From: Nitrososphaerota archaeon
GTDB taxonomy: Archaea > Thermoproteota > Nitrososphaeria > Nitrososphaerales > UBA57
Length of the DNA stretch: 64,000 nucleotides
Direction of reading: 5' to 3'
NCBI GenBank assembly: GCA_024860875.1
Contig: JACPSZ010000008.1
Coordinates: 148,106-212,105 of the forward strand
The position numbers and the translations under genes are program-made. The notes below the pieces were generated by a model. That model was not told the origin of the DNA, ran no database searches, and worked only from the letters and a program-made list of their open reading frames with translations. Position 1 is the first letter of the stretch. Every line of letters starts with the position of its first letter. Below are positions 1 through 64,000 of this stretch, piece after piece.

Positions 1-265
1 ATGCAACGCCGCCAGCTTGTCCTGCACGGGAATTCCCTTCACCCTTTACCCTTGCCATTCTTGCAACTCCTCTTCCTGTGTTCCACGAAAGTGCGCTTGT
101 CCTCATACCTGCCATCGGATCTCTGCCCTGCCTCTGAATCGAATGTGACCTCAAGGCGTAGAAAGCCTTCTGAATAAGATCAGGTCTGTAATCGTAAGAG
201 AATATTACAGGAAGTTCTGTTTTTTCGGCTTCCTTTCCATCCAAATCATATACAGCAACTTTCAT
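1..265 (-). CDS. rpl4: 50S ribosomal protein L4 (uL4), N-terminal part, runs off window
   Basis: Reverse-strand reading from CAT at 263-265: MKVAVYDLDGKEAEKTELPVIFSYDYRPDLIQKAFYALRSHSIQRQGRDPMAG..., typical archaeal L4; sits next to L3. Confidence 0.9.
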   Translation of the reverse strand, partial: MKVAVYDLDGKEAEKTELPVIFSYDYRPDLIQKAFYALRSHSIQRQGRDPMAGMRTSALSWNTGRGVARMARVKGEGNSRAGQAGGVA

Positions 266-270
266 CCAAA

Positions 271-1275
271 TTACCTCGCTGGGACTGTGCTTATCTGCAA
301 AATCTTGGGAGGTTCACTCTTCACTTTTACGGGTCGAGAAGGAAGTTTGAGTGTGACCAGCCTCTTGATAGGACCAGGTACGGAACCCTTCACTATCAGA
401 TAGTCGCTCTCAACTTTCCCAAAGTGCAGGAAATCTCCCGCTGGAGTTATTGGGTGATCCTTAGCATTTGCAATTGCGAGTATCCTCTTGTTTTTGTCCA
501 TGCGCTGATGGAAGCCCATCTGACCTGCTCTGGGCACTGTATACATGATAGTGCTCGGGTGCCATGGATTTAACACACCGACTGCCCTTACGCTCTTGCG
601 AGACTTGTGCTGCTTTCGCTTTACGCCCATACGTGTGACAGGACCTTCAAAACCCTTACCTTTTGTAACTGCGATAGCATCGACCATCATGCCAGCTTTC
701 AAAACATCGCTGGCCTTAATGCTCTTTCCAAGCATGGATTTTGCATATTCTACTTGTGCCTTTATGTCACCACCGCCGATTTCGATCTCGAAAACGAATG
801 GCTTCTTCTGCGATAGCCCTGCATCTTCAGGCTTCACAGAAATCAAAGCAGAGACCTGCTTTACCTTTGATATGTTGTCAATAACATGCTTAATTTTCTT
901 CTCGGAATCTTTTGCATTTATCTTGAACTTCCTTTCAAGCTCCTTTGGGAGGTTTTCGACAAAAACATCGGTGAAAGGTTGCATCCCATCATAGCCGTGC
1001 GAATAGGCTCTGAAACCGATTATCGTTATTGGAACAGTTGCCAAGACTGTGGAAGCATTGAACAGGGGCTTGCCAAAATTGGGCGTCTTCTCCCTGTCAT
1101 CAAGAGTTATGACATGGATACTTCCAGCTTTGAAGGCCGGAACGCCTAGAATTGTTGGTTTGTCAGATGATGTTGCAGGCCAAGTCCTCACTCTGGGGAT
1201 GAGCCTCTGCCTTCTTGCCCTCGGGATAAAGGCAAGGGAGCCCCTTCTTGGAGAACTGTGCTTTCGATGACCCAT
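271..1275 (-). CDS. rpl3: 50S ribosomal protein L3 (uL3)
   Basis: MGHRKHSSPRRGSLAFIPRARRQRLIPRVRTWP start and L3 core GKGFEGPVTRMGVKR. Confidence 0.97.
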   Translation of the reverse strand: MGHRKHSSPRRGSLAFIPRARRQRLIPRVRTWPATSSDKPTILGVPAFKAGSIHVITLDDREKTPNFGKPLFNASTVLATVPITIIGFRAYSHGYDGMQPFTDVFVENLPKELERKFKINAKDSEKKIKHVIDNISKVKQVSALISVKPEDAGLSQKKPFVFEIEIGGGDIKAQVEYAKSMLGKSIKASDVLKAGMMVDAIAVTKGKGFEGPVTRMGVKRKQHKSRKSVRAVGVLNPWHPSTIMYTVPRAGQMGFHQRMDKNKRILAIANAKDHPITPAGDFLHFGKVESDYLIVKGSVPGPIKRLVTLKLPSRPVKVKSEPPKILQISTVPAR

Positions 1276-1334
1276 AGACTATCAGCAAACAGATTATACG
1301 CTATCATTCATTGCCTTTTTAAGTATTCTTGCAC

Positions 1335-1673
1335 CTAGCCAGCTTTTGCCAGTTGCCAGATGTAGTGGCCGCTGTATCCTCCTACCCTTTTGATCGTAGA
1401 TTTAGACTCTAAACCCTTCAGAAATGTCGTTGCGACAGATGCATTAATATTCAATGCCTTTGCAGTTTTGTAAATCGTGATAGCCTTCATTCCCCCGAAA
1501 ATCTTTGCAACTTGGCTATCATCCATCTTGGGAATTGAGATGGACTGCAATTTTTGCTGCTGTAGAGATTTATCTGCCTTGCCTGATTTTTTCTCCTCCG
1601 CCTTCTTTGGCTCATCTGTCTTACTCTGAGTTTTCTCTGCCTGTGCTAGAGGTTTCTTCTTGGTTCCGCCCAA
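1335..1673 (-). CDS. rps25e: 30S ribosomal protein S25e (eS25)
   Basis: K-rich N-terminus plus winged-helix C-terminus ...ITIYKTAKALNINASVATTFLKGLESKSTIKRVGGYSGHYIW. Confidence 0.88.
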   Translation of the reverse strand: MGGTKKKPLAQAEKTQSKTDEPKKAEEKKSGKADKSLQQQKLQSISIPKMDDSQVAKIFGGMKAITIYKTAKALNINASVATTFLKGLESKSTIKRVGGYSGHYIWQLAKAG

Positions 1674-1907
1674 TTTCTATTCTGCTCTTTGTCAGAAGAG
1701 GGCAGAAATATAGTTTGCCTTTACTGCTGTGCCCGCCCCTGCACAACAACGGACGAGGGGTAGCGATGGAGTGGAAGATAGAAAACGATGTTGATGAAGT
1801 GGTGCTAATTTTATGTTATTTTGCCTTTCATTATTATTAATAGAAATAATAGTGGAGTAGAGTACTCTGTTCAACAAAATTAGAACAAAAATTATGGGAA
1901 AGAGAGG

Positions 1908-2183
1908 TTACCTGAACCTTCTCTCGTCCTTTGCCCTGACCTTGACCAATCCGAAGTGAACTGCACACGATACACAGTAGTGCTTCAGCGTCCTGCTCGT
2001 TGCAATGTACGCTCCCTGCGCCCTCAGCTCCCTCGCAAGCATCGGTTCTACCAAACCTACCCTCGTTGTGAGTTTCTTGGCCTTGTCCTTTGGGACTAAG
2101 GTTCCGCAGTTGCTACATTGTACTAAGTCTGATCGTCCTTTGCCGCCCTTTGAACGGCCTCTGCTCTTGCGCTTCTTTGTCAT
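1908..2183 (-). CDS. rps26e: 30S ribosomal protein S26e (eS26)
   Basis: MTKKRKSRGRSKGGKGRSDLVQCSNCGTLVPKDKAKK zinc ribbon; start moved inside the provided ORF. Confidence 0.93.
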   Translation of the reverse strand: MTKKRKSRGRSKGGKGRSDLVQCSNCGTLVPKDKAKKLTTRVGLVEPMLARELRAQGAYIATSRTLKHYCVSCAVHFGLVKVRAKDERRFR

Positions 2184-2248
2184 TATGTTCGCTTGGCACA
2201 GCATGGAATTCACATGCATAAATCTTATGCCCTTCGACCCCCTGTACT

Positions 2249-3142
2249 TTGCACCTTGCAATAGTCGGCCACATCGCTATTGACACTATAGCGTTGAAAG
2301 GCTCTGAGGTTTCCTCATTGGGAGGGCCTCCGTGCTATGCAGGTTTGACTGCAAAGAGGCTTAATTCTGAGGTTACTCTTGTTACCAAAATTGGTGCAGA
2401 TTTCCCTGATGAATACCTGCTCTGGTTAGCTCGGAATGGCATAAACTTTGCAAAAAATTCCAAATCTCTTAACAGCAAAACTACTAGATTCAAAATTAAT
2501 GTAAGAAAAGAGGGTAGGAGTTTACAGCTAACTTCAAGGTGTAAAGAGATTGAAGCTTCCCAGCTTAATGGTTTGGATGTTGACGGAGCAATATTGAGCC
2601 CCATAGTAGGCGAGATACCAAAGGAAGTTTCCGACGCAATAGTTTCAAAAGGGATTACAACATTTCTTGACCCGCAGGGCTATTTGCGAAAGTTCGACAA
2701 AAAAGGGTTCTGCAGCCTTGGAAAACTCTCTTTGAGCAAACTGCCAAGGACATCTGTAATAAAAGTAGACCCCGAAGAAGGTTACATTCTAACTGGCACT
2801 TCAAACTTACATGACATAGCCCTGAAGTTGAGAAAACATGGTTTCGAAAATGTCGTAGTTACCAATGAAGCAAAAAACGTAATCGTAGCATCAGAAGAAA
2901 GTGTCGTAGAGCTGAAGGTTCCAAAGGTGAATGTTAATGATACTACAGGTCTTGGCGACATACTTGCAGGCTCTTTCATGGCCACGTATCTCAAAACAAA
3001 CGACTTTCTCTGGTCTGCGTGTGCTGGTGTAGCGTGTGCCTCTTCTGCATCTAAAGGTAAGGGAATAAACAAAATAGATCAGATCAAAGATTGGGAAGAT
3101 ATTGCAGAGGAGGTTAAAGAAGAGATGAAGAAACTTGCTTAG
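2249..3142 (+). CDS. PfkB-family carbohydrate kinase
   Basis: GGPPCYAGLTAKRL and C-terminal NDTTGLGDILAGSFMA (PfkB signature). Confidence 0.88.
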   Translation: MHLAIVGHIAIDTIALKGSEVSSLGGPPCYAGLTAKRLNSEVTLVTKIGADFPDEYLLWLARNGINFAKNSKSLNSKTTRFKINVRKEGRSLQLTSRCKEIEASQLNGLDVDGAILSPIVGEIPKEVSDAIVSKGITTFLDPQGYLRKFDKKGFCSLGKLSLSKLPRTSVIKVDPEEGYILTGTSNLHDIALKLRKHGFENVVVTNEAKNVIVASEESVVELKVPKVNVNDTTGLGDILAGSFMATYLKTNDFLWSACAGVACASSASKGKGINKIDQIKDWEDIAEEVKEEMKKLA

Positions 3143-3182
3143 TATTCGCTTGTTATATAGCTGAGAGGTTCAGGCAGAAACA

Positions 3183-4178
3183 TTGCCAAAGAAGAGACTG
3201 ATTCCCGAAGAGATAGAGAAGCATCTCACTGATGCAGGCTTAAACTCAATAGCTTTGATAGGATGCAGGAGCACGGGAAGGTTTCACCCCTGCTGCGAGT
3301 TCGACGTTTTTGTAGATGTGAAGGACAATACTGTTAGGCATGAAGTAATAGACTCGAAGTTTATTGATATCATCCCTATTCCGACCAAGCCTAGCGAATC
3401 CGATCTGTTCAATGCCCTGCAGATGAAGGTAATTTCCGATCCATCTCTGCTTTTTGCAGCTCTGCAGCGGGACGATCAACGAATAGTTGCAGAGGGCTAC
3501 GGCCTCTCCAGATTGTTGGAGGCAATCTCCGCGATAAAGAAGGCCGAAAGCTGCAATATTGAGAAGAATTTTGTCGATGCTTCCTTTTGGCTGAATTTCG
3601 CTGGCTACGGCCTTGCAGAAGCTGCAGTCTCCACACATGCGATGTCAGTGCATCCTACGCATTTGCTTGACGACATAAGAGAGGCTTTCATGGAGATTGG
3701 CGCTCCTCAAGAAACTTTCTTTGAAGCCATAAACCTGCAGTCTGCAAGCAGGACATCTGTAGAAAGGAGACTTGAAGGCATGAACCAGATAATACTCTCA
3801 AGTCTGCAGATTCAGGAGGGATCGCCAGAAAGCATTTACATTTATTCGAAGCAGCTTAACCAAAAGGTTTCGTGGCTTCTTAAAAATCACGCAGTCCTTC
3901 AGGCTCAAACCTTTCTCGGCTACCACGCTATTAGAATGGTGAAAATGATGTACAGCAGGTTCTGCAGGGAAATGGGAATACCGGAGCATCATAATAGACT
4001 CGTTGCAGAACTTTTGGAAAGAGGGGAAAGGCCATATAGAATTTCGCAGGATTCTTTCAGGCTTCTTGGGATACAAAGCGAGGTTTCCTCGATGACATCT
4101 GTTGCACAGCATCTAAGATCATTGGCAGAAGCTGTCAGAAGGACTATAGCTGGCGAAAGGCTCAGCATGAAACAGTGA
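3183..4178 (+). CDS. Conserved archaeal protein, possible nucleotidyltransferase-like fold
   Basis: Intact 331-aa ORF; IALIGCRSTGRFHPCCEFDVFVD vaguely resembles a minimal NTase motif. Confidence 0.5.
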   Translation: MPKKRLIPEEIEKHLTDAGLNSIALIGCRSTGRFHPCCEFDVFVDVKDNTVRHEVIDSKFIDIIPIPTKPSESDLFNALQMKVISDPSLLFAALQRDDQRIVAEGYGLSRLLEAISAIKKAESCNIEKNFVDASFWLNFAGYGLAEAAVSTHAMSVHPTHLLDDIREAFMEIGAPQETFFEAINLQSASRTSVERRLEGMNQIILSSLQIQEGSPESIYIYSKQLNQKVSWLLKNHAVLQAQTFLGYHAIRMVKMMYSRFCREMGIPEHHNRLVAELLERGERPYRISQDSFRLLGIQSEVSSMTSVAQHLRSLAEAVRRTIAGERLSMKQ

Positions 4179-4221
4179 ATCTTGCTTAATAACTTCCCTC
4201 CATGTTCCGAGCAGACCGGCA

Positions 4222-5140
4222 ATGAAATCGTTCAACTTTGCGGTGCTTGGCGACGCCTCTATTGCAGATCAGCTTGGGAAAGCGGGTCCAAAGAGTGACA
4301 TCACTTTTTACGAAAAGAAGACATCTGACAGCATATTTTGTTTTATTGCACCTTCAAGTTTCCCAGATAAGGTTCAACCTCTAATTCAAACTATTGCACT
4401 TTCAGAATATGTCATATTGAATCCTACAAAAATAGACAAGGCTCTGGGCGAGCAGATCGTTGCGCTCGACAATATGAAAATTGAGAGAGGTTTCATAATT
4501 TCTAGCTGGCTAGACGAGGAATTAAGAAAGTTCATCAGATCTACGATACTAGAAAAGTACCAGTTTGTTGCTCTTGATGAATTAAGGCAGAAGATTGAGA
4601 ATCTCCCAGAGATTAGACAGAACGGTCAGGCAAAGGTTTTGGTCGACGCTTCGTTTGAAGTAAAAGGTGTAGGAACAGGAGTTCTTGGAGTTGTAAGGAG
4701 GGGAACGATAAAACAGCACGACGAATTGGAGGTTTCCCTCAAAAAAAAAAAAGCCCGTTTCGGTAAGGTCAATACAGATGCACGATGATGATGTCGAGTC
4801 TGCACCTTCCCCAGCAAGAGTCGGTTTGTCGATAAAAGGCTTGACTGCAAAAGAGATAGACAGAGGAGATGTTATTGGAGCGCCAAATTCCCTTCAAATA
4901 AGTAACGAGTTGAGGATAAAGTTCCAGACGAACCGCTTCTACAAAGGCGAAATCAATCCATCTTGGACGTACCATCTCTGCATCGGTCTTCAAATCAAAC
5001 CTGTTATAATTAAGATGAATAATGGGATGATGATATCTTCCGACAAGCCCGTAACATATGAGCCAGATGAACATTGCATAATGCTTGATCTAAATTCAGC
5101 ATCTACGAGAGTGGTAGGAAATGGTACAGTTACAGGCTAA
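4222..5140 (+). CDS. EF-Tu/SelB-like protein with degenerate GTPase domain, split by a frameshift at an A12 run
   Basis: ORF 4222-4788 has EF-Tu domain-2 start (VLVDASFEVKGVGTGVLGVVRRGTIKQHDELEV); overlapping ORF 4778-5140 continues (MHDDDVESAPSPARVGLSIKGLTAKEIDRGDVI); frames join at A12 (4741-4752). Confidence 0.8.
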
Positions 5141-5179
5141 AGGCTTAACTACATACTTTCGAGTCTTTATTGAGTCAGA

Positions 5180-5884
5180 TTGCAAGGCGTGATTCTGGCA
5201 GGAGGCTTAGGAACGAGGCTCAGACCATACACTCTATTCCTACCGAAGCCCATGCTCCCTTTGGGTGACAAGCCTCTTCTGCAGCATCTTATCGAATGGC
5301 TGAAGAGGAACGATGTTACAGAATTTACCATCTGCGTAGGCTACCTCCGCAAGAGTATAGAGGAATATTTTGAAAATGGCAAGGAGTTAGGAGTTTCAAT
5401 CAATTACGCAAGGACTAACAAACCATTAGGCACCGCTGGCCAACTAAAATCTGCAGAATCTCAATTAAAAGGAAGCTTCGTCTGTATCTATGGGGATTCA
5501 ATATTAGACTTCAAGCTCAAAGATGCAATGAAATTCCACGAAAAGAAAAAAGCCCTTGCAACGATGATATTAATGGAATACAAAACAAATCTCAGATACG
5601 GGTTCATAGAGCTTAATGGAGAAGGGAGGGTAAAGGCGTGGAGAGAGAAGCCCGAAGTCAAAGGAATGATAAACGTTGGATGCTACATAATGGAAAAGCG
5701 CTTTTTGAAGTATATCCCCAAAGAGAAGATGTACGGCATGGACATCGCTTTTAGAAATGCCATCGATGCTGGGGAGAAGATCTATGGTTATCCTGCAAAG
5801 GGCACCTTCAACGACATTGGAGACAAAAGGTCCTACGCTTCTGCCTACGAGAAATACCTTAGCGAGCTGGGCAAGATACTGTGA
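5180..5884 (+). CDS. Sugar nucleotidyltransferase
   Basis: MQGVILAGGLGTRLRPYTLFLPKPMLPLGDKPLLQHLIEWL; TTG start. Confidence 0.92.
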   Translation: MQGVILAGGLGTRLRPYTLFLPKPMLPLGDKPLLQHLIEWLKRNDVTEFTICVGYLRKSIEEYFENGKELGVSINYARTNKPLGTAGQLKSAESQLKGSFVCIYGDSILDFKLKDAMKFHEKKKALATMILMEYKTNLRYGFIELNGEGRVKAWREKPEVKGMINVGCYIMEKRFLKYIPKEKMYGMDIAFRNAIDAGEKIYGYPAKGTFNDIGDKRSYASAYEKYLSELGKIL

Positions 5885-7101
5885 GCCTAATCGTCTTTGA
5901 GGATTCAATAGTCGAAAACTTTTACCCGCTCACTCTGACGAGGGCAGGATTCGAGCTACTTTTTGGTACGAAGACTCTGCTAAGTGGCTTGACGCAGAAT
6001 CATGACGATGTTTCCGTCTATGTAAGAGGCTATCTAAGAAATGTCCTGAAGCACAGATTGAAGCACAAAATAAACAGCGTAGAGCGTGATGGCGATGCAC
6101 TAGTCGTTAATGGTTTGATTAATTCTTCCAAAACTAAAAGGATTCTTGGCAGAGAGGGAAGGTTCGTAGCAGTATCAGGAAATAACGTTGTAGCAGCAAG
6201 AGTGCCTGCAAGATACATTTCTGGTTCTGGTGATTATCCTCTGGCTAAGCTTGCAACTCTGAAGGAATTTGACATATTGAAAGCTGATGAATCGACCCTC
6301 TATAGACATCCGTGGGAACTTGTCGATGACAATGCAAAGGCTATTGAAGAGCAAACCAAAGGTTTCCAAAGTGCAAAAACTGATGTTTTCATAAACGGCC
6401 CTCGGAGCAGAGCCATGGTATCGACAAAAGCGGAGATCGAATCTCCCGTTGCAATTGATACCCGTAAAGGGCATGTAGTCATTGATGCAGGAGCACACGT
6501 AGATGCAATGACGAGGTTAGAAGGGCCGTGCTACATAGGCAAGAACACGAAAATCCGCTCAGCACAGATAGGAGAGGGGACGAGCATAGGAGATTTTTGC
6601 GTCATAGGAGGAGAAATTGAGCATTCCGTCATCCAAAGCTACGCCAACAAGGCACATCTGGGATATCTCGGCCATTCCATAGTGGGCTCTTGGGTCAATC
6701 TTGGAGCACTAACAACAAATTCGAACCTGAAAAACACATACGGCGAAATCAAGATCAATGACATATCCACAAAGCGTATCAAAGTTGGAAGCTACATAGC
6801 GGACAACGTTAAAACAGCAATAGGAACTTTAATCCTTGCAGGTAAGAAGATCGGAATAACGTCACACGTGTACGGCCTCGCTGCAGAAGATGTCCCATCT
6901 TTTACAATATACGCAAAGACTCTTGACAAAAGACCTGTAGAACTAGAACTGCAATCAGCGATAGAGACGCAGAAGCGCATGATGGCAAGAAGAGGGGTCA
7001 TGCAGAATAGTGATTATGTAAACTTGCTAAAGCATATTTTCAAAATGACTATAAATGAGCGGCGACACATGAAGGTAAGTCGAGAAAAGTTCAAAATCTG
7101 A
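5881..7101 (+). CDS. GlmU-like bifunctional sugar nucleotidyltransferase/acyltransferase (left-handed beta-helix)
   Basis: N-terminal NTase-like domain plus hexapeptide repeats IGKNTKIRSAQIGEGTSIGDFCVIGGEIEHSVI; overlaps upstream gene. Confidence 0.85.
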   Translation: MSLIVFEDSIVENFYPLTLTRAGFELLFGTKTLLSGLTQNHDDVSVYVRGYLRNVLKHRLKHKINSVERDGDALVVNGLINSSKTKRILGREGRFVAVSGNNVVAARVPARYISGSGDYPLAKLATLKEFDILKADESTLYRHPWELVDDNAKAIEEQTKGFQSAKTDVFINGPRSRAMVSTKAEIESPVAIDTRKGHVVIDAGAHVDAMTRLEGPCYIGKNTKIRSAQIGEGTSIGDFCVIGGEIEHSVIQSYANKAHLGYLGHSIVGSWVNLGALTTNSNLKNTYGEIKINDISTKRIKVGSYIADNVKTAIGTLILAGKKIGITSHVYGLAAEDVPSFTIYAKTLDKRPVELELQSAIETQKRMMARRGVMQNSDYVNLLKHIFKMTINERRHMKVSREKFKI

Positions 7102-7121
7102 TAAGTTGTAGAGTGAAATAG

Positions 7122-8192
7122 ATGCTAGAAGAAGCAGAAGTTGCAAAAGTTGATAAATCTGGTCTCTACAGGATATATGAGGCATGGCCAGAGTATGCTA
7201 TACAAGCCTCAAACATAAGGGTCAACCTCCCTTCTTATGATAAAATAGAGAACATAATCCTTGCAGGAATGGGAGGCTCTGCTTGTCCCGCTGACATAAT
7301 AAGAAACTGGCTCTCTCCTCAGATAGAAGTTCCTCTGATAGTAGTTAGGGATAGCAGGCTGCCTAGTTTCGTCAGCAAGAATACTTTGGTAATCGCGTCG
7401 AGCGTATCTGGCGATACACGTGAAACAATCTTGGCAGCAAGACAGGCATCCGAAAAAAAGGCTATATTGGCAACTGTGTCTGCTGGAGGGAAACTCGCAA
7501 AGTTCTCCGAGAAGCATAGCATACCTCATACTACCGTAAGGAAACTTCAGGTTCCGAGGGCGAGTCTGCTCTTCGTTCTCTTCCCCATGGTCTCCATGCT
7601 TTCAGGCCTTGACATAATCAGGCCTCCCCGCTATGAAATCGACGAGGCTAAAAAGACGCTATCAAAGATATGGGGCACGATATCTGTTAACGTTCCGTTT
7701 GAGAGGAACCCTGCAAAGGCGCTCGCAGACAGGCTTCGTGGTGGAATACCAATTATCTTCTCTGCCGACCTCCTCTCTGCAGCGGCCACTCGTTTCAAAG
7801 ACTGCCTCAACGAAAACTCCAAAATTCACGCCTTCAGCGACTCCCTTCCCGAGATAGCACATAACGAAATCGAGGCATGGAACAACGACTGGGACGATGT
7901 ACTCAAGCCAGTGTTGCTGAGGCAGCCCGTGGAAAATGAAAATGTCAAGGAGAGGTTCAAAGCATTTGAAGAGCTCTTTACTGCTAGGGAAATCATCCCT
8001 AGCAACATAGTTGCGGAGGGGGAGACTTTATTGAGCAACATTCTCGGAATGATTTACCTGCTCGATTATGCCTCGATCTACCTTGCTACGTTAAAGAAAG
8101 TCGATCCTACGCCCACTCCTAACATAGACGCTCTGAAGGCCAAGCTCGATGCAAGGCTATCATCTATAGATATGATAATAGAAAAGAGCTAA
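7122..8192 (+). CDS. Bifunctional phosphoglucose/phosphomannose isomerase
   Basis: ILAGMGGSACPADIIRNWL, SIS domain SSVSGDTRETILAA, AHNEIEAW motif. Confidence 0.9.
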   Translation: MLEEAEVAKVDKSGLYRIYEAWPEYAIQASNIRVNLPSYDKIENIILAGMGGSACPADIIRNWLSPQIEVPLIVVRDSRLPSFVSKNTLVIASSVSGDTRETILAARQASEKKAILATVSAGGKLAKFSEKHSIPHTTVRKLQVPRASLLFVLFPMVSMLSGLDIIRPPRYEIDEAKKTLSKIWGTISVNVPFERNPAKALADRLRGGIPIIFSADLLSAAATRFKDCLNENSKIHAFSDSLPEIAHNEIEAWNNDWDDVLKPVLLRQPVENENVKERFKAFEELFTAREIIPSNIVAEGETLLSNILGMIYLLDYASIYLATLKKVDPTPTPNIDALKAKLDARLSSIDMIIEKS

Positions 8193-9142
8193 ATTCCCAC
8201 GAGCTCTGCAAGTTCTTTTCTTGCAGCCCTGCCAAGAATCTCACCTGTCATTTCAGGCGATATATCATTTACAAAGACGCCCAAGCCCTTTTCTATGCTC
8301 CCCCATGTCTTGAGCATTGGATGAACCTCTATATGCCAATGGTAATCGTTGCCCATCTTCTCGTTTATAGAATGGAAACTCATGCTGAAGGGAACCTTGT
8401 CTAATTCTCTTTGCATCCCTCCAAGCGTTGAGCGTAATATCAATGCTAGATCATTAATCACTCTGCTAGAGGTACTCAGGAAGCCAGAGTCGTGTGATTT
8501 AGGGTAAATCCAAAATTCATAGGAACTTGTCGGTGCCCAAGGTGCAAACGCTATGAAATGTTCCGTCGAGATTAACTGTCTCGGGCCTCCCTGCTCAACG
8601 CTGATTACCCTGCACATTGGACATATTCCAAGATCCTGCATCGACCTTTCCACTGCTGCCATTTCCTCCATTATCACAGAGGGTATTTCAGGAAGCGTGA
8701 GCATTTCGAGGCTTGGATGCAGTATTCCTCCTGCAGCATTGCCGTATCTTGCCAACAAGAGAACGAAATTGTCCTTCCTTCCATATTGCGATTTCATGTT
8801 TTCCTGAGCAACGCTCAGCAGCTTCGATATGCTATCGACAGGAAGTTTCTGGAAGGAGCTGTTATGGCCAAGGTTTGCAACCAAAACATGATGCGTGTTA
8901 TTTTGCGGAGATTTGTCTGAAACTTCATTAACGCTCAGGCTGTTTGTATGCTCAATAATCAACGGGAGGGAGGGCTTGCTCTTTGAACTATTCACATAAT
9001 CGCAGACGAAGCATTCCGTGTCTGGCTCTTCTTCTACTGCTAAATCAGTGCCCCTAACGCTTCGATCTGTATTGGTTAAGGTGAGCCTGTCTGTAAAATA
9101 ATCCCTCCTTAGCTCGGGCACGCCAAACGCATTGCGCAACAA
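8189..9142 (-). CDS. galT: Galactose-1-phosphate uridylyltransferase-like (HIT superfamily)
   Basis: MLRNAFGVPELRRDYFTDRL; C-x2-C (CPMC); DYHWHIEVHP active-site HxH. Confidence 0.85.
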   Translation of the reverse strand: MLRNAFGVPELRRDYFTDRLTLTNTDRSVRGTDLAVEEEPDTECFVCDYVNSSKSKPSLPLIIEHTNSLSVNEVSDKSPQNNTHHVLVANLGHNSSFQKLPVDSISKLLSVAQENMKSQYGRKDNFVLLLARYGNAAGGILHPSLEMLTLPEIPSVIMEEMAAVERSMQDLGICPMCRVISVEQGGPRQLISTEHFIAFAPWAPTSSYEFWIYPKSHDSGFLSTSSRVINDLALILRSTLGGMQRELDKVPFSMSFHSINEKMGNDYHWHIEVHPMLKTWGSIEKGLGVFVNDISPEMTGEILGRAARKELAELVGI

Positions 9143-9159
9143 GATTATAGGCTTATAGG

Positions 9160-10407
9160 TTAAGCAGCGACTCGGAGCACGATATCGAGTTTTTTCAGTT
9201 CAGCAAGGGCTTCCTTGCTCGGCAGTTGATGGACAAGGTAAACGGTCAAAACGTGCCCAGTTCCTATCTCTCTCGAACGGTTCTCTCGTATGTTTATTTT
9301 GTATTCGCCTAGCTTTCCATCAATCTGCGCAAATGCCCCGGGAACATCAAGGTGGTGTATGAACAGGGGATAGACTTGCTTCTCCTCCATTTCTACAGTT
9401 TCCCCAACGTTCACGGAATTGGAGAAATCGCCTTTCAGAAGATAGTCTACTACTATGCGAGCAATCTCTATGGAAGTCTTCATCTGTGCCTCTTTAGTCG
9501 ACGCTCCAAGGTGAGGAGTAAGGACAACATTGTCAAGCCCTCTGAGTTTATTCACAAAGTCCGTGCTCTCGGATTCTGGTTCTTCTGCATAGACATCGAG
9601 TCCTGCACCCGCTATTTTGCCAATTTTTAATGCTTGATACAGTGCACTTTCATCAATGTTTTGTCCTCTTGACGTGTTTATGATGATAGCGTTGGGCTTC
9701 ATAAGGGCAATTTCTTTCTCTCCAACAACAGTCGCGTTCCCGCCTGTGTGAAGGCTGATGTAGTCTGCCCTAAGCACTTCTTCCTTTGAAACGTATTTTA
9801 TCCTCGAATCAGGGAAAGCTTCGCGAACCTTATCCAAGGCTATGTCATAGCCTATGACTTGAGCACCAAACCCGCTAAGCAATCTGGATAATCTTTGTGC
9901 TATTCTCCCGCAGCCGAGCAGACCTACAGTCTTGCCCGATAATTCATAGCCTTCCATGTTGCGCCTGCTCCATTTGCCATTCTTTAGCGTATGATCTGCC
10001 TTCGATATCCTCCTCGAAACGTTCAGCATCAATCCGATTACCAATTCCGCAACTGCATTTGTATTCCCATATGGAGCAGTCTTAACAATAATTCCCTTCT
10101 GCGATGCCGCCTCAACATCTATGTTGTCAAAGCCCACTCCCTGCCTTCCAATAATCTTAAGGTTCCCAGAGGCGCCAGCCTCGATAACCTGCTTTGTCAC
10201 TTTCGTAGAGCTTCTGACCGTTAGAGCATCAAATCCTCCAATGGCTCTGCCAAGTTCGTCAGGCTTCCTTCTGCGGTCATCTACCGATATGCCAGCCTTC
10301 TGGAATATCTCGATGCCTTCGGGGTTCATGCCGTCATTGACGAGGACTTTGATAGCAATCACTGTTGTCGCTTTAGTTTGAGGAGATTTATGTCTTTGGA
10401 GCATCAT
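9160..10407 (-). CDS. serA: D-3-phosphoglycerate dehydrogenase-like 2-hydroxyacid dehydrogenase
   Basis: GRQGVGFDNIDVEAA, GLLGCGRIAQRLSRL, INTSRGQNIDE, VVLTPHLGAST; C-terminal ACT-like region. Confidence 0.9.
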   Translation of the reverse strand: MMLQRHKSPQTKATTVIAIKVLVNDGMNPEGIEIFQKAGISVDDRRRKPDELGRAIGGFDALTVRSSTKVTKQVIEAGASGNLKIIGRQGVGFDNIDVEAASQKGIIVKTAPYGNTNAVAELVIGLMLNVSRRISKADHTLKNGKWSRRNMEGYELSGKTVGLLGCGRIAQRLSRLLSGFGAQVIGYDIALDKVREAFPDSRIKYVSKEEVLRADYISLHTGGNATVVGEKEIALMKPNAIIINTSRGQNIDESALYQALKIGKIAGAGLDVYAEEPESESTDFVNKLRGLDNVVLTPHLGASTKEAQMKTSIEIARIVVDYLLKGDFSNSVNVGETVEMEEKQVYPLFIHHLDVPGAFAQIDGKLGEYKINIRENRSREIGTGHVLTVYLVHQLPSKEALAELKKLDIVLRVAA

Positions 10408-10447
10408 GATTAGGCTTTTAAAGGAAGAAACTTCGCGGCTTCACTGA

Positions 10448-11710
10448 ATGGACAAGAAACTTGTATATATTTTGCTCGACGGCGTAGGCGACAAGCCCGA
10501 TCCCACGCTGAATTACGTTACTCCACTGCATGCTGCGAAAACCCCAGCACTTGATAGACTTGCAAGAAATGGAAAGAGCGGCTTAGTCTACACTGTAAAG
10601 AAGGGGATAGCCCCAGAATCCGATATTGGAGTATTCTGCATGCTCGGCTATGACTTTACAAAGAGTTACATTGGAAGGGGAGTTGTCGAAGCTATTGGGT
10701 CTGCTTTGAGGTTTCAAAATGGATACATCGCATTAAGGGGAAACTTTGCCACGCTTGGCGACAAGAACACGATAATTGACAGGAGGGCTGGAAGAAATCT
10801 CACTACGGAAGAGGCGAATGATCTGAGCAAGACGATAAGCGAAAAGGTGAGCCTTCCGCAGAACGCAGAGATTCAGTTCATTTCCACTGTTGGACATAGG
10901 TGCGTTCTGGTAATTTCCGTCAAAGGCGAGAAACTCTCTGCAAACATCTCTAATACTGACCCTGCGTATGAAAGGGTTCACGGAATTGGGGCTGCAGTAA
11001 CTGGCGATAGTGAATTTTCCCTTGCCAAATGCAAACCTCTTGATAGGAAACCTCAAACCAAACTTGCTGCGGAACTGATAAACGAATTTACCGAGAAGGC
11101 CAAGAAGGTTCTTGCCGAGCATCCAGTCAATTCAAAAAGAAGGAAGGAGGGAAAGAAGCCTGCGAACGTCATTCTGCTAAGGGATGCTGGAGACTCTTTG
11201 GTAGAGCTTCCCAGCATGAAGGAAAAATATGGTTTGGATTTCGCCTGTCTGTTAGATATGCCGGTTGAGAAAGGAATAGCCAAATTGACAAAGATGGAGC
11301 AGTATGCGGGAGGCTCTACGACAGATTATGAATACAAAGCCAAGATGACTGCAGACATTCTAAAAAAACATGACGCTGTCTATGTTCACATCAAGACTAC
11401 GGATGAACCCGGGCATGATGGCGATGCTAGACTGAAAACGAAGGTCGTCGAGCAGATTGACGCTAGGTTTCTCGCTCCTCTAATCAAGACGGTAGACTTG
11501 AAGAAGACCACTTTTGTAATCTCTGCAGATCATTCGACGCCTTGCATCATGAAAGGACACAGCGACGACCCAGTACCCCTGCTGGTTTCGTTGGAGGGGA
11601 TGGACAAAGATGGTACATGCAGGTACACGGAAAAAGAGGCAAAGAAGGGCAGCATGGGCATACTAAAAGGGATCAACGCATTGAAAACTGCAATATCGCT
11701 CATTTCGTAG
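10448..11710 (+). CDS. apgM: 2,3-bisphosphoglycerate-independent phosphoglycerate mutase (archaeal type)
   Basis: LVYILLDGVGDKPDP; ADHSTPCIMKGHSDDPVPLLV. Confidence 0.93.
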   Translation: MDKKLVYILLDGVGDKPDPTLNYVTPLHAAKTPALDRLARNGKSGLVYTVKKGIAPESDIGVFCMLGYDFTKSYIGRGVVEAIGSALRFQNGYIALRGNFATLGDKNTIIDRRAGRNLTTEEANDLSKTISEKVSLPQNAEIQFISTVGHRCVLVISVKGEKLSANISNTDPAYERVHGIGAAVTGDSEFSLAKCKPLDRKPQTKLAAELINEFTEKAKKVLAEHPVNSKRRKEGKKPANVILLRDAGDSLVELPSMKEKYGLDFACLLDMPVEKGIAKLTKMEQYAGGSTTDYEYKAKMTADILKKHDAVYVHIKTTDEPGHDGDARLKTKVVEQIDARFLAPLIKTVDLKKTTFVISADHSTPCIMKGHSDDPVPLLVSLEGMDKDGTCRYTEKEAKKGSMGILKGINALKTAISLIS

Positions 11711-13043
11711 CCCTCTTCATTATACCCTGTATCCTATCACGCAGGAAACCCTCCAACCCAGGCTTGCTAATATCCGAGATCTCAAACCGGACACGATAAA
11801 CAGGCTTCTTGATTTTGATTAATCTTCTAAGGTCTGCAGGTGTCCCAAGCACAACAGCATCGCAATTGACATTCTGTATGGACTGCTCGAGGTCTTTGAT
11901 CTGTTTGTCGCTGTAGCCAAGGGCTGGAAGCACAGAACCTATGTGCTTGTAGTTTCGAAATGCTTCAGCGATGGTTCCGACTGCGTACTTCTTTGGATCG
12001 ATTAAAACTGCACCCGCAGCTCTGGCTGCAGAGGCTCCCACACCCTCCGCAAGCCCTCCATGCGTAGTTGTCGGGCCATCTTCAACAACAAGCACTCTTT
12101 TATTCCTCAAAAGTTCTGCAGAATCTATAGTTGCAATAGATTTAACACGGAATATTGGAGCCTTCGAGTTTAATTCTCTGTAGATATTAACGCTCTTTTT
12201 GATTTGTTCTTCAGACGCCACATTGCACTTGTTGACTACTATGGCATCGGACATCCTTATGTTGACTCCGCCTGGGTAATACTCTGTTTCATGACCTGAC
12301 CTTAATGGGTCGACGACTGTTATCGTAATAGTTGCTCTGTAAAATGGGAAATCATTGTTCCCTCCATCCCAGACTATTATGTCACTTTCTTTTTCTGCTG
12401 CATCAAGTACTTGCTGATAGTCTACTCCTGCAAGGACAGTATCTCCTCTGTCAAGGTGCTGCTCATACTCCTCCCTCTCTTCTATTGTTGCATGATGCTT
12501 TTCGAGATCGGCTTTTGTGCGGAATACCTGAACAGCATCATTCAGATCGCCATAAGGCATGGGGTGCCTTACAATTGCTGGTTTCAGAGCAAACGCCTTC
12601 GTCACATCAACCACCTTCCTTGATACACTGCTCTTCCCCGCGCCACTTCTTGAGGCTACGACTGCAATGATAGGTAGTTTGGACTCCAGCATAGTGTCGT
12701 TAGGGCCAAGAAAATGAAAAGCTGCCCCTGCAGACATTGCAATAGATGCTAGCGTCATCAGAGATTTGTAGGAGATATCGCTGTACGAGAAAAACACGTC
12801 GTCCACTGAGAATTTCTTTATGAGATGTGCAAGAAGTTCTTCGCTGTAAATCGGAATGCCGTTCGGATAAAGATGCCCTGCAAGATCTGCAGGGTACTCG
12901 CGATGTTCTATGAGTGGTATTTGTGCTGCTGTAAAAGCTACAACGTTATAGCTTGGATTGTTCCTGAAGGATACGTTGAAATTATGGAAATCCCTTCCTG
13001 CAGCTCCAACTATTACGGCATTTCTTGCTCTTGCCAACGGCAT
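11700..13043 (-). CDS. Cyclic 2,3-diphosphoglycerate synthetase-like GTPase
   Basis: RNAVIVGAAGRDFHNFNVSFRNNPSYNVVAFTAAQIP; P-loop ASRSGAGKSSVSRKV; IIVWDGGNNDFPF. Confidence 0.85.
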   Translation of the reverse strand: MPLARARNAVIVGAAGRDFHNFNVSFRNNPSYNVVAFTAAQIPLIEHREYPADLAGHLYPNGIPIYSEELLAHLIKKFSVDDVFFSYSDISYKSLMTLASIAMSAGAAFHFLGPNDTMLESKLPIIAVVASRSGAGKSSVSRKVVDVTKAFALKPAIVRHPMPYGDLNDAVQVFRTKADLEKHHATIEEREEYEQHLDRGDTVLAGVDYQQVLDAAEKESDIIVWDGGNNDFPFYRATITITVVDPLRSGHETEYYPGGVNIRMSDAIVVNKCNVASEEQIKKSVNIYRELNSKAPIFRVKSIATIDSAELLRNKRVLVVEDGPTTTHGGLAEGVGASAARAAGAVLIDPKKYAVGTIAEAFRNYKHIGSVLPALGYSDKQIKDLEQSIQNVNCDAVVLGTPADLRRLIKIKKPVYRVRFEISDISKPGLEGFLRDRIQGIMKRATK

Positions 13044-13120
13044 TTAGCATGCGATGCGTTTTCTAAAACGTTTGCAGTATCCCAGAATGTTTTTACCATT
13101 GGCCTTTGCTATAACATCAG

Positions 13121-13663
13121 TTGTCGCAACAAAAAACTCTGGAACTCGGGGCTGATGCACCTGAATTTTATGATCTATTAGGTGCAGATGGGAAGAGGTA
13201 TTCCCTAAAGGACTTGAGTAAGCCCATACTTGTAATAATCTTCAGCTGCAATCATTGTCCGTACGTTCAGGCGTACGAAGACAGGATTATCTCAATAGCA
13301 AGGGATTACATGGCCAAAGTGCAAATTGTAGCTATAAACTCCAATGACGAAAAATCGTATCCTGAAGACGACTACAAGCATATGGTCGAAAGAGCCAAGA
13401 AGAAAGGCTTCACCTTTCCTTATTTGAGAGATAAAGAGCAAAATGTTGTTTCTGCCTATGGTGCTGTATGTACACCGCACGTATTCGCCTTTGACAAAGA
13501 CAGGAAATTGAGGTATCAGGGAAGGATAGACGACAGCAAAGACCCGAAAATGATAAAATCGCACGATCTAAGAAATGCATTGGACGATCTTATTGCGGGA
13601 AGAGAGGTTAGAACTCCTTTGACAAGAGCCTTCGGTTGCAGCATAAAGTGGTTCATGCAGTAG
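13121..13663 (+). CDS. Thioredoxin-fold redoxin family protein
   Basis: LGADAPEFYDLLGADGKRYSLKDL; IFSCNHCPYVQAYEDRI. Confidence 0.88.
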   Translation: MSQQKTLELGADAPEFYDLLGADGKRYSLKDLSKPILVIIFSCNHCPYVQAYEDRIISIARDYMAKVQIVAINSNDEKSYPEDDYKHMVERAKKKGFTFPYLRDKEQNVVSAYGAVCTPHVFAFDKDRKLRYQGRIDDSKDPKMIKSHDLRNALDDLIAGREVRTPLTRAFGCSIKWFMQ

Positions 13664-13703
13664 TGGTAAGCGTTTTATTCATGCAAATATAGTAGATGAT
13701 ATC

Positions 13704-13937
13704 ATGCCAAAGGCTTACGTTCTCATAAACACGGACCCAGAAGTCGAAGAGGAGTTCATTCAACATCTAAAAGCAATAGACGGGGTTACTGAAGCAACAT
13801 CGGTTTACGGAATCTACGATTTCGTAGCTAAGGTTGAAGCAACTTCGATGGAGAAGGTCAAGGAAGTCATAACTTGGAAGATTAGAAGGCTGAAGAACGT
13901 TAAAGCCACTACAACATTGATTTCTGTAGAGGATTAG
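13704..13937 (+). CDS. Lrp/AsnC ligand-binding (RAM) domain protein
   Basis: [46 protein letters not shown]. Confidence 0.9.
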
Positions 13938-14281
13938 CCTAGAAGAACCTTAAGAGGAATATCCTGATATCTTCCGTCTGGAAGCGATCTTCTTATTGAA
14001 ATTGGAAGGGCTTTGCTCTCAAGTTCAGCAGTCGCAATTGCTATTGGATCTCTGACGTTCTCCTTTAATGGCAGGAATGGAGGAGCGCCATAAGATAGCT
14101 GCAGTGCACGTGTACCGATAATCCTTGCCCTCTCAAACCTTGTAAGCTTCGGAGGGCCTATCTGAACTTCTGAGCCTTTTATCTCGTCCCGTGTTACGGT
14201 GACAAGTTTTCGTTTTATTCTTGGTGCAGGAGGTTCTGGAGCCTTTTTCTTTGTCTTGCGTGTCTTACTTGCTGTAACCAT
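13934..14281 (-). CDS. rpoK: DNA-directed RNA polymerase subunit K (Rpo6) with extended N-terminus
   Basis: [29 protein letters not shown]...[26 protein letters not shown]. Confidence 0.95.
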
Positions 14282-14489
14282 GGGCGAGCATAACCTCTAA
14301 AAGAACACTATGCATGCGAAACTCAAATAATAAGTATTGCGGCAATATTTCGGAATAACCTAAGAATATCTTATCGCAAGTTTTTTCGAAAATTTGATGG
14401 TTAATAACAAAAGAGGTAAAAGGTCAGAAATACTTTACCATTCCAAAAATGTTTGGCCTTTTGGAAGGTGTCGATGAGCTAGACTAATT

Positions 14490-14762
14490 TTGCGAAGATC
14501 CTTTGCAGAAATTGCATTTGACGTCCTCCGTTTGATTGCAACTGGTCGATCTGCTAAGACTAAGCTTATGCTGGGAGCGAACACTAGCTCACCTACTTGC
14601 GAAAAGGCTTTGGATAGACTAAAAGAAAAAGGGCTAATCATTCCCAAAGATCAAAGTTTTCTCCTTACTCCCAAGGGTGCTCAAGTTCTGGATTCATACA
14701 AGCAATCAGTAGGGGAGATATTCCCAGAACTCTTAAAAGAAGACATAGCCCTGCTATGGTAA
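14490..14762 (+). CDS. Winged-helix transcriptional regulator
   Basis: FDVLRLIATGRSAKTKLMLGANTSSPTCEKALDRLKEKGLI. Confidence 0.75.
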   Translation: MRRSFAEIAFDVLRLIATGRSAKTKLMLGANTSSPTCEKALDRLKEKGLIIPKDQSFLLTPKGAQVLDSYKQSVGEIFPELLKEDIALLW

Positions 14763-14814
14763 TCAATTTACGAAACCAATAAATAGAGCCTTAGAGGCCG
14801 ATTTCTGACCCCAA

Positions 14815-16989
14815 ATGAGTCCAAAAGACTCGACTACAGAAAAACGGTATGTTGTGAAGGCATTATCTGTAATAGTAACGGTATTACTCCTCGTATCCCC
14901 TCTAATAGCAATCTCTTCAATGATTGTTCCTGCAAACGCGCAAGTAGCGCCGCCACAGATACCTGTTCTGACCCCAGCGGCCCAACAAATGTCCAAAGAC
15001 GAAAGGAATTGGGAATATATAGCTAGTGGAAGGCTAGGCGGAAATTACAATCCCCAGAAACAGATTACCAAAGACAATATCCAATATCTTGAACTAAAGT
15101 GGATATGGCCTGTGCCATCCTTGGGTAGGATACCTGGTCAAGTCCTACAAGGCTTTGGGACAAACCCTGCAGAAGGTGTGAAGGCTCCCCCACTTGTTGT
15201 AGATGGTGTTGCCTACGTAATCCTGAACAGCAAGACTGTCATCGCTCTGGACGCAAAGACGGGCAAACAAATATGGGTGACCCCTGTTGTAGCTAGCAAC
15301 ACCAACAACTCGATTCAGGCAGGCGGCAAGTATCCCATAACAACTGAAGGCTCGCACACGCATGGCATGAATTACATCGATGGCCAAATATGGATCACTG
15401 ATTACGGCTGCGCTGTGACAGTCCTAAATGCAAAGACAGGAAAAGTTGACAGGCAATATAGAGATCTATGCTTAGAAATTCCTATTAACGATCCGAGAGG
15501 AGTAGGAATACCTACAAACAGCGGATGGTATGGCAGTCTATTTGGGTTCCCTCCAACGGTTTACAAGGGCGGTAATTCATTCTTTTACGGGCAAGGAGGA
15601 GCATCCGAAGGAACTTGGGGAGGAAGACTTTATGCGGCCATGTACGACATTAATACTGGAAAGCTCATATGGAGAACGTTCTTAATGCCGCCATGCGGAG
15701 ATCCAAAGACGTGCGGACCCGGTAAAGATGGGCCATTATTCGTCAAAGAGAAACAGGAATGGGGGCAATGGCTTGTCGATAACTGCAACAAGATATGGAT
15801 ACAAGGTATAAAGGCTTGTGAAATAGACCGGGACATACTAAGAAACGACTGGGGAGACATGAGATCGAATTCGGGCATAAGCCAAATCTGGTCAACTGGT
15901 ATGGTAGATGAGGAAACTGGCATTGTATACTTTGGTACGGCTCAAGCAGGACCAGACTGGAACAAGACCTATGCACCTGGCCCCAATCTCTTCGGCGCAT
16001 CAATCATAGCACTGAATGCAAAGACTGGAGCATTGGTATGGGCTCATCAGACAAGCGCGCATGACCTCTGGGACTACGACTGCTCATGGAACGGCGTGCT
16101 GGCTACTGCAAAGGTAAAGGGACAGACGAAGAAGGTGGTAATGAAGGGATGCAAGAACGGTATCGTATACATACTTGATGCAGCTACTGGCGAAGCGTTG
16201 TGGGTCTTTGAACCTCCATCCATAAAGAGAACTCCGAATGCTTACCCATATAATCCTAGGAGCAAGGAGGATATGACAAAGCCGTGGCTAGGCTATCCAA
16301 GCAAAGACTCATTCTGGTTGAACTGCCCTGCTGGTGGATGCCTCGAATCTGACATCGCTTACGACCCAACAAGAAATACGGTCTACTTTGCTATACAGAA
16401 CCCTCCAAGTTGGTCGAAGGTGGGGCCTGCAGAGATAAGAGGAGTGAGCCTTGCATCGGCACCCGCAGGAACCAGGCCATACATACCCAAAGTTAACTAT
16501 ACCGTCAACGCATATGATCTGGATACAGGGAAACTGAAATGGGAGTTCACTTCAACCGTCGGAGTTGGTTACAGAGGAGGCATAATGGCGAGCGGAGGGC
16601 TCGTATGGCCCACATCGCAAGACGGCTTCTTCCGTATACTTGATGCTGACACCGGAAAAGTAGTGTTCGAGAAGCAAGAGCAAGGAAACGTGCAACCAAG
16701 CATAGGTGCAACTGCGGACGGCAAGTTGATAGTGCTTAGGTACATAGGAGACGGTAACCTCCCCGGAGCAATTGCTGCCTACGGCCTGCCTGACAATGTA
16801 CCAGCACCAAAAGAAGTGATCAAAGAAGTCATAAAGGAAGTTCCCAAGGAGGTGATCAAAGAAGTACCAAAAGAAGTCATCAAGACCGTAACAGTCGAAA
16901 CTGTCAGCCCCATATCATATGCTGCAATAGGCATAAGCGTAGTCATACTCGTCATTGCAGGAGTTCTCTTCACAAGAAGAAAGAAGTAA
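14815..16989 (+). CDS. Secreted PQQ-dependent alcohol dehydrogenase-like protein with C-terminal membrane anchor
   Basis: Signal-like N-terminus; PQQ beta-propeller repeats (VIALDAKTGKQIWV, IYDINTGKLIW); AHDLWDYDCSWNGVL; C-terminal KEVIKEVPKEV linker, TM helix and RRKK. Confidence 0.88.
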   Translation: MSPKDSTTEKRYVVKALSVIVTVLLLVSPLIAISSMIVPANAQVAPPQIPVLTPAAQQMSKDERNWEYIASGRLGGNYNPQKQITKDNIQYLELKWIWPVPSLGRIPGQVLQGFGTNPAEGVKAPPLVVDGVAYVILNSKTVIALDAKTGKQIWVTPVVASNTNNSIQAGGKYPITTEGSHTHGMNYIDGQIWITDYGCAVTVLNAKTGKVDRQYRDLCLEIPINDPRGVGIPTNSGWYGSLFGFPPTVYKGGNSFFYGQGGASEGTWGGRLYAAMYDINTGKLIWRTFLMPPCGDPKTCGPGKDGPLFVKEKQEWGQWLVDNCNKIWIQGIKACEIDRDILRNDWGDMRSNSGISQIWSTGMVDEETGIVYFGTAQAGPDWNKTYAPGPNLFGASIIALNAKTGALVWAHQTSAHDLWDYDCSWNGVLATAKVKGQTKKVVMKGCKNGIVYILDAATGEALWVFEPPSIKRTPNAYPYNPRSKEDMTKPWLGYPSKDSFWLNCPAGGCLESDIAYDPTRNTVYFAIQNPPSWSKVGPAEIRGVSLASAPAGTRPYIPKVNYTVNAYDLDTGKLKWEFTSTVGVGYRGGIMASGGLVWPTSQDGFFRILDADTGKVVFEKQEQGNVQPSIGATADGKLIVLRYIGDGNLPGAIAAYGLPDNVPAPKEVIKEVIKEVPKEVIKEVPKEVIKTVTVETVSPISYAAIGISVVILVIAGVLFTRRKK

Positions 16990-17070
16990 TAACAAAAATT
17001 GGCCTTGCACTTGCAAGGCCAACCTCTGACTTTTTCCAAAAAGACTTTACAGAACCCCTTTTGACCTTCG

Positions 17071-17451
17071 ATGGGATTGTCATCAGTATCCAAGATAGAG
17101 TTTAGGGCAATTTTTGAGGGTAAGGGCGAAGCCAACATCAGCATATACAGGCACCTCTCTCCAGTTACAGTGAACAACATGCTGATGCAAACCAAACTTG
17201 CAGGGCGAATAGTCCGTTTTCAGGACGTTTTCATCTACGCGCCTCTAGGAATTAGAGTTGGGGTCGAGAAGGCTAAGAGACAGTTCAAGAGAGGAGAGAT
17301 TGCATTCATGTCTTCTGCAGGAGCAATATGTTTCTTCCTCAAAGATGCAAGTGTTAGAGTACCTATGAACCCTCTTGGAGAGGTTTCTTTTGGCATGGAG
17401 ATAATTGAGAAATGCGGTGCCGGGGATACAGTATTGCTGATCAAAGAGTAA
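17071..17451 (+). CDS. Cyclophilin-like fold protein
   Basis: GKGEANISIYRHLSPVTVNNM...KRGEIAFMSSAGAICFFL. Confidence 0.65.
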   Translation: MGLSSVSKIEFRAIFEGKGEANISIYRHLSPVTVNNMLMQTKLAGRIVRFQDVFIYAPLGIRVGVEKAKRQFKRGEIAFMSSAGAICFFLKDASVRVPMNPLGEVSFGMEIIEKCGAGDTVLLIKE

Positions 17452-17483
17452 AGCATTTCTCCGTGCCTTGGGATGACTAGAAC

Positions 17484-17690
17484 GTGGACGCTCAGAGCAA
17501 GCTGAGGATCATCGATATTGCGTCTCTGCTAATTTCGCTTGTAGCCTTCGCAGGAGTCGCTTACATCTTGATCTTAGATAACTTTCAGTTCCTGTTCAAC
17601 TGGAAGATTTTGCTCTGGGTAGGTATTATATCCGTAGTAAGTTTCTTCCTGATAAGGAAAAGGCAAAGAATCTTCAGGGAAACTCTCTAG
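17484..17690 (+). CDS. Small two-TM membrane protein
   Basis: Two hydrophobic segments; intact 68-aa ORF between conserved genes. Confidence 0.55.
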   Translation: MDAQSKLRIIDIASLLISLVAFAGVAYILILDNFQFLFNWKILLWVGIISVVSFFLIRKRQRIFRETL

Positions 17691-18514
17691 CTCCTAGCAA
17701 GGTTTAGAATTGCTAATGTAGCAAGTATGGCCTCTTCAGCTCTAACTGTTTCTACGGCTTGTTTAGGAACCGTGTTCAGCAGAATAGAGTTCTGCACTTG
17801 CAACTCCTCTTTTGCCAGTATTTCAGGCAACCCATGCTTTGGCGAGCCGAAGGCAACAAGCACATTATTACATGACCTGATTCTCTCGCCTATGGAATTC
17901 CATTTATCCTGAATATTAGTCCCTTTTCTCGATGTAAAAACTGCAAAATCTGGCCTGAGCTGCTGAAACATTTTGGTCAAGCTGGGGAAGGTTTCTACGG
18001 TATAGCCCCAGTAATCTGGGGTATCCTTCTTGTCTATGATTGTTGCGGAAATTTCATTGCTTACGGAGTCTATTTGGACAGTTATTCTACTGTTCTGAAG
18101 CATATTACCAGAGATGATCGCAAGCTCTGATAACCCAATATCGACAAGAGTTTTTCCGCCCTGTTTTACTACGATGCCTTCCCTTACGTCGCCTGCTTTC
18201 ACTTTGTAGATGTCTGCAGAGACAAGATGGCTTGGGATTCGTAGAGGGGGCAGAAGCCCTGCAAATTTGAGCTCTTCGGAGATTGGATAAACTTTCTTCC
18301 GCAAATATTGCGGAGTTTCGAGGTATTCCAGTATTAGCTTAAGGAACCTGCTTTCGTCCCTTGCCTTGCCCTCTACGCCGTAAATGCAAATTTTGTTAAT
18401 GCCAAAAATCGCTGCAGCCCTTGCTATCATACCTGCTTTTTCCGTTCTTTCCCTTAACGTAGAGCAATCTTCAAGGACTATGGAGGGGATTGCTATCCAG
18501 AGTTCTTGTTCCAT
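17687..18514 (-). CDS. SPOUT-type putative RNA methyltransferase
   Basis: IAIPSIVLEDCSTLRERTEKAGMIARAAAIFGINKICIY; C-terminal LVAFGSPKHGLPEIL...NTVPKQAVETVRAEEAI. Confidence 0.85.
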   Translation of the reverse strand: MEQELWIAIPSIVLEDCSTLRERTEKAGMIARAAAIFGINKICIYGVEGKARDESRFLKLILEYLETPQYLRKKVYPISEELKFAGLLPPLRIPSHLVSADIYKVKAGDVREGIVVKQGGKTLVDIGLSELAIISGNMLQNSRITVQIDSVSNEISATIIDKKDTPDYWGYTVETFPSLTKMFQQLRPDFAVFTSRKGTNIQDKWNSIGERIRSCNNVLVAFGSPKHGLPEILAKEELQVQNSILLNTVPKQAVETVRAEEAILATLAILNLARS

Positions 18515-18555
18515 TGGCTCAACCTAAAATTAGCAGGGAATTATCCTTAGCTGGC

Positions 18556-18837
18556 ATGCAGGAAGCTCAGTTTCTCTACCTAACTACGAAAGGTCGAAAT
18601 ACGCGAAAGATGCGCGAGATAGAGATATGGTTTGTTGAATATGATGGAAACTGCTACATTGTTTCGGAGCTGGGAGAAGGTTCGAACTGGGTGCAGAACA
18701 TCAAGCATGAAACATCAATATCTTTCAGAGTAGGGGACAAGGTCTTTAAGGGAACTGCAAGAATCATGGCTGATAAAAAAACCCGAATTATCATCAAGAG
18801 TTTCAAAGTTGATGGACAAGAAGTACGGCTGGAGTAA
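18556..18837 (+). CDS. Deazaflavin/FMN nitroreductase-like (PNPOx-like) small protein
   Basis: FLYLTTKGRNTRKMREIEIWFVEYDGNCYIVSELGEGSNWVQNI; ATG at 18556 preferred. Confidence 0.7.
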   Translation: MQEAQFLYLTTKGRNTRKMREIEIWFVEYDGNCYIVSELGEGSNWVQNIKHETSISFRVGDKVFKGTARIMADKKTRIIIKSFKVDGQEVRLE

Positions 18838-18854
18838 CGGATTAATTGTTGAAC

Positions 18855-19466
18855 TCAAGCCTTCTTAGCAGATATCTTTCTGGTGTAGATTAATGCAACT
18901 ACAGCAACGGCTATTCCTATTGTTAGTATGATGTAAGGTAGGGGGCTCGTGTCAGCAGCCACTTCACCAAAGAACGCCTTCCCTTCATATGTCCCTGTAG
19001 TTGAGCTGCTGCTTCTGAATGCGCCCTCCAAATGATATCCTTCTAAACCATCTCTTCCTCTATCGTGCCAGAACTGCCCTATCAGAGTAGAGCCTGTAGT
19101 ATTGAAGCCTTCTATGCTAGCAACAAATGAAAATACTGCCTGCCCAGGCCCTCTACCATTGACCTTGCCAGTGAAGGTTCCCCACCCAGTCGAAGTTGCT
19201 TTGTTCGTTTTGGTATCTATTTCCTGAAAGACCAGATATTCCAGCAAACCCTCCAAATCCCCTCTCATTTCAGCCTTGACATTTAGCGTCCTGTACGTTA
19301 TCCCCTCTGCAGTTGTCCTGTTGCTCAGCATTGTCGCTGCTGTAGTTTCATATGTGCCCTTGATGGGTGCCTGCTCTGCAGAATACGCTGTATGGAAGGT
19401 TGTGAATAGTGCTAATGTTAAGAGTGCAAGAATTATGGCTGCAGGTTTGTTCAATTCTGGTGCCAT
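18855..19466 (-). CDS. Secreted/membrane-anchored hypothetical protein
   Basis: N-terminal signal, C-terminal TM plus KKA tail. Confidence 0.6.
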   Translation of the reverse strand: MAPELNKPAAIILALLTLALFTTFHTAYSAEQAPIKGTYETTAATMLSNRTTAEGITYRTLNVKAEMRGDLEGLLEYLVFQEIDTKTNKATSTGWGTFTGKVNGRGPGQAVFSFVASIEGFNTTGSTLIGQFWHDRGRDGLEGYHLEGAFRSSSSTTGTYEGKAFFGEVAADTSPLPYIILTIGIAVAVVALIYTRKISAKKA

Positions 19467-19495
19467 GTCAAAAGTGTATTCTTAAAAGCTCTTGC

Positions 19496-19741
19496 CTAAT
19501 CGCAGGGAAAGCCGCATTCAGGGCACTCGGAAACCTCCTTTTCGATTTCTGCACTGCAGTAAGAGCAGAACTTCTTTGTAGGATCGTCTGGTACCGGAGG
19601 GTTGGGCTCTTTTAATAGAATGCCTCCAGCTATCATTGCAGGTCCCGCTAGAAGCAGCATTATACCGAGAGGACCGAACAGCAGGAAGAATATCCCCGCG
19701 AAGGTTACGATTACCCCGCAAACCGCAAGGGCAGGCCACAT
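19496..19741 (-). CDS. Membrane protein with C-terminal zinc ribbon
   Basis: Two TM segments then FCSYCSAEIEKEVSECPECGFPC. Confidence 0.65.
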   Translation of the reverse strand: MWPALAVCGVIVTFAGIFFLLFGPLGIMLLLAGPAMIAGGILLKEPNPPVPDDPTKKFCSYCSAEIEKEVSECPECGFPCD

Positions 19742-19823
19742 GGATTGTAATTTGATACTGAATAATATAGGCTTTACAGAAAAATTAAAAGGGGAGGGAC
19801 CTTTCAGGCCCCATTTTACTGGG

Positions 19824-20201
19824 CTAGCGCTTTGCCCTGACCTTGGTAGACCTTCTGGGTTTTGTCGTCCGAGACCTCAGTTTGGGCTTTGGAGCCTCGA
19901 TGGAGACCTCTGTAGTCGTTACAGACGGCACAGACATCTCTGGTGCTGTTGTTGTTATGGGAGTAACCTCATGGACTTCTGTGATTGGAGCCAGCGAGCT
20001 GACTGGCGTCTCGACAGAGAGTACTGGCGAATAATCGAACTGGTGTGTTATTGGCGTTTCTTCGATACTTGTTTCGTGGGCAATGGAAATTGCCGATGGT
20101 TCTGTTATTGGGTCTGACATCGAAGCTGACATATCAGCGCTTACGACAGACAGGCTTGGCCTTCCGCCAAACCAGTTTCTTAGTGCGGTAAAGATACCCA
20201 T
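19824..20201 (-). CDS. Ser/Thr-rich hypothetical protein with basic C-terminus
   Basis: Intact 125-aa low-complexity ORF ending KPKLRSRTTKPRRSTKVRAKR. Confidence 0.45.
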   Translation of the reverse strand: MGIFTALRNWFGGRPSLSVVSADMSASMSDPITEPSAISIAHETSIEETPITHQFDYSPVLSVETPVSSLAPITEVHEVTPITTTAPEMSVPSVTTTEVSIEAPKPKLRSRTTKPRRSTKVRAKR

Positions 20202-20212
20202 GTGCCGAAATA

Positions 20213-20953
20213 ATGCTCAATGACATAAGTCGGTTTGGGTTAAATAATGTCCACAATGTTGTTAAATGGCAAGAAACTTTGACCTTCTCACGAATATCTT
20301 TGAATGGTAATGCTCTCCTATTAATGCTTGATTTGATTGAGAATGACTTGCTTGATGTTTCTGCCCCAGAAGGCATAGCGAGGAATGTTTGGAAGAGTTC
20401 CCTCGCATTTGTGAAATCTCATGGCATGGGGCAGACGTACGATGGAAAACTGCAGCTAAAGTCTTCGGACAGGGTTAGAATTGCAATGCTTGCGGCTCCA
20501 ATGGTGCAGGATTTGAGGAAAGTTTCGCAGAAATTAGGCTGGAGGGACTTCGAGCTCTTCGTTTCTGAGGTTGCAGAGCATTATGGTTATCATGTCAAGA
20601 GCAACTTGATCATAGCGAAGCCGAGGGTGCAAATTGACCTCATTGCTGTAAAAGGGACTATGTGCATAGCCATAGACTGCAAGCACTGGGGGAAGAGTGC
20701 AGGGGTGTCGAGCCTTAGCGTGATTGCAAAGAGGCAGATCAGGAGGGCGAAAATATTGTTGAGGAGTGATGAGGCAAAGTCCTCGAATGTTAAGACTGCG
20801 TTGCCAGCCATAGTAACTCTGCTCCCTAGTCTTAGTAGAACTATTGCGGGTGTTCCTGTAGTACCTGTTTCAGAGATCAACAACTTCTTTGCAAATGTCG
20901 ATGGATACATTGGTGATTACAAGGTGATACGCAGACGGGAAAGGATCAGATAG
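20213..20953 (+). CDS. Restriction endonuclease-like (PD-(D/E)XK) protein
   Basis: KLGWRDFELFVSEVAEHYGYHVKSNLI...VQIDLIAVKGTMCIAIDCKHW (D...x-CKHW core). Confidence 0.72.
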   Translation: MLNDISRFGLNNVHNVVKWQETLTFSRISLNGNALLLMLDLIENDLLDVSAPEGIARNVWKSSLAFVKSHGMGQTYDGKLQLKSSDRVRIAMLAAPMVQDLRKVSQKLGWRDFELFVSEVAEHYGYHVKSNLIIAKPRVQIDLIAVKGTMCIAIDCKHWGKSAGVSSLSVIAKRQIRRAKILLRSDEAKSSNVKTALPAIVTLLPSLSRTIAGVPVVPVSEINNFFANVDGYIGDYKVIRRRERIR

Positions 20954-20957
20954 TATT

Positions 20958-20981
20958 GGCGACTCTGCTAAATGCCTTTAG
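20958..20981 (+). repeat. Left copy of 24-bp imperfect direct repeat (GGCGACTCTGCTAAATGCCTTTAG)
   Basis: 21/24 match to 24456-24479. Confidence 0.8.
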
Positions 20982-21435
20982 ACGAGTGATCTCACTCACC
21001 TAAATCTATAATGTGGGTGATTAGCCCACCTACCTCCCCACATTTTTCATTTAGGTATTGCGACAATGGTAAAGCCGACTGCCACCGTAGCTCGGTATTG
21101 TTTTACCCTGGTGCTACAATACAGCATCAAAATATTCCTATATGATTCAAAAATTCCTCTCCACCTATGGAGACGGGTTTATAGTACCTCCTTCTTTTTT
21201 CTTGATTCAGAGCGAACTCATCGAGCAATGAGCAATAAATTGTCCTACAATAATTTCTTTGTCGAGTTTGCAGAGTACATCCTGCTCATGTGTTGTAGTT
21301 AATCTGAGCTGTTAAGCTAGCGTCAGGTAAAAAGGTTGATTTTGAATATGGGAAAGATTTTCATAAACTTCAAAGTAGCGCCTAGATGCCTATGCAGTTC
21401 GAAAACTTAATGAATATTCAAACTTATCTATCGTT

Positions 21436-22290
21436 ATGGCAAAGCTAAACACATATCTCAATTTTGCGGGCAACACGGAAGAAGCATTCAATTTTTACAA
21501 ATCCGTTTTTGGAGGAGAATTTACATCCGTAGTCCGCTTCAAAGACATGCCTATGGAAGGTGTGAATATCCCAAAAGAAGATAAAAACAAAATCATGCAC
21601 ATTGGCTTGCCCATCGGAAAAGACAACGTGTTAATGGCAACAGACACGCTTGAGTCGCTTGGACAGAAATTAGTACAGGGCAACAATGTCCATATTTCAG
21701 TTAATCCGGAAAGCAAAGAAGAGGCAGACAGGATATTTAGTGCACTTTCTGTCGGCGGCACGATAGAGATGCCAATCGCTGACCAAGTGTGGGGAGATTA
21801 TTATGGCAGTTTTAAGGATAAATTTGGAGTACAGTGGATGGTGAATTATAGCTATCCGAAAGAAAGCCGGGCGATCGCAAAAACAATTACTGTGGAAAAT
21901 ATGATAAACGCTCCACTAGAAAAGGTTTGGAAACTGTGGACAGAGCCAAAGCATGTTATGAAGTGGTGTTACGCATCAGACGACTGGGAAGCTCCGCATG
22001 CTGAGAATGATCTGCGTGTGGGCGGAAAATTCAAAACTGTCATGGCGGCCAAAGATAAAAGTGCGGGCTTTGATTTTACGGGCGTATATACCAACTTAAA
22101 AAAGCACGAGCTGATCGAATATAACATGGACGACGGTCGGCATGTGAAAGTAGAATTTACTAAGCTTCCGAAGAGTGTAAGGATTACCGAAACCTTCGAA
22201 CCTGAAAAGGAAAATCCGGAAGACATGCAGCGATCCGGTTGGCAGGCAATTTTAGACAATTTCAAAAAATATGTTGAGGGTAACAAATAA
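21436..22290 (+). CDS. Fusion of PhnB-like VOC domain and AHSA1/SRPBCC domain
   Basis: YLNFAGNTEEAFNFYKSVFGGEFTSVVRF; FGVQWMVNYS; then TITVENMINAPLEKVWKLWTEPKHVMKW. Confidence 0.9.
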   Translation: MAKLNTYLNFAGNTEEAFNFYKSVFGGEFTSVVRFKDMPMEGVNIPKEDKNKIMHIGLPIGKDNVLMATDTLESLGQKLVQGNNVHISVNPESKEEADRIFSALSVGGTIEMPIADQVWGDYYGSFKDKFGVQWMVNYSYPKESRAIAKTITVENMINAPLEKVWKLWTEPKHVMKWCYASDDWEAPHAENDLRVGGKFKTVMAAKDKSAGFDFTGVYTNLKKHELIEYNMDDGRHVKVEFTKLPKSVRITETFEPEKENPEDMQRSGWQAILDNFKKYVEGNK

Positions 22291-22349
22291 CTATGCAAAA
22301 AATCACACCACCAGAAAGATACGAAAGAACGTGCTAAAAGGATGAAAAA

Positions 22350-22646
22350 TTGATCGTGGAAATAGCAGAATTCAAAACCAAAAAAGGTGTTACTGATTTA
22401 CAGGTGCTCAAAGCATCGCAAAAGGCGTACGACGACTTTCTATCCAAGTGCAAGGGCTTCATCAGCCGAGAGCTAATAAAAAGCGATGATGGAACGTGGA
22501 TGGACGTCGTACATTTTGAAACAGTCGAAGGCGCGGAAAACGCAGCGCGGGAATTTCCGAACAACCCTGGCGGAAAAGCCTTCGAAGAAGTAATTGACAA
22601 GACAACCGCCAAAATGCTACACTTCAAGGTGGCCAAAAAGTATTGA
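22350..22646 (+). CDS. Dimeric alpha-beta barrel / antibiotic biosynthesis monooxygenase-like protein
   Basis: IVEIAEFKTKKGVTDLQVLKASQKAYDDFLSKCKGFISRELI. Confidence 0.65.
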   Translation: MIVEIAEFKTKKGVTDLQVLKASQKAYDDFLSKCKGFISRELIKSDDGTWMDVVHFETVEGAENAAREFPNNPGGKAFEEVIDKTTAKMLHFKVAKKY

Positions 22647-22728
22647 AGCCGGTAATTATTGAGGAGGAATTCCGACGAAGAAAATTGGGACGGATAGTAA
22701 ATAGATCAAGTGTGCAAGGAGAAGTGGT

Positions 22729-23418
22729 ATGAGAAAAATAATTGCAAATACGTTTCTAACGTTAGATGGAGTCATGCAGGCGCCAGGCGGACCCGAAGAA
22801 GATCCCACAGGCGGTTTTAAGTACGGTGGATGGTCGGTCAACTACTGGGATGGAATGATGGGCAAGGTCATCATGGAAGGGCTGCTGGGAAAACCGTTCG
22901 ACCTTTTGCTCGGCAGGAAGACCTACGAGATATTCGCCGCACATTGGCCATTTGTCAAGAATGACCCGGACAAGCTGAACGCAATGGCTGCAGACAAACT
23001 GAACAGCGCCAAGAAATACGTTGTCTCAAAAACGCTTGCCAAAGCCGACTGGAAAAACTCCACGCTCATCAAAGGAGACGTTATGAAAAAAATCATCAAG
23101 CTCAAGGAACAGACTGGACCCGAAATACAAGTCCACGGTAGCAGCAATCTTATCCAGACGCTTCTGGAACACGACCTCATCGATGAGTTCCGTGTGTGGA
23201 CCTTCCCTCTTGCTCTCGGTGGCGGCAAGCGCCTTTTCGGCGAAGGCACCATCCTCACCAGTTTAAAACTGATTGACTGCAAAATCTCGACGACGGGCGT
23301 CATCATTGCCACTTACGCGAGGGGCGGAAAGGTCAAGACAGGTTCGGTTGCGCTCGAAAATCCAACAGAGGCAGAACTCGCTCGCCGCAAAAAGCTTGTG
23401 GAGGAAAGTCAGCAATAA
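22729..23418 (+). CDS. RibD C-terminal/dihydrofolate reductase-like protein
   Basis: MRKIIANTFLTLDGVMQAPGGPEED...LLGRKTYEIFAAHWP...IQVHGSSNLIQTLLEHDLIDEFRVWTFPLALGGGKRLF. Confidence 0.9.
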   Translation: MRKIIANTFLTLDGVMQAPGGPEEDPTGGFKYGGWSVNYWDGMMGKVIMEGLLGKPFDLLLGRKTYEIFAAHWPFVKNDPDKLNAMAADKLNSAKKYVVSKTLAKADWKNSTLIKGDVMKKIIKLKEQTGPEIQVHGSSNLIQTLLEHDLIDEFRVWTFPLALGGGKRLFGEGTILTSLKLIDCKISTTGVIIATYARGGKVKTGSVALENPTEAELARRKKLVEESQQ

Positions 23419-23508
23419 TCGGTGAAGTAAAACATGAAAAAATTCATCATCAAGACCGAGAGCTAGAAATCATTAAGAGATAGCATAGAAAAGTTAAGGA
23501 GGAATACA

Positions 23509-24405
23509 ATGGTAGCAACTGAACAAAAAATTACACCCCATTTATGGTTTGACAAAGAAGCCAAGGAGGCGGCTAAGCTCTACACCTCCGTCTTTAAGGA
23601 CTCCAAAATTATAAACACGACAACGCTTCACAACACCCCTTCTGGCTCGGCGGACATTGTATCATTCGAGCTTCTTGGGCAGGCATTTATGGCTATCAAC
23701 GCAGGCCCATTCTTCAAATTCAATCCATCCATTTCGTTCCATGTTAAATGTAAGAGTAGGGATGAGGTTGATTCATTGTGGAAAAGACTGTCCGAAGGAG
23801 GCAAGGTACTCATGGAGCTGGGCGAATATCCGTTCAGCGAAAGATATGGATGGATGCAAGACAGGTACGGCCTTTCTTGGCAGGTGATCTTCGTGGGCAA
23901 GAGCGAGATAAAGCAAAGAATTACCCCCGTACTCATGTTTGTCGGCAACGTTTGCGGCAAAACAGAAGAAGCGGTCAACTTTTACGCATCGGTGTTCCAT
24001 AAAACCAAAGTTGGGAATATCGTCCGCTACGGCAAAGGCGAAGAACCCGACAAGGAAGGAACGGTAAAGTATACCGCTTTCACGCTTGAAGGCCAGGATT
24101 TTGGCGCCATGGACAGCGCGCGTCAACACAACTTTGCTTTCAACGAAGCGATTTCCTTCATAGTGAACTGCAAGACACAGGAGGAAATTGACTACTACTG
24201 GGGAAAGCTGTCCGCAGATCCAAAGGCCGAACAGTGCGGTTGGCTAAAAGATAGGTACGGCCTTTCGTGGCAGATTGTTCCCGCTGTTATGGACAAGATG
24301 ATGAAAGATAGAGATCAGAAGAAAATAGCGCGGGTGACAGAGGCGTTCCTCAAAATGAAAAAATTTGATATTGCGAAATTAAAGAAAGCATACGAGGGAC
24401 GATAA
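23509..24405 (+). CDS. Tandem PhnB-like VOC-domain protein
   Basis: Two copies of PhnB-like core (ITPHLWFDKEAKEAAKLYTSVFKDSKI / ITPVLMFVGNVCGKTEEAVNFYASVFHKTKV); DRYGLSWQ twice. Confidence 0.9.
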   Translation: MVATEQKITPHLWFDKEAKEAAKLYTSVFKDSKIINTTTLHNTPSGSADIVSFELLGQAFMAINAGPFFKFNPSISFHVKCKSRDEVDSLWKRLSEGGKVLMELGEYPFSERYGWMQDRYGLSWQVIFVGKSEIKQRITPVLMFVGNVCGKTEEAVNFYASVFHKTKVGNIVRYGKGEEPDKEGTVKYTAFTLEGQDFGAMDSARQHNFAFNEAISFIVNCKTQEEIDYYWGKLSADPKAEQCGWLKDRYGLSWQIVPAVMDKMMKDRDQKKIARVTEAFLKMKKFDIAKLKKAYEGR

Positions 24406-24455
24406 TTCTCTTCAAGGCTTCAGGAACCTCTGACTTAATAGCCTTCTAGATGAAA

Positions 24456-24479
24456 GGCGACTCGGTCAAATGCCTTTAG
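24456..24479 (+). repeat. Right copy of 24-bp imperfect direct repeat (GGCGACTCGGTCAAATGCCTTTAG)
   Basis: 21/24 match to 20958-20981. Confidence 0.8.
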
Positions 24480-24736
24480 GTCATTTTTTCCCGTAACTCT
24501 GAATCGTCATCGTCGCCGTCTATTCTCATTTAAAAGCTTCATAATAACTATTCGCTTAATGTCTTCTGATACCTCTGCGGATTTTCTGCCTCACTTTTGG
24601 GGATTTGCTCTGTTATGATTTTATCTGGCCCCCTATACGGGGGCCGTGTGTGGGCGGGCGTGAAGATGCATTCCTCCAACCGTGAGGAGTTATCAGAACA
24701 GCCAAATGCAAAGATACATAGCCCTGTATTTTATCA

Positions 24737-25855
24737 ATGGCTGGAAAATTGGGCATAGACGGGTTTGCTAGCGAAGAAGGAACAAGAAACTTTGCCGCCA
24801 AGGCAGTTAAGCTAGGAGTTCTAAGAGAACACTTCCGGAGCTACAATGAACTAACGTTGTCAAGCCTCGGCATGGGAACCTACCTCGGGGAAACTGACAG
24901 GGAAACTGACATTCTAGTCTCCAAAGCGGTCGAAGAATCTGTAAGATCTGGTGCAATTAACGTAATTGATACTGCAATAAATTACCGCTTCCAGAAGGCT
25001 GAGCGTTCTGTTGGTAATGCATTAAGAAAGATGGTTGAAGGGAACTCTGTCAAGAGGAACGAAATCTTCCTCGCAACAAAGAACGGCTACCTTACACCAG
25101 ACGGAGATTTGAAAATGGACTTCTGGAAGTATGTTCACGAAAATCTCGTAAAGACTAACATCATCAAACCTAATGAAATCTCGTCGGGAATGCACTGCAT
25201 GTCAGTAAATTACCTTAAGGATCAACTGCAAAGAAGCCTTCGCAATTTAGGAGTCGAGTGCGTTGATTTAATGTATTTGCACAACGCTGCAGAAGCTCAA
25301 TTAAACGATATCTCCATGGAAGAGTTCTTTGAAAAGCTAATGTCAGTATTTACATTCTATGAAGACATGCGGAAAGAGGGGAAGATCAGATATTATGGTT
25401 TAGCTACATGGTCCTGCTTTCGATTGCCTGCGGATGACCCCGAATACCTGAGCCTTTCAGAAGTGGTTTCTGTTGCAAAGGAAGTAGATGATGATCATGG
25501 TTTCAAGTTTATCCAATTGCCTTTCAACCTTGGAATGAAGGAAGCTTTTATGCTCAGAAACCAGAACGTTGATGGCGAAATGCTTTCGACACTTGAAGCT
25601 GCTAAGAAACTTGGCTTAGGCGTCTTTACAAGTGTGCCACTGCTACAGGGGAGGCTCCTTAATCCAAGAACACTTCCAAACATTGAAGGAATCGACAAAC
25701 CTGCTCTGAAATGCCTCCAGATAGCACGGTCTGCACCCATAATCTGCCCTCTTGTGGGACAAAAGGATTCTTCGCATGTAAAAGAAAATGTGCAAATTGC
25801 AAAGCTGCCATTCATAGAATACGAAAGATTAGCGTCTTTGATATCATCATTTTAA
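24737..25855 (+). CDS. Aldo/keto reductase family protein
   Basis: SLGMGTYLGETDRETD...NVIDTAINYRFQKAERSVGNALRKM...VDLMYLHN...IRYYGLATW. Confidence 0.88.
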   Translation: MAGKLGIDGFASEEGTRNFAAKAVKLGVLREHFRSYNELTLSSLGMGTYLGETDRETDILVSKAVEESVRSGAINVIDTAINYRFQKAERSVGNALRKMVEGNSVKRNEIFLATKNGYLTPDGDLKMDFWKYVHENLVKTNIIKPNEISSGMHCMSVNYLKDQLQRSLRNLGVECVDLMYLHNAAEAQLNDISMEEFFEKLMSVFTFYEDMRKEGKIRYYGLATWSCFRLPADDPEYLSLSEVVSVAKEVDDDHGFKFIQLPFNLGMKEAFMLRNQNVDGEMLSTLEAAKKLGLGVFTSVPLLQGRLLNPRTLPNIEGIDKPALKCLQIARSAPIICPLVGQKDSSHVKENVQIAKLPFIEYERLASLISSF

Positions 25856-25878
25856 TACCAAATAATACTTTGAAGGCA

Positions 25879-26244
25879 ATGATGGATGCCAAGGTCAAGC
25901 GGTGGCTAGATGATCTTTCTGAGTCAAAGAAGGAGCTGGCGATGAAGGTTCGAGAGATAGTCTTCAAGGCTGAACCCTCAATCAAAGAGGCAATAAAGTG
26001 GGGCAGCCTTACCTTCATTTCTGATGAAAATATCGCTTGGATCATCAATTACCCTCAAAAAGAATACACCAACTTCGGCTTCTTCAGGGCAACAGAATTG
26101 TCGGACCCGAAAAGGTTGCTAGAGGGTTCAGGAAAAGGTCTCCGGCATGTGAAGATCAAGAGCGAGAAGGATATTGATGCTAAGCAATTTACTGCATGGA
26201 TAAAAGAAGCCGTAAAGCTGAACAAGGAAAAGCCCAAGAAATAA
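25879..26244 (+). CDS. DUF1801-like (YdhG-type) protein
   Basis: REIVFKAEPSIKEAIKWGSLTFISDENIAWI...NFGFFRATELSDPKRLLEGSGKGLRHVKIKSEKDID. Confidence 0.8.
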   Translation: MMDAKVKRWLDDLSESKKELAMKVREIVFKAEPSIKEAIKWGSLTFISDENIAWIINYPQKEYTNFGFFRATELSDPKRLLEGSGKGLRHVKIKSEKDIDAKQFTAWIKEAVKLNKEKPKK

Positions 26245-26248
26245 GAAT

Positions 26249-26280
26249 TGGCAGCCCCTAGATTCGACTGGGGTCACCAA
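26249..26280 (-). pseudogene. Degenerate 3' fragment of tRNA-Gln (possible old attachment site)
   Basis: ttggcagcccctagattcgactggggtcaccaa resembles tRNA-Gln 3' end at 28007-28045 (tggtagccccgcccagattcgaactggggtcacca) with a few deletions. Confidence 0.65.
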
Positions 26281-26301
26281 CTTGAAACGATCAAAGCATA
26301 T

Positions 26302-26571
26302 TCACGTTAACCTAGAAAAGTCATCGTAAACATTTTTTCGATGCCCAATGTATAAGACAATGACTCTACGTTCATCTCTGTCAATTTCATAAATAGCCCG
26401 ATAATCGCCTATTCTTATGCGCCAAAAGGCTGAAGGTCTTAGCTGCTCACCTTTAGTTTCAGGAGAATCTTCTAATGATTTTAGAATGCTCTTTATTCGA
26501 TTCTTCAGATCGGGGTTCAGTTTGGCAAAAGCCTTGGCCGCCTTCTGATGCAGGAAGACTCTATAACTCAT
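26302..26571 (-). CDS. RelE/ParE-family toxin
   Basis: MSYRVFLHQKAAKAFAKLNPDLKNRIKSILKSLEDSPETKGEQLRPSAFWRIRIGDYRAIYEID. Confidence 0.9.
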   Translation of the reverse strand: MSYRVFLHQKAAKAFAKLNPDLKNRIKSILKSLEDSPETKGEQLRPSAFWRIRIGDYRAIYEIDRDERRVIVLYIGHRKNVYDDFSRLT

Positions 26572-26795
26572 TGAACTTCGTCAATGGGTAAGAGCATTTC
26601 GGGCTTTTTCTTGGCCTCTCTGCTCCTTTGCACAAGCATCTTGGAAAAAACTCTAGTGCGCTCCCTTTCCTGATGGATGGCAACTATGGTCTTGATGGCA
26701 TCGCTTCTGCTGGCGAACTTCCCTTCTTTCACCCATCTGTCTATTGTCTTAGCCATTTCTTTTGGGATCCTGACTTGAACCTGCAGAGTGGCCAT
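26568..26795 (-). CDS. Ribbon-helix-helix antitoxin
   Basis: MATLQVQVRIPKEMAKTIDRWVKEGKFASRSDAIKTIV; ATGA overlap with toxin. Confidence 0.88.
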   Translation of the reverse strand: MATLQVQVRIPKEMAKTIDRWVKEGKFASRSDAIKTIVAIHQERERTRVFSKMLVQRSREAKKKPEMLLPIDEVQ

Positions 26796-26940
26796 TAAAG
26801 TGTAAACGTTTTTGTTTACTAATAAATACTTCTAAGACGTATTATAATACATTAGATAATATGTTTAGCTTATCTTCGTGTTGCGTCTTATATGCTATTG
26901 TTCGAAAAACAAAAATCAAAGTGACGAGCCTTCATTTCTG

Positions 26941-27126
26941 ATGCCTCCCCCGGTTGCGAAGACTATACGAGATCTACTCTATTGGGAGTATGCCAAGCTA
27001 ATTGCTGGGAGTGCTGTAGGGGATAGGAAGAATTATGGTTTTATAATGTATACCTTCAACAATCTAAGAAAAGGGAACCTTAAGCCATCAACAATTCTAA
27101 GAGAGAACCAGACTCTAGTGATGTAA
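26941..27126 (+). CDS. Small conserved-looking hypothetical protein
   Basis: MPPPVAKTIRDLLYWEYAKLIAGSAVGDRKNYGFIMYTFNNLRKGNLKPSTILRENQ. Confidence 0.55.
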   Translation: MPPPVAKTIRDLLYWEYAKLIAGSAVGDRKNYGFIMYTFNNLRKGNLKPSTILRENQTLVM

Positions 27127-27310
27127 CGGGAGATAAGAAGCTCGGCATACTAGCGGCAAAAACAGTATCAGAAACAAAACATATTTGCGTATTGCAGATA
27201 AGTTGCTATTACTCAAGATATTCCATTATACCCATGTTCATGTTCTGATATTAAGATATTCCACAAGAAAAGCGGCTGTTGTGACTGCTGTGCACGGAGC
27301 TCTTGAAATA

Positions 27311-27655
27311 CTAACTTGTCTTTCTTACTTGGATAGCTTCCTGTTCAGTAGCTTTCTCCATTGCCTGCTTGCCTAATGCCAAATCAAGCTCAATTAATTT
27401 CTGGACTACTGGATTCTTTCTGTTGAGATTGTACAGAGAAGCCCTTCCTATCTTTCTCGTTTGTATGAACACCCCAGAGGATTCTAGCGCCTTCCAAGCC
27501 TTGAAGAAGGTGCTCCTTGACATTGGAACCTGTTTAGATGCCTCTTGCTTGGAGTAGTCTAGCGACGGGTTATAAAGAAAGAAATCAAGTATCTTAATGG
27601 TTGGTGCTTCCCCTAACTGTTTCAGCAGCAGGCTTTCTTCGCGTAGCATCTTCAT
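27311..27655 (-). CDS. Winged-helix transcriptional regulator
   Basis: GEAPTIKILDFFLYNPSLDYSKQEASKQVPMSRSTFFKAWKALESSGVFIQTRKIGRASLYNLN. Confidence 0.82.
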   Translation of the reverse strand: MKMLREESLLLKQLGEAPTIKILDFFLYNPSLDYSKQEASKQVPMSRSTFFKAWKALESSGVFIQTRKIGRASLYNLNRKNPVVQKLIELDLALGKQAMEKATEQEAIQVRKTS

Positions 27656-27713
27656 TCTTTATCTAGCTCAATAGGTATATAACCGTGCACCCAGAAAGTA
27701 CCATTATCGAACC

Positions 27714-28001
27714 TTGGAACAAGTGAGCGATGCCTACATCAGAGCATCAATTCTTTACAGATTGTACAAGCAGGGCAAGTGGGGAGGAAGCCACATCGAT
27801 TTTGAGAATTTAAAGAAAGGGTTCAGCCCGAGGTAGCTCGGGAAGAGAGGTTCGAAGAGGATCGAGCAGCTTGCTGAGGAACTGATCAAGGAGGGCTATA
27901 TCGTAGCGAAGATAACATCATACGGCTATCATGTGAGCCTAAATCCTCGAAGAAGTGTTGAAATCCAGAAAATCATAGACGGGTTCATTGCTGAACATTG
28001 A
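27714..28001 (+). pseudogene. Small ORF interrupted by an in-frame TAG (27834-27836)
   Basis: LEQVSDAYIRASILYRLYKQGKWGGSHIDFENLKKGFSPR*LGKRGSKRIEQLAEELIKEGYIVAKITSYGYHVSLNPRRSVEIQKIIDGFIAEH in one frame across the stop. Confidence 0.65.
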
Positions 28002-28006
28002 AAATT

Positions 28007-28135
28007 TGGTAGCCCCGCCCAGATTCGAACTGGGGTCACCAGGTTTCTTTTTCTGAGGATCCAGAGCCTGGCATCCATAGCCCAACCCTAGTGATTGGCC
28101 GCTAGACTCCGCGAGCTTGTGCTCTCGACGGGGCT
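28007..28135 (-). tRNA. tRNA-Gln(CTG) with three putative introns, CCA encoded
   Basis: Removing 28109-28127 (19 nt), 28077-28094 (18 nt) and 28045-28060 (16 nt) gives AGCCCCGTAGTCTAGCGGCCAAGGATGCCAGGCTCTGGACCTGGTGACCCCAGTTCGAATCTGGGCGGGGCTACCA, a standard cloverleaf with CTG anticodon. Confidence 0.85.
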
Positions 28136-28198
28136 GCGTCGGGGCTGAACTATGCTTCCTAATTCTCGAGTTTTTTAGTGTTTCATATTTCCAAAAGG

Positions 28199-29170
28199 TC
28201 AGGGAAGGCCGACCTGCTGGAACTTTTCTTCATACGTGCTCATCTTTCTTACATTTTCTTCGGTCGGGAAGAATCTGATCTTTTCAATGTTAAACCGAGC
28301 ACCATACTTCATTTTGGTATTTGGCCTTGCGGGTATCAGCCCTTCATACTCTGTCCCCATCTTTCTCTGCCAATCCTCTGATAATAGATAATTGTAGAAT
28401 AACTTTGCAGCGTTAGGATGCTGAGCATTTTCCAGCATGGCAATGCTCCTCTGCATCGCAAGATTTGGAACATCTTCCATGTTCACCGTATTGACAGACC
28501 AGCCTACTTTGATTAAAGGAAGAGGTAATCCTATTCCATACTCTCCTCTTGCTATGTATTTGTGCAAATTATGATAACATGGAAAAGACTTTGGCTCTAC
28601 ATTATGGGTAAAATCCTTCATTATGCGTTCCCACTTCCTTTCTCCAAAGATCTCCAGCAGAGTTGCGAAGTAATAGAAACTGTATAGTCCGTCGGTTCTG
28701 TCAACTACAGACTGCATGGCAATTTTACCCTTTAATTTAGGGTCTGCTAAATCTTGCCAGCTTGAAGGGACATCATCAGGTTCGATTATGTTTGGATTGT
28801 AAACTGTCCTTGTTGGCTCTATTGCTATGCCAGCCCACTGGTTATCTTCATCTCTAAATTGCGCAGGATAAGCGTCAAGAAGGTCTGAAGAATATCTTTT
28901 CAGATAGCCGGCTTCTTTAAGGTGCAAAATAGCGTAGTGAGGCTGCATCACGATGTCAGCAGTCTGCATTCCGTTCTTCACTTCCTGCTCTATTCTGCTT
29001 ATTGTTGGGCCTGGATGCGCACCATAATAAGTCAGGTTTATGTCGTATTCAGGATATCTTCTCCTAAAACTCCTCAGTATGTTGAAGAAGGTGCTGTGGA
29101 ATGGGCCATAAACTATCAGTTCGCGCTCAGGTTCCTTAACCGCTATATTCTTTGCTTCTGTATCGGGCAT
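28199..29170 (-). CDS. ABC transporter substrate-binding-like protein without signal peptide
   Basis: ELIVYGPFHSTFFNILRSFRRRYPEYDINLTYYGAHPGPTISRIEQEVKNGMQTADIVM; N-terminus MPDTEAKNIAVKEPEREL is hydrophilic. Confidence 0.75.
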   Translation of the reverse strand: MPDTEAKNIAVKEPERELIVYGPFHSTFFNILRSFRRRYPEYDINLTYYGAHPGPTISRIEQEVKNGMQTADIVMQPHYAILHLKEAGYLKRYSSDLLDAYPAQFRDEDNQWAGIAIEPTRTVYNPNIIEPDDVPSSWQDLADPKLKGKIAMQSVVDRTDGLYSFYYFATLLEIFGERKWERIMKDFTHNVEPKSFPCYHNLHKYIARGEYGIGLPLPLIKVGWSVNTVNMEDVPNLAMQRSIAMLENAQHPNAAKLFYNYLLSEDWQRKMGTEYEGLIPARPNTKMKYGARFNIEKIRFFPTEENVRKMSTYEEKFQQVGLP

Positions 29171-29295
29171 GTCTGTTCAAATCCGTCTGAGCCTAGAGAT
29201 CAAATTAAGCGTTATAGCAGAATAATCCTTACACCCTAACATGTGAGGGTATCTAGCATCTTTTACTAACCAATTTAACTGTAGAAGAAATTTAG

Positions 29296-29430
29296 TGGGC
29301 CGGGGCGGGCCTTATCCATTAAGTGGTTTGAGTCCGCCTACGAAGGCAGGTTATGGTGCCTCCTCCCCTTTGTTTTTGAATCATTTGTTGATATGAATCA
29401 ATCGAGTTCGAATCGTGGGTGTTACCACTA
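29296..29430. repeat. tRNA-Val-3'-like fragment plus hairpin element, copy A
   Basis: tgggccggggcgggcctt resembles tRNA-Val 3' end; followed by AGGCAGGTTATGGTGCCTCCTCCCC...TTTTTG, shared with copy B. Confidence 0.5.
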
Positions 29431-29482
29431 CATTCAACATGCAAACCAAAATCTTATCAATATGTAGTGATAACGATACTGC

Positions 29483-30330
29483 GTGGCAACGATAGCAAGG
29501 AGAACAGTGAAGGGAATCACGTACTACTACCTAGAGCACACCATAAGGCAAGACGGTAGAGTAACAAAGAAATCAAGATATCTGGGCCGCACAATCCCGA
29601 AGGACATAGAGAAGGTCAAGAAGCAGTTTGCATACGAATTGAACAGGGAAAAATGGTTCGACATATTCGACAAGATCAAGGAGAATTACGCTACCGAACT
29701 AGCGAAAATCCCAAAGTCGGCTAGAGAGAAGGAGCTCAACGAATTCTCGGTCAGGTTCACCTACGACACACAGAGAATAGAGGGTTCGACCCTGAGTCTG
29801 AGGGAAACAGCTCAGCTACTGGAGAAAGGCATCAGCCCGAGCGGGAAACCTCTCGAGGACGTTAAGGAGGCTGATGCGCACCAAAAAGTCTTCTTTGAGA
29901 TGCTCAGGTACCAAAAAGATCTGTCACTTGAAGTTGTGCTGTACTGGCATAAGAAGCTCTTCGAGGGAACGAAGCCCGATATAGCCGGACAGATAAGAAG
30001 GCACGGAGTCAGGATCACGGGAAGCAAGTTCGTCCCTCCGTCTCTAGTCGAACTCCATCCTTTAATCAGACAGTTCTTCAGCTGGTATAATGGCAACAAG
30101 GTGACGATGCATCCCGTCGAACTCGCCGCATTAGTGCATCTGAAGTTCGTTACTGTGCATCCGTTCGAACAAAAATGAATACCCAATGCTGAACATCGAG
30201 CATAAAGGAAGGCGAACTTACTACAATGCCCTCGAGAGGTCGCAGGTCAACAATAACGAAAGGATCTTCTGCCAGTGGTTCTTCAGGAAATATCTTAGAG
30301 AACAGAAGCCTCACTTGAGGCGAAGCTAGT
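29483..30330 (+). pseudogene. Fic-family protein gene lacking the catalytic loop
   Basis: Fic N-terminal part to VTVHPFEQK*, then a shifted frame YPMLNIEHKGRRTYYNALERSQVNNNERIFCQWFFRKYLREQKPHLRRS; the xGNGRxxR segment is absent. Confidence 0.85.
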
Positions 30331-30427
30331 CATTCCTTTTCTTCCCCCGGTCAAAGATCCTCCTTGTAGCAATTTTTACTGGCAAGAAAACTACCCGATA
30401 ATATCAAAACATAGCGTCTCACCTATT

Positions 30428-30532
30428 GGAGGCAAGTTATGGAGCCTCCTTCCCAAATTTTTGTTTTAATCTTGAGGCGAGTCAGGGCGGACTTGAATAG
30501 GAATAGGTTCAAGTCCAATCACCTCGCACCAG
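30428..30532. repeat. tRNA-Val-3'-like fragment plus hairpin element, copy B
   Basis: GGAGGCAAGTTATGGAGCCTCCTTCCC...TTTTTG then gtcagggcggacttgaa (16/17 match to tRNA-Val at 31755-31771) in a 9-bp hairpin GGACTTGAA/TTCAAGTCC ending CTCGCACCA. Confidence 0.55.
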
Positions 30533-30604
30533 TATTTCCAGTATTACTGAGTAGGTAAATTCTTACTCCCATTGTTTTATATCAGATACTGCCTTGCATT
30601 AACA

Positions 30605-31543
30605 ATGAAATCGGTTCAAATAAAAGGTTATGGAGGAAGCGAAGTAGTTGAAATCAATCGAAATACGCCTCCACTAAATGATCCATCCGCGGGAATGGTT
30701 CTAGTCAAGGTAAAAGCAGCCGGCATTAATCCAGCAGATTGGAAAATCCGCGAAGGCTACATGCAAAAAATGATACCGCTTCAATTCCCATCGACAATGG
30801 GCATGGATTTTTCTGGGGTTATCGAGAAAGTAGGAAACTCTGTCCCCGATCTAAAGCGAGGCGATGAAGTGTACGGACAAGCAGGAGTCGTCAATGGAGG
30901 ATCGGGAGCTTTTGCAGAGATGGCCTTGGCAAAGGTTAACAGCATGGGACATAAGCCCAAAACCCTGACTCATCGAGAGGCTGCTGCTTTACCGCTGGCA
31001 GGTGTTAGCGCTTGGCAGGCCCTTGTGGAAACTATTAAACTAACAAAGGGTCAGAAGCTTCTGATTCATGGCGGGGCAGGAGGCATAGGAACTATTGCTA
31101 TTCCGTTGGCCAAGCATCTTGGTGCTTACGTAGCAACGACAGTGAGCACAAGCGACAAGCAGTTTGCAAAGGAGCTGGGGGCGGTTGAAGTCATAGATTA
31201 CAAGACACAAACTTTTGAAGACTTGCTGCATGGCTATGACGCAGTCTTTGATACCGTAGGAGGCGAAACCTACACTAAGTCATTCAAAATACTGAAGAAA
31301 GGCGGCATGATCGTATCGATGCTAGAGCAGTCAAACCAAGAGCTGATGAGCCGCTTCGGCGTGAAAGCCATATCGCAATTCACTCAAGTAAACAGAGAAC
31401 GACTGACAAAACTGGCACAATGGGTCGACCAAAATAATATCCGCGTGCATGTTGACAGAACCTTTCCGCTTGAGGAGGCTGCCAAGGCACTCGACTATCA
31501 AAAAAACGTGCATCCAAGAGGCAAAGTCGTCTTGGCAATCTAG
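30605..31543 (+). CDS. NADP-dependent oxidoreductase (zinc-free quinone oxidoreductase/MDR type)
   Basis: MKSVQIKGYGGSEVVEI...GMDFSGVIEKVG...LLIHGGAGGIGTIAIPLAKHLGAYVATT. Confidence 0.92.
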   Translation: MKSVQIKGYGGSEVVEINRNTPPLNDPSAGMVLVKVKAAGINPADWKIREGYMQKMIPLQFPSTMGMDFSGVIEKVGNSVPDLKRGDEVYGQAGVVNGGSGAFAEMALAKVNSMGHKPKTLTHREAAALPLAGVSAWQALVETIKLTKGQKLLIHGGAGGIGTIAIPLAKHLGAYVATTVSTSDKQFAKELGAVEVIDYKTQTFEDLLHGYDAVFDTVGGETYTKSFKILKKGGMIVSMLEQSNQELMSRFGVKAISQFTQVNRERLTKLAQWVDQNNIRVHVDRTFPLEEAAKALDYQKNVHPRGKVVLAI

Positions 31544-31751
31544 AGAAGAGAACCCCGAGCAGCGTAGGATGGTTGGCAGGCTAGATGAGGGGCGGTTTAC
31601 TGGATAAAGACATAAATTCGCTCCAGAAGCTGGCCCAATGAGATGGCAATCCCGTTTTTTGCGAGTGCAAGAGCAGCACAAACTGGAAATCACTCTACTT
31701 GATAGTATTGGCATAATTCAAAGCTAAAAAGGTCTAGAAGAGGAAATTCTA

Positions 31752-31826
31752 TGGGCCAGGGCGGACTTGAACCACCGACCTTCGCTGTGTGAGAGCGACG
31801 TCCTAACCAAGCTAGACGACTGGCCC
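31752..31826 (-). tRNA. tRNA-Val(CAC)
   Basis: GGGCCAGTCGTCTAGCTTGGTTAGGACGTCGCTCTCACACAGCGAAGGTCGGTGGTTCAAGTCCGCCCTGGCCCA; stem TCGCT/AGCGA with CAC anticodon. Confidence 0.95.
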
Positions 31827-31865
31827 TAGCATACCTGCCTTCGCACAACGCTTTAAAGACGAATA

Positions 31866-32513
31866 TTAGTCCTCTCTGCTCCAGCACTTCTGACTATATT
31901 TGCAATAAGAGCACTTCCAGACAAGGTTCAAATTCTTCTTCACATGCGGTGCAGCAAACGGATTTTTTGAGGATACGGCATCGTTGAACAGTTTTGCCCT
32001 GTTTTCGATCTCTTTCTTAACTTCTGCAAGCTCGCTATCATTGAGAGTGATAGTTCTGAACCTGAATGGTCTGCCCCTATTGTTGACCATAAGGTAGAGC
32101 AAAATCCCGACATTAGAGTTAGTCATCGCCATATAGTACTTTAGTTGGGTAACATGGAAAGGCCTTACGGAGTCATCGTCAGATCTTATGGTCTTAATTT
32201 CTATCGGAACTCCATCAAAAAGGTCAATTGTGCCTATAACTCCATCAACCGTTATCTCCCGCTCTGCAATTGCAGAGCCCTTCTCAGCAAGCCTTTGCAG
32301 AGCAACGTGCGCACCTTCGCCCAAAGCATACGAAACTAAATCCCTTTCATCAATAGCCCTGGGCTCGAGTTTCCTGAAGACCTGCTCTCTTATGCAGAGT
32401 ATCAAGTCTGAAACATGAGTACCCTCTCTTTCCTGCGCATACTCCTCCTCCAACAGTTTCAGCAGCTTTTCCCGATATGGGGAGCCTTCTTCGATGAGCA
32501 AGTCGCTATGCAA
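31866..32513 (-). CDS. Cas4/RecB-like PD-(D/E)XK nuclease, stand-alone
   Basis: HVSDLILCIREQVFRKLEP; GTIDLFDGVPIEIKTI; C-terminal WKCSYCKYSQKC (four-Cys arrangement of Cas4-like proteins). Confidence 0.78.
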   Translation of the reverse strand: MHSDLLIEEGSPYREKLLKLLEEEYAQEREGTHVSDLILCIREQVFRKLEPRAIDERDLVSYALGEGAHVALQRLAEKGSAIAEREITVDGVIGTIDLFDGVPIEIKTIRSDDDSVRPFHVTQLKYYMAMTNSNVGILLYLMVNNRGRPFRFRTITLNDSELAEVKKEIENRAKLFNDAVSSKNPFAAPHVKKNLNLVWKCSYCKYSQKCWSRED

Positions 32514-32598
32514 TTAATATCGAATGCTATTGAAGTTTGCCCTCAAAACATCCAAAGGATTCAATAATGGGTTCTACAATAGCATATAGGGAGAGATA

Positions 32599-32826
32599 TT
32601 GGCAAAGGCCTTCGTCTTGATAAACGTCCAAACAGGCACTGAGGACAAGGTCATAAAGCAGCTAAAGACTGCAAAGAATGTTAGCGAAGCGTACTTTGTT
32701 TACGGAGTGTACGACTTTATCGTCACCGTAACAGCACCAACGACGGACGAACTCAAAGATAGTGTTCTAAGTCTCAGGAAGATTTCCGAGATTACTTCTA
32801 CACTAACAATGATGGTAATAGAGTAA
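32599..32826 (+). CDS. Lrp/AsnC ligand-binding (RAM) domain protein
   Basis: AKAFVLINVQTGTEDKVIKQLKTAKNVSEAYFVYGVYDFIVTVTA. Confidence 0.9.
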   Translation: MAKAFVLINVQTGTEDKVIKQLKTAKNVSEAYFVYGVYDFIVTVTAPTTDELKDSVLSLRKISEITSTLTMMVIE

Positions 32827-32832
32827 GGGCAT

Positions 32833-32880
32833 CCAAGAGTAAATTACTAGCATACTCTACTACTCTACTCCTCAGAACAA
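32833..32880 (+). repeat. Left copy of ~50-bp imperfect direct repeat bounding the surface-protein island
   Basis: CCAAGAGTAAATTACTAGCATACTCTACTACTCTACTCCTCAGAACAA resembles 47651-47704. Confidence 0.6.
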
Positions 32881-33090
32881 CACTCTAAATATGACATACC
32901 ATACGTCTTAGTACGAGAATACCCGAAAGATCAATAACGATCAACCATCAAACAAATACTTACTTTAGTTTTTGAGTATATATGAAGGGGGGCCTATCAT
33001 TTGCACACAGGAGTTTACACTAACATTCTATTCTTATTCGCTTTATATACCGGGGGGAGGGGGTACTTTTTGCAGTGGCACGTGTTCATC

Positions 33091-33567
33091 TTAATTCAGT
33101 AGTTCGAATATAGATATATTCATTGTCGTAGGTTCAGTAACTGCAGCCCTTCCCTTGCTCACAACCTCAGCATGGACATTCAGATCTCCTCCTTCCCTCG
33201 TCATCAGGTGTATCGTGTATGCATTTGTCTTAAGGTGAGGGACGTATACTAACATGCTGTTCTCGGCAACTGCCTCTCCCTTTGCATTCTCAAGCGTTAT
33301 TCTTAGCAGAACGTCTTTCTTTTCCTCCATCCCTGTATTTGTAACTAGAACCTTTACTGTAACTACTGCGCTTGGAGGGGGTGCGGACTTCTCTTGGTTC
33401 AGTTTAGCATTTTCTAAAGTTACTGTGAAAGTTTCAAGTATTGGCAGTGTAGGTCTTACAGTGACCGCCGTTGCCTGCGGATTGAACATTAGTGCAATAG
33501 GCATAAAAGCCAGTATGCCCATAGCCATTGCAATTCCAAACCGCTTTGTCCGCATCTGCATCACCAT
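33091..33567 (-). CDS. Secreted hypothetical protein
   Basis: N-terminal signal MRTKRFGIAMAMGILAFMPIALMFNPQATA; C-terminal beta-rich domain. Confidence 0.6.
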   Translation of the reverse strand: MVMQMRTKRFGIAMAMGILAFMPIALMFNPQATAVTVRPTLPILETFTVTLENAKLNQEKSAPPPSAVVTVKVLVTNTGMEEKKDVLLRITLENAKGEAVAENSMLVYVPHLKTNAYTIHLMTREGGDLNVHAEVVSKGRAAVTEPTTMNISIFELLN

Positions 33568-33680
33568 CCTATGTAGGATGGGTGGAGGATATCTGTTGCA
33601 GTCTGTAACAAATTAGTGAACAGTGAATTGTTCATTTTGAACGAACAGTTTTTAAATACCTTATGCTCGTACGGTGGCTA

Positions 33681-35351
33681 ATGGCGGAAGATGCTGTAGT
33701 CAGCCAGCTCACCGATTACGGCCTTGATAGCGAAGAAGCAAGAGCGTACATAGCCCTGAACAAGCTTGGTCCTAGTAAGGCAAGCACATTAGCATCGGTA
33801 TTGAAGTTTGATAGGGTCAAGACCTACAGGATCCTTGATAGCCTCAGAAGCGCGGGTGTAGTTGAATCCTCGCTCAGCAAGCCCATGAGATTTACTGCAG
33901 TGCCTCTGGAGAAGGCCTTAGATTCCCTAATCGTTGAATTCAGGGAAAAGGTCACGAAGATGGAAGCTAGCAAAGAAGAACTACTTCAAGCGTGGGCCAA
34001 ACTTCCATCTTTAGCAGAGCCACTCTCTGGTCCCAAGTTCAAGATACACCAAGGCAGGCTCAAGATACATTCAGAGCTTTCAAGGATGACAAAGCTTGCC
34101 AAGCAGGAGATTCTTCTGCTCACAACTCGGAATGATCTTAACAGGATGCTCTACTCTGGCGTCTATGACGCTCTTGCTGAAGCCAGCAGGGCAGGCAAGT
34201 CGATCAGGATACTTACGCAAATAGACAAGTCTGCCATAGAAATGACTAAGGAATACGAGGGGATTTCCAAGTTAAGGCACATGGACATGCCAGGGCTGGC
34301 CTCTTTCTACACTGTTGACAACAACGAAATTCTAATCTCGGTCACATCGGAGGATTCGATGAAACTCGATGATAGCAGAGACGTTGCATTATCGACCGAC
34401 GCGACCGAATTTGTGAGAGTTGTCAAAGTATTCTTTCAAACATCTTGGGAAGGCGCTCTTGACGCGCAGGCAAAAATTCAGTCTCTAGTTAGCGGTGTTC
34501 CGCTTGAGGAATTGAGGATAGTCCGCTCCGTAGAAGAATATGCGGAAATGTTCACAAGAATGCTCTCCTCTGCGAAAAACGATGTTACCTTCGTCGTGAA
34601 CCTACCAAATCCAAAACTCCTTCCTCAAAATTCGTGGGAGATTCTGCAAGGGTTATCTGCAAGAGCTGTAAAGGTCAGGCTCATAACGTCTATACTGCCA
34701 GAAAATCTTGAAACTGTTACAAGGTTGCAGTCTATTGCAGAGGTTAAGCATTCTAACAGGAGGCTTGCACTGCAGATGCTTATATCAGACAGAAAGGAGG
34801 TCTTGCTAGCTCCGTCAACCACTGAAGATACTTCGGCCGTGTTCATGTGGTCGAATATCAAAGCGTACGTCTACCTTATCCTGCAGCTTGCCGACGAATT
34901 GTGGGGCGAAGGAATAGATGCCCAACCATTGATGGAAACCCTGCGGATGTCTATTGAGATTAAAGAGTCTCTAACAAATCTACAGAAGGAGCTTAATGTG
35001 CATGGGCTTGAGCTTGAGAGCCCGGGCAGAGTTCAGGGTTTAAGTGGGGTATCGCACAAATTCGATGTCCTGATCAGGAATGCTAAGCAACCCAAACAGT
35101 TTTTCGTCGCTGACATAAGAGTCGGTCCAGAAGCCATAGAACCTCAATCGATGCTCTCAATCTACGCTAGAATGGTCGATATTAAGCCGACCAAAGCCTT
35201 CCTTCTTTCGATATCGCCCTCAGAAGTTGCTCGGAAGGGTGCAGACCTAGCTTCCATGTATGGAATCGACGTCATAGTAGGCAAAGACTCTAGGGATGTC
35301 TGTCTGAAGTTGCTAAAAACGATAGCACCTTTGATCAAGGCAAAGCCCTAG
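33681..35351 (+). CDS. TrmB-family transcriptional regulator (long form)
   Basis: LTDYGLDSEEARAYIALNKLGPSKASTLASVLKFDRVKTYRILDSLRSAGVV; start at 33681 fits a leaderless mRNA (TATA-like box 33650-33658). Confidence 0.85.
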   Translation: MAEDAVVSQLTDYGLDSEEARAYIALNKLGPSKASTLASVLKFDRVKTYRILDSLRSAGVVESSLSKPMRFTAVPLEKALDSLIVEFREKVTKMEASKEELLQAWAKLPSLAEPLSGPKFKIHQGRLKIHSELSRMTKLAKQEILLLTTRNDLNRMLYSGVYDALAEASRAGKSIRILTQIDKSAIEMTKEYEGISKLRHMDMPGLASFYTVDNNEILISVTSEDSMKLDDSRDVALSTDATEFVRVVKVFFQTSWEGALDAQAKIQSLVSGVPLEELRIVRSVEEYAEMFTRMLSSAKNDVTFVVNLPNPKLLPQNSWEILQGLSARAVKVRLITSILPENLETVTRLQSIAEVKHSNRRLALQMLISDRKEVLLAPSTTEDTSAVFMWSNIKAYVYLILQLADELWGEGIDAQPLMETLRMSIEIKESLTNLQKELNVHGLELESPGRVQGLSGVSHKFDVLIRNAKQPKQFFVADIRVGPEAIEPQSMLSIYARMVDIKPTKAFLLSISPSEVARKGADLASMYGIDVIVGKDSRDVCLKLLKTIAPLIKAKP

Positions 35352-35493
35352 AGCGGGTAGTCGAATCTCTGTCTTCTTCCTACTGGCTCATGCGGCCTGC
35401 GTTCTGTATAGGTCAAGCCCAGCATGATCATCGCTATGGCTGCTATAACCGCTGTGTGTACACCATAGATGTCTAGGAAGCCAACATTATGGG
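35350..35493 (-). pseudogene. Duplicated 3' end fragment of the giant repeat-protein gene
   Basis: tagagcgggtagtcgaatctctg...catagatgtctaggaagcc is ~90% identical by eye to 37096-37239. Confidence 0.85.
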
Positions 35494-35494
35494 C

Positions 35495-35507
35495 GCGATA
35501 CCCTGTT
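35495..35507 (+). repeat. 13-bp direct repeat GCGATACCCTGTT, left copy
   Basis: Exact match to 36298-36310, with weaker similarity beyond. Confidence 0.75.
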
Positions 35508-35605
35508 TCCCAAATACGACTGTTGCCCGCGCCGCATATGAACTAAAGAGTTAACAGAGCCCTTGGGAGCAAAAGATAATAGGTACTTTTGAACTAAAGT
35601 TCGCT

Positions 35606-35893
35606 GTGGGAAACATCAAAGTTACGGTCGATGATAAAGTCGAGGAGCGGTTCAGACGGGTGGCCATGAAGAAGTTTGGATATGGAAGAGGCGCCCTTAG
35701 CACAGCTGCTGAAGCAGCCCTTGCACAATGGTCCTCAAAAGAGGATATAGAGGAGGTAACTCTCGACGAACTAGATGATCCCGTAGCGGCCATAGAAGGG
35801 TTATTGAAGCATGCTACTGAGTCTTCAGTCGAGTTGCAATACAAAGCCAGCAGAATTAGAGTGAAGAAGACCCTTGGACATATCTCTCATTGA
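35606..35893 (+). CDS. VapB-like antitoxin
   Basis: Small DNA-binding-like protein overlapping a PIN-domain gene. Confidence 0.75.
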   Translation: MGNIKVTVDDKVEERFRRVAMKKFGYGRGALSTAAEAALAQWSSKEDIEEVTLDELDDPVAAIEGLLKHATESSVELQYKASRIRVKKTLGHISH

Positions 35894-36293
35894 CGCCAAT
35901 ATTTTTTTGGAACTTGAACTCGGACAATCAAGATCATCCGAATGCAAGGAATTCTTGTCCCAAGTTGCAAGAGGAAGAATCAAAGCAGTGACGACTGACT
36001 TTATCCTAGATAGCGTTGCGTTGGTTATGGAAGATAAGAGGAGTCCACCAAAAGACATCAGGAAATTCTTCGTGAGTCTCGCTCTTTACAACGGACTTTC
36101 TATTTACAGTCTTGATCTCAAAGATAGAATAGTAGCCGCCGAGGAAATGATCAGGGAACGCCTTGACTTTGACGACTCTACGTCTATTGCAGCCATGAAG
36201 CGATTGAAAATAAAAGACATAGTATCCTTCGACAAAGATTTTGATAAGGCCAAAGCGTTAACTCGAGTTGAGCCTAGGGACATTCTAAGATGA
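35874..36293 (+). CDS. VapC-like PIN-domain toxin
   Basis: MDISLIDANIFLELELGQSRSSECKEFL...DDSTSIAAMKRLKIKDIVSFDKDFDKA. Confidence 0.9.
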   Translation: MDISLIDANIFLELELGQSRSSECKEFLSQVARGRIKAVTTDFILDSVALVMEDKRSPPKDIRKFFVSLALYNGLSIYSLDLKDRIVAAEEMIRERLDFDDSTSIAAMKRLKIKDIVSFDKDFDKAKALTRVEPRDILR

Positions 36294-36297
36294 GCGT

Positions 36298-36310
36298 GCG
36301 ATACCCTGTT
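36298..36310 (+). repeat. 13-bp direct repeat GCGATACCCTGTT, right copy
   Basis: Exact match to 35495-35507. Confidence 0.75.
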
Positions 36311-36438
36311 CTCTAAACGCGATCGTTACGTGCCACCGATTTCTGCCGATTCTAATCGCCTCCAAAAAGGGCAAAAAAAGTCTATTGGAGGGCAGAGTCA
36401 CAGGGCTTGTTTCTGCAGGTCTTTAGCAAGCTTTATAC

Positions 36439-36831
36439 GTGTATATGCGGTATACGTACTCGATGGTGAGAACTGTCACACTAAAAATCAAAGATAGGAT
36501 GTCCTTGGTGTTACCGACAAGGTATTCAAAGAGGGAGGTGGAGGAAATAGAAAGAGCTCGCAGAGTCCTCGGGCTCTCCTCGCGAAGCGCTTTCATAAGA
36601 GAGGCTGTCCTAAGCAAACTGGAGGAAATAAAGCAGGTGCGAGTGGTAGAAATGCAAGATGTCTCTGTAGACCAAGCCTCGGAGATGATTGACAGGTATC
36701 TGATGAATAAGCCGGGCGTCCACTACGTAAGCGAACTGATTGAGGAGCTTGGGCTCGAGCCAAGAATAGCCTTTGAGGCTGTAGAGAAGCTAGTCCAAGG
36801 TGGTAGCGTAAGAGTAAGGAATAAAGTATGA
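36439..36831 (+). CDS. Ribbon-helix-helix DNA-binding protein
   Basis: LPTRYSKREVEEIERARRVLGLSSRSAFIREAVLSKLEEI plus C-terminal helical domain. Confidence 0.75.
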   Translation: MYMRYTYSMVRTVTLKIKDRMSLVLPTRYSKREVEEIERARRVLGLSSRSAFIREAVLSKLEEIKQVRVVEMQDVSVDQASEMIDRYLMNKPGVHYVSELIEELGLEPRIAFEAVEKLVQGGSVRVRNKV

Positions 36832-37001
36832 CAATCCTTACAGCAGAAGGCGATGGGATAATAGGCAAACGGATAATCTACGTAGCCCGTAAAGTGGATG
36901 GGCCCCACCTTGTGCGAAAAAGTGGAAGCCACAGAGGTCTCTTGGGCAAGCTTTACGATGCTGAGGCCTATGTCGATCTGCCCATTGAAAAGGCAAACTA
37001 G
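36828..37001 (+). CDS. 57-aa protein translationally coupled to the RHH gene
   Basis: ATGA overlap; MTILTAEGDGIIGKRIIYVARKVDGPHLVRKSGSHRGLLGKLYDAEAYVDLPIEKAN; not in supplied ORF list. Confidence 0.55.
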   Translation: MTILTAEGDGIIGKRIIYVARKVDGPHLVRKSGSHRGLLGKLYDAEAYVDLPIEKAN

Positions 37002-37096
37002 ATAGGCCTAAGCAGTTTCGCAATACGACAACTAACCAAAGCTAAAAGTACTCAGATAGGAATATGACACATATGCCCAGTTCAGTTATTCAAACG

Positions 37097-40000
37097 CTAG
37101 AGCGGGTAGTCGAATCTCTGCCTTCGTCCTACTGGCTCATGGGGCCTGCGTTCCGTATAGGTCAAGCCCAGCATGACCATCGCCATAGCTGCTGCAACTG
37201 CTGCGTGCACACCATAGATGTCTAGGAAGCCGACATCGTAAATTCGTGTGACTGCCTCAGATTCTATTCCATCTGCAATTATCTGCGATGCGACTCTATA
37301 TTTTCCAGAAGTTGCAATCGGGAATCCTAGCGGAATTTCTTGCATGTTTGCAACATCTACTGAGAGCGACTTTATGCCAGAGGTTATCGTGTTGCCCTCC
37401 GGGTCCATTAACCAGTACTTGAAGACGACATTGCTCGATCTGTCGCCCATATTTATCAAACTTGCCGCAGTGAGTATCTGTGCCTGTGGGACTATCTCTA
37501 ACCTGCTCCAACTTGGCAGAACCTTTCCCATACCTATCACTACGTCAAATAATCCTATTGTAACGGGCTTGTTCATTATGGCCCACTTGCTAAAGTGAGT
37601 AATATCCTCGCTCGTTTCTAAATAGTGCTCAACCTCGTTTACTACACTTGCAACAGGCCTCCACTGTTGCAGTGACTCAGAGAAGGTGTATAGCCAGAGG
37701 TCCGATGGTTGTAGACCAAGAGTTCGCATTTGTTCTGAGCTATAATAGAGCCTTACTTTTGCGTTGAAATTCGTCTGTATGCTCATAGTGATTTCTACAG
37801 GCGTACCTACGATTGTGTGGCTCGAAGGCGGAGCTATACTCTGAACGTCTGCTAAGGGTTGGACGATTACGTTTGCGGCGTTGTCAATCTTTGTTATCAT
37901 AACTGCTGCGTTTGAAGTCGACCTTGCGTTGACCATTAATGGTTCGTTCGGACTGACGAGCTGTGGGGCAGCTATAGCAACTAGTGTCTGCTTTACTGGA
38001 CCAATAATGTGAGCTTCAAGCGTCTTTACAATGACGCTCATGGTGTCGGTAATCGTTCTGTATATGTTAGAGGTAGCCTGTGAAGCAATGCTCATAGCTA
38101 TATTGTCACCTATTGGCGCTGTCAGTTTTGCAAGACGGCCTATGGTGTCAGATAGGTTCAGTGTTTCAGCAAGCTCGACAAAGTTAGGTATGCTTTTTGT
38201 AAGGCTATCGACAACCCTAACGATATCTTGTAGTTGTAAGTTTATTGTGATAGTTCGTGCCAACTGCTCGGCAATCTGGATCGTCTCGGTCAGGAGCACT
38301 TGTTGAATGTATGTGCTTGTCAGGGTATCTATGTTTTCTATTTGATCAGCTAGCCCTCTTAGAAGATTTGTATTAGATGATGCTTCTCCAGCGACTCCGA
38401 GGACATCCTCAATTGCGACCAAGAAGGAGAATGGAGGCTTTATGATTGGTTGGGTAGGCTGTTGCTGCCCCTGTCCTGTTGAAGATACATCTACGAATAG
38501 CAAAGATTGGATTATGCTTCTGAGAGAGATCAAACCTCTATTTACATTTTCCGTAATGGCTATGGTTTCAGCCAGTTGAGGCCATAAGCTCTTGTTAATT
38601 ACATCGCTGAAACTTAGTCCATCGCTTATTATTATTGGAGAGAACGATTGAAATCTGCTTGCTACATCGCTTAGCGTGAGAGATTCTGTTATGGAAAGTG
38701 ACGCTACATACATTCTGCTTATGGATTCGCTTATGGAAAGTGCTTGCGAGATTACCCTGTCTAATGCAATAGCTCGCTCTACGGTATCTGCAAAAGAGCT
38801 CGTGTCGCTGATGCCCCTTGCAAAGTTCGCGAAAATATCAGCCATATCTGCAAGCGTTGCAGTTTCTGTCAGCCCTCTTACCAACTCTACAGACCTTTCT
38901 ACTGTCTCCGAGACTGCCATGGTTTGGTCAATGCTTCTGCTAAATTCTACAACCCTGTTTAGAGCATCGGAAATTACAGGAACTTCAGCGACTGTTCTTG
39001 TTGAAACTAGAGCCCTGTCAAGAGAATCAGACATGGACGTGCTCTCGTCTGCAGTTCTGGATAACCCGAGCATTCTTGCAATCGAATCGGAAACAGTTAA
39101 CGCTTGATCAATGCTTCTGGTCATGGCTGCTAGCCTATCTATTGCATCACTGATAGATACTGAATCTGCGACTTCTCTTACAAAGTTGTTTAGGGAGGCT
39201 ACTGCATCGGTTATTACAGTTGTGTCAGTGATTCCTCTTGTCAGATCAATTGCCCTCTCAAGAGAGTCGGATATGGAGAACGATTGAGCTACATCCCTTG
39301 TCAGTGCGATGGCTCTATCGACTGTATCGCTTATTGTAGTCGGATCTGCCATTGATCTGATGAATCCGCCTAATCCAGCAGTTGTGTCTGCAAGAATTGC
39401 TGTGTCTGTTGCAGTTCTAAAAAGTACTGTGATTCTGCCCGCGGTATCACTAAAGATAGTTGTATCAGTAACAGTTCTGAATAATTCCAGCGTCGAGGCG
39501 AGAGTGTCAGATATTGTACTAGAATCTGCAATTTCTCTTGAAAAGTTAGTTAAGGAAGATACTGTATCCGACACTGTCAATGCTTGGTCAATGCTTCTTG
39601 CCATTACTACTAACCTGTCCGCAACATCAGTGATCGTTGCTGTGTCTGCGATCGTCCTTGCAAAATTGCTCAGAGATGATGCTACGTCAGCTAATGTAGA
39701 TGAGTCTGCAATTGATCTTGATAGAGCTATTGCTCTATCTAATGTTTCAGATATGGAAATTGATTGAGTCATATCTCTACTGAGCACAAGAACTCTGTCA
39801 ACTGTATCGCTGATTGTAGATGTGTCTGTTATCAGTCTAATGAAGCCCCTTACTCCATCCGTAGCATCCGTGAATGTGGAAATGTCTGTAATTTCCCTCG
39901 TTAATGCTACTGTTCTGTCCAAAGTTTCGGATATGGAGAGCATCTGAACCACGTCTCTGCTTAGTGTAAGTGCTCTCTCGATTGTGTCAGTAATTGTAGC

Positions 40001-42139
40001 AGAATCTGTCATTGATCTGATGAATCCTCTTAATCCTTCTGCAGTCTCCGTGAACACTGCAGTTTCTGTTGCATCTCTAAAGAGTACCGTGATTCTGTCT
40101 GCTGTGTCGCTGAAAGTTGCTGCTTCCGAAACAACCCTGAATAAGTTGAGCATTGAAGTCACAGTGTCAGATACAGTGCTGGAGTCTGTAACTGTTCGTG
40201 CAAAGTTGCTAAGCGAGGTTGCTACGTCAGAAACTATCAGTGATTGGCTTATGTTTCTGGTAAGAACTGCAGCTCTGTCTACAGTATCGCTAAAGGTGCT
40301 GGATTCTGCTACTGTCCTGAACAAGTTAAGTGTCGAAATTACCGTGTCAGATATTGTACTAGAGTCAGTCATTGCCCTAGCAAAGTTGCTCAGATATGAT
40401 GCTATATCAGTAATTGTAGTTGTGTCAGTAATTCCTCTTGTCAGATCAATTGCCCTTTCTAAAGTTTCAGACATGGATATCGCTTGAGATATGTCCCTGC
40501 TCAATGCAATTAATCGGCTTGCAGCATCAGTGAATATCGTTGGATCAGTTATGGTTCTAATAAAGTTAGGCATGCTAGTTATTGCATCTGCAATTGTTGG
40601 ATTCTCTGTTAGAGACCTTGTTAATTGCGTGAACCTCTCTACTGTGTCGCTTATCGTACTTGAATCAGTAATCGCCCTAACAAAGTTAGGCAAGCTTTCC
40701 AGAGTGTCAACCACGCTTGCAGCGTCTGCCATGCTTCTGGAGAGCAATATTGCTCTCTCTACCGAATCGGAGAAGACCGGAGTTTCGTCCGCCGTTCTGT
40801 AAAGCAGGACTGTTCGTTCTATAGAATCTGCTAGCGATACTGTTTCTGTTGCGCTCCTTGCAAGTGCTACCACTCTTGCGATTGAATCTATGAATGCAGG
40901 ATTGTCTGTAACTTCCCTTGCCATTGTTACAAGTCTTGTGATATCGTCAGATACGCCCAGAAATTCTGCTAGAGCTCTTGTAAGTTCCACTACCCTTGTA
41001 GCTTCGTCTGAGAACGATGCGATGTCTGCCAGGCTCCTTGTCCCTGTGAACTGCCTGTTGATCTCGTCTGTGTATGTAGAAAGCTCTCCAACCGATCTAA
41101 AGAGAGAGGCCATTCTTGCTATAGAGTCGCTCATTGTTGGATTTTCTTCCAAAAGGCGTGCCAAATTGAGCATCCTGTCTACGCTGTCAACGAATGTTGC
41201 AGTTTCGGCCATTGCCCTTGTGCCTACGAAGAGTCTTGCCAGGTCGTCGCTTACCGTCAGCGATTCTGATCCCGTTCTTGGGAAGTGGACCATTCTATCA
41301 ATTGCGTCAGATATTGTTGGGGTTTCTGTCATGCTTCTTGCTACAATGATGGCCCTCTGTAATGAGTCTGTAATCGATGGCGTTTCTGTAACCTGCCTTA
41401 CTAGCGTGGTCGCTCTGGCTATGTCATCTGACAAGGTGATGGTATCGTTAATTCTTTTGAGAACACCGAAGACTTTATCCACAATTTCAGACCATGTCAT
41501 GCTGTCGCTTATGCCTCTAACTCCTGCCATTCCTCTGCTTGAAGAGTCCGATGTAGTTACCGTCTCGCTCATGCTTTTTGAAAAAGCCTGCGTATAGTAG
41601 ACCGTAACTCTTATCCAATTTACCCTTCTGGCCCTCGTATCGTCTGTTCCCAACTTGACGGTGAATGAAGCAGAGTTTATGTCAGAAGCTACCCATGACA
41701 GGCCCCACAAGGCTGAAGAACTGCCATAGGTATTGATATTCTGTCCAGAATCACAAGATTGATTTGCTAGATTATCTTCTGTAGTCTCAGTTCCAAGAGT
41801 GCTTTCATCTTTGCCAACATTTACGAGCAGGCCAGCAGCTGGATTAACCCCTTTGCTCGCCTTGACCTCAACGGTTATGCCCGTAATTGTAGCGTTAGAG
41901 GGAATATTAAAGCTGAAGCTCTTCCAAAAACCTGATATGGCTGACGCTGATGTTGCACATGCAGTTTCATCGCTACCGTTAGCATCATTTGGATTTGTCC
42001 AAGAATTTGTGCCTGCAGCTCCAGCATAGAGAGGTCCACTTGAGTTATCAGCAAAAGCTGGCTGAATTGGAGGATCGAAATGAGAAATAAGAGTGGTGAG
42101 GCTAAGCAGGATTATAAAAAAACCCGCGCTTGTGCGCAT
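37097..42139 (-). CDS. Giant 20-aa-repeat surface protein, signal peptide and C-terminal TM anchor
   Basis: 1680 aa: signal, beta-sandwich-like N-domain, ~50 tandem units of form R-x-[LIV]-x-[DE]-x4-S-[DE]-x-[LIV]-x-R-x4-x, C-terminal VHAAVAAAMAMVMLGLTYTERR. Confidence 0.9.
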   Translation of the reverse strand: MRTSAGFFIILLSLTTLISHFDPPIQPAFADNSSGPLYAGAAGTNSWTNPNDANGSDETACATSASAISGFWKSFSFNIPSNATITGITVEVKASKGVNPAAGLLVNVGKDESTLGTETTEDNLANQSCDSGQNINTYGSSSALWGLSWVASDINSASFTVKLGTDDTRARRVNWIRVTVYYTQAFSKSMSETVTTSDSSSRGMAGVRGISDSMTWSEIVDKVFGVLKRINDTITLSDDIARATTLVRQVTETPSITDSLQRAIIVARSMTETPTISDAIDRMVHFPRTGSESLTVSDDLARLFVGTRAMAETATFVDSVDRMLNLARLLEENPTMSDSIARMASLFRSVGELSTYTDEINRQFTGTRSLADIASFSDEATRVVELTRALAEFLGVSDDITRLVTMAREVTDNPAFIDSIARVVALARSATETVSLADSIERTVLLYRTADETPVFSDSVERAILLSRSMADAASVVDTLESLPNFVRAITDSSTISDTVERFTQLTRSLTENPTIADAITSMPNFIRTITDPTIFTDAASRLIALSRDISQAISMSETLERAIDLTRGITDTTTITDIASYLSNFARAMTDSSTISDTVISTLNLFRTVAESSTFSDTVDRAAVLTRNISQSLIVSDVATSLSNFARTVTDSSTVSDTVTSMLNLFRVVSEAATFSDTADRITVLFRDATETAVFTETAEGLRGFIRSMTDSATITDTIERALTLSRDVVQMLSISETLDRTVALTREITDISTFTDATDGVRGFIRLITDTSTISDTVDRVLVLSRDMTQSISISETLDRAIALSRSIADSSTLADVASSLSNFARTIADTATITDVADRLVVMARSIDQALTVSDTVSSLTNFSREIADSSTISDTLASTLELFRTVTDTTIFSDTAGRITVLFRTATDTAILADTTAGLGGFIRSMADPTTISDTVDRAIALTRDVAQSFSISDSLERAIDLTRGITDTTVITDAVASLNNFVREVADSVSISDAIDRLAAMTRSIDQALTVSDSIARMLGLSRTADESTSMSDSLDRALVSTRTVAEVPVISDALNRVVEFSRSIDQTMAVSETVERSVELVRGLTETATLADMADIFANFARGISDTSSFADTVERAIALDRVISQALSISESISRMYVASLSITESLTLSDVASRFQSFSPIIISDGLSFSDVINKSLWPQLAETIAITENVNRGLISLRSIIQSLLFVDVSSTGQGQQQPTQPIIKPPFSFLVAIEDVLGVAGEASSNTNLLRGLADQIENIDTLTSTYIQQVLLTETIQIAEQLARTITINLQLQDIVRVVDSLTKSIPNFVELAETLNLSDTIGRLAKLTAPIGDNIAMSIASQATSNIYRTITDTMSVIVKTLEAHIIGPVKQTLVAIAAPQLVSPNEPLMVNARSTSNAAVMITKIDNAANVIVQPLADVQSIAPPSSHTIVGTPVEITMSIQTNFNAKVRLYYSSEQMRTLGLQPSDLWLYTFSESLQQWRPVASVVNEVEHYLETSEDITHFSKWAIMNKPVTIGLFDVVIGMGKVLPSWSRLEIVPQAQILTAASLINMGDRSSNVVFKYWLMDPEGNTITSGIKSLSVDVANMQEIPLGFPIATSGKYRVASQIIADGIESEAVTRIYDVGFLDIYGVHAAVAAAMAMVMLGLTYTERRPHEPVGRRQRFDYPL
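38600..41560 (-). repeat. 60-bp-period coding tandem repeat array
   Basis: Units line up every 20 aa, e.g. RTVAEVPVISDALNRVVEFS / RSIDQTMAVSETVERSVELV / RGLTETATLADMADIFANFA. Confidence 0.85.
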
Positions 42140-42180
42140 CGGGTATCCCCTTTAGCCTCTTTTTTCCTATTGCGGACTAT

Positions 42181-42747
42181 TTACGAGATCGTTATAGTCC
42201 AGGTTATGGTTATTTGGTCTCCGCTGATCAGGTTTACCGAGCTGAAAGTGTTCTCAGCCAGCATACCTGCAGATGATGCTGTGTTCGAATTGAATAGCCC
42301 TGCTGCTTGAACTGCCGTGAACGAGCCTGATGCAGTGAACGTCTTCTTTACGATGATTGTGCTAGTGCTGTTCGCATGGTTATAGACTCCTTCTGCTCTC
42401 TGAAGTCCATTCGTGGTGATCTCTCCGCTCAGCGTAGTGTCACCAGCTGCTGGTGTTATTGCTGTAGTAGTCAATGCGATGTAGGTTGTACCTAGAGGAT
42501 TAGCCTTCACGCTCGCATTAGTGCCAGCAATTAGTTGCTTTGCGATTATGTCTATTCCTTGGTTTGTGATCAGGTTGTGGCCTTCTTGGAAGTAGATGAC
42601 TTTGCCTTCTCTGACTACTTGCACCTTGACCCATCCTGAGACCTTCACGCCTTCGTACACTTGTGTTCCGCTAGAGTAGCCGTAGCCGAATGACGCAATT
42701 GCGACCACTAGGCCGACCATCACAGCGATTGGGACCGTCTTATTCAT
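42181..42747 (-). CDS. Membrane-anchored protein resembling phage tail/structural proteins
   Basis: N-terminal TM MNKTVPIAVMVGLVVAIASFGYGYSSG, then NLITNQGIDIIAKQLIAG...TTYIALTTTAITPAAGDTTLSGEI...VQAAGLFNSNTASSAGMLAENTFSSVNLISGDQITITWTITI. Confidence 0.7.
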   Translation of the reverse strand: MNKTVPIAVMVGLVVAIASFGYGYSSGTQVYEGVKVSGWVKVQVVREGKVIYFQEGHNLITNQGIDIIAKQLIAGTNASVKANPLGTTYIALTTTAITPAAGDTTLSGEITTNGLQRAEGVYNHANSTSTIIVKKTFTASGSFTAVQAAGLFNSNTASSAGMLAENTFSSVNLISGDQITITWTITIS

Positions 42748-42795
42748 ACCTATTTTTCCTCCTACCCCATATAGGTATGGTGGGGGAATTGTCCT

Positions 42796-42817
42796 TTTTT
42801 ACGGAAAACCGTAAAAA
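42796..42817. promoter_or_regulatory. Perfect 9-bp inverted repeat TTTTTACGG-AAAA-CCGTAAAAA
   Basis: Lies between the regulator gene and the start of the surface-protein operon. Confidence 0.55.
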
Positions 42818-42871
42818 TTTGACCGCCCTTTTCAAAAAGAAATACAGTACAGATTACTAATTCGGCAAACT

Positions 42872-43975
42872 TTACTTGAAGTAGCCCTGAAAGTCCTTTA
42901 TCATGCGAGCTTTGTTGAGCTGCCATCCCTTCTTCTCGTCAAACATTCCTGTAGGCAGAGGGAAGCCTGCAGAGTCGTAAGAGTCGCATATCCTGATATC
43001 CAATTTGCCGAGGCCCGAAGAATTCTGGTCAATAAAGTGCATTGCAGCGTTAAGCTGTGTCGCTGGTATATTCGCAAACACATAGTAGTTGGAGTTCGTA
43101 GTGTAAAGTTCCATCCACGAAAACGGGAACCTGTAGAACATTTCCCTGACTTTGTTCAGCCCATCTTGCTTAACATTCTCAAATGAGAATATGACTTTGG
43201 AGACGCTGTTTTTATCATATGGTCCTCCTGTCCCTACCCAGCCTACTATGTGCTGTCCTATCATGTTCCGCTTCTTCACGTGCTCTGTAAAGTGATAATA
43301 CGCAATATCCTCGCTTACCTTGAGGCTCTCAGCCATCTTCGATACCGAAATGTTCGCATTGGACTGCAATTCAGCAAGAATCTGAAGATCTATATTGTCA
43401 GGCTCCTCTAAAGTGATGGCAACGTTTGCAGCAGGAATCTCTACAGGTGAAATCTTGAGCTTCTCCAGGTCCTCCCACTTAAAGTTCCATTCGCCCTTCT
43501 GGAAGTCGTAAAGATCGGTCATAAGCGGAAAGTGCTTGTACCATACTGTATCTTCGGCTTGGTAAGACTCCAGAATGCCATTCTCCTTCAGATAAGAAAG
43601 GAAGTCCTTGTACTCTGTCCAGCCGTTATTCGGTACGACAAGCATCATAGTCGTGACTTTGCTGCCTATTGTCTTGGCATAGTATGTAACATAGAGCTGC
43701 TCTGAAACTTCTTCGAGCGCCCTAGCAGCCTTTGCTATGTACTGGCTCGGGAAGGTTACCGAAATTATCTTTCTTGAGAGTGAAATTTTATCGTAATTGA
43801 TACCAAGATGGATTGCTATTCTCTGCTTTGGGAATTGGCGGTTGACCTTATATCGAACCGTTTCTTCTGGCATTCCAACCATTTTTGCCAGTTTTGAATA
43901 GTTCTCTCCGCCGACCTGGCCTATAGCGTCTACTAGCCTTGCAATCCCATTATTGGACTTTTCACTGCCAGACAT
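42872..43975 (-). CDS. Winged-helix (Lrp/AsnC-like) regulator
   Basis: IDLQILAELQSNANISVSKMAESLKVSEDIAYYHFTEHVKKRNMI; N-terminal HTH NYSKLAKMVGMPEETVRYKVNRQ. Confidence 0.75.
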   Translation of the reverse strand: MSGSEKSNNGIARLVDAIGQVGGENYSKLAKMVGMPEETVRYKVNRQFPKQRIAIHLGINYDKISLSRKIISVTFPSQYIAKAARALEEVSEQLYVTYYAKTIGSKVTTMMLVVPNNGWTEYKDFLSYLKENGILESYQAEDTVWYKHFPLMTDLYDFQKGEWNFKWEDLEKLKISPVEIPAANVAITLEEPDNIDLQILAELQSNANISVSKMAESLKVSEDIAYYHFTEHVKKRNMIGQHIVGWVGTGGPYDKNSVSKVIFSFENVKQDGLNKVREMFYRFPFSWMELYTTNSNYYVFANIPATQLNAAMHFIDQNSSGLGKLDIRICDSYDSAGFPLPTGMFDEKKGWQLNKARMIKDFQGYFK

Positions 43976-44158
43976 TATCTACACTCTATAGTTTCGGTAT
44001 TTCATGTGCAAAGTTAACAGAATAAAGGCATTATGACCGAATAATCAGTACTCCAAGTCAATATTATTGATTCTGGCAACTCTGCAAGAGGTTTCTTTAT
44101 ACGGCCTGTTCAGACAGTTTCTACCAACAAATACTCTGAACATAGTCAATCCCGTCAC

Positions 44159-44647
44159 TTAGCAACTGATGCTGCTTGATTTGTTCACAATGATGTAAGG
44201 CTCTTGACCGTCGACGAAGAGTATCCCTGAGAAAGTAAATCCTGGGCTTGGCAGGTCTAGGATAGAGATATCGACCCTGTATGTATCGCCAGATATTGCA
44301 ATCAAAAGATTTCCAGTTCCTTGGTTGTAGCTCCATCTTCCAGTAACTGGGCTACTAATTCCTAAATCGGTCGCTGAGAAAGTGCCTTCTAACGTTCCCA
44401 GCAAGATGCCGTCCGTGCCTTGAACAGTTTGGCTATTGCTTATGCTGAACTCCCATCCGCTTAGTGAAGTCGTTATTGCAGGCTGACGAACCACTACGCC
44501 ACTTAACGAGCCAGACAGACTACAGGGATTGGCTCCAGTGCTTTGGAAGGTGTGAAACAGCAATGCTGCAAGCGAGATAGCAGTAATGATACCAATAGTC
44601 TTCATGCTCAATGCCATAGATAGTCTCCACGAACCTCTAACCTGCAT
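44159..44647 (-). CDS. Secreted hypothetical protein
   Basis: Signal-like N-terminus MALSMKTIGIITAISLAALLF; beta-rich remainder. Confidence 0.5.
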   Translation of the reverse strand: MQVRGSWRLSMALSMKTIGIITAISLAALLFHTFQSTGANPCSLSGSLSGVVVRQPAITTSLSGWEFSISNSQTVQGTDGILLGTLEGTFSATDLGISSPVTGRWSYNQGTGNLLIAISGDTYRVDISILDLPSPGFTFSGILFVDGQEPYIIVNKSSSISC

Positions 44648-44776
44648 TTAGTCTCTACGGATTTGAGCTCCGAAAATGATGACCGGAGCAGAAATTCTAG
44701 TGGCCTCTGAGGAGTTTGTACAAGAAATCGGGTGGTGCATAAGGGTTTTATTGGGCATAATTGGATTTCCTTACTA

Positions 44777-44983
44777 ATGTCTAAAGCTCTCCTTACGAAA
44801 CGTGATAGAAAGTTGCTTACTGAAACCAAGAAGATCATGGAAGAGATATTGGAGACTCAGGAAGTCCTAGCCGACCGACGACTGGTCGATTCGATCAAAC
44901 GTTCAAAGCGTGACCTCAAATCTGGAAGAGTCCTCGAGTGGGAGCAATTGAAACGTGAGCTCAAGTCAAAAGGCAAACTATAG
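44777..44983 (+). CDS. RelB-like antitoxin
   Basis: Small helical protein overlapping a RelE toxin gene. Confidence 0.75.
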   Translation: MSKALLTKRDRKLLTETKKIMEEILETQEVLADRRLVDSIKRSKRDLKSGRVLEWEQLKRELKSKGKL

Positions 44984-45230
44984 CCTTGTCCCCACCAAAG
45001 AGTTCCTTAAGAGTCTTGAGAAACTGGACAGGCAGACAAACCAAAGAATCATCAGATCAATCGAGGACATAGCTCTGAAGCCGTTCCTTGGTAAGCCCCT
45101 CAGGGGAGAATTGCAGGGAATATATTCACTGAGGGTCGGTGAATATCGGGTACTCTACTCCATCAATACCCGAAAGCGCGAGCTCATCGTACACGTTGCC
45201 AAGCACAGGAGTAAGGTCTACGAAAAATAG
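44955..45230 (+). CDS. RelE-family toxin
   Basis: YSLVPTKEFLKSLEKLDRQTNQRIIRSIEDIALKPFLGKPLRGELQGIYSLRVGEYRVLYSI. Confidence 0.92.
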   Translation: MSSSQKANYSLVPTKEFLKSLEKLDRQTNQRIIRSIEDIALKPFLGKPLRGELQGIYSLRVGEYRVLYSINTRKRELIVHVAKHRSKVYEK

Positions 45231-45369
45231 AAGGTCTCATGGCGTAGTCAGACGTGAATGAGCGAAGATTACCTAAAGCATCTGTAAAAGCGTCAATGGC
45301 ATCATCGGCTGCCCTTCGGGATGAAGATAACGCCTATACCTCAAATTGGAAGCTGCTGGACATCGAGAG

Positions 45370-45639
45370 TTACAATCCTCGGCTATATGCCTGTTTGTGT
45401 GTACCGCATGAGAGGAGGATGAGCCTGTCTTTGTATATCCTGTATACTATTCGAAGTGTCAAAGTTGCCCGACAGCTCCATGAGCATTTATACGGTTCTC
45501 TCTGAAGATGATGAGAACCTTTCGGTTGGTCTGCCGAGGTAGCCAGCTCATCGATTGCATTATCAAGGGCTTGTTGCTGAGTGCTGGATAGTTCTTTATA
45601 CCTAGCTATGAATTCTGGCCGTACTTCGGTATATCTCAT
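45370..45639 (-). CDS. RelE/ParE-like toxin
   Basis: MRYTEVRPEFIARYKELSSTQQQALDNAIDELA...CSWSCRATLTLRIVYRIYKDRLILLSCGTHKQAY. Confidence 0.8.
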   Translation of the reverse strand: MRYTEVRPEFIARYKELSSTQQQALDNAIDELATSADQPKGSHHLQREPYKCSWSCRATLTLRIVYRIYKDRLILLSCGTHKQAYSRGL

Positions 45640-45995
45640 TCCTTCCGCTTAAGCATCTTGTGAAGGAATTGTGATGGCTTGGTCGTTGGAGGCACAACGA
45701 TTCCCTTTTCTCGGATCCCTCTAATAATACTAGCCTCGAATTCAGGATCGAATAGTATCTCCAGGTTGGCGAGGATGTCTGCCTTGGATTTCCCCTGCGA
45801 GATCATATCGGCTATAAGATCCATAGCTTCGATAAGGGTAGCGTTAGCGATCTCTGATCTTGGATGAATATAATCCCTTATTGCTTGTTCAACGAACTGG
45901 CTCAGCGAGCCTTTTCGGCTGCCAATACGTCTCCTGATAGCCTCCCGTAATTCCTTGTCAAGGTCATCATCAATGCGAATCAGTAACTGCTTCAT
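45636..45995 (-). CDS. Ribbon-helix-helix antitoxin
   Basis: MKQLLIRIDDDLDKELREAIRRRIGSRKGSLSQFVEQAIRDYI; ATGA overlap with toxin. Confidence 0.82.
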   Translation of the reverse strand: MKQLLIRIDDDLDKELREAIRRRIGSRKGSLSQFVEQAIRDYIHPRSEIANATLIEAMDLIADMISQGKSKADILANLEILFDPEFEASIIRGIREKGIVVPPTTKPSQFLHKMLKRKE

Positions 45996-46394
45996 GTTGA
46001 TATTAGATGATATTGAGTGATATATATCCTCTTCTTGAATAGTAAGAGCATCTGCTATGCTACACACAAAGATGTGCGCATAGAATACCCTTAAGAGAAT
46101 CTAACTATGCTAGGAAGCCAATGCAGGGTACTTTGCTGGGAAAGCCTGTCTAACGGCATCCGAGAGGTACTCGACCGTAATCAACTCCTTGCCCTGAATA
46201 ACTCGTCGGGAGATCTTTAGTTAACTTCTGATAAACCTAAGGCTTACCAGGCATCAAGCATGTCCTGGGGGCCCCTATCGTTTTGTAGGGCCTAGAGGGG
46301 GTATAAAAAGTGGACAAACGGATTTCTCGAAGAGTTACCAGAGCCACTCCTAGCTTAAAATAAATATGGGGGAGTTAATTCACAATGTAAGTGA

Positions 46395-47648
46395 ATGCCT
46401 CTGGAGAGCCAAACTGAAGAAAATTACGAGCAGTTGGCTGAAGAGCTCTGCCAGTACGGTCTTACACGTAATCAATCTGAGACTTACATATCTCTCACGC
46501 GCAGTTCTTGGTCATCCGCGTTAGAAGTTGCAAAGTTGACTGGAAAGCACCATGAGGAGGTATATCGATCAATCGATAAATTAAGAGAATTAGGATTAAT
46601 TTCAGTAATGCCTGGAAGGCCGACAAGATACTTGGCGCTCCCTCCCGATCAGGGCCTTTCATTATTGATAGAATTAGAAACGCAGAAAGTGAAGGCCCTA
46701 AAGAAAAAGCAGAGTGATCTTGCAAAGAAACTTGAATCGATAAGGATTGAGCACAAAGGCGTGCCCGAGCAAAAAGGCTTCAGGTGGATAGCAGATAATG
46801 CTCTTTCAGTAAGCATGTTTATGTCTGCAATAAACGAAGCACATTTCAAGATTGCGACGACATTAACTACCAGAGAACTTGAGATGGTTTCATCTGGCAA
46901 TATATTCAGAACTTTGCTCGAGGCACAAAAGCGCAACGTGGAGGTTGAGATTCTTACAAGAGTAACCACAAGTAATGCAGAATTGGTTCAGAACCTAGCC
47001 AAGCAATTTACAATAAGGCACAGGGGGATGATACCCGCAGGTTTAGCGGTATTCGACCAAAACAACGCAAGGCTGGTCTTTCAATCGGGAGAGCATGATG
47101 ATCAGGGGCCTAACATGATAGAGATATGGTCGAGTAACAAGCGCTTCGTGGATTGCATAATCTCCCTGAATTCGGAGCTCTGGGAGAGCGCGATGGACAT
47201 TTCAATAATTCTTGAGCTGATAAAGGCAGGCAGCAATGTTCCTCACATCGAACTATTCAAAGACAGGCACTCTGTCATGGACGTTATTGCAAAGATAGCC
47301 CTAGAAGCAAACAAGGACGTCTACGTAGTATCGGATTCCAAGCATTTGAACGAAATTCTTCGGATACTAAACTCGGGAAGCGTATCCAACAAAAAATTGA
47401 AGGTGCATGTACTGACACAAGCAGACGGAGACTCGGCCACATTAGTCAGCAAATACGCGTCTAACAGCAGTTTTGGCTTTAGGTACAGCGAAAATGCAAA
47501 GATGGTAGCGGTATCTTCAGGATCCAGGTGCATGATATTGCCAGAGCCCAGCCTCCTTAACGAAGGAATCTACGTTGCCACCGGAGCCCGTGCATCGATT
47601 CTCGGCATTCTCCTGAAAGACCTCTATAACACCGCCGTTGAAGGTTGA
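46395..47648 (+). CDS. TrmB-family transcriptional regulator
   Basis: LCQYGLTRNQSETYISLTRSSWSSALEVAKLTGKHHEEVYRSIDKLRELGLISVMPGRPTRYLALPPDQGL. Confidence 0.85.
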   Translation: MPLESQTEENYEQLAEELCQYGLTRNQSETYISLTRSSWSSALEVAKLTGKHHEEVYRSIDKLRELGLISVMPGRPTRYLALPPDQGLSLLIELETQKVKALKKKQSDLAKKLESIRIEHKGVPEQKGFRWIADNALSVSMFMSAINEAHFKIATTLTTRELEMVSSGNIFRTLLEAQKRNVEVEILTRVTTSNAELVQNLAKQFTIRHRGMIPAGLAVFDQNNARLVFQSGEHDDQGPNMIEIWSSNKRFVDCIISLNSELWESAMDISIILELIKAGSNVPHIELFKDRHSVMDVIAKIALEANKDVYVVSDSKHLNEILRILNSGSVSNKKLKVHVLTQADGDSATLVSKYASNSSFGFRYSENAKMVAVSSGSRCMILPEPSLLNEGIYVATGARASILGILLKDLYNTAVEG

Positions 47649-47650
47649 AA

Positions 47651-47704
47651 CCAAGAGCTAATTCCCGTGCATATACTCTACTATTCTAGTACTCATCAGA
47701 ACAA
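47651..47704 (+). repeat. Right copy of ~50-bp imperfect direct repeat
   Basis: CCAAGAGCTAATTCCCGTGCATATACTCTACTATTCTAGTACTCATCAGAACAA resembles 32833-32880. Confidence 0.6.
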
Positions 47705-47908
47705 TTTTTCTTGCAACGGAATGAAAGCAATTTACTGCAAAAATTAACACCACTTCAATTGCAGTTTCTATCTTTCACTTCATCTATACTCCCCCATAGT
47801 CTAACATGGGGCCCATTTTGTAACTCTATTCTGCTTTATATTGTAGCCCTCTCCTAATAGCCATACCTGAGTACCCGTCTTTTGCGCAGGGGCGTGTTTT
47901 GTTACTTT

Positions 47909-48541
47909 TTACCTTGACGCCATAGCCACGCGTTCTTGCTCATTCTTCTTCTTTATCGAATAACTGTTAGTATCATTACGAACAGCGGCCATAATTTCGT
48001 CAGCAAGAATCTCTTCAACGCTTCTCCTAGAAGCAAAGCTAGCATCTCTAACACCCTCAGAGATGAACCTTAATGCAAGATCAAGTCTCCTTTGAGGAGA
48101 AATATCAACAGAAACATGATAGACAACTCCTCCGTAAGCAATCCTAGTAGTGTCTTCATTTGGAGATGCGTTCTCCACGGCCCTGACAAGAACCTCTATG
48201 GGATTCTTCCCAGTTTCAAGCGCTATGATGTCAAATGCTGACTTTACAATGTTCATGGCTCTCTGCTTCTTCCCTCCCATCCTTCCCGTGTTCTTAGCAT
48301 GCTTCTTCCCAAAGTGCATTATTGAATTAACTAATCTTTCTACAATGTTGACATGGGATTTTCCAAATTTTTTGTGCTCGTGCCTTCCCATCGATGTAGG
48401 AATAATAACAGGGTTCAGAGAAATTACCCTCTTAAGTCCTGGATCCTTAACTTCCACTTGGCTATAATCCCACTTTCTAAACAACATCAAGTTAGGTGCA
48501 TTTGTCATCTTCTTACCTTCTGGGCTTCTCCTTTCTCCCAT
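47909..48541 (-). CDS. rps7: 30S ribosomal protein S7 (uS7)
   Basis: [49 protein letters not shown]. Confidence 0.96.
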
Positions 48542-48950
48542 AAACTAACTCGTTCAGCGAAACACCGTTGATCTTGAAGACCTTCCATCGGACACCAGGA
48601 ATGTCTCCCATTGACAGTCCCATTGAACCTCCGATCCCTTCAACAGAAACTTCATCATGCTCATCAACAAAGTTCAAAGCGCCGTCTCCGGGCAGGAAAG
48701 CGGTTACCTGCTTCCCGTTCTTTACTAGTTGTATTCTGACACATTTTCTAATAGCGGAGTTGGGCTGCTTGGATTCTATTCCGACTTTCTCGAGTACTAT
48801 CCCTCGAGCCTGCGGAGCGCCTTCTAGTGGGTCTGCCTTTGTGTCCAACATCAGCATCGTCCTCTTGTAATACTTGTCAGACCAGCGCGTCCGCTGCCTC
48901 TTCAGTCGCAACTGCCTTCCTGAAAATTCACCCTTCGGAGAGTTTGCCAA
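48513..48950 (-). CDS. rps12: 30S ribosomal protein S12 (uS12)
   Basis: [52 protein letters not shown]. Confidence 0.97.
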
Positions 48951-48996
48951 GTGTCAGCACCATTTTACTGCTTCTATAAAAGCCTAAACGAATTCA

Positions 48997-49440
48997 TTAC
49001 TGATGCACTATATGAACATTGACTATAGCAAAATAGCGCTTTGCCAGCAACCTAGCTCGTTCAGCATTCCTTCCTCCTCTTCCCACAAGAGCACCCTTCT
49101 TCTTTTCATCTACCACTACTGTAGCTACCTTCTTTCCATCTAGCTTGTCAGTAATCCTCACTTCAGAAACAAGTTTTGGATCAAGTGAGTTTTTGATAAA
49201 TTCCTTTGGATCGTCTGAATGTTCTACCAGTTCAACTGGTCTTCCGACATACTTCTGCACATTCTTTATCGATTGACCTCCTTTTCCTATTGCCAAGCCC
49301 ATCTCTCCCTTGTTGATTACAAAAATTATCCTGTTCATAGCATCATCAATGATGCAATCTCTGGGCGTCGAGCCACTATTTCTCTGAAATATTTGTATGA
49401 GCTCTAGTTCTTGCGATGTTAGTTTGATATTTTCAGGCAT
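48997..49440 (-). CDS. nusA: NusA-like KH-domain transcription factor
   Basis: Two KH motifs: GEMGLAIGKGGQSIKNV and KGALVGRGGRNAERARLLAKRYF. Confidence 0.93.
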   Translation of the reverse strand: MPENIKLTSQELELIQIFQRNSGSTPRDCIIDDAMNRIIFVINKGEMGLAIGKGGQSIKNVQKYVGRPVELVEHSDDPKEFIKNSLDPKLVSEVRITDKLDGKKVATVVVDEKKKGALVGRGGRNAERARLLAKRYFAIVNVHIVHQ

Positions 49441-49448
49441 CAGGAAAT

Positions 49449-49769
49449 CTACTTTGCAATTGATTCTAGTATAGGCTTCAGGTTGGCATCACCGGGGCTC
49501 TTTATGGCGAGTGCTGATATGCGGAACTGCTTCCCAAGTGCTTTGCCCAGACCTACTGAGCTCTGTTCGAGCTGCAGGAATGGAACTGCAGCAGTGTCGC
49601 ACGTTTTCTGCAAAGCACCTAGTTCTGAATCATCCAGAGTTGACGATGCTATGACGACCTTCGAGCCCTTCACCGATTTTGCAACTTCCTTGTACCCTGC
49701 AACGTACTTTCCAGTCTTCGCAACACCTGTTAATGTCCTTGTCAGGGTCTTTTCATCTATCATACTCAT
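49449..49769 (-). CDS. rpl30e: 50S ribosomal protein L30e (eL30)
   Basis: L7Ae/L30e family: GVAKTGKYVAGYKEVAKSVKGSKVVIASSTLDD; located between rpoA and nusA. Confidence 0.85.
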   Translation of the reverse strand: MSMIDEKTLTRTLTGVAKTGKYVAGYKEVAKSVKGSKVVIASSTLDDSELGALQKTCDTAAVPFLQLEQSSVGLGKALGKQFRISALAIKSPGDANLKPILESIAK

Positions 49770-52700
49770 CGCTTCATGTAGAGGTCTATCATGCCCGTGC
49801 CTACAGGTATAACCATCCCTACGATGACATTCTCGGTTACTCCCTTCAGTTCTTCAACTTGTCCAGTCACGGACGCTTCTGCCAGCGTCGGCACTGTAAT
49901 TTCGAATGCCGCTCTTGCCAGTACGCTGGGCTTCTTTCCAGCAATGCCATGCCTTCCGATCTGCTGCAGAAATCCCTTTGATGTCATCAAGTCTGCAACG
50001 AGCAATATGTGCCTTATATCAACCTCAAGACCCTGCTCGTCGAGGGTACTTGTAATCTCGTTGATCAGTGCTATTCTTGCGGCTTCAATGCCCAATGTTG
50101 TTGCAACTTCAAAGATGTTGTTTGTAGTTGTCCTGCTCGAGTCTACCCCAGGCGTTCTTAGAACCTTGGCCAAATTTGAACCTGAAGTCTGGATCATCCA
50201 CTCTTCCTCTTCTTTCACAACCGTAACCCTTTCAATCCCAGGTATTCCTTTGACCTTCTGGTTTAGAGCCTTGTTCCTAAGAGTAAACAGCGTCGGTAAA
50301 TCGCTCCCTTCAACTTGAATTGTTACAGTGTTATTCTTCTTGCTATATTCTACATCCCTCTTGCCAGACTGCACCGCAGTTTTGATCCCTTCTGGTTCGA
50401 CTCCTCTGTCCTTCATCTTATCTGCATCAAGATGTAGAACAACTCCGCTGTCAATGTCAACTTCGCTGTACGCTAGCACATCGTCGACCTTGGTAAAGAG
50501 TATCTCTCGAGCAACTGCAAGTGCCTTCTCGTTTGACTTTCTATGCTCCTCGTCAAGGTATACGTTCATTGCTGGGGTTGCAGGTACCTTCCTAGCATCG
50601 ACTAGTTCTATCAATCTTGGAAGTCCTAGTGTCACATCCCTTTCCTTGACGCCTGCAAAGTGGAATGTCCTGAGCGTCATCTGTGTACCAGGTTCTCCAA
50701 TTGATTGTGCAGCTACTATTCCGCTAGCCTCTCCAGGCTCCACCATAGCCTTCTTGAACAGCTCAACTGTCTTTTCGCAGACAGATTTCATCCCTTCTAC
50801 AGAGAGTGGCAACTTTTCGAATGCCCGCCTGAGGTCTTGTAGTATCCTCTGGTTCAATGTCCCATCGTATCCTGCAAGCATCTTGTCGATTTGCGCTGCT
50901 GTGACCTTGCTGGCTGAGTGTGTTAGTGCTTCAATCTCTGCAAGCCTTTCGACCTTGACCGCCTGTCCATGGTCGCTCTTCACGGGGTCTATGCCGTCTT
51001 CGCCATAGACGAACTGAATTATGCCTCCGCTCGGGTCTCTAACGGTCAGATCGTATTCGACTCTTAAATGCTCAAGCGCATTCACAAGCCTTCTCTGCAT
51101 GTAACCACTCTGCTGGGTCCTGACCGCTGTATCGACAAGTCCTTCCCTTCCTCCCATCGCATGGAAGAAGAATTCTTCAGGACCCAATCCATGTCTGTAG
51201 TTCGACCTTACGAAACCTTTTGCATCTGGCGTAAGATCTCCTTGCTTATAGTGCGAAAGTGCCCTACCAGCATAGCCTTTAGTAATACGTTTCCCTCTAA
51301 CTGATTGCTGACCGAGCGATGCAGTCATCTGCCCTATGTTGAGGCTCGAACCCCTTGCCCCAGTTCGTGCCATTATCACTCCTGCGTTTGTAAGCGGAAA
51401 CGCTCTGTCTGCAATTCTGCCCGCACGATCCCTCGCTTTCGATAACTCATTGACGATGTAAAACTCTAAAGCTTCTTCTGGAGAAAGACCCTTTGTCAGA
51501 GCCAGCATTCCCTGATTGTATTGTCTGATTAGATCTTTGACCTTCGTATAGGCTTCGTCAAGGACGCTCTTGATCTCCTTCTGAGCCTCATCCTCTAGCA
51601 CAAGTTCGTCGTATCCGTACGAGAAGCCCATCCTTGTCATGTACGCTCTTAGCATCGAAAGTATTGAGTTAAGGAACCTCCGAGCATGTTCGGTTCCATA
51701 ATCCTTAGCGATCCTGTGCAGTATGCTGTCGGGCTCCTCTGCTCCTATCGCTGCCCTGTCGACGACTCCGCTCACAAGCTCACCGTTGCGTATCACAATG
51801 TCCTTGCCTCCCTTCTGCTGCTTGAGCCCTCTAGCCCATTTTGAGATCATTATGTAGTTGAAGTCTTTAGGCAGGAATAGTGAGAAGAGCTGCTTTCCAG
51901 AGTACTTTGGCTGGGGCTTCTTTTCTACTGGTTCTGGAAGAGAACCCGAATAGCCTCCAACAAGTGCTAAGTTTGTGAATTCTTCTGCTGCAAGCAGTGT
52001 ATCGTCTTTTGTCAACAAAAATGCCGCTGTCAGGAAGTCCCTGATAGCTCCGATTATCGGCGCTCCATACCTTGGAGATAGTATCTGGTCTTTTACCTGC
52101 ATCAGAGCCAGAGCTTCAGACCGTGCCTCTTCTCCTTGAGGTACATGAAGGTTCATTTCATCGCCATCAAAATCTGCATTGTATGGCGGGCACACCGCTG
52201 GATGTAATCTGAAGGTTCTGTAGGGCAACACTCTCACAAAGTGTGCCATTACAGACATCCTGTGCAAAGATGGCTGCCTGTTGAACAAAACGATGTCTCC
52301 ATCGAGCAGATGCCTCTCGACTATCACTCCAGGCGCTAGAGAATCTGCGACTGTTGATCTGTCAGTCACATAATCTAGCCTGATCTTTACTCCATCCGGT
52401 CTTATGACATAGTTTGCACCTGGGTGGTTGAACGGGCCGTTCGTGACGAGCTGCTTTAGGAATGTTATGTTCCAGTCGGAAACCTTTTCGGGAATTGTAA
52501 GCTTCCTTGCAATATCAACTGGGACTCCAACTTCGGATACGTCGAGGCTGGGGTCTGGAGATATTACTGTTCTTGCTGAGAAGTCGACTCTTTTACCTGA
52601 TAAACTGCCCCTGAACCTTCCTTCTTTACCTTTCAACCTCTGGCTCAAAGTCTTCAGAGGTCTCCCTGATCTATGGTGGGACTGTGGTATGCCAGAAACT

Positions 52701-53554
52701 TCATTGTCGAAGAATGTAGTTACATGGTATTGCAACAGGTCAACAAGGTCTTGGACGATCAGCGGAGGAGTGCCAGATTCTTTGGCTTCCCTTACCCTCT
52801 GGTTCACCCTCAGAATGTCCACGATCTTGTGTGTTAGATCGTCTTCTGATCTGATGCCTGACTCAAGGGTAATAGATGGTCTTACGCCTACTGGAGGAAC
52901 AGGGAGAACCTGCAGGACGAACCATTCTGGCCTTGTAGCCAAGTTGTTGTAGCCGAGCAGCCTGAACTCTTCATCCTTGATGCGCTCCAACCTTTCCCGA
53001 ATTGCAATTGGCAGAAGCCTTGTGGCTCCTCCTTCCTCTGTAATCTCATGAAATATCGTAGGCTTTGTGAACTCTATTTCGTATTGGTTCTTGCCGCAGT
53101 GTGGGCAGAGTTTTTCCTTCCTTGCCTTCAGGAAGATTTCTTTTGCTATAGTTTCGACAAGGTATGGAGTGTAAGCGGCGTTATTCTCGAGCTGCTCTTT
53201 GTATTGACCAATTAACTCGTTTGGAAGTTTCAATCTTCCGCATGCTCTGCATGTTGTGACAAGCAACCTGTTGATATCATCTACAAATGCTATGTGCAGC
53301 ACTGGTTCTGCAAGCTCAACATGGCCAAAATGGCCTGGGCAGTTTGATGTCGTATTTCCGCAAGTACCGCATTTCTGTCCCGGCTCTAGTGTGCCAAGCC
53401 TGTTGTCCATCAAGCCTCCTTGCACTGACATTCCGTCTTCATCGTAAGTCTCTGGAGCAGTAATCTCCGCGACCGAATACTTGCGTGTCTCGCTAGGAGA
53501 TATAACCGCAAACTTTATTCCGCCAACGGCCTTTACAGTTTCTTCTACCGACAT
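49766..53554 (-). CDS. rpoA: DNA-directed RNA polymerase subunit A, single chain (A'+A'')
   Basis: NADFDGDEMNLHVPQ catalytic motif and EPGTQMTLRTFHFAGV in one uninterrupted 1262-aa ORF. Confidence 0.97.
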   Translation of the reverse strand: MSVEETVKAVGGIKFAVISPSETRKYSVAEITAPETYDEDGMSVQGGLMDNRLGTLEPGQKCGTCGNTTSNCPGHFGHVELAEPVLHIAFVDDINRLLVTTCRACGRLKLPNELIGQYKEQLENNAAYTPYLVETIAKEIFLKARKEKLCPHCGKNQYEIEFTKPTIFHEITEEGGATRLLPIAIRERLERIKDEEFRLLGYNNLATRPEWFVLQVLPVPPVGVRPSITLESGIRSEDDLTHKIVDILRVNQRVREAKESGTPPLIVQDLVDLLQYHVTTFFDNEVSGIPQSHHRSGRPLKTLSQRLKGKEGRFRGSLSGKRVDFSARTVISPDPSLDVSEVGVPVDIARKLTIPEKVSDWNITFLKQLVTNGPFNHPGANYVIRPDGVKIRLDYVTDRSTVADSLAPGVIVERHLLDGDIVLFNRQPSLHRMSVMAHFVRVLPYRTFRLHPAVCPPYNADFDGDEMNLHVPQGEEARSEALALMQVKDQILSPRYGAPIIGAIRDFLTAAFLLTKDDTLLAAEEFTNLALVGGYSGSLPEPVEKKPQPKYSGKQLFSLFLPKDFNYIMISKWARGLKQQKGGKDIVIRNGELVSGVVDRAAIGAEEPDSILHRIAKDYGTEHARRFLNSILSMLRAYMTRMGFSYGYDELVLEDEAQKEIKSVLDEAYTKVKDLIRQYNQGMLALTKGLSPEEALEFYIVNELSKARDRAGRIADRAFPLTNAGVIMARTGARGSSLNIGQMTASLGQQSVRGKRITKGYAGRALSHYKQGDLTPDAKGFVRSNYRHGLGPEEFFFHAMGGREGLVDTAVRTQQSGYMQRRLVNALEHLRVEYDLTVRDPSGGIIQFVYGEDGIDPVKSDHGQAVKVERLAEIEALTHSASKVTAAQIDKMLAGYDGTLNQRILQDLRRAFEKLPLSVEGMKSVCEKTVELFKKAMVEPGEASGIVAAQSIGEPGTQMTLRTFHFAGVKERDVTLGLPRLIELVDARKVPATPAMNVYLDEEHRKSNEKALAVAREILFTKVDDVLAYSEVDIDSGVVLHLDADKMKDRGVEPEGIKTAVQSGKRDVEYSKKNNTVTIQVEGSDLPTLFTLRNKALNQKVKGIPGIERVTVVKEEEEWMIQTSGSNLAKVLRTPGVDSSRTTTNNIFEVATTLGIEAARIALINEITSTLDEQGLEVDIRHILLVADLMTSKGFLQQIGRHGIAGKKPSVLARAAFEITVPTLAEASVTGQVEELKGVTENVIVGMVIPVGTGMIDLYMKR

Positions 53555-53566
53555 CGCTGTCCCTCC

Positions 53567-56500
53567 TTACACCTTGTCTTTAATTAGTAGTCTTGGGGCA
53601 ATGTTCAAGCTCATCATCTCCTGCAAAAGTAGCTTGAAGGCATATGCTATCACAACAGTGGAGATCTGCGATTGATCTCCATCCACTCTACAGACGTACT
53701 TCCTCTGCCTTGCATCATGATATGCTATCAAGCCGCACTTCTCGCATATGTGTATCTTGGTCTTGTCAGCCTCATCAAGCAGCCTGTCCTTTAGAACCAT
53801 TGCTGCTCCATAGGCGATAAGGCAGTCCCTCTCCATTTCACCGAAGCGGAGACCTCCTCCTCTTGCCCTGCCTTCTGTAGGCTGCTTTGTAAGCATCTGC
53901 ACCTGTCCCCTTGCCCTTGCATGTATCTTGTCAGCGACCATGTGATGCAGTTTTTGATAATAGACTACTCCAACGAATATTTCAGAAGTGTACTTCCTTC
54001 CTGTCCTGCCATCGTACATCACTTCCTTTCCTGTAGATTTGAATCCGTGCTTCTCCAGCATGCCTCCGAGATCTTCTGGCTCTTCTCCTGTGAATGCAGT
54101 CCCATCCACTGGATGGCCTTCGAGTGCTGCTGCCTTTCCTGCAATAGATTCGATGAATTGTCCTACCGTCATCCTTGAAGGGAAGGCGTGTGGGTTGATG
54201 ATGACATCTGGTACGACTCCATCTTCAGTGTAAGGCATGTCCTCCTGATCCACGACCAATCCAACGACTCCTTTCTGGCCGTGCCTTGATGCAAACTTGT
54301 CCCCAATTTCAGGAACCCTCATGTCCCTGACCCTTACCTTGAACACCTGTCCTCCCTCCACATTCTGAGTCATGAATATCGCATCAATAGTTCCAGTTTC
54401 TGAAGGCCTGACTGCGACTGAGGTGTCCCTCCTTGCGGGCCCTTTGATCTCGAACTCTTTGTACTCCTCCATGAACCTCGGCGGGCTTGTCCTTCCTATG
54501 ATAACGTCGCCTCCGCTAACGACGGATTCATGCATGATTACTCCGTCTCCTTCAAGAAGCCTATAGTACTTCTCTCCTCTATACCCTCTGATGTTGGACT
54601 CGGCAGAAGGAATTTCGAAGTTGTCTTTCATTCCTCCGAGGTACTGCTTTGCTTCGCCTTCGTAAAGCCTGTAGAAGAACGAGCGTGCTAAACCTCTATC
54701 AACGGCAGCTTTGTTCATGATTATCGCGTCTTCGATGTTGTACCCTTCATACGAAAGCACGGCAACTATGCAGTTCTGCCCAGTCGGTCTAACGTCAAGA
54801 TTCAGCAGGGGAGTTGATTTCGTTCTTACTAGCTGCGGCTGTGGATATACGAGCAAGTGCTGTCTAACAAGAGTGTTGTAGCCATATGTAGGAGCGGGGA
54901 AGCCCAGAGATTGCTTTGCCATCGCAGATTCGTATGTATTTCTTGGAGATTGGTTGTGCTCTGGGTAGGGAATCATCGATGCCGTTACACCGAATATAGC
55001 CGATGGGAAGACCTCCATGTGAGTACGACCTTTAGTCAGAGACTTTTGGTCAATAGCGACGTAGCAATTTTCCTCTTCGCTCGCATCGACAAGCTCCATG
55101 GCACCCATCTGAATAAGGTCGTTCCAGCTCAGCTCGCCTTTTTCAACTCTGTTGAGCGTTTCTTCAGTTAGTAGGAGTTCTCCATCATCAACAATCAGCA
55201 ATGGCCTAAGGACTCTTCCCGGGGCTACATCGACATAGATCCTTCCAGCAGCATTTTCGTTCTTTGGAGCTACGTAGCTTATGCTTACGTGCGGGTGGAC
55301 GGTGCCCTGCCTCCGCATAGCCCTGAACTGGCCTACGAGCCTCTCAGCATCAAGGACATAGCCGATGAATCTTCCATCGACGAAGACCCTGCTTCCATCA
55401 GCCTTTGTGGTAGGATCCGCCTCCTTTGTAGTCTTAACGCCGAGCTCTGTCAGCCTTTCTACTACTTCAGATGCGCTGCTGCTGACTGAAATCAGTGCTG
55501 AAAGTGCAATATTCTTTACAAGACCACAGTTAGAACCTTCGGGGGTTTCGTTCGGACATATTCTTCCGAAGTGTGTAGCGTGTAGGTCTCTTGCTTCGAA
55601 GTTAGGCTGGCTTCTACTAAGGGGGCTCTGAATCCTTCGCAGGTGGCTCAGCGTAGAGAGGTAGTTTGTCCTGTCAAGAAGCTGCGTAACGCCTACCTTG
55701 CCTCTGCCCCAATTTCCTGTTGCAATGGCATTCCTTAATTTGTCCGTAATTATTCCTGGCCTTATCGCTGCACCAACGACATTCATGCCTCTTCGCTGTC
55801 CTGTCCTTTCGAGCTGATACTTCATGTCGCGTATGAGATTCCTTATAGCAGTCCTGAAGAGATCGGCAATCATCTGGCCTGCGAATTTTATCGTCTTGTT
55901 TCCGTAGTGGTCTTTGTCGTCAGGAACCACCCATCCAAGCTTCAGTTCAAGTAGCTTTGACACTGCTTCTCCAAGGAACATGGCCTTGTCGAATCTGTCA
56001 TTTGGAGTTCTCCCAAGGTGAGGCAGGAGACCCCAATCCAACAACGATTCTGCCTTGCGCAGCCTGTATTCTTCGACCATTCCATGAGCAACCCTGTTCC
56101 CTATGTAAACCAAGGCTTCCTGATTGGTCTTGACTTCAGCAGCCTTCTCAAAGGAAACTTCGAGGAAATCCTGAATTTCTGCTCTGCTTGATATTGCATT
56201 GGCAGTGTCTTTGTCAGTCTCTATTCCCAGAGCCTTCATTATGACAACTAGAGGAAGGTCTGTGGGGGAGCTCGGAAGTTTGAGGTTTATTGCTCCGTCC
56301 TTCTTCATTGAGATTTCGAGTTTGGCCCTATAACCTACAATGGAAGAATAAATCTTCGACTTATAGACTACGTTGCCTCCAGTCTCCTCAACATCAACAA
56401 GTATCTTGTTAGGCGACAAATCTTCCAAGCCAACAATGACCCTTTCAGATCCATTTACTATGAAATAACCTCCAGGATCGTTCGGGTCTTCGCCAACATC

Positions 56501-56923
56501 GATAAGCTGCTGCTCGGTCATCTTTGAAAGAGCGCACAAATCAGATTTTACCATTACTGGCAGGTCTCCGATGTGCTGGTTCTGCTGCTCTCGCACAATG
56601 CCGTTCTCTTCTACGATCATCTCCAAATGCACTGGAGCGACATAAGAGAGATTTCTCAGCCGAGCTTCAAGAGGTAGAATATTGCTTACCGAGCCGTCGA
56701 TTTCGACCACTCTCGGATTTCCAACCTTAACCTTCCCAAACCTGATTTTGTATGGACTGGTCAGCGACTCTATTTCTGCGCTGCCTATTTCATCTATAAT
56801 GAGCTGAATCCCTCGCTCGAAAAATTCATTGTACGAATTAAGGTGCTGTCTGGCTATGCCTTCCTTGCGCAGAATGTCCTCGATTATGGGCCACGTATCC
56901 AATTTACCAGCTAATTTCTGCAT
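53567..56923 (-). CDS. rpoB: DNA-directed RNA polymerase subunit B, unsplit
   Basis: GYNIEDAIIMNKAAVDRGLARS, GDKFASRHGQKGVVG, GGLRFGEMERDCLIAYGAA, C-terminal zinc site. Confidence 0.97.
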   Translation of the reverse strand: MQKLAGKLDTWPIIEDILRKEGIARQHLNSYNEFFERGIQLIIDEIGSAEIESLTSPYKIRFGKVKVGNPRVVEIDGSVSNILPLEARLRNLSYVAPVHLEMIVEENGIVREQQNQHIGDLPVMVKSDLCALSKMTEQQLIDVGEDPNDPGGYFIVNGSERVIVGLEDLSPNKILVDVEETGGNVVYKSKIYSSIVGYRAKLEISMKKDGAINLKLPSSPTDLPLVVIMKALGIETDKDTANAISSRAEIQDFLEVSFEKAAEVKTNQEALVYIGNRVAHGMVEEYRLRKAESLLDWGLLPHLGRTPNDRFDKAMFLGEAVSKLLELKLGWVVPDDKDHYGNKTIKFAGQMIADLFRTAIRNLIRDMKYQLERTGQRRGMNVVGAAIRPGIITDKLRNAIATGNWGRGKVGVTQLLDRTNYLSTLSHLRRIQSPLSRSQPNFEARDLHATHFGRICPNETPEGSNCGLVKNIALSALISVSSSASEVVERLTELGVKTTKEADPTTKADGSRVFVDGRFIGYVLDAERLVGQFRAMRRQGTVHPHVSISYVAPKNENAAGRIYVDVAPGRVLRPLLIVDDGELLLTEETLNRVEKGELSWNDLIQMGAMELVDASEEENCYVAIDQKSLTKGRTHMEVFPSAIFGVTASMIPYPEHNQSPRNTYESAMAKQSLGFPAPTYGYNTLVRQHLLVYPQPQLVRTKSTPLLNLDVRPTGQNCIVAVLSYEGYNIEDAIIMNKAAVDRGLARSFFYRLYEGEAKQYLGGMKDNFEIPSAESNIRGYRGEKYYRLLEGDGVIMHESVVSGGDVIIGRTSPPRFMEEYKEFEIKGPARRDTSVAVRPSETGTIDAIFMTQNVEGGQVFKVRVRDMRVPEIGDKFASRHGQKGVVGLVVDQEDMPYTEDGVVPDVIINPHAFPSRMTVGQFIESIAGKAAALEGHPVDGTAFTGEEPEDLGGMLEKHGFKSTGKEVMYDGRTGRKYTSEIFVGVVYYQKLHHMVADKIHARARGQVQMLTKQPTEGRARGGGLRFGEMERDCLIAYGAAMVLKDRLLDEADKTKIHICEKCGLIAYHDARQRKYVCRVDGDQSQISTVVIAYAFKLLLQEMMSLNIAPRLLIKDKV

Positions 56924-56926
56924 CTT

Positions 56927-57187
56927 CTAACCCTCCACGACAAACCTGTAGTATGGCATTTCTCCTGCAGTAGGGCTCTTTCTTGAAATTTTAATGAGGT
57001 CGCCTGGTCTTCCTCCGATTTCCTTTACGATGGGGTCCGATACCAGAATATACGGAAATTGTTCGAGTTTTGCGTTATACGTTTTCAGAATCTCGCCTAC
57101 ATTTTCCTCCGGAACTATTTCGTGTTTGGGAACGTAGATGTGATCCGACACTTTCAAATCTAATTTAGACTCTTCACTCATACACAA
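56927..57187 (-). CDS. rpoH: DNA-directed RNA polymerase subunit H (Rpo5)
   Basis: DHIYVPKHEIVPEENVGEILKTYNAKLEQFPYILVSDPIVKEIGGRPGDLIKISRKSPTAG. Confidence 0.95.
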   Translation of the reverse strand: MCMSEESKLDLKVSDHIYVPKHEIVPEENVGEILKTYNAKLEQFPYILVSDPIVKEIGGRPGDLIKISRKSPTAGEMPYYRFVVEG

Positions 57188-57299
57188 TACACTCTTCGAG
57201 TATCCACACTAACCTAGCACGTGCTGCGCTCTTTTGTTTAGGTTTAATGCCGATTATTTAACGGTTCCTACGTTCCGGATACAGCATTTTTTACAAAAA

Positions 57300-57617
57300 T
57301 TAGGTAGGTTTGAGTGCTTCAGGGAGATATCCGTTGTTAAAAAGCCATTGTGCGTGTGCCTGTATGTATCGCCAGACTACGTCAGCACGGGTTTTATTGA
57401 AATCCCACGGTGCAACTAATACAATATCGTTTTCCCTAATCCACATTCTCCTCTTCATTGTGCCCCTGATCCTGCACAACCGTGTTTCTCCGTCAGTACA
57501 CTTGACAAGAAGATGGTCTCCTCCAGAAAGCTTAACCACCTTCCCAAGCACTTGCCCAGTCTGTGGCATCACAAGCTCCTTAAGATCAGCTTCGCTGAGC
57601 ACCTTTCTCTTTCCCAT
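57300..57617 (-). CDS. eif1a: Translation initiation factor aIF-1A
   Basis: GQVLGKVVKLSGGDHLLVKCTDGETRLCRIRGTMKRRMWIRENDIVLVAPWDF. Confidence 0.95.
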   Translation of the reverse strand: MGKRKVLSEADLKELVMPQTGQVLGKVVKLSGGDHLLVKCTDGETRLCRIRGTMKRRMWIRENDIVLVAPWDFNKTRADVVWRYIQAHAQWLFNNGYLPEALKPT

Positions 57618-57869
57618 TCTATTCGCCTCTCCTAACTCGCTCTTCTAAATAGTTCACTTATATAATCTATCATCGTCGAAAGTCAGAAACATTCTTCTGA
57701 ACGGAGCGATGACAAACGAGAACTCTGGTGTGGTCTATTTAACCATGACCGTCTACTGTTCTGTCCAATCCTTGAGGCGTTTATGCTAACGTAATGCTGG
57801 CCCATGTCCTATAAGCTTGAGAGCCGGATTGCCGCATCCCGATATTATATCTGCGTCAGATTCAGGTTC

Positions 57870-58160
57870 TTATGGCGTCGGAGGTGTGATGACGAAGAAC
57901 CTCAAGAAGAAGGCTATCGTAAATGCCAGTATCATAGTAATTATCAATGCTGCTCCCGCTGCTGCAGCTCCTTTAGGTGATGGAAGGCCGTCTTTCAGAA
58001 GGCCGCCAGGAAACAGTATTACGCCTACCAGAAGACAGTAGGCAGATATCGCATGCAGACCTTGCAGAAAGGTCTCTGCTATGTTTGCATAAGAAATCCA
58101 TATCCCAACGACTCCGCCCGCAATCAAAAGGGAACCAGGTGTCATTAATTCCCAGTCCAT
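57870..58160 (-). CDS. Small multi-TM membrane protein
   Basis: Three hydrophobic segments in 96 aa. Confidence 0.55.
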   Translation of the reverse strand: MDWELMTPGSLLIAGGVVGIWISYANIAETFLQGLHAISAYCLLVGVILFPGGLLKDGLPSPKGAAAAGAALIITMILAFTIAFFLRFFVITPPTP

Positions 58161-58204
58161 GTTCTCTGCCTTTACCCTGACGGTTTTGTTTTAAAATGTT
58201 TCTG

Positions 58205-58540
58205 CTAACTTTGCCTAACTAAATCCTTGAGCATCTGTTCATATTGCTCTTTGGTGATCTCGCCTTTGGCATATCGCTCCCGAATTGTCAGGAGCGCCCT
58301 GTCTTCATCTCTCCAGTAATACCTCCTGTATCCCCATCCCCAAGGAAAGAATATCCATTTCAAAACTATGAAAAGGAAAAATAGTCCGATAATCGGGAAC
58401 CAGCCGAATCTAAAACCCATCATCGATGGGTATGTACCTCTAAAGAGTAATATTGAAAGGATGGTTGCTACGCCGATAAGAACGAACATTACTGCCAGTC
58501 CGGCAGAGATCCATTTTCTGGGAGATCTGTCAGGATACAT
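58205..58540 (-). CDS. Membrane protein with SHOCT-like C-terminus
   Basis: LLTIRERYAKGEITKEQYEQMLKDL after two TM segments. Confidence 0.75.
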   Translation of the reverse strand: MYPDRSPRKWISAGLAVMFVLIGVATILSILLFRGTYPSMMGFRFGWFPIIGLFFLFIVLKWIFFPWGWGYRRYYWRDEDRALLTIRERYAKGEITKEQYEQMLKDLVRQS

Positions 58541-58581
58541 GTATTAATTATCATAAGAGTAGCCTAAAAGGTTTTTTGAGG

Positions 58582-59472
58582 TTAATTTGGCAGAGCCTTA
58601 TTCCTTTCTTTGGAGATTCTTATGCAGCTGCCTCCAAGCGCCTTTGCAATGTTACCCAGAACCATGTAGGGCGTGATTAACAAAACAGGGATCGTTATCG
58701 CAATTATGAGAAATTGGAATGGTGCCAGAGAGAGCGCAAGTGTGGTAGCACCTGCACCTCCAACAATATTTGCAAGGAACAAGCCCGCGCAAGTGGGACA
58801 CCCTGTGAACAGACCTATTGCGGCGCCCAGCCCGGCGCTCCAATTCTGCTTAGATATGGAAGGCCTGTTCTTCCAAGCATAGTACGTCAGCGAAACGTTC
58901 AATGCTACAAGGCCGGAAACTATTACTAGAGTAAGCAGGGTCAACGGCAATATCAGAAATCCGATATTTTCAGTAAGATAGCCTACCAACACTGGTATCT
59001 GGCCTGGAGGGCCACAGCAGGGACTGATGATTACGCTCGGTATGATTGCGTTGTACACTTCAGAAAACTTGACATCGGGCATGTACACTATCATGCTTGT
59101 AACGAAACTGTAGAACATGCCGTATAGTATGACTGCAATAATGAATATTTTTACAACTCCCTTCTCTGTAAAAATATACGGAATAATCGAACCTATATTG
59201 TAAGGAATTTCTTCTGCTTTTTTCACTGCTAAAATTCGTTGCTTGAGCACTTTGTATAATCCAAATGCAGAGAGCAAAACGGCTGCAATAAGAACTGAGA
59301 AGTATAGGTATGCTAATGCATCAAGGAAGACTGATGACTCTGCTGAAAGGGTAGGGATGGAGGCTTCTACAATTGAATAGAATCCCATGTTAATGGCAAC
59401 AAGCAATGCCCCGACCAAGGTGATTGCTGGCAGTGAAGTGATCTCATTGATATATTGTGATAAGCTCTGCAA
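58582..59472 (-). CDS. Polytopic membrane protein with Cys motifs
   Basis: Multiple TM segments; SPCCGPPGQIPVL and TGCPTCAGLFLANIVGG; adjacent to cupredoxin/oxidase genes. Confidence 0.6.
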   Translation of the reverse strand: MQSLSQYINEITSLPAITLVGALLVAINMGFYSIVEASIPTLSAESSVFLDALAYLYFSVLIAAVLLSAFGLYKVLKQRILAVKKAEEIPYNIGSIIPYIFTEKGVVKIFIIAVILYGMFYSFVTSMIVYMPDVKFSEVYNAIIPSVIISPCCGPPGQIPVLVGYLTENIGFLILPLTLLTLVIVSGLVALNVSLTYYAWKNRPSISKQNWSAGLGAAIGLFTGCPTCAGLFLANIVGGAGATTLALSLAPFQFLIIAITIPVLLITPYMVLGNIAKALGGSCIRISKERNKALPN

Positions 59473-59514
59473 TGCTACTTATGCGCAAGGCGGAAAATAT
59501 GAGGGTTTTGTAGG

Positions 59515-59988
59515 CTAACCCTCGACCTTGAATTCACCCCACATGCCGAGTATGGAATGTCCCGGCACTGGGCATATGTAGTAATAGCTTCCAGCCTTGT
59601 CAGCCTTGAATGCTACAATTCCCTCTTGTCCAGGGGTAAGCGGCCTTGCACCAGTCCCCACATTGGACTTGAACAGAATTGGCGATTTGTCGTCCTTCTC
59701 CGGCGTTACTGCAAATGCATGTGCAGTGGCTCCGACATTCTTGAGTGTAATCTTGACCACATCTCCAGTCTTTACTGTAATGGTCGGGCCTGGAGAACTC
59801 AGGTTCTGACCGTCAAAACCAAATCCGAAACCCTTCGCAACCTCTCCACCATCTACAACGAACTCTATCGTAGGGATTGCTGTTTGAGCCTGACTTTGGG
59901 CTGGAAAAATTAATGCCAATGAAATCCATTCGAGCCATATACCTCCTGCTATCAGTGCAAGTAATGCTACTGCATAGGTGCTTCTCAT
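59515..59988 (-). CDS. Cupredoxin (plastocyanin-like blue copper protein)
   Basis: Signal peptide; H...YYYICPVPGHSILGMWGEFKVEG gives His-Cys-His-Met type-1 Cu ligands. Confidence 0.88.
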   Translation of the reverse strand: MRSTYAVALLALIAGGIWLEWISLALIFPAQSQAQTAIPTIEFVVDGGEVAKGFGFGFDGQNLSSPGPTITVKTGDVVKITLKNVGATAHAFAVTPEKDDKSPILFKSNVGTGARPLTPGQEGIVAFKADKAGSYYYICPVPGHSILGMWGEFKVEG

Positions 59989-59991
59989 GTT

Positions 59992-60264
59992 CTACACTCC
60001 GTGCAACGCTGCGATTGAGAGCAGACTTAGCGTTATCAGCAGTATGACTGCTGTGAACCCAAAAAGCACAATGGATGAAATGGCCTTAGGCTCGTCTTTA
60101 AGGTGCTGGAAGAAAAGTGCCACAAGTACGGCTTTCACTCCAGCCAAACCTATTATGGAAGTGATCAACACCTGTTGCGACAACGGTTGGCCTATCAGTA
60201 TAAGCTCAAAGACAGTACTTCCGATAAGTATAGCAAATATTGCTGAATACGTTACGACGCCCAA
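59992..60264 (-). CDS. Cytochrome c oxidase subunit IV-like protein
   Basis: Three TM segments, ALFFQHLKDEPK; located in oxidase cluster. Confidence 0.8.
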   Translation of the reverse strand: MGVVTYSAIFAILIGSTVFELILIGQPLSQQVLITSIIGLAGVKAVLVALFFQHLKDEPKAISSIVLFGFTAVILLITLSLLSIAALHGV

Positions 60265-60274
60265 TTCTTTTCAC

Positions 60275-62695
60275 TCATATTAGGTAGAAGAGCGGGAAGA
60301 GGAATATCCATATGATGTCGACTATGTGCCAGTAAAGGCCGAAGTTATGGATATTTTCGCTTCCATGTTCACCCATATGCCTGCCTTTTAGGGCTCCTCC
60401 TATGAGGATCGTCATTGCGGCGAGTCCTCCAATCACGTGCGCTCCATGCGCTCCCGTAGTAATATAGTAGGTGCTCATAACGACCCCGCTATCGAAGGTG
60501 TGTCCTTCGTGGAACAATTCCTGCCATTCAGTTGCCTTGTTATAGAGGAACCAGAGACCAAGGAATATTGTCAATAGAAGTGATCCTATTACGCCTGCCT
60601 TTGATTCTCTTTTTGAATAGACCAGTGCCATCACTGCAGTAAAACTACTTGTAAGCAGAATGAAGGTGTTGATTGCACCGTGTTGTATTTGAAATACAGT
60701 ATTAATTGCAGGCCAATCTAGCGTTCCTGCCCGTATGAAAATGTAAGCGCCTATGAATGTTCCAAATAGTATCACTTCTGAAGCGAGGAATACCCATACT
60801 CCCATCCTCACCCTTGCGACGTGTTTGAACGGCCACCCTTCAGCTTCCTCGTCTTCGAAAGATACGAACTTTTCTTTGGCAAAGCCGTAGAGCCCCAAAC
60901 CCCCAAGTATGAAGCCGGTCAATAATATCCAGAGATACAACATGCCTTCAATAAACGACGCTGTTGGAAGTAGAGTGACCCCCAATATTCCTAGTATAAG
61001 GGTAAAGGCCGCTCCAGCTAGTGCGACGGGCCACTGGCTTAGGTGGCTCTCCATAATCCCATGTTCTGCATGTGCAGTACTCATAGTATGTGTTCCTCCA
61101 TTGGCAAATGCTCCGAGGCCAGGCAGGCTTATCGTGCCATCTTCAGAGAACCTTGGCGTGACATCGAAGTCATTTTGAGGAGGCGGGGATGGAACCGCCC
61201 ACTCGAGCGTAAAGCCATTCCACGGGTTTGATCCTGCGGGCGCTCCAGTCTTTGAGCTTTCGTAGAAGTTGTAGAGCATGAGGATTTGAGCAAGGCCGAA
61301 GACGAACCCTCCAATAGTTGACAAATAGTTCGTGAAGGCCCACTGGGTTTCTGTGAAAGTGACAACACGCCTAGGCATTTCGTAGTTCATGAACATCGGG
61401 AAATAAAGCAAAGTGAAACCGATTACAGAGAGTACGAAGTGGGCCTTGCCGAGACCCTCGTCATACATCTTCCCAGTGATCTTCGGATACCAATAATAGA
61501 ATGCGCCAAAGAGTGCGACTACACCTCCCCCGACCATTACATAGTGGAAGTGTGCCACGACGAAGTAGGTTCCTCTTAGTGCATAATCAAGAGCTACAGA
61601 TCCTAAGAACACGCCCGTAATGCCGCCTACAATGAATAGTGCTATAGAACCCAAAACAAACAGCATAGGTGTTTTGAGCCTAACCTTACCCTTTACAAGC
61701 GACTCGATCATGGCGATCACTATGATGTCAAATGGTAGAGAAATGGCAATTGTAGTCACCGTGAATATTTTTGCGACTAAGGGATCGTAGCCGGTCACGA
61801 ACATATGGTGTCCCCAGACTCCAAAACTTAGAAGAGCTACAATTATGAATGACATGATGATGTACTTTCTACCGTATAGCGGTCTTCTTGTAAATGTCGG
61901 GATAATGTCACCGATTGCCCCCATAGCAGGGAACAGAACAACGTACACTTCTGGGTGGCCGAAGAACCAGAAAAGATGGTCCCAAAGCAGTGAACCGCCT
62001 TGCGGTGAGCCGAAATACATAGTACCAAGAGTTCTATCCCCCATTAACATAATAGTTCCTGCAAGTAACGATGGGAATGCGTAAAGCATCATGAATACAG
62101 TTAAGAGGATTGTCCAAGTGAACATCGGCATCTGCATCAGTTTCATGCCTGGAGCGCGCATCTTCAGAATAGTTGTAATAAAGTTGACAGAACTTACTGT
62201 TATCGATACGATAAAGAGAATAAGACCACCGGCAGCTAGGCTGAGACCCAGGTTAGGCGTGAACCTCAGTGTTGTTAGGGGGGCATAGAGCGTCCAGCCT
62301 CCGTCTGGCAAGCCTGCTGCAGAACTCATTAAGAGCAATATACCGCTGAAGAGGTATAGCCAATAACTCAGAGCATTGATCCTAGGAAATGCAAGGTCTC
62401 TCGCCCCTATCTGTAGAGGGACAATCCAATTTGCGAATCCGAATGCAAACGGGGACAGGAACCACAGCACCATTATGAGTCCATGAGTGGTAAATGCCTG
62501 ATTGAATGCAGAGCTTGCGATGAAGTTGTTGTTAGGCACTGTAAGCTGCACCCTAACAAGAAGTGCTAATGCGCCTCCAACGAAGAGGAAGTATAGTGAT
62601 GTAACTATGTAGAGTGAACCTATGTCTTTGTGATTAGTAGAGAACAGCCATCTCTTAATTGAGTAAGATGGTGGTATATGGTGTTCCTCGCTCAT
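60275..62695 (-). CDS. Heme-copper oxidase subunit I + III fusion
   Basis: CoxI: RWLFSTNHKDIGSLY, WFFGHPEVYVVLFP, HFHYVMVGG; then CoxIII: VWVFLASEVILFGTFIGAYIF, GAHGAHVIGGL. Confidence 0.96.
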   Translation of the reverse strand: MSEEHHIPPSYSIKRWLFSTNHKDIGSLYIVTSLYFLFVGGALALLVRVQLTVPNNNFIASSAFNQAFTTHGLIMVLWFLSPFAFGFANWIVPLQIGARDLAFPRINALSYWLYLFSGILLLMSSAAGLPDGGWTLYAPLTTLRFTPNLGLSLAAGGLILFIVSITVSSVNFITTILKMRAPGMKLMQMPMFTWTILLTVFMMLYAFPSLLAGTIMLMGDRTLGTMYFGSPQGGSLLWDHLFWFFGHPEVYVVLFPAMGAIGDIIPTFTRRPLYGRKYIIMSFIIVALLSFGVWGHHMFVTGYDPLVAKIFTVTTIAISLPFDIIVIAMIESLVKGKVRLKTPMLFVLGSIALFIVGGITGVFLGSVALDYALRGTYFVVAHFHYVMVGGGVVALFGAFYYWYPKITGKMYDEGLGKAHFVLSVIGFTLLYFPMFMNYEMPRRVVTFTETQWAFTNYLSTIGGFVFGLAQILMLYNFYESSKTGAPAGSNPWNGFTLEWAVPSPPPQNDFDVTPRFSEDGTISLPGLGAFANGGTHTMSTAHAEHGIMESHLSQWPVALAGAAFTLILGILGVTLLPTASFIEGMLYLWILLTGFILGGLGLYGFAKEKFVSFEDEEAEGWPFKHVARVRMGVWVFLASEVILFGTFIGAYIFIRAGTLDWPAINTVFQIQHGAINTFILLTSSFTAVMALVYSKRESKAGVIGSLLLTIFLGLWFLYNKATEWQELFHEGHTFDSGVVMSTYYITTGAHGAHVIGGLAAMTILIGGALKGRHMGEHGSENIHNFGLYWHIVDIIWIFLFPLFYLI

Positions 62696-63369
62696 GGTCT
62701 TGAAGCCCCTTGAACCGGGTGCTCAGCCTCCGCAGGCTTCACCTTCGAATACCAATCCTGAAATTCAGCAGGATCCATAACTATGAGTTTCGTTTTCATG
62801 TACGCGTGTCCTACACCACAGAACTCGAAACATACTATGTTGTACTCTCCGGTATCCTTTGGAATAAACCAGATTGTGTTGGTTCTGCCTGGTAAAGCGT
62901 CCATCTTTGTTTTGTATTCGAGAACTCCAAAACTGTGCGCGACATCATTGGAAACAATTTTCAATATTACTGTTTCATCTTTTGGCACTCTTAGAACTGT
63001 GTCTTCATAATTGTTTGGATAAACAAACTTCCAGCCCCACTGGAACCCATTTACTTGCACGTTAAGTGTGCCAGAAGGAGGTGTGTTAAGCGTATCAATC
63101 ACAGCAAACGTCCCGTTTAGCAGAAAGGTCAGAATTACGATGGACAACGCTAGAGAAATTACCACTGACCTGGGGTGTCCCCTTTCTTCAGGGACTTTGC
63201 CTAGTATTGGAGTATCTTCCGGTTCTGGTGTTTTCGAGCCTCTATCTCGGTACTTAAAAATCACAATTAGAAATATTGCTATGACTACGACTCCCACAAG
63301 AATCCCCAGCCAGACGAATAGGTCAAAGAGGGGTTGAAAGATTTCGCTGGTGCTCGAAACCATGTTCAA
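62692..63369 (-). CDS. coxB: Heme-copper oxidase subunit II
   Basis: QWGWKFVYPNNYEDT, NDVAHSFGV, CFEFCGVGHAYMKTKLIV CuA site. Confidence 0.96.
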   Translation of the reverse strand: MNMVSSTSEIFQPLFDLFVWLGILVGVVVIAIFLIVIFKYRDRGSKTPEPEDTPILGKVPEERGHPRSVVISLALSIVILTFLLNGTFAVIDTLNTPPSGTLNVQVNGFQWGWKFVYPNNYEDTVLRVPKDETVILKIVSNDVAHSFGVLEYKTKMDALPGRTNTIWFIPKDTGEYNIVCFEFCGVGHAYMKTKLIVMDPAEFQDWYSKVKPAEAEHPVQGASRP

Positions 63370-63474
63370 GAGACACTTGCCCTATAGGTTATTTAACAAT
63401 TTCTGGCTCAAAGGATGTTTCTGTTTTGAAGACAATTTCCAGCTTTTTATATCGCCACTCACAAAGGAGATGCG

Positions 63475-63906
63475 ATGGTCAGCACAGGAACCATAGCTAC
63501 GATTACAGCAATTATGGTCTACCTCCTTATGATAATCGGCGCGTTCGTAAGAGCGAGCGGTTTTGGCCTTGCTTGCCCGGATTGGCCTACTTGCCATGGC
63601 CAAATAATTCCGGAGTTCACGACACCTGTCATATCGGAGTACACTCATAGAGTCGTTGCTGCCTTTTCATCGCTGTTCGTATTAATCACAATGGTGCTTG
63701 CAGTAAAGAGGCACAGGGGCAGCGGAGTTGCCACGTTCGCTACGCTTAGCTTCCTGCTCATAATTGGTCAGGTTATTTTAGGAATGGTGACGGTGCTTTC
63801 AGAGCTTGATCCTCTTATAGGAACTGCTCATCTTGCTATGGCTACAGCTGTCTTTGGTTCAACAGTAATTACGGCAGTGCTTGCACGCAAGCTTCCGATA
63901 ACTTAA
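63475..63906 (+). CDS. ctaA: Compact (four-TM) heme A synthase
   Basis: GAFVRASGFGLACPDWPTCHGQIIP, SEYTHRVVAA, GTAHLAMATAVFGS in only 143 aa. Confidence 0.9.
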   Translation: MVSTGTIATITAIMVYLLMIIGAFVRASGFGLACPDWPTCHGQIIPEFTTPVISEYTHRVVAAFSSLFVLITMVLAVKRHRGSGVATFATLSFLLIIGQVILGMVTVLSELDPLIGTAHLAMATAVFGSTVITAVLARKLPIT

Positions 63907-64000
63907 CGGTGCATAGCAACAAATTATTTTAAGGTCGGCTTTGCTCAGTCGTATTGAACCAATTTGCGGACATGCATATTTGCTGTTGATCAACCTCAGA

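Follow-up and report, generated by a model that had tools for sequence, protein, structure and literature searches.

The window analysed here is a stretch of 64,000 nucleotides from a Nitrososphaerota archaeon, and the locus of interest within it consists of two open reading frames (ORFs) on the minus strand, one encoding a protein of 188 aa (42181-42747) and the other a protein of 1680 aa (37097-42139). The two co-oriented ORFs are separated by a 41-bp gap, with the small one upstream of the large one, just as given in the preliminary description. The features of the locus, in which the small protein is referred to as the adaptor and the large one as the rod, are as follows.

42181-42747, minus strand: 188-aa protein with a predicted membrane anchor and a viral tail domain (adaptor), from the ORF and a match to phrog_5417 (E 4.2e-14); single copy in the window genome
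42676-42747, minus strand: predicted N-terminal membrane helix of the adaptor, residues 1-24, from hydropathy; a low-confidence, disordered N-terminus in the AlphaFold model
42184-42645, minus strand: predicted viral tail domain of the adaptor, residues 35-188, from AlphaFold and Foldseek
37097-42139, minus strand: 1680-aa repeat protein (rod), predicted to be secreted and C-terminally anchored, from the ORF
42050-42139, minus strand: signal-peptide-like segment of the rod, residues 1-30, ending at AFA/D, from sequence and hydropathy
41588-42028, minus strand: beta-domain at the N-terminus of the rod, residues 38-184; 78 relatives of it occur in viral contigs
38570-41509, minus strand: array of 49 tandem 20-aa units of the rod, residues 211-1190, from self-match periodicity and a unit profile; it has viral counterparts
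37985-38569, minus strand: degenerate repeat and linker region of the rod, residues 1191-1385, from sequence comparison
37220-37978, minus strand: juxtamembrane domain of the rod, residues 1388-1640, kept in genomes G203 and G209 (phmmer E about 1e-59)
37160-37219, minus strand: predicted C-terminal membrane anchor of the rod, from hydropathy; an Arg-rich tail comes after it
42872-43975, minus strand: AsnC-type regulator gene directly upstream of the pair, from Pfam; it has the same place in G209
32823-47909, no strand: 15-kb stretch bearing the pair, missing in the sister species G009, from blastn of L338

Long antisense ORFs within the rod gene mirror the repeat and were not counted as genes. 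A 162-aa secreted protein (44159-44647) was weighed as a possible third member of the system but discarded, as no homologue of it was found among the fetched loci. A 145-bp direct repeat with 90% identity (35343-35487 versus 37092-37236) was also observed; it covers the final ~50 codons of the rod gene, the membrane anchor among them, and recurs just behind a TrmB gene (33663-35351), with PIN-toxin and RHH genes lying between the two copies. This repeat is possibly a remnant of a further rod gene, or a trace left by recombination.

The adaptor has a single hydrophobic segment by hydropathy, and this lies at the N-terminus, in agreement with the anchor described earlier. Single-protein searches of Pfam, NCBIfam and the PDB gave no usable family for either the adaptor or the rod. 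In the PHROG collection, however, residues 43-187 of the adaptor match phrog_5417 over profile positions 18-156 of 156, a phage family labelled as having an unknown function. A strong member of this family (E 5.5e-42) is gp18 of phage BcepGomr, whose gene is located between the tape-measure gene and tail fibre J, and five conserved residues (N58, G64, D177, T180 and W183) are common to the adaptor and the viral rows. Soluble relatives of the adaptor in archaeal genomes belong to tail modules of a provirus-like kind, where they usually follow the tape measure and a gene of about 480-590 aa. In G003, which belongs to the window genome's family, the phrog_5417 member shows a sub-threshold match (E 1.6e-4) to Pfam Gp80, a podophage fibre protein. 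IMG/VR yielded 117 relatives with identity of up to 52%, and when PDB sequences were searched with a profile of 15 close relatives, the baseplate hub of the tailed archaeal virus HFTV1 was detected (E 0.0067).

Structure prediction pointed in the same direction. The AlphaFold model of the adaptor, based on a 63-row alignment, contains a confident beta domain plus one helix (mean pLDDT 86.8), with block means above 90 over residues 31-188, except for residues 71-90. Its sole PDB fold match at E<=0.001 was again HFTV1 (9h4p_BD, Foldseek E 3.5e-6), while 49 viral models in BFVD matched at the same threshold (best E 2e-11), including those of haloviruses and of proteins named tail fibre or tail collar. 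The phage-tail-like domain that had been read from the letters of the small protein is thus borne out by both profile and fold. The BFVD models B2CRN3, Q914H2 and A7WKQ9 place the same fold in filamentous archaeal viruses (lipothrixviruses and SIFV) as well, and the domain is therefore not confined to tailed viruses. The adaptor departs from the virion proteins of phrog_5417 in its N-terminal membrane helix and in having no virion genes nearby, and for these reasons it is regarded as a relative of these proteins rather than as a virion protein itself. Overall, the profile matches and the model indicate that the small protein is a viral tail domain carried on a predicted membrane helix and predicted to face outward.

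The rod starts with a signal-peptide-like N-terminus and shows a hydrophobic segment at about residue 1641, followed by an Arg-rich tail; its secretion and C-terminal anchoring, which the preliminary description had proposed, are thus upheld as predictions from the sequence. Between these ends, residues 211-1190 form 49 gap-free units of exactly 20 residues by the unit profile count, close to the figure of about 50 given before, with a consensus of about T-[DE]-[TS]-x-T-[IFV]-S-D-T-[VIAL]-[DE]-R-x-x-x-[LF]-x-R-[ST]-[IV]. Over residues 191-1230, the mean BLOSUM62 self-match was 1.2-1.6 at lags of 20, 40, 60, 80, 100 and 120, whereas the best lag of any of 50 shuffles reached at most -0.31. On top of the 20-residue period lies a weaker superperiod of 60 residues. 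Beyond the regular array, degenerate units continue to about residue 1385. Between them and the anchor lies a further domain of ~250 aa (1388-1640).

At the DNA level, the array was undetected by Tandem Repeats Finder because its copies have diverged. Identical residues at lag 20 have identical codons at a frequency of 0.39, compared with 0.38 expected from codon usage, suggesting that the array is old and has been kept at the protein level; the mild excess at lag 60 (0.46) suggests some later growth in three-unit blocks. The fold of the rod was modelled from a repeat-only alignment (A5), as a mixed alignment of N-domain and repeats (A4) aligned viral N-domains onto the repeats. For 12 units, the best of five AlphaFold models reached a pLDDT of 81.6, while the other four stayed at 29-41. 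The best model is all-beta, with one 20-aa unit per coil, and its PDB matches, although weak, were mostly beta-solenoids. Matches of the rod to designed helical repeats in the PDB were rejected as composition artefacts, because the confident repeat model is all-beta. With one all-beta model of period 20 among five, a beta-solenoid fold is weakly suggested, and the earlier expectation of a rod of repeats is borne out in part.

The repeat of the rod has viral counterparts as well. An HMM of three units, built from the window rod and its relative in G203 (Nitrososphaeria archaeon DRTY6_bin.124), was run on the ORFs of viral contigs and detected proteins with the same 20-aa unit in the same register (E down to 3e-94), while zero matches were obtained on shuffled sequences. 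At E<1e-5, the unit was found in 20 of the 80 viral contigs that had been fetched with the adaptor (some of them near-duplicates), but in none of 78 viral contigs fetched with the rod N-terminal domain and none of 20 random archaeal stretches. One viral contig (L214) shows the gene order of minor tail proteins, central tail fibre J (E 4.5e-45), adaptor and, 6 bp later, the repeat protein; in another (L149), the repeat protein lies 75 bp downstream of the adaptor homologue. Hallmark genes on further contigs of this kind include a terminase in L157 and weak portal matches in L169 and L162. Several viral repeat proteins match phrog_12240 (for example, L169 with E 9e-39), a family whose profile recovers giant proteins from 36 of the 125 good genomes of the class. 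In the window genome, phrog_12240 gave no match at E<=0.001, and the best PHROG match of the rod had an E of 0.54, so the window rod is linked to this family via the repeat HMM built here. A tblastn search of repeat segments against the phages collection gave no matches, a result of little weight for which low-complexity filtering may account.

The N-terminal domain of the rod has its 78 viral relatives in proteins of varied size, and this domain is absent from the rods of G203 and G209. For a unit as short as 20 aa, the likeness to the viral one could be partly convergent. The shared unit and register argue that the rod is a fibre of the viral 20-aa-repeat type, and the viral kinship covers both proteins, adaptor and rod. 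Among the viral contigs, L145-L150, L152 and L153 carry genes for tail-domain proteins that begin with a membrane or signal segment; downstream of these lie genes for secreted proteins, among them the one on L149 that bears the 20-aa repeats. Such anchored genes on viral contigs are possibly phage-encoded surface conversion genes.

The co-occurrence of the two genes was then compared across cellular genomes, in which phrog_5417 is present in 94 of 400 genomes of the class. From the names of matching loci, the genome groups f2, f3 and f4 are Nitrosopumilaceae, Nitrosocaldus and Nitrososphaeraceae, respectively. A giant gene was counted as adjacent when it encoded 800 aa or more and lay on the strand of the anchored tail-domain copy, no farther than 300 bp downstream of it. 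Outside Nitrosopumilaceae, 17 anchored copies have readable loci, and a giant gene lies directly downstream of 11 of them. When comparable ORFs were drawn from random stretches of these genomes, 1 of 220 had such a neighbour (Fisher 5.5e-14). Of the remaining six anchored copies, one is at a contig end and one has a giant gene upstream. Soluble tail-domain copies were followed by a giant gene in none of nine cases, and in Nitrosopumilaceae such a gene comes next in only 3 of 35 anchored copies. In all 15 single-contig genomes of the order that contain both, however, the anchored gene has a giant repeat gene no more than 22.5 kb away, against ~3% by chance. As the genomes in all these counts are related, the counts are not independent. 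Close relatives of both genes are present in G203 and G209, in which the juxtamembrane domain is retained (E about 1e-59); their rods contain 120 and 32 units, respectively, compared with 49 in the window, and the AsnC-type regulator upstream of the pair has a homologue in G209 (E 5.7e-114). The pair, which had been expected to co-occur in relatives, is thus syntenic in several families, and the cellular pairing is conserved within the order.

Two other arrangements of anchored tail-domain genes were seen. In Nitrosopumilaceae (L100, L104, L107, L113, L116, L123 and others), the gene is divergent to that of a conserved protein of ~250-270 aa, which is secreted and C-terminally anchored, contains FDGKW...EWK...DDYCF and resembles by eye a CBM9/DOMON-type binding domain, with no Pfam match. 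In Nitrososphaeraceae (L065, L067, L070 and L072), two anchored tail-domain genes from different tree branches stand head to head, in most cases with a ~150-aa secreted protein between them.

Within the window's own genus, the pair is accessory. By blastn, only 173 bp separate window positions 32822 and 47910 in the sister species G009, and the 15 kb missing there lie between a Cas4-like gene and the rps7/RNA polymerase operon. Besides the pair, this stretch carries two TrmB-type regulators, a PIN-domain toxin, ParE-like toxins and RHH regulators, and in the window's family an anchored copy is found in the window genome only. Its ends show neither flanking repeats nor a base-composition step; it is therefore not called an integrated element, and both a gain in one lineage and a loss in the other would fit. 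G009 has a different insert of ~2 kb near the left end of the site, which may be a hotspot. The PD-(D/E)XK nuclease with Cas4 similarity (31866-32513) adjoins a tRNA-Val (31752-31826) and is kept in G009.

Since tail modules of viruses encode relatives of both proteins, the pair could be what is left of a tailed provirus, namely two tail-module genes without a cellular role. We consider this highly improbable: no terminase, portal, capsid or tail-tube gene was found among the Pfam-scanned ORFs of the stretch, nor any viral gene besides the pair, both reading frames are intact, the repeat has been maintained at the protein level, and the anchored pair is kept in several families. In addition, both proteins carry membrane or secretion signals, which virion tail proteins of the same order lack. 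The same scans revealed no sheath, tube or baseplate genes of a contractile injection system or tailocin.

A tree of 70 domains (unrooted) was used to examine the history of the adaptor. The window copy groups with those of G203 and G209 (SH-aLRT 95), and this group is nested in a well-supported one (99) that mixes cellular and viral rows. A single clade of all cellular anchored copies was rejected by the AU test (p 0.02; 0.003 without Nitrosopumilaceae), suggesting that the domain was probably exchanged between viruses and cells more than once. The interleaving of cellular and viral rows, together with the wide occurrence of anchored copies in the order, would also fit the opposite course, in which viruses made their fibres from captured parts of an old cellular surface, namely the anchored proteins and the repeat. 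This direction seems rather unlikely to us, as the tail domain is widespread in bacterial phages and in archaeal viruses of other groups, far beyond these archaea; this wide occurrence favours a viral origin, although, with the tree being unrooted, it does not decide the matter. We infer a transfer from virus to cell, a direction that is partly supported.

Such repeated exchange, as well as the relationship of both parts to tail proteins of tailed viruses, some of them in the host order, raises the question of whether the displayed virus-like parts occupy or mask the receptors of related tailed viruses and thereby block adsorption. The position of the window copy among toxin-antitoxin genes on an accessory stretch would suit this superinfection exclusion. 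However, masking requires neither the giant size nor the variable length of the rod, anchored copies occur in many species and often near giant genes, and no known defence gene appeared in the Pfam scans, which makes this role quite improbable.

The explanation that we put first, although tentatively and with somewhat more doubt than trust, is that the locus is a cell-surface version of the tail-fibre module of tailed viruses, in which an anchored tail adaptor and an anchored fibre are used for adhesion. In this proposal, the N-terminal helix would hold the viral tail domain of the adaptor outside the membrane, and the rod, a viral-repeat fibre with a signal peptide, would carry its viral-type beta-domain at the far end and be fixed by its C-terminal membrane anchor, so that both proteins most likely sit on the outer face of the same membrane. 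By analogy with viral tail adaptors, which seat fibres, the adaptor domain would seat the base of the rod, and we infer contact between the two proteins on this ground. The repeats may form a stiff rod with about 0.5 nm per unit, given that beta-solenoids rise by ~0.48 nm per coil. Its length is accordingly estimated at about 24 nm for 49 units and at 15 to 58 nm for 32 to 120 units. The gap between the membrane and the S-layer in Haloferax is about 20 nm (PMC12494034). The rod would thus hold its N-terminal domain at or beyond the S-layer, where the exposed tip could bind surfaces or neighbouring cells.

The closeness of the ~24-nm estimate to this ~20-nm gap could also be read as the mark of an envelope scaffold, with the pair serving as a spacer or strut between membrane and S-layer, the rod setting the distance and the adaptor anchoring it laterally. 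The membrane anchors on both proteins and the presence of a giant gene near the anchored gene in many species agree with such a role. However, we judge it unlikely, as the patchy occurrence within the window's family and genus ill suits an essential strut, the unit number spans 32 to 120, and the N-terminal domain of the rod differs among orthologues, which suits a tip that serves for binding. The most likely use appears to be adhesion to cells or surfaces, ahead of both the scaffold and superinfection exclusion.

Each part of the locus resembles a known system and differs from it in other respects. The adaptor is like PHROG family 5417 (Burkholderia phage BcepGomr gp18) in sequence profile and conserved residues, but differs in its membrane helix, its place outside a tail module and the anchored rod encoded downstream. 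By profile and fold, it also resembles one domain of the HFTV1 baseplate hub (PDB 9h4p chain BD), which anchors three trimeric tail fibres (PMC12494034); the hub, however, is a virion protein of 954 residues, of which only this one domain matches (TM-score 0.48 by query length). PHROG family 12240, comprising phage repeat proteins of unknown function, is matched by viral proteins with the window's 20-aa unit, whereas it remains below threshold in the window genome and is reached via the repeat HMM. The thaumarchaeal proviruses Nvie-Pro1, NCAV2-Pro1 and CalSub-Pro show that genomes of this lineage take up tailed viruses, tail genes included, as proviruses (PMC6563490), from which the window differs as a two-gene surface locus with anchors and no virion genes. 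Giant surface adhesins, such as MpAFP (PMC4083281) and the methanogen adhesin-like proteins (PMC11532034), are very long, secreted and variable in repeat number, like the rod; the rod differs in its viral-type 20-aa unit, its pairing with an anchored viral tail domain and the lack of a match to any Pfam adhesin family. In the open-access text of the literature, thaumarchaeal proviruses and giant adhesins are described, while no account of this adaptor-rod pair was found.

Taken across the order, it is possible, though still open to considerable doubt, that these archaea repeatedly adopted the attachment device of tailed viruses, anchored both of its parts and turned it into a static surface rod of adjustable length. 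If true, these domesticated virus tail parts would form a class of their own, separate from tailocins and contractile injection systems. Cells are best known for using virus tails as injection machines, while here they would use an attachment fibre instead, in an order that includes the ammonia oxidisers, about whose contacts with other cells and with surfaces little is understood. The finding would also give a context to two phage families labelled as unknown, phrog_5417 and phrog_12240, and it predicts that giant archaeal surface proteins and viral fibres have parts in common.
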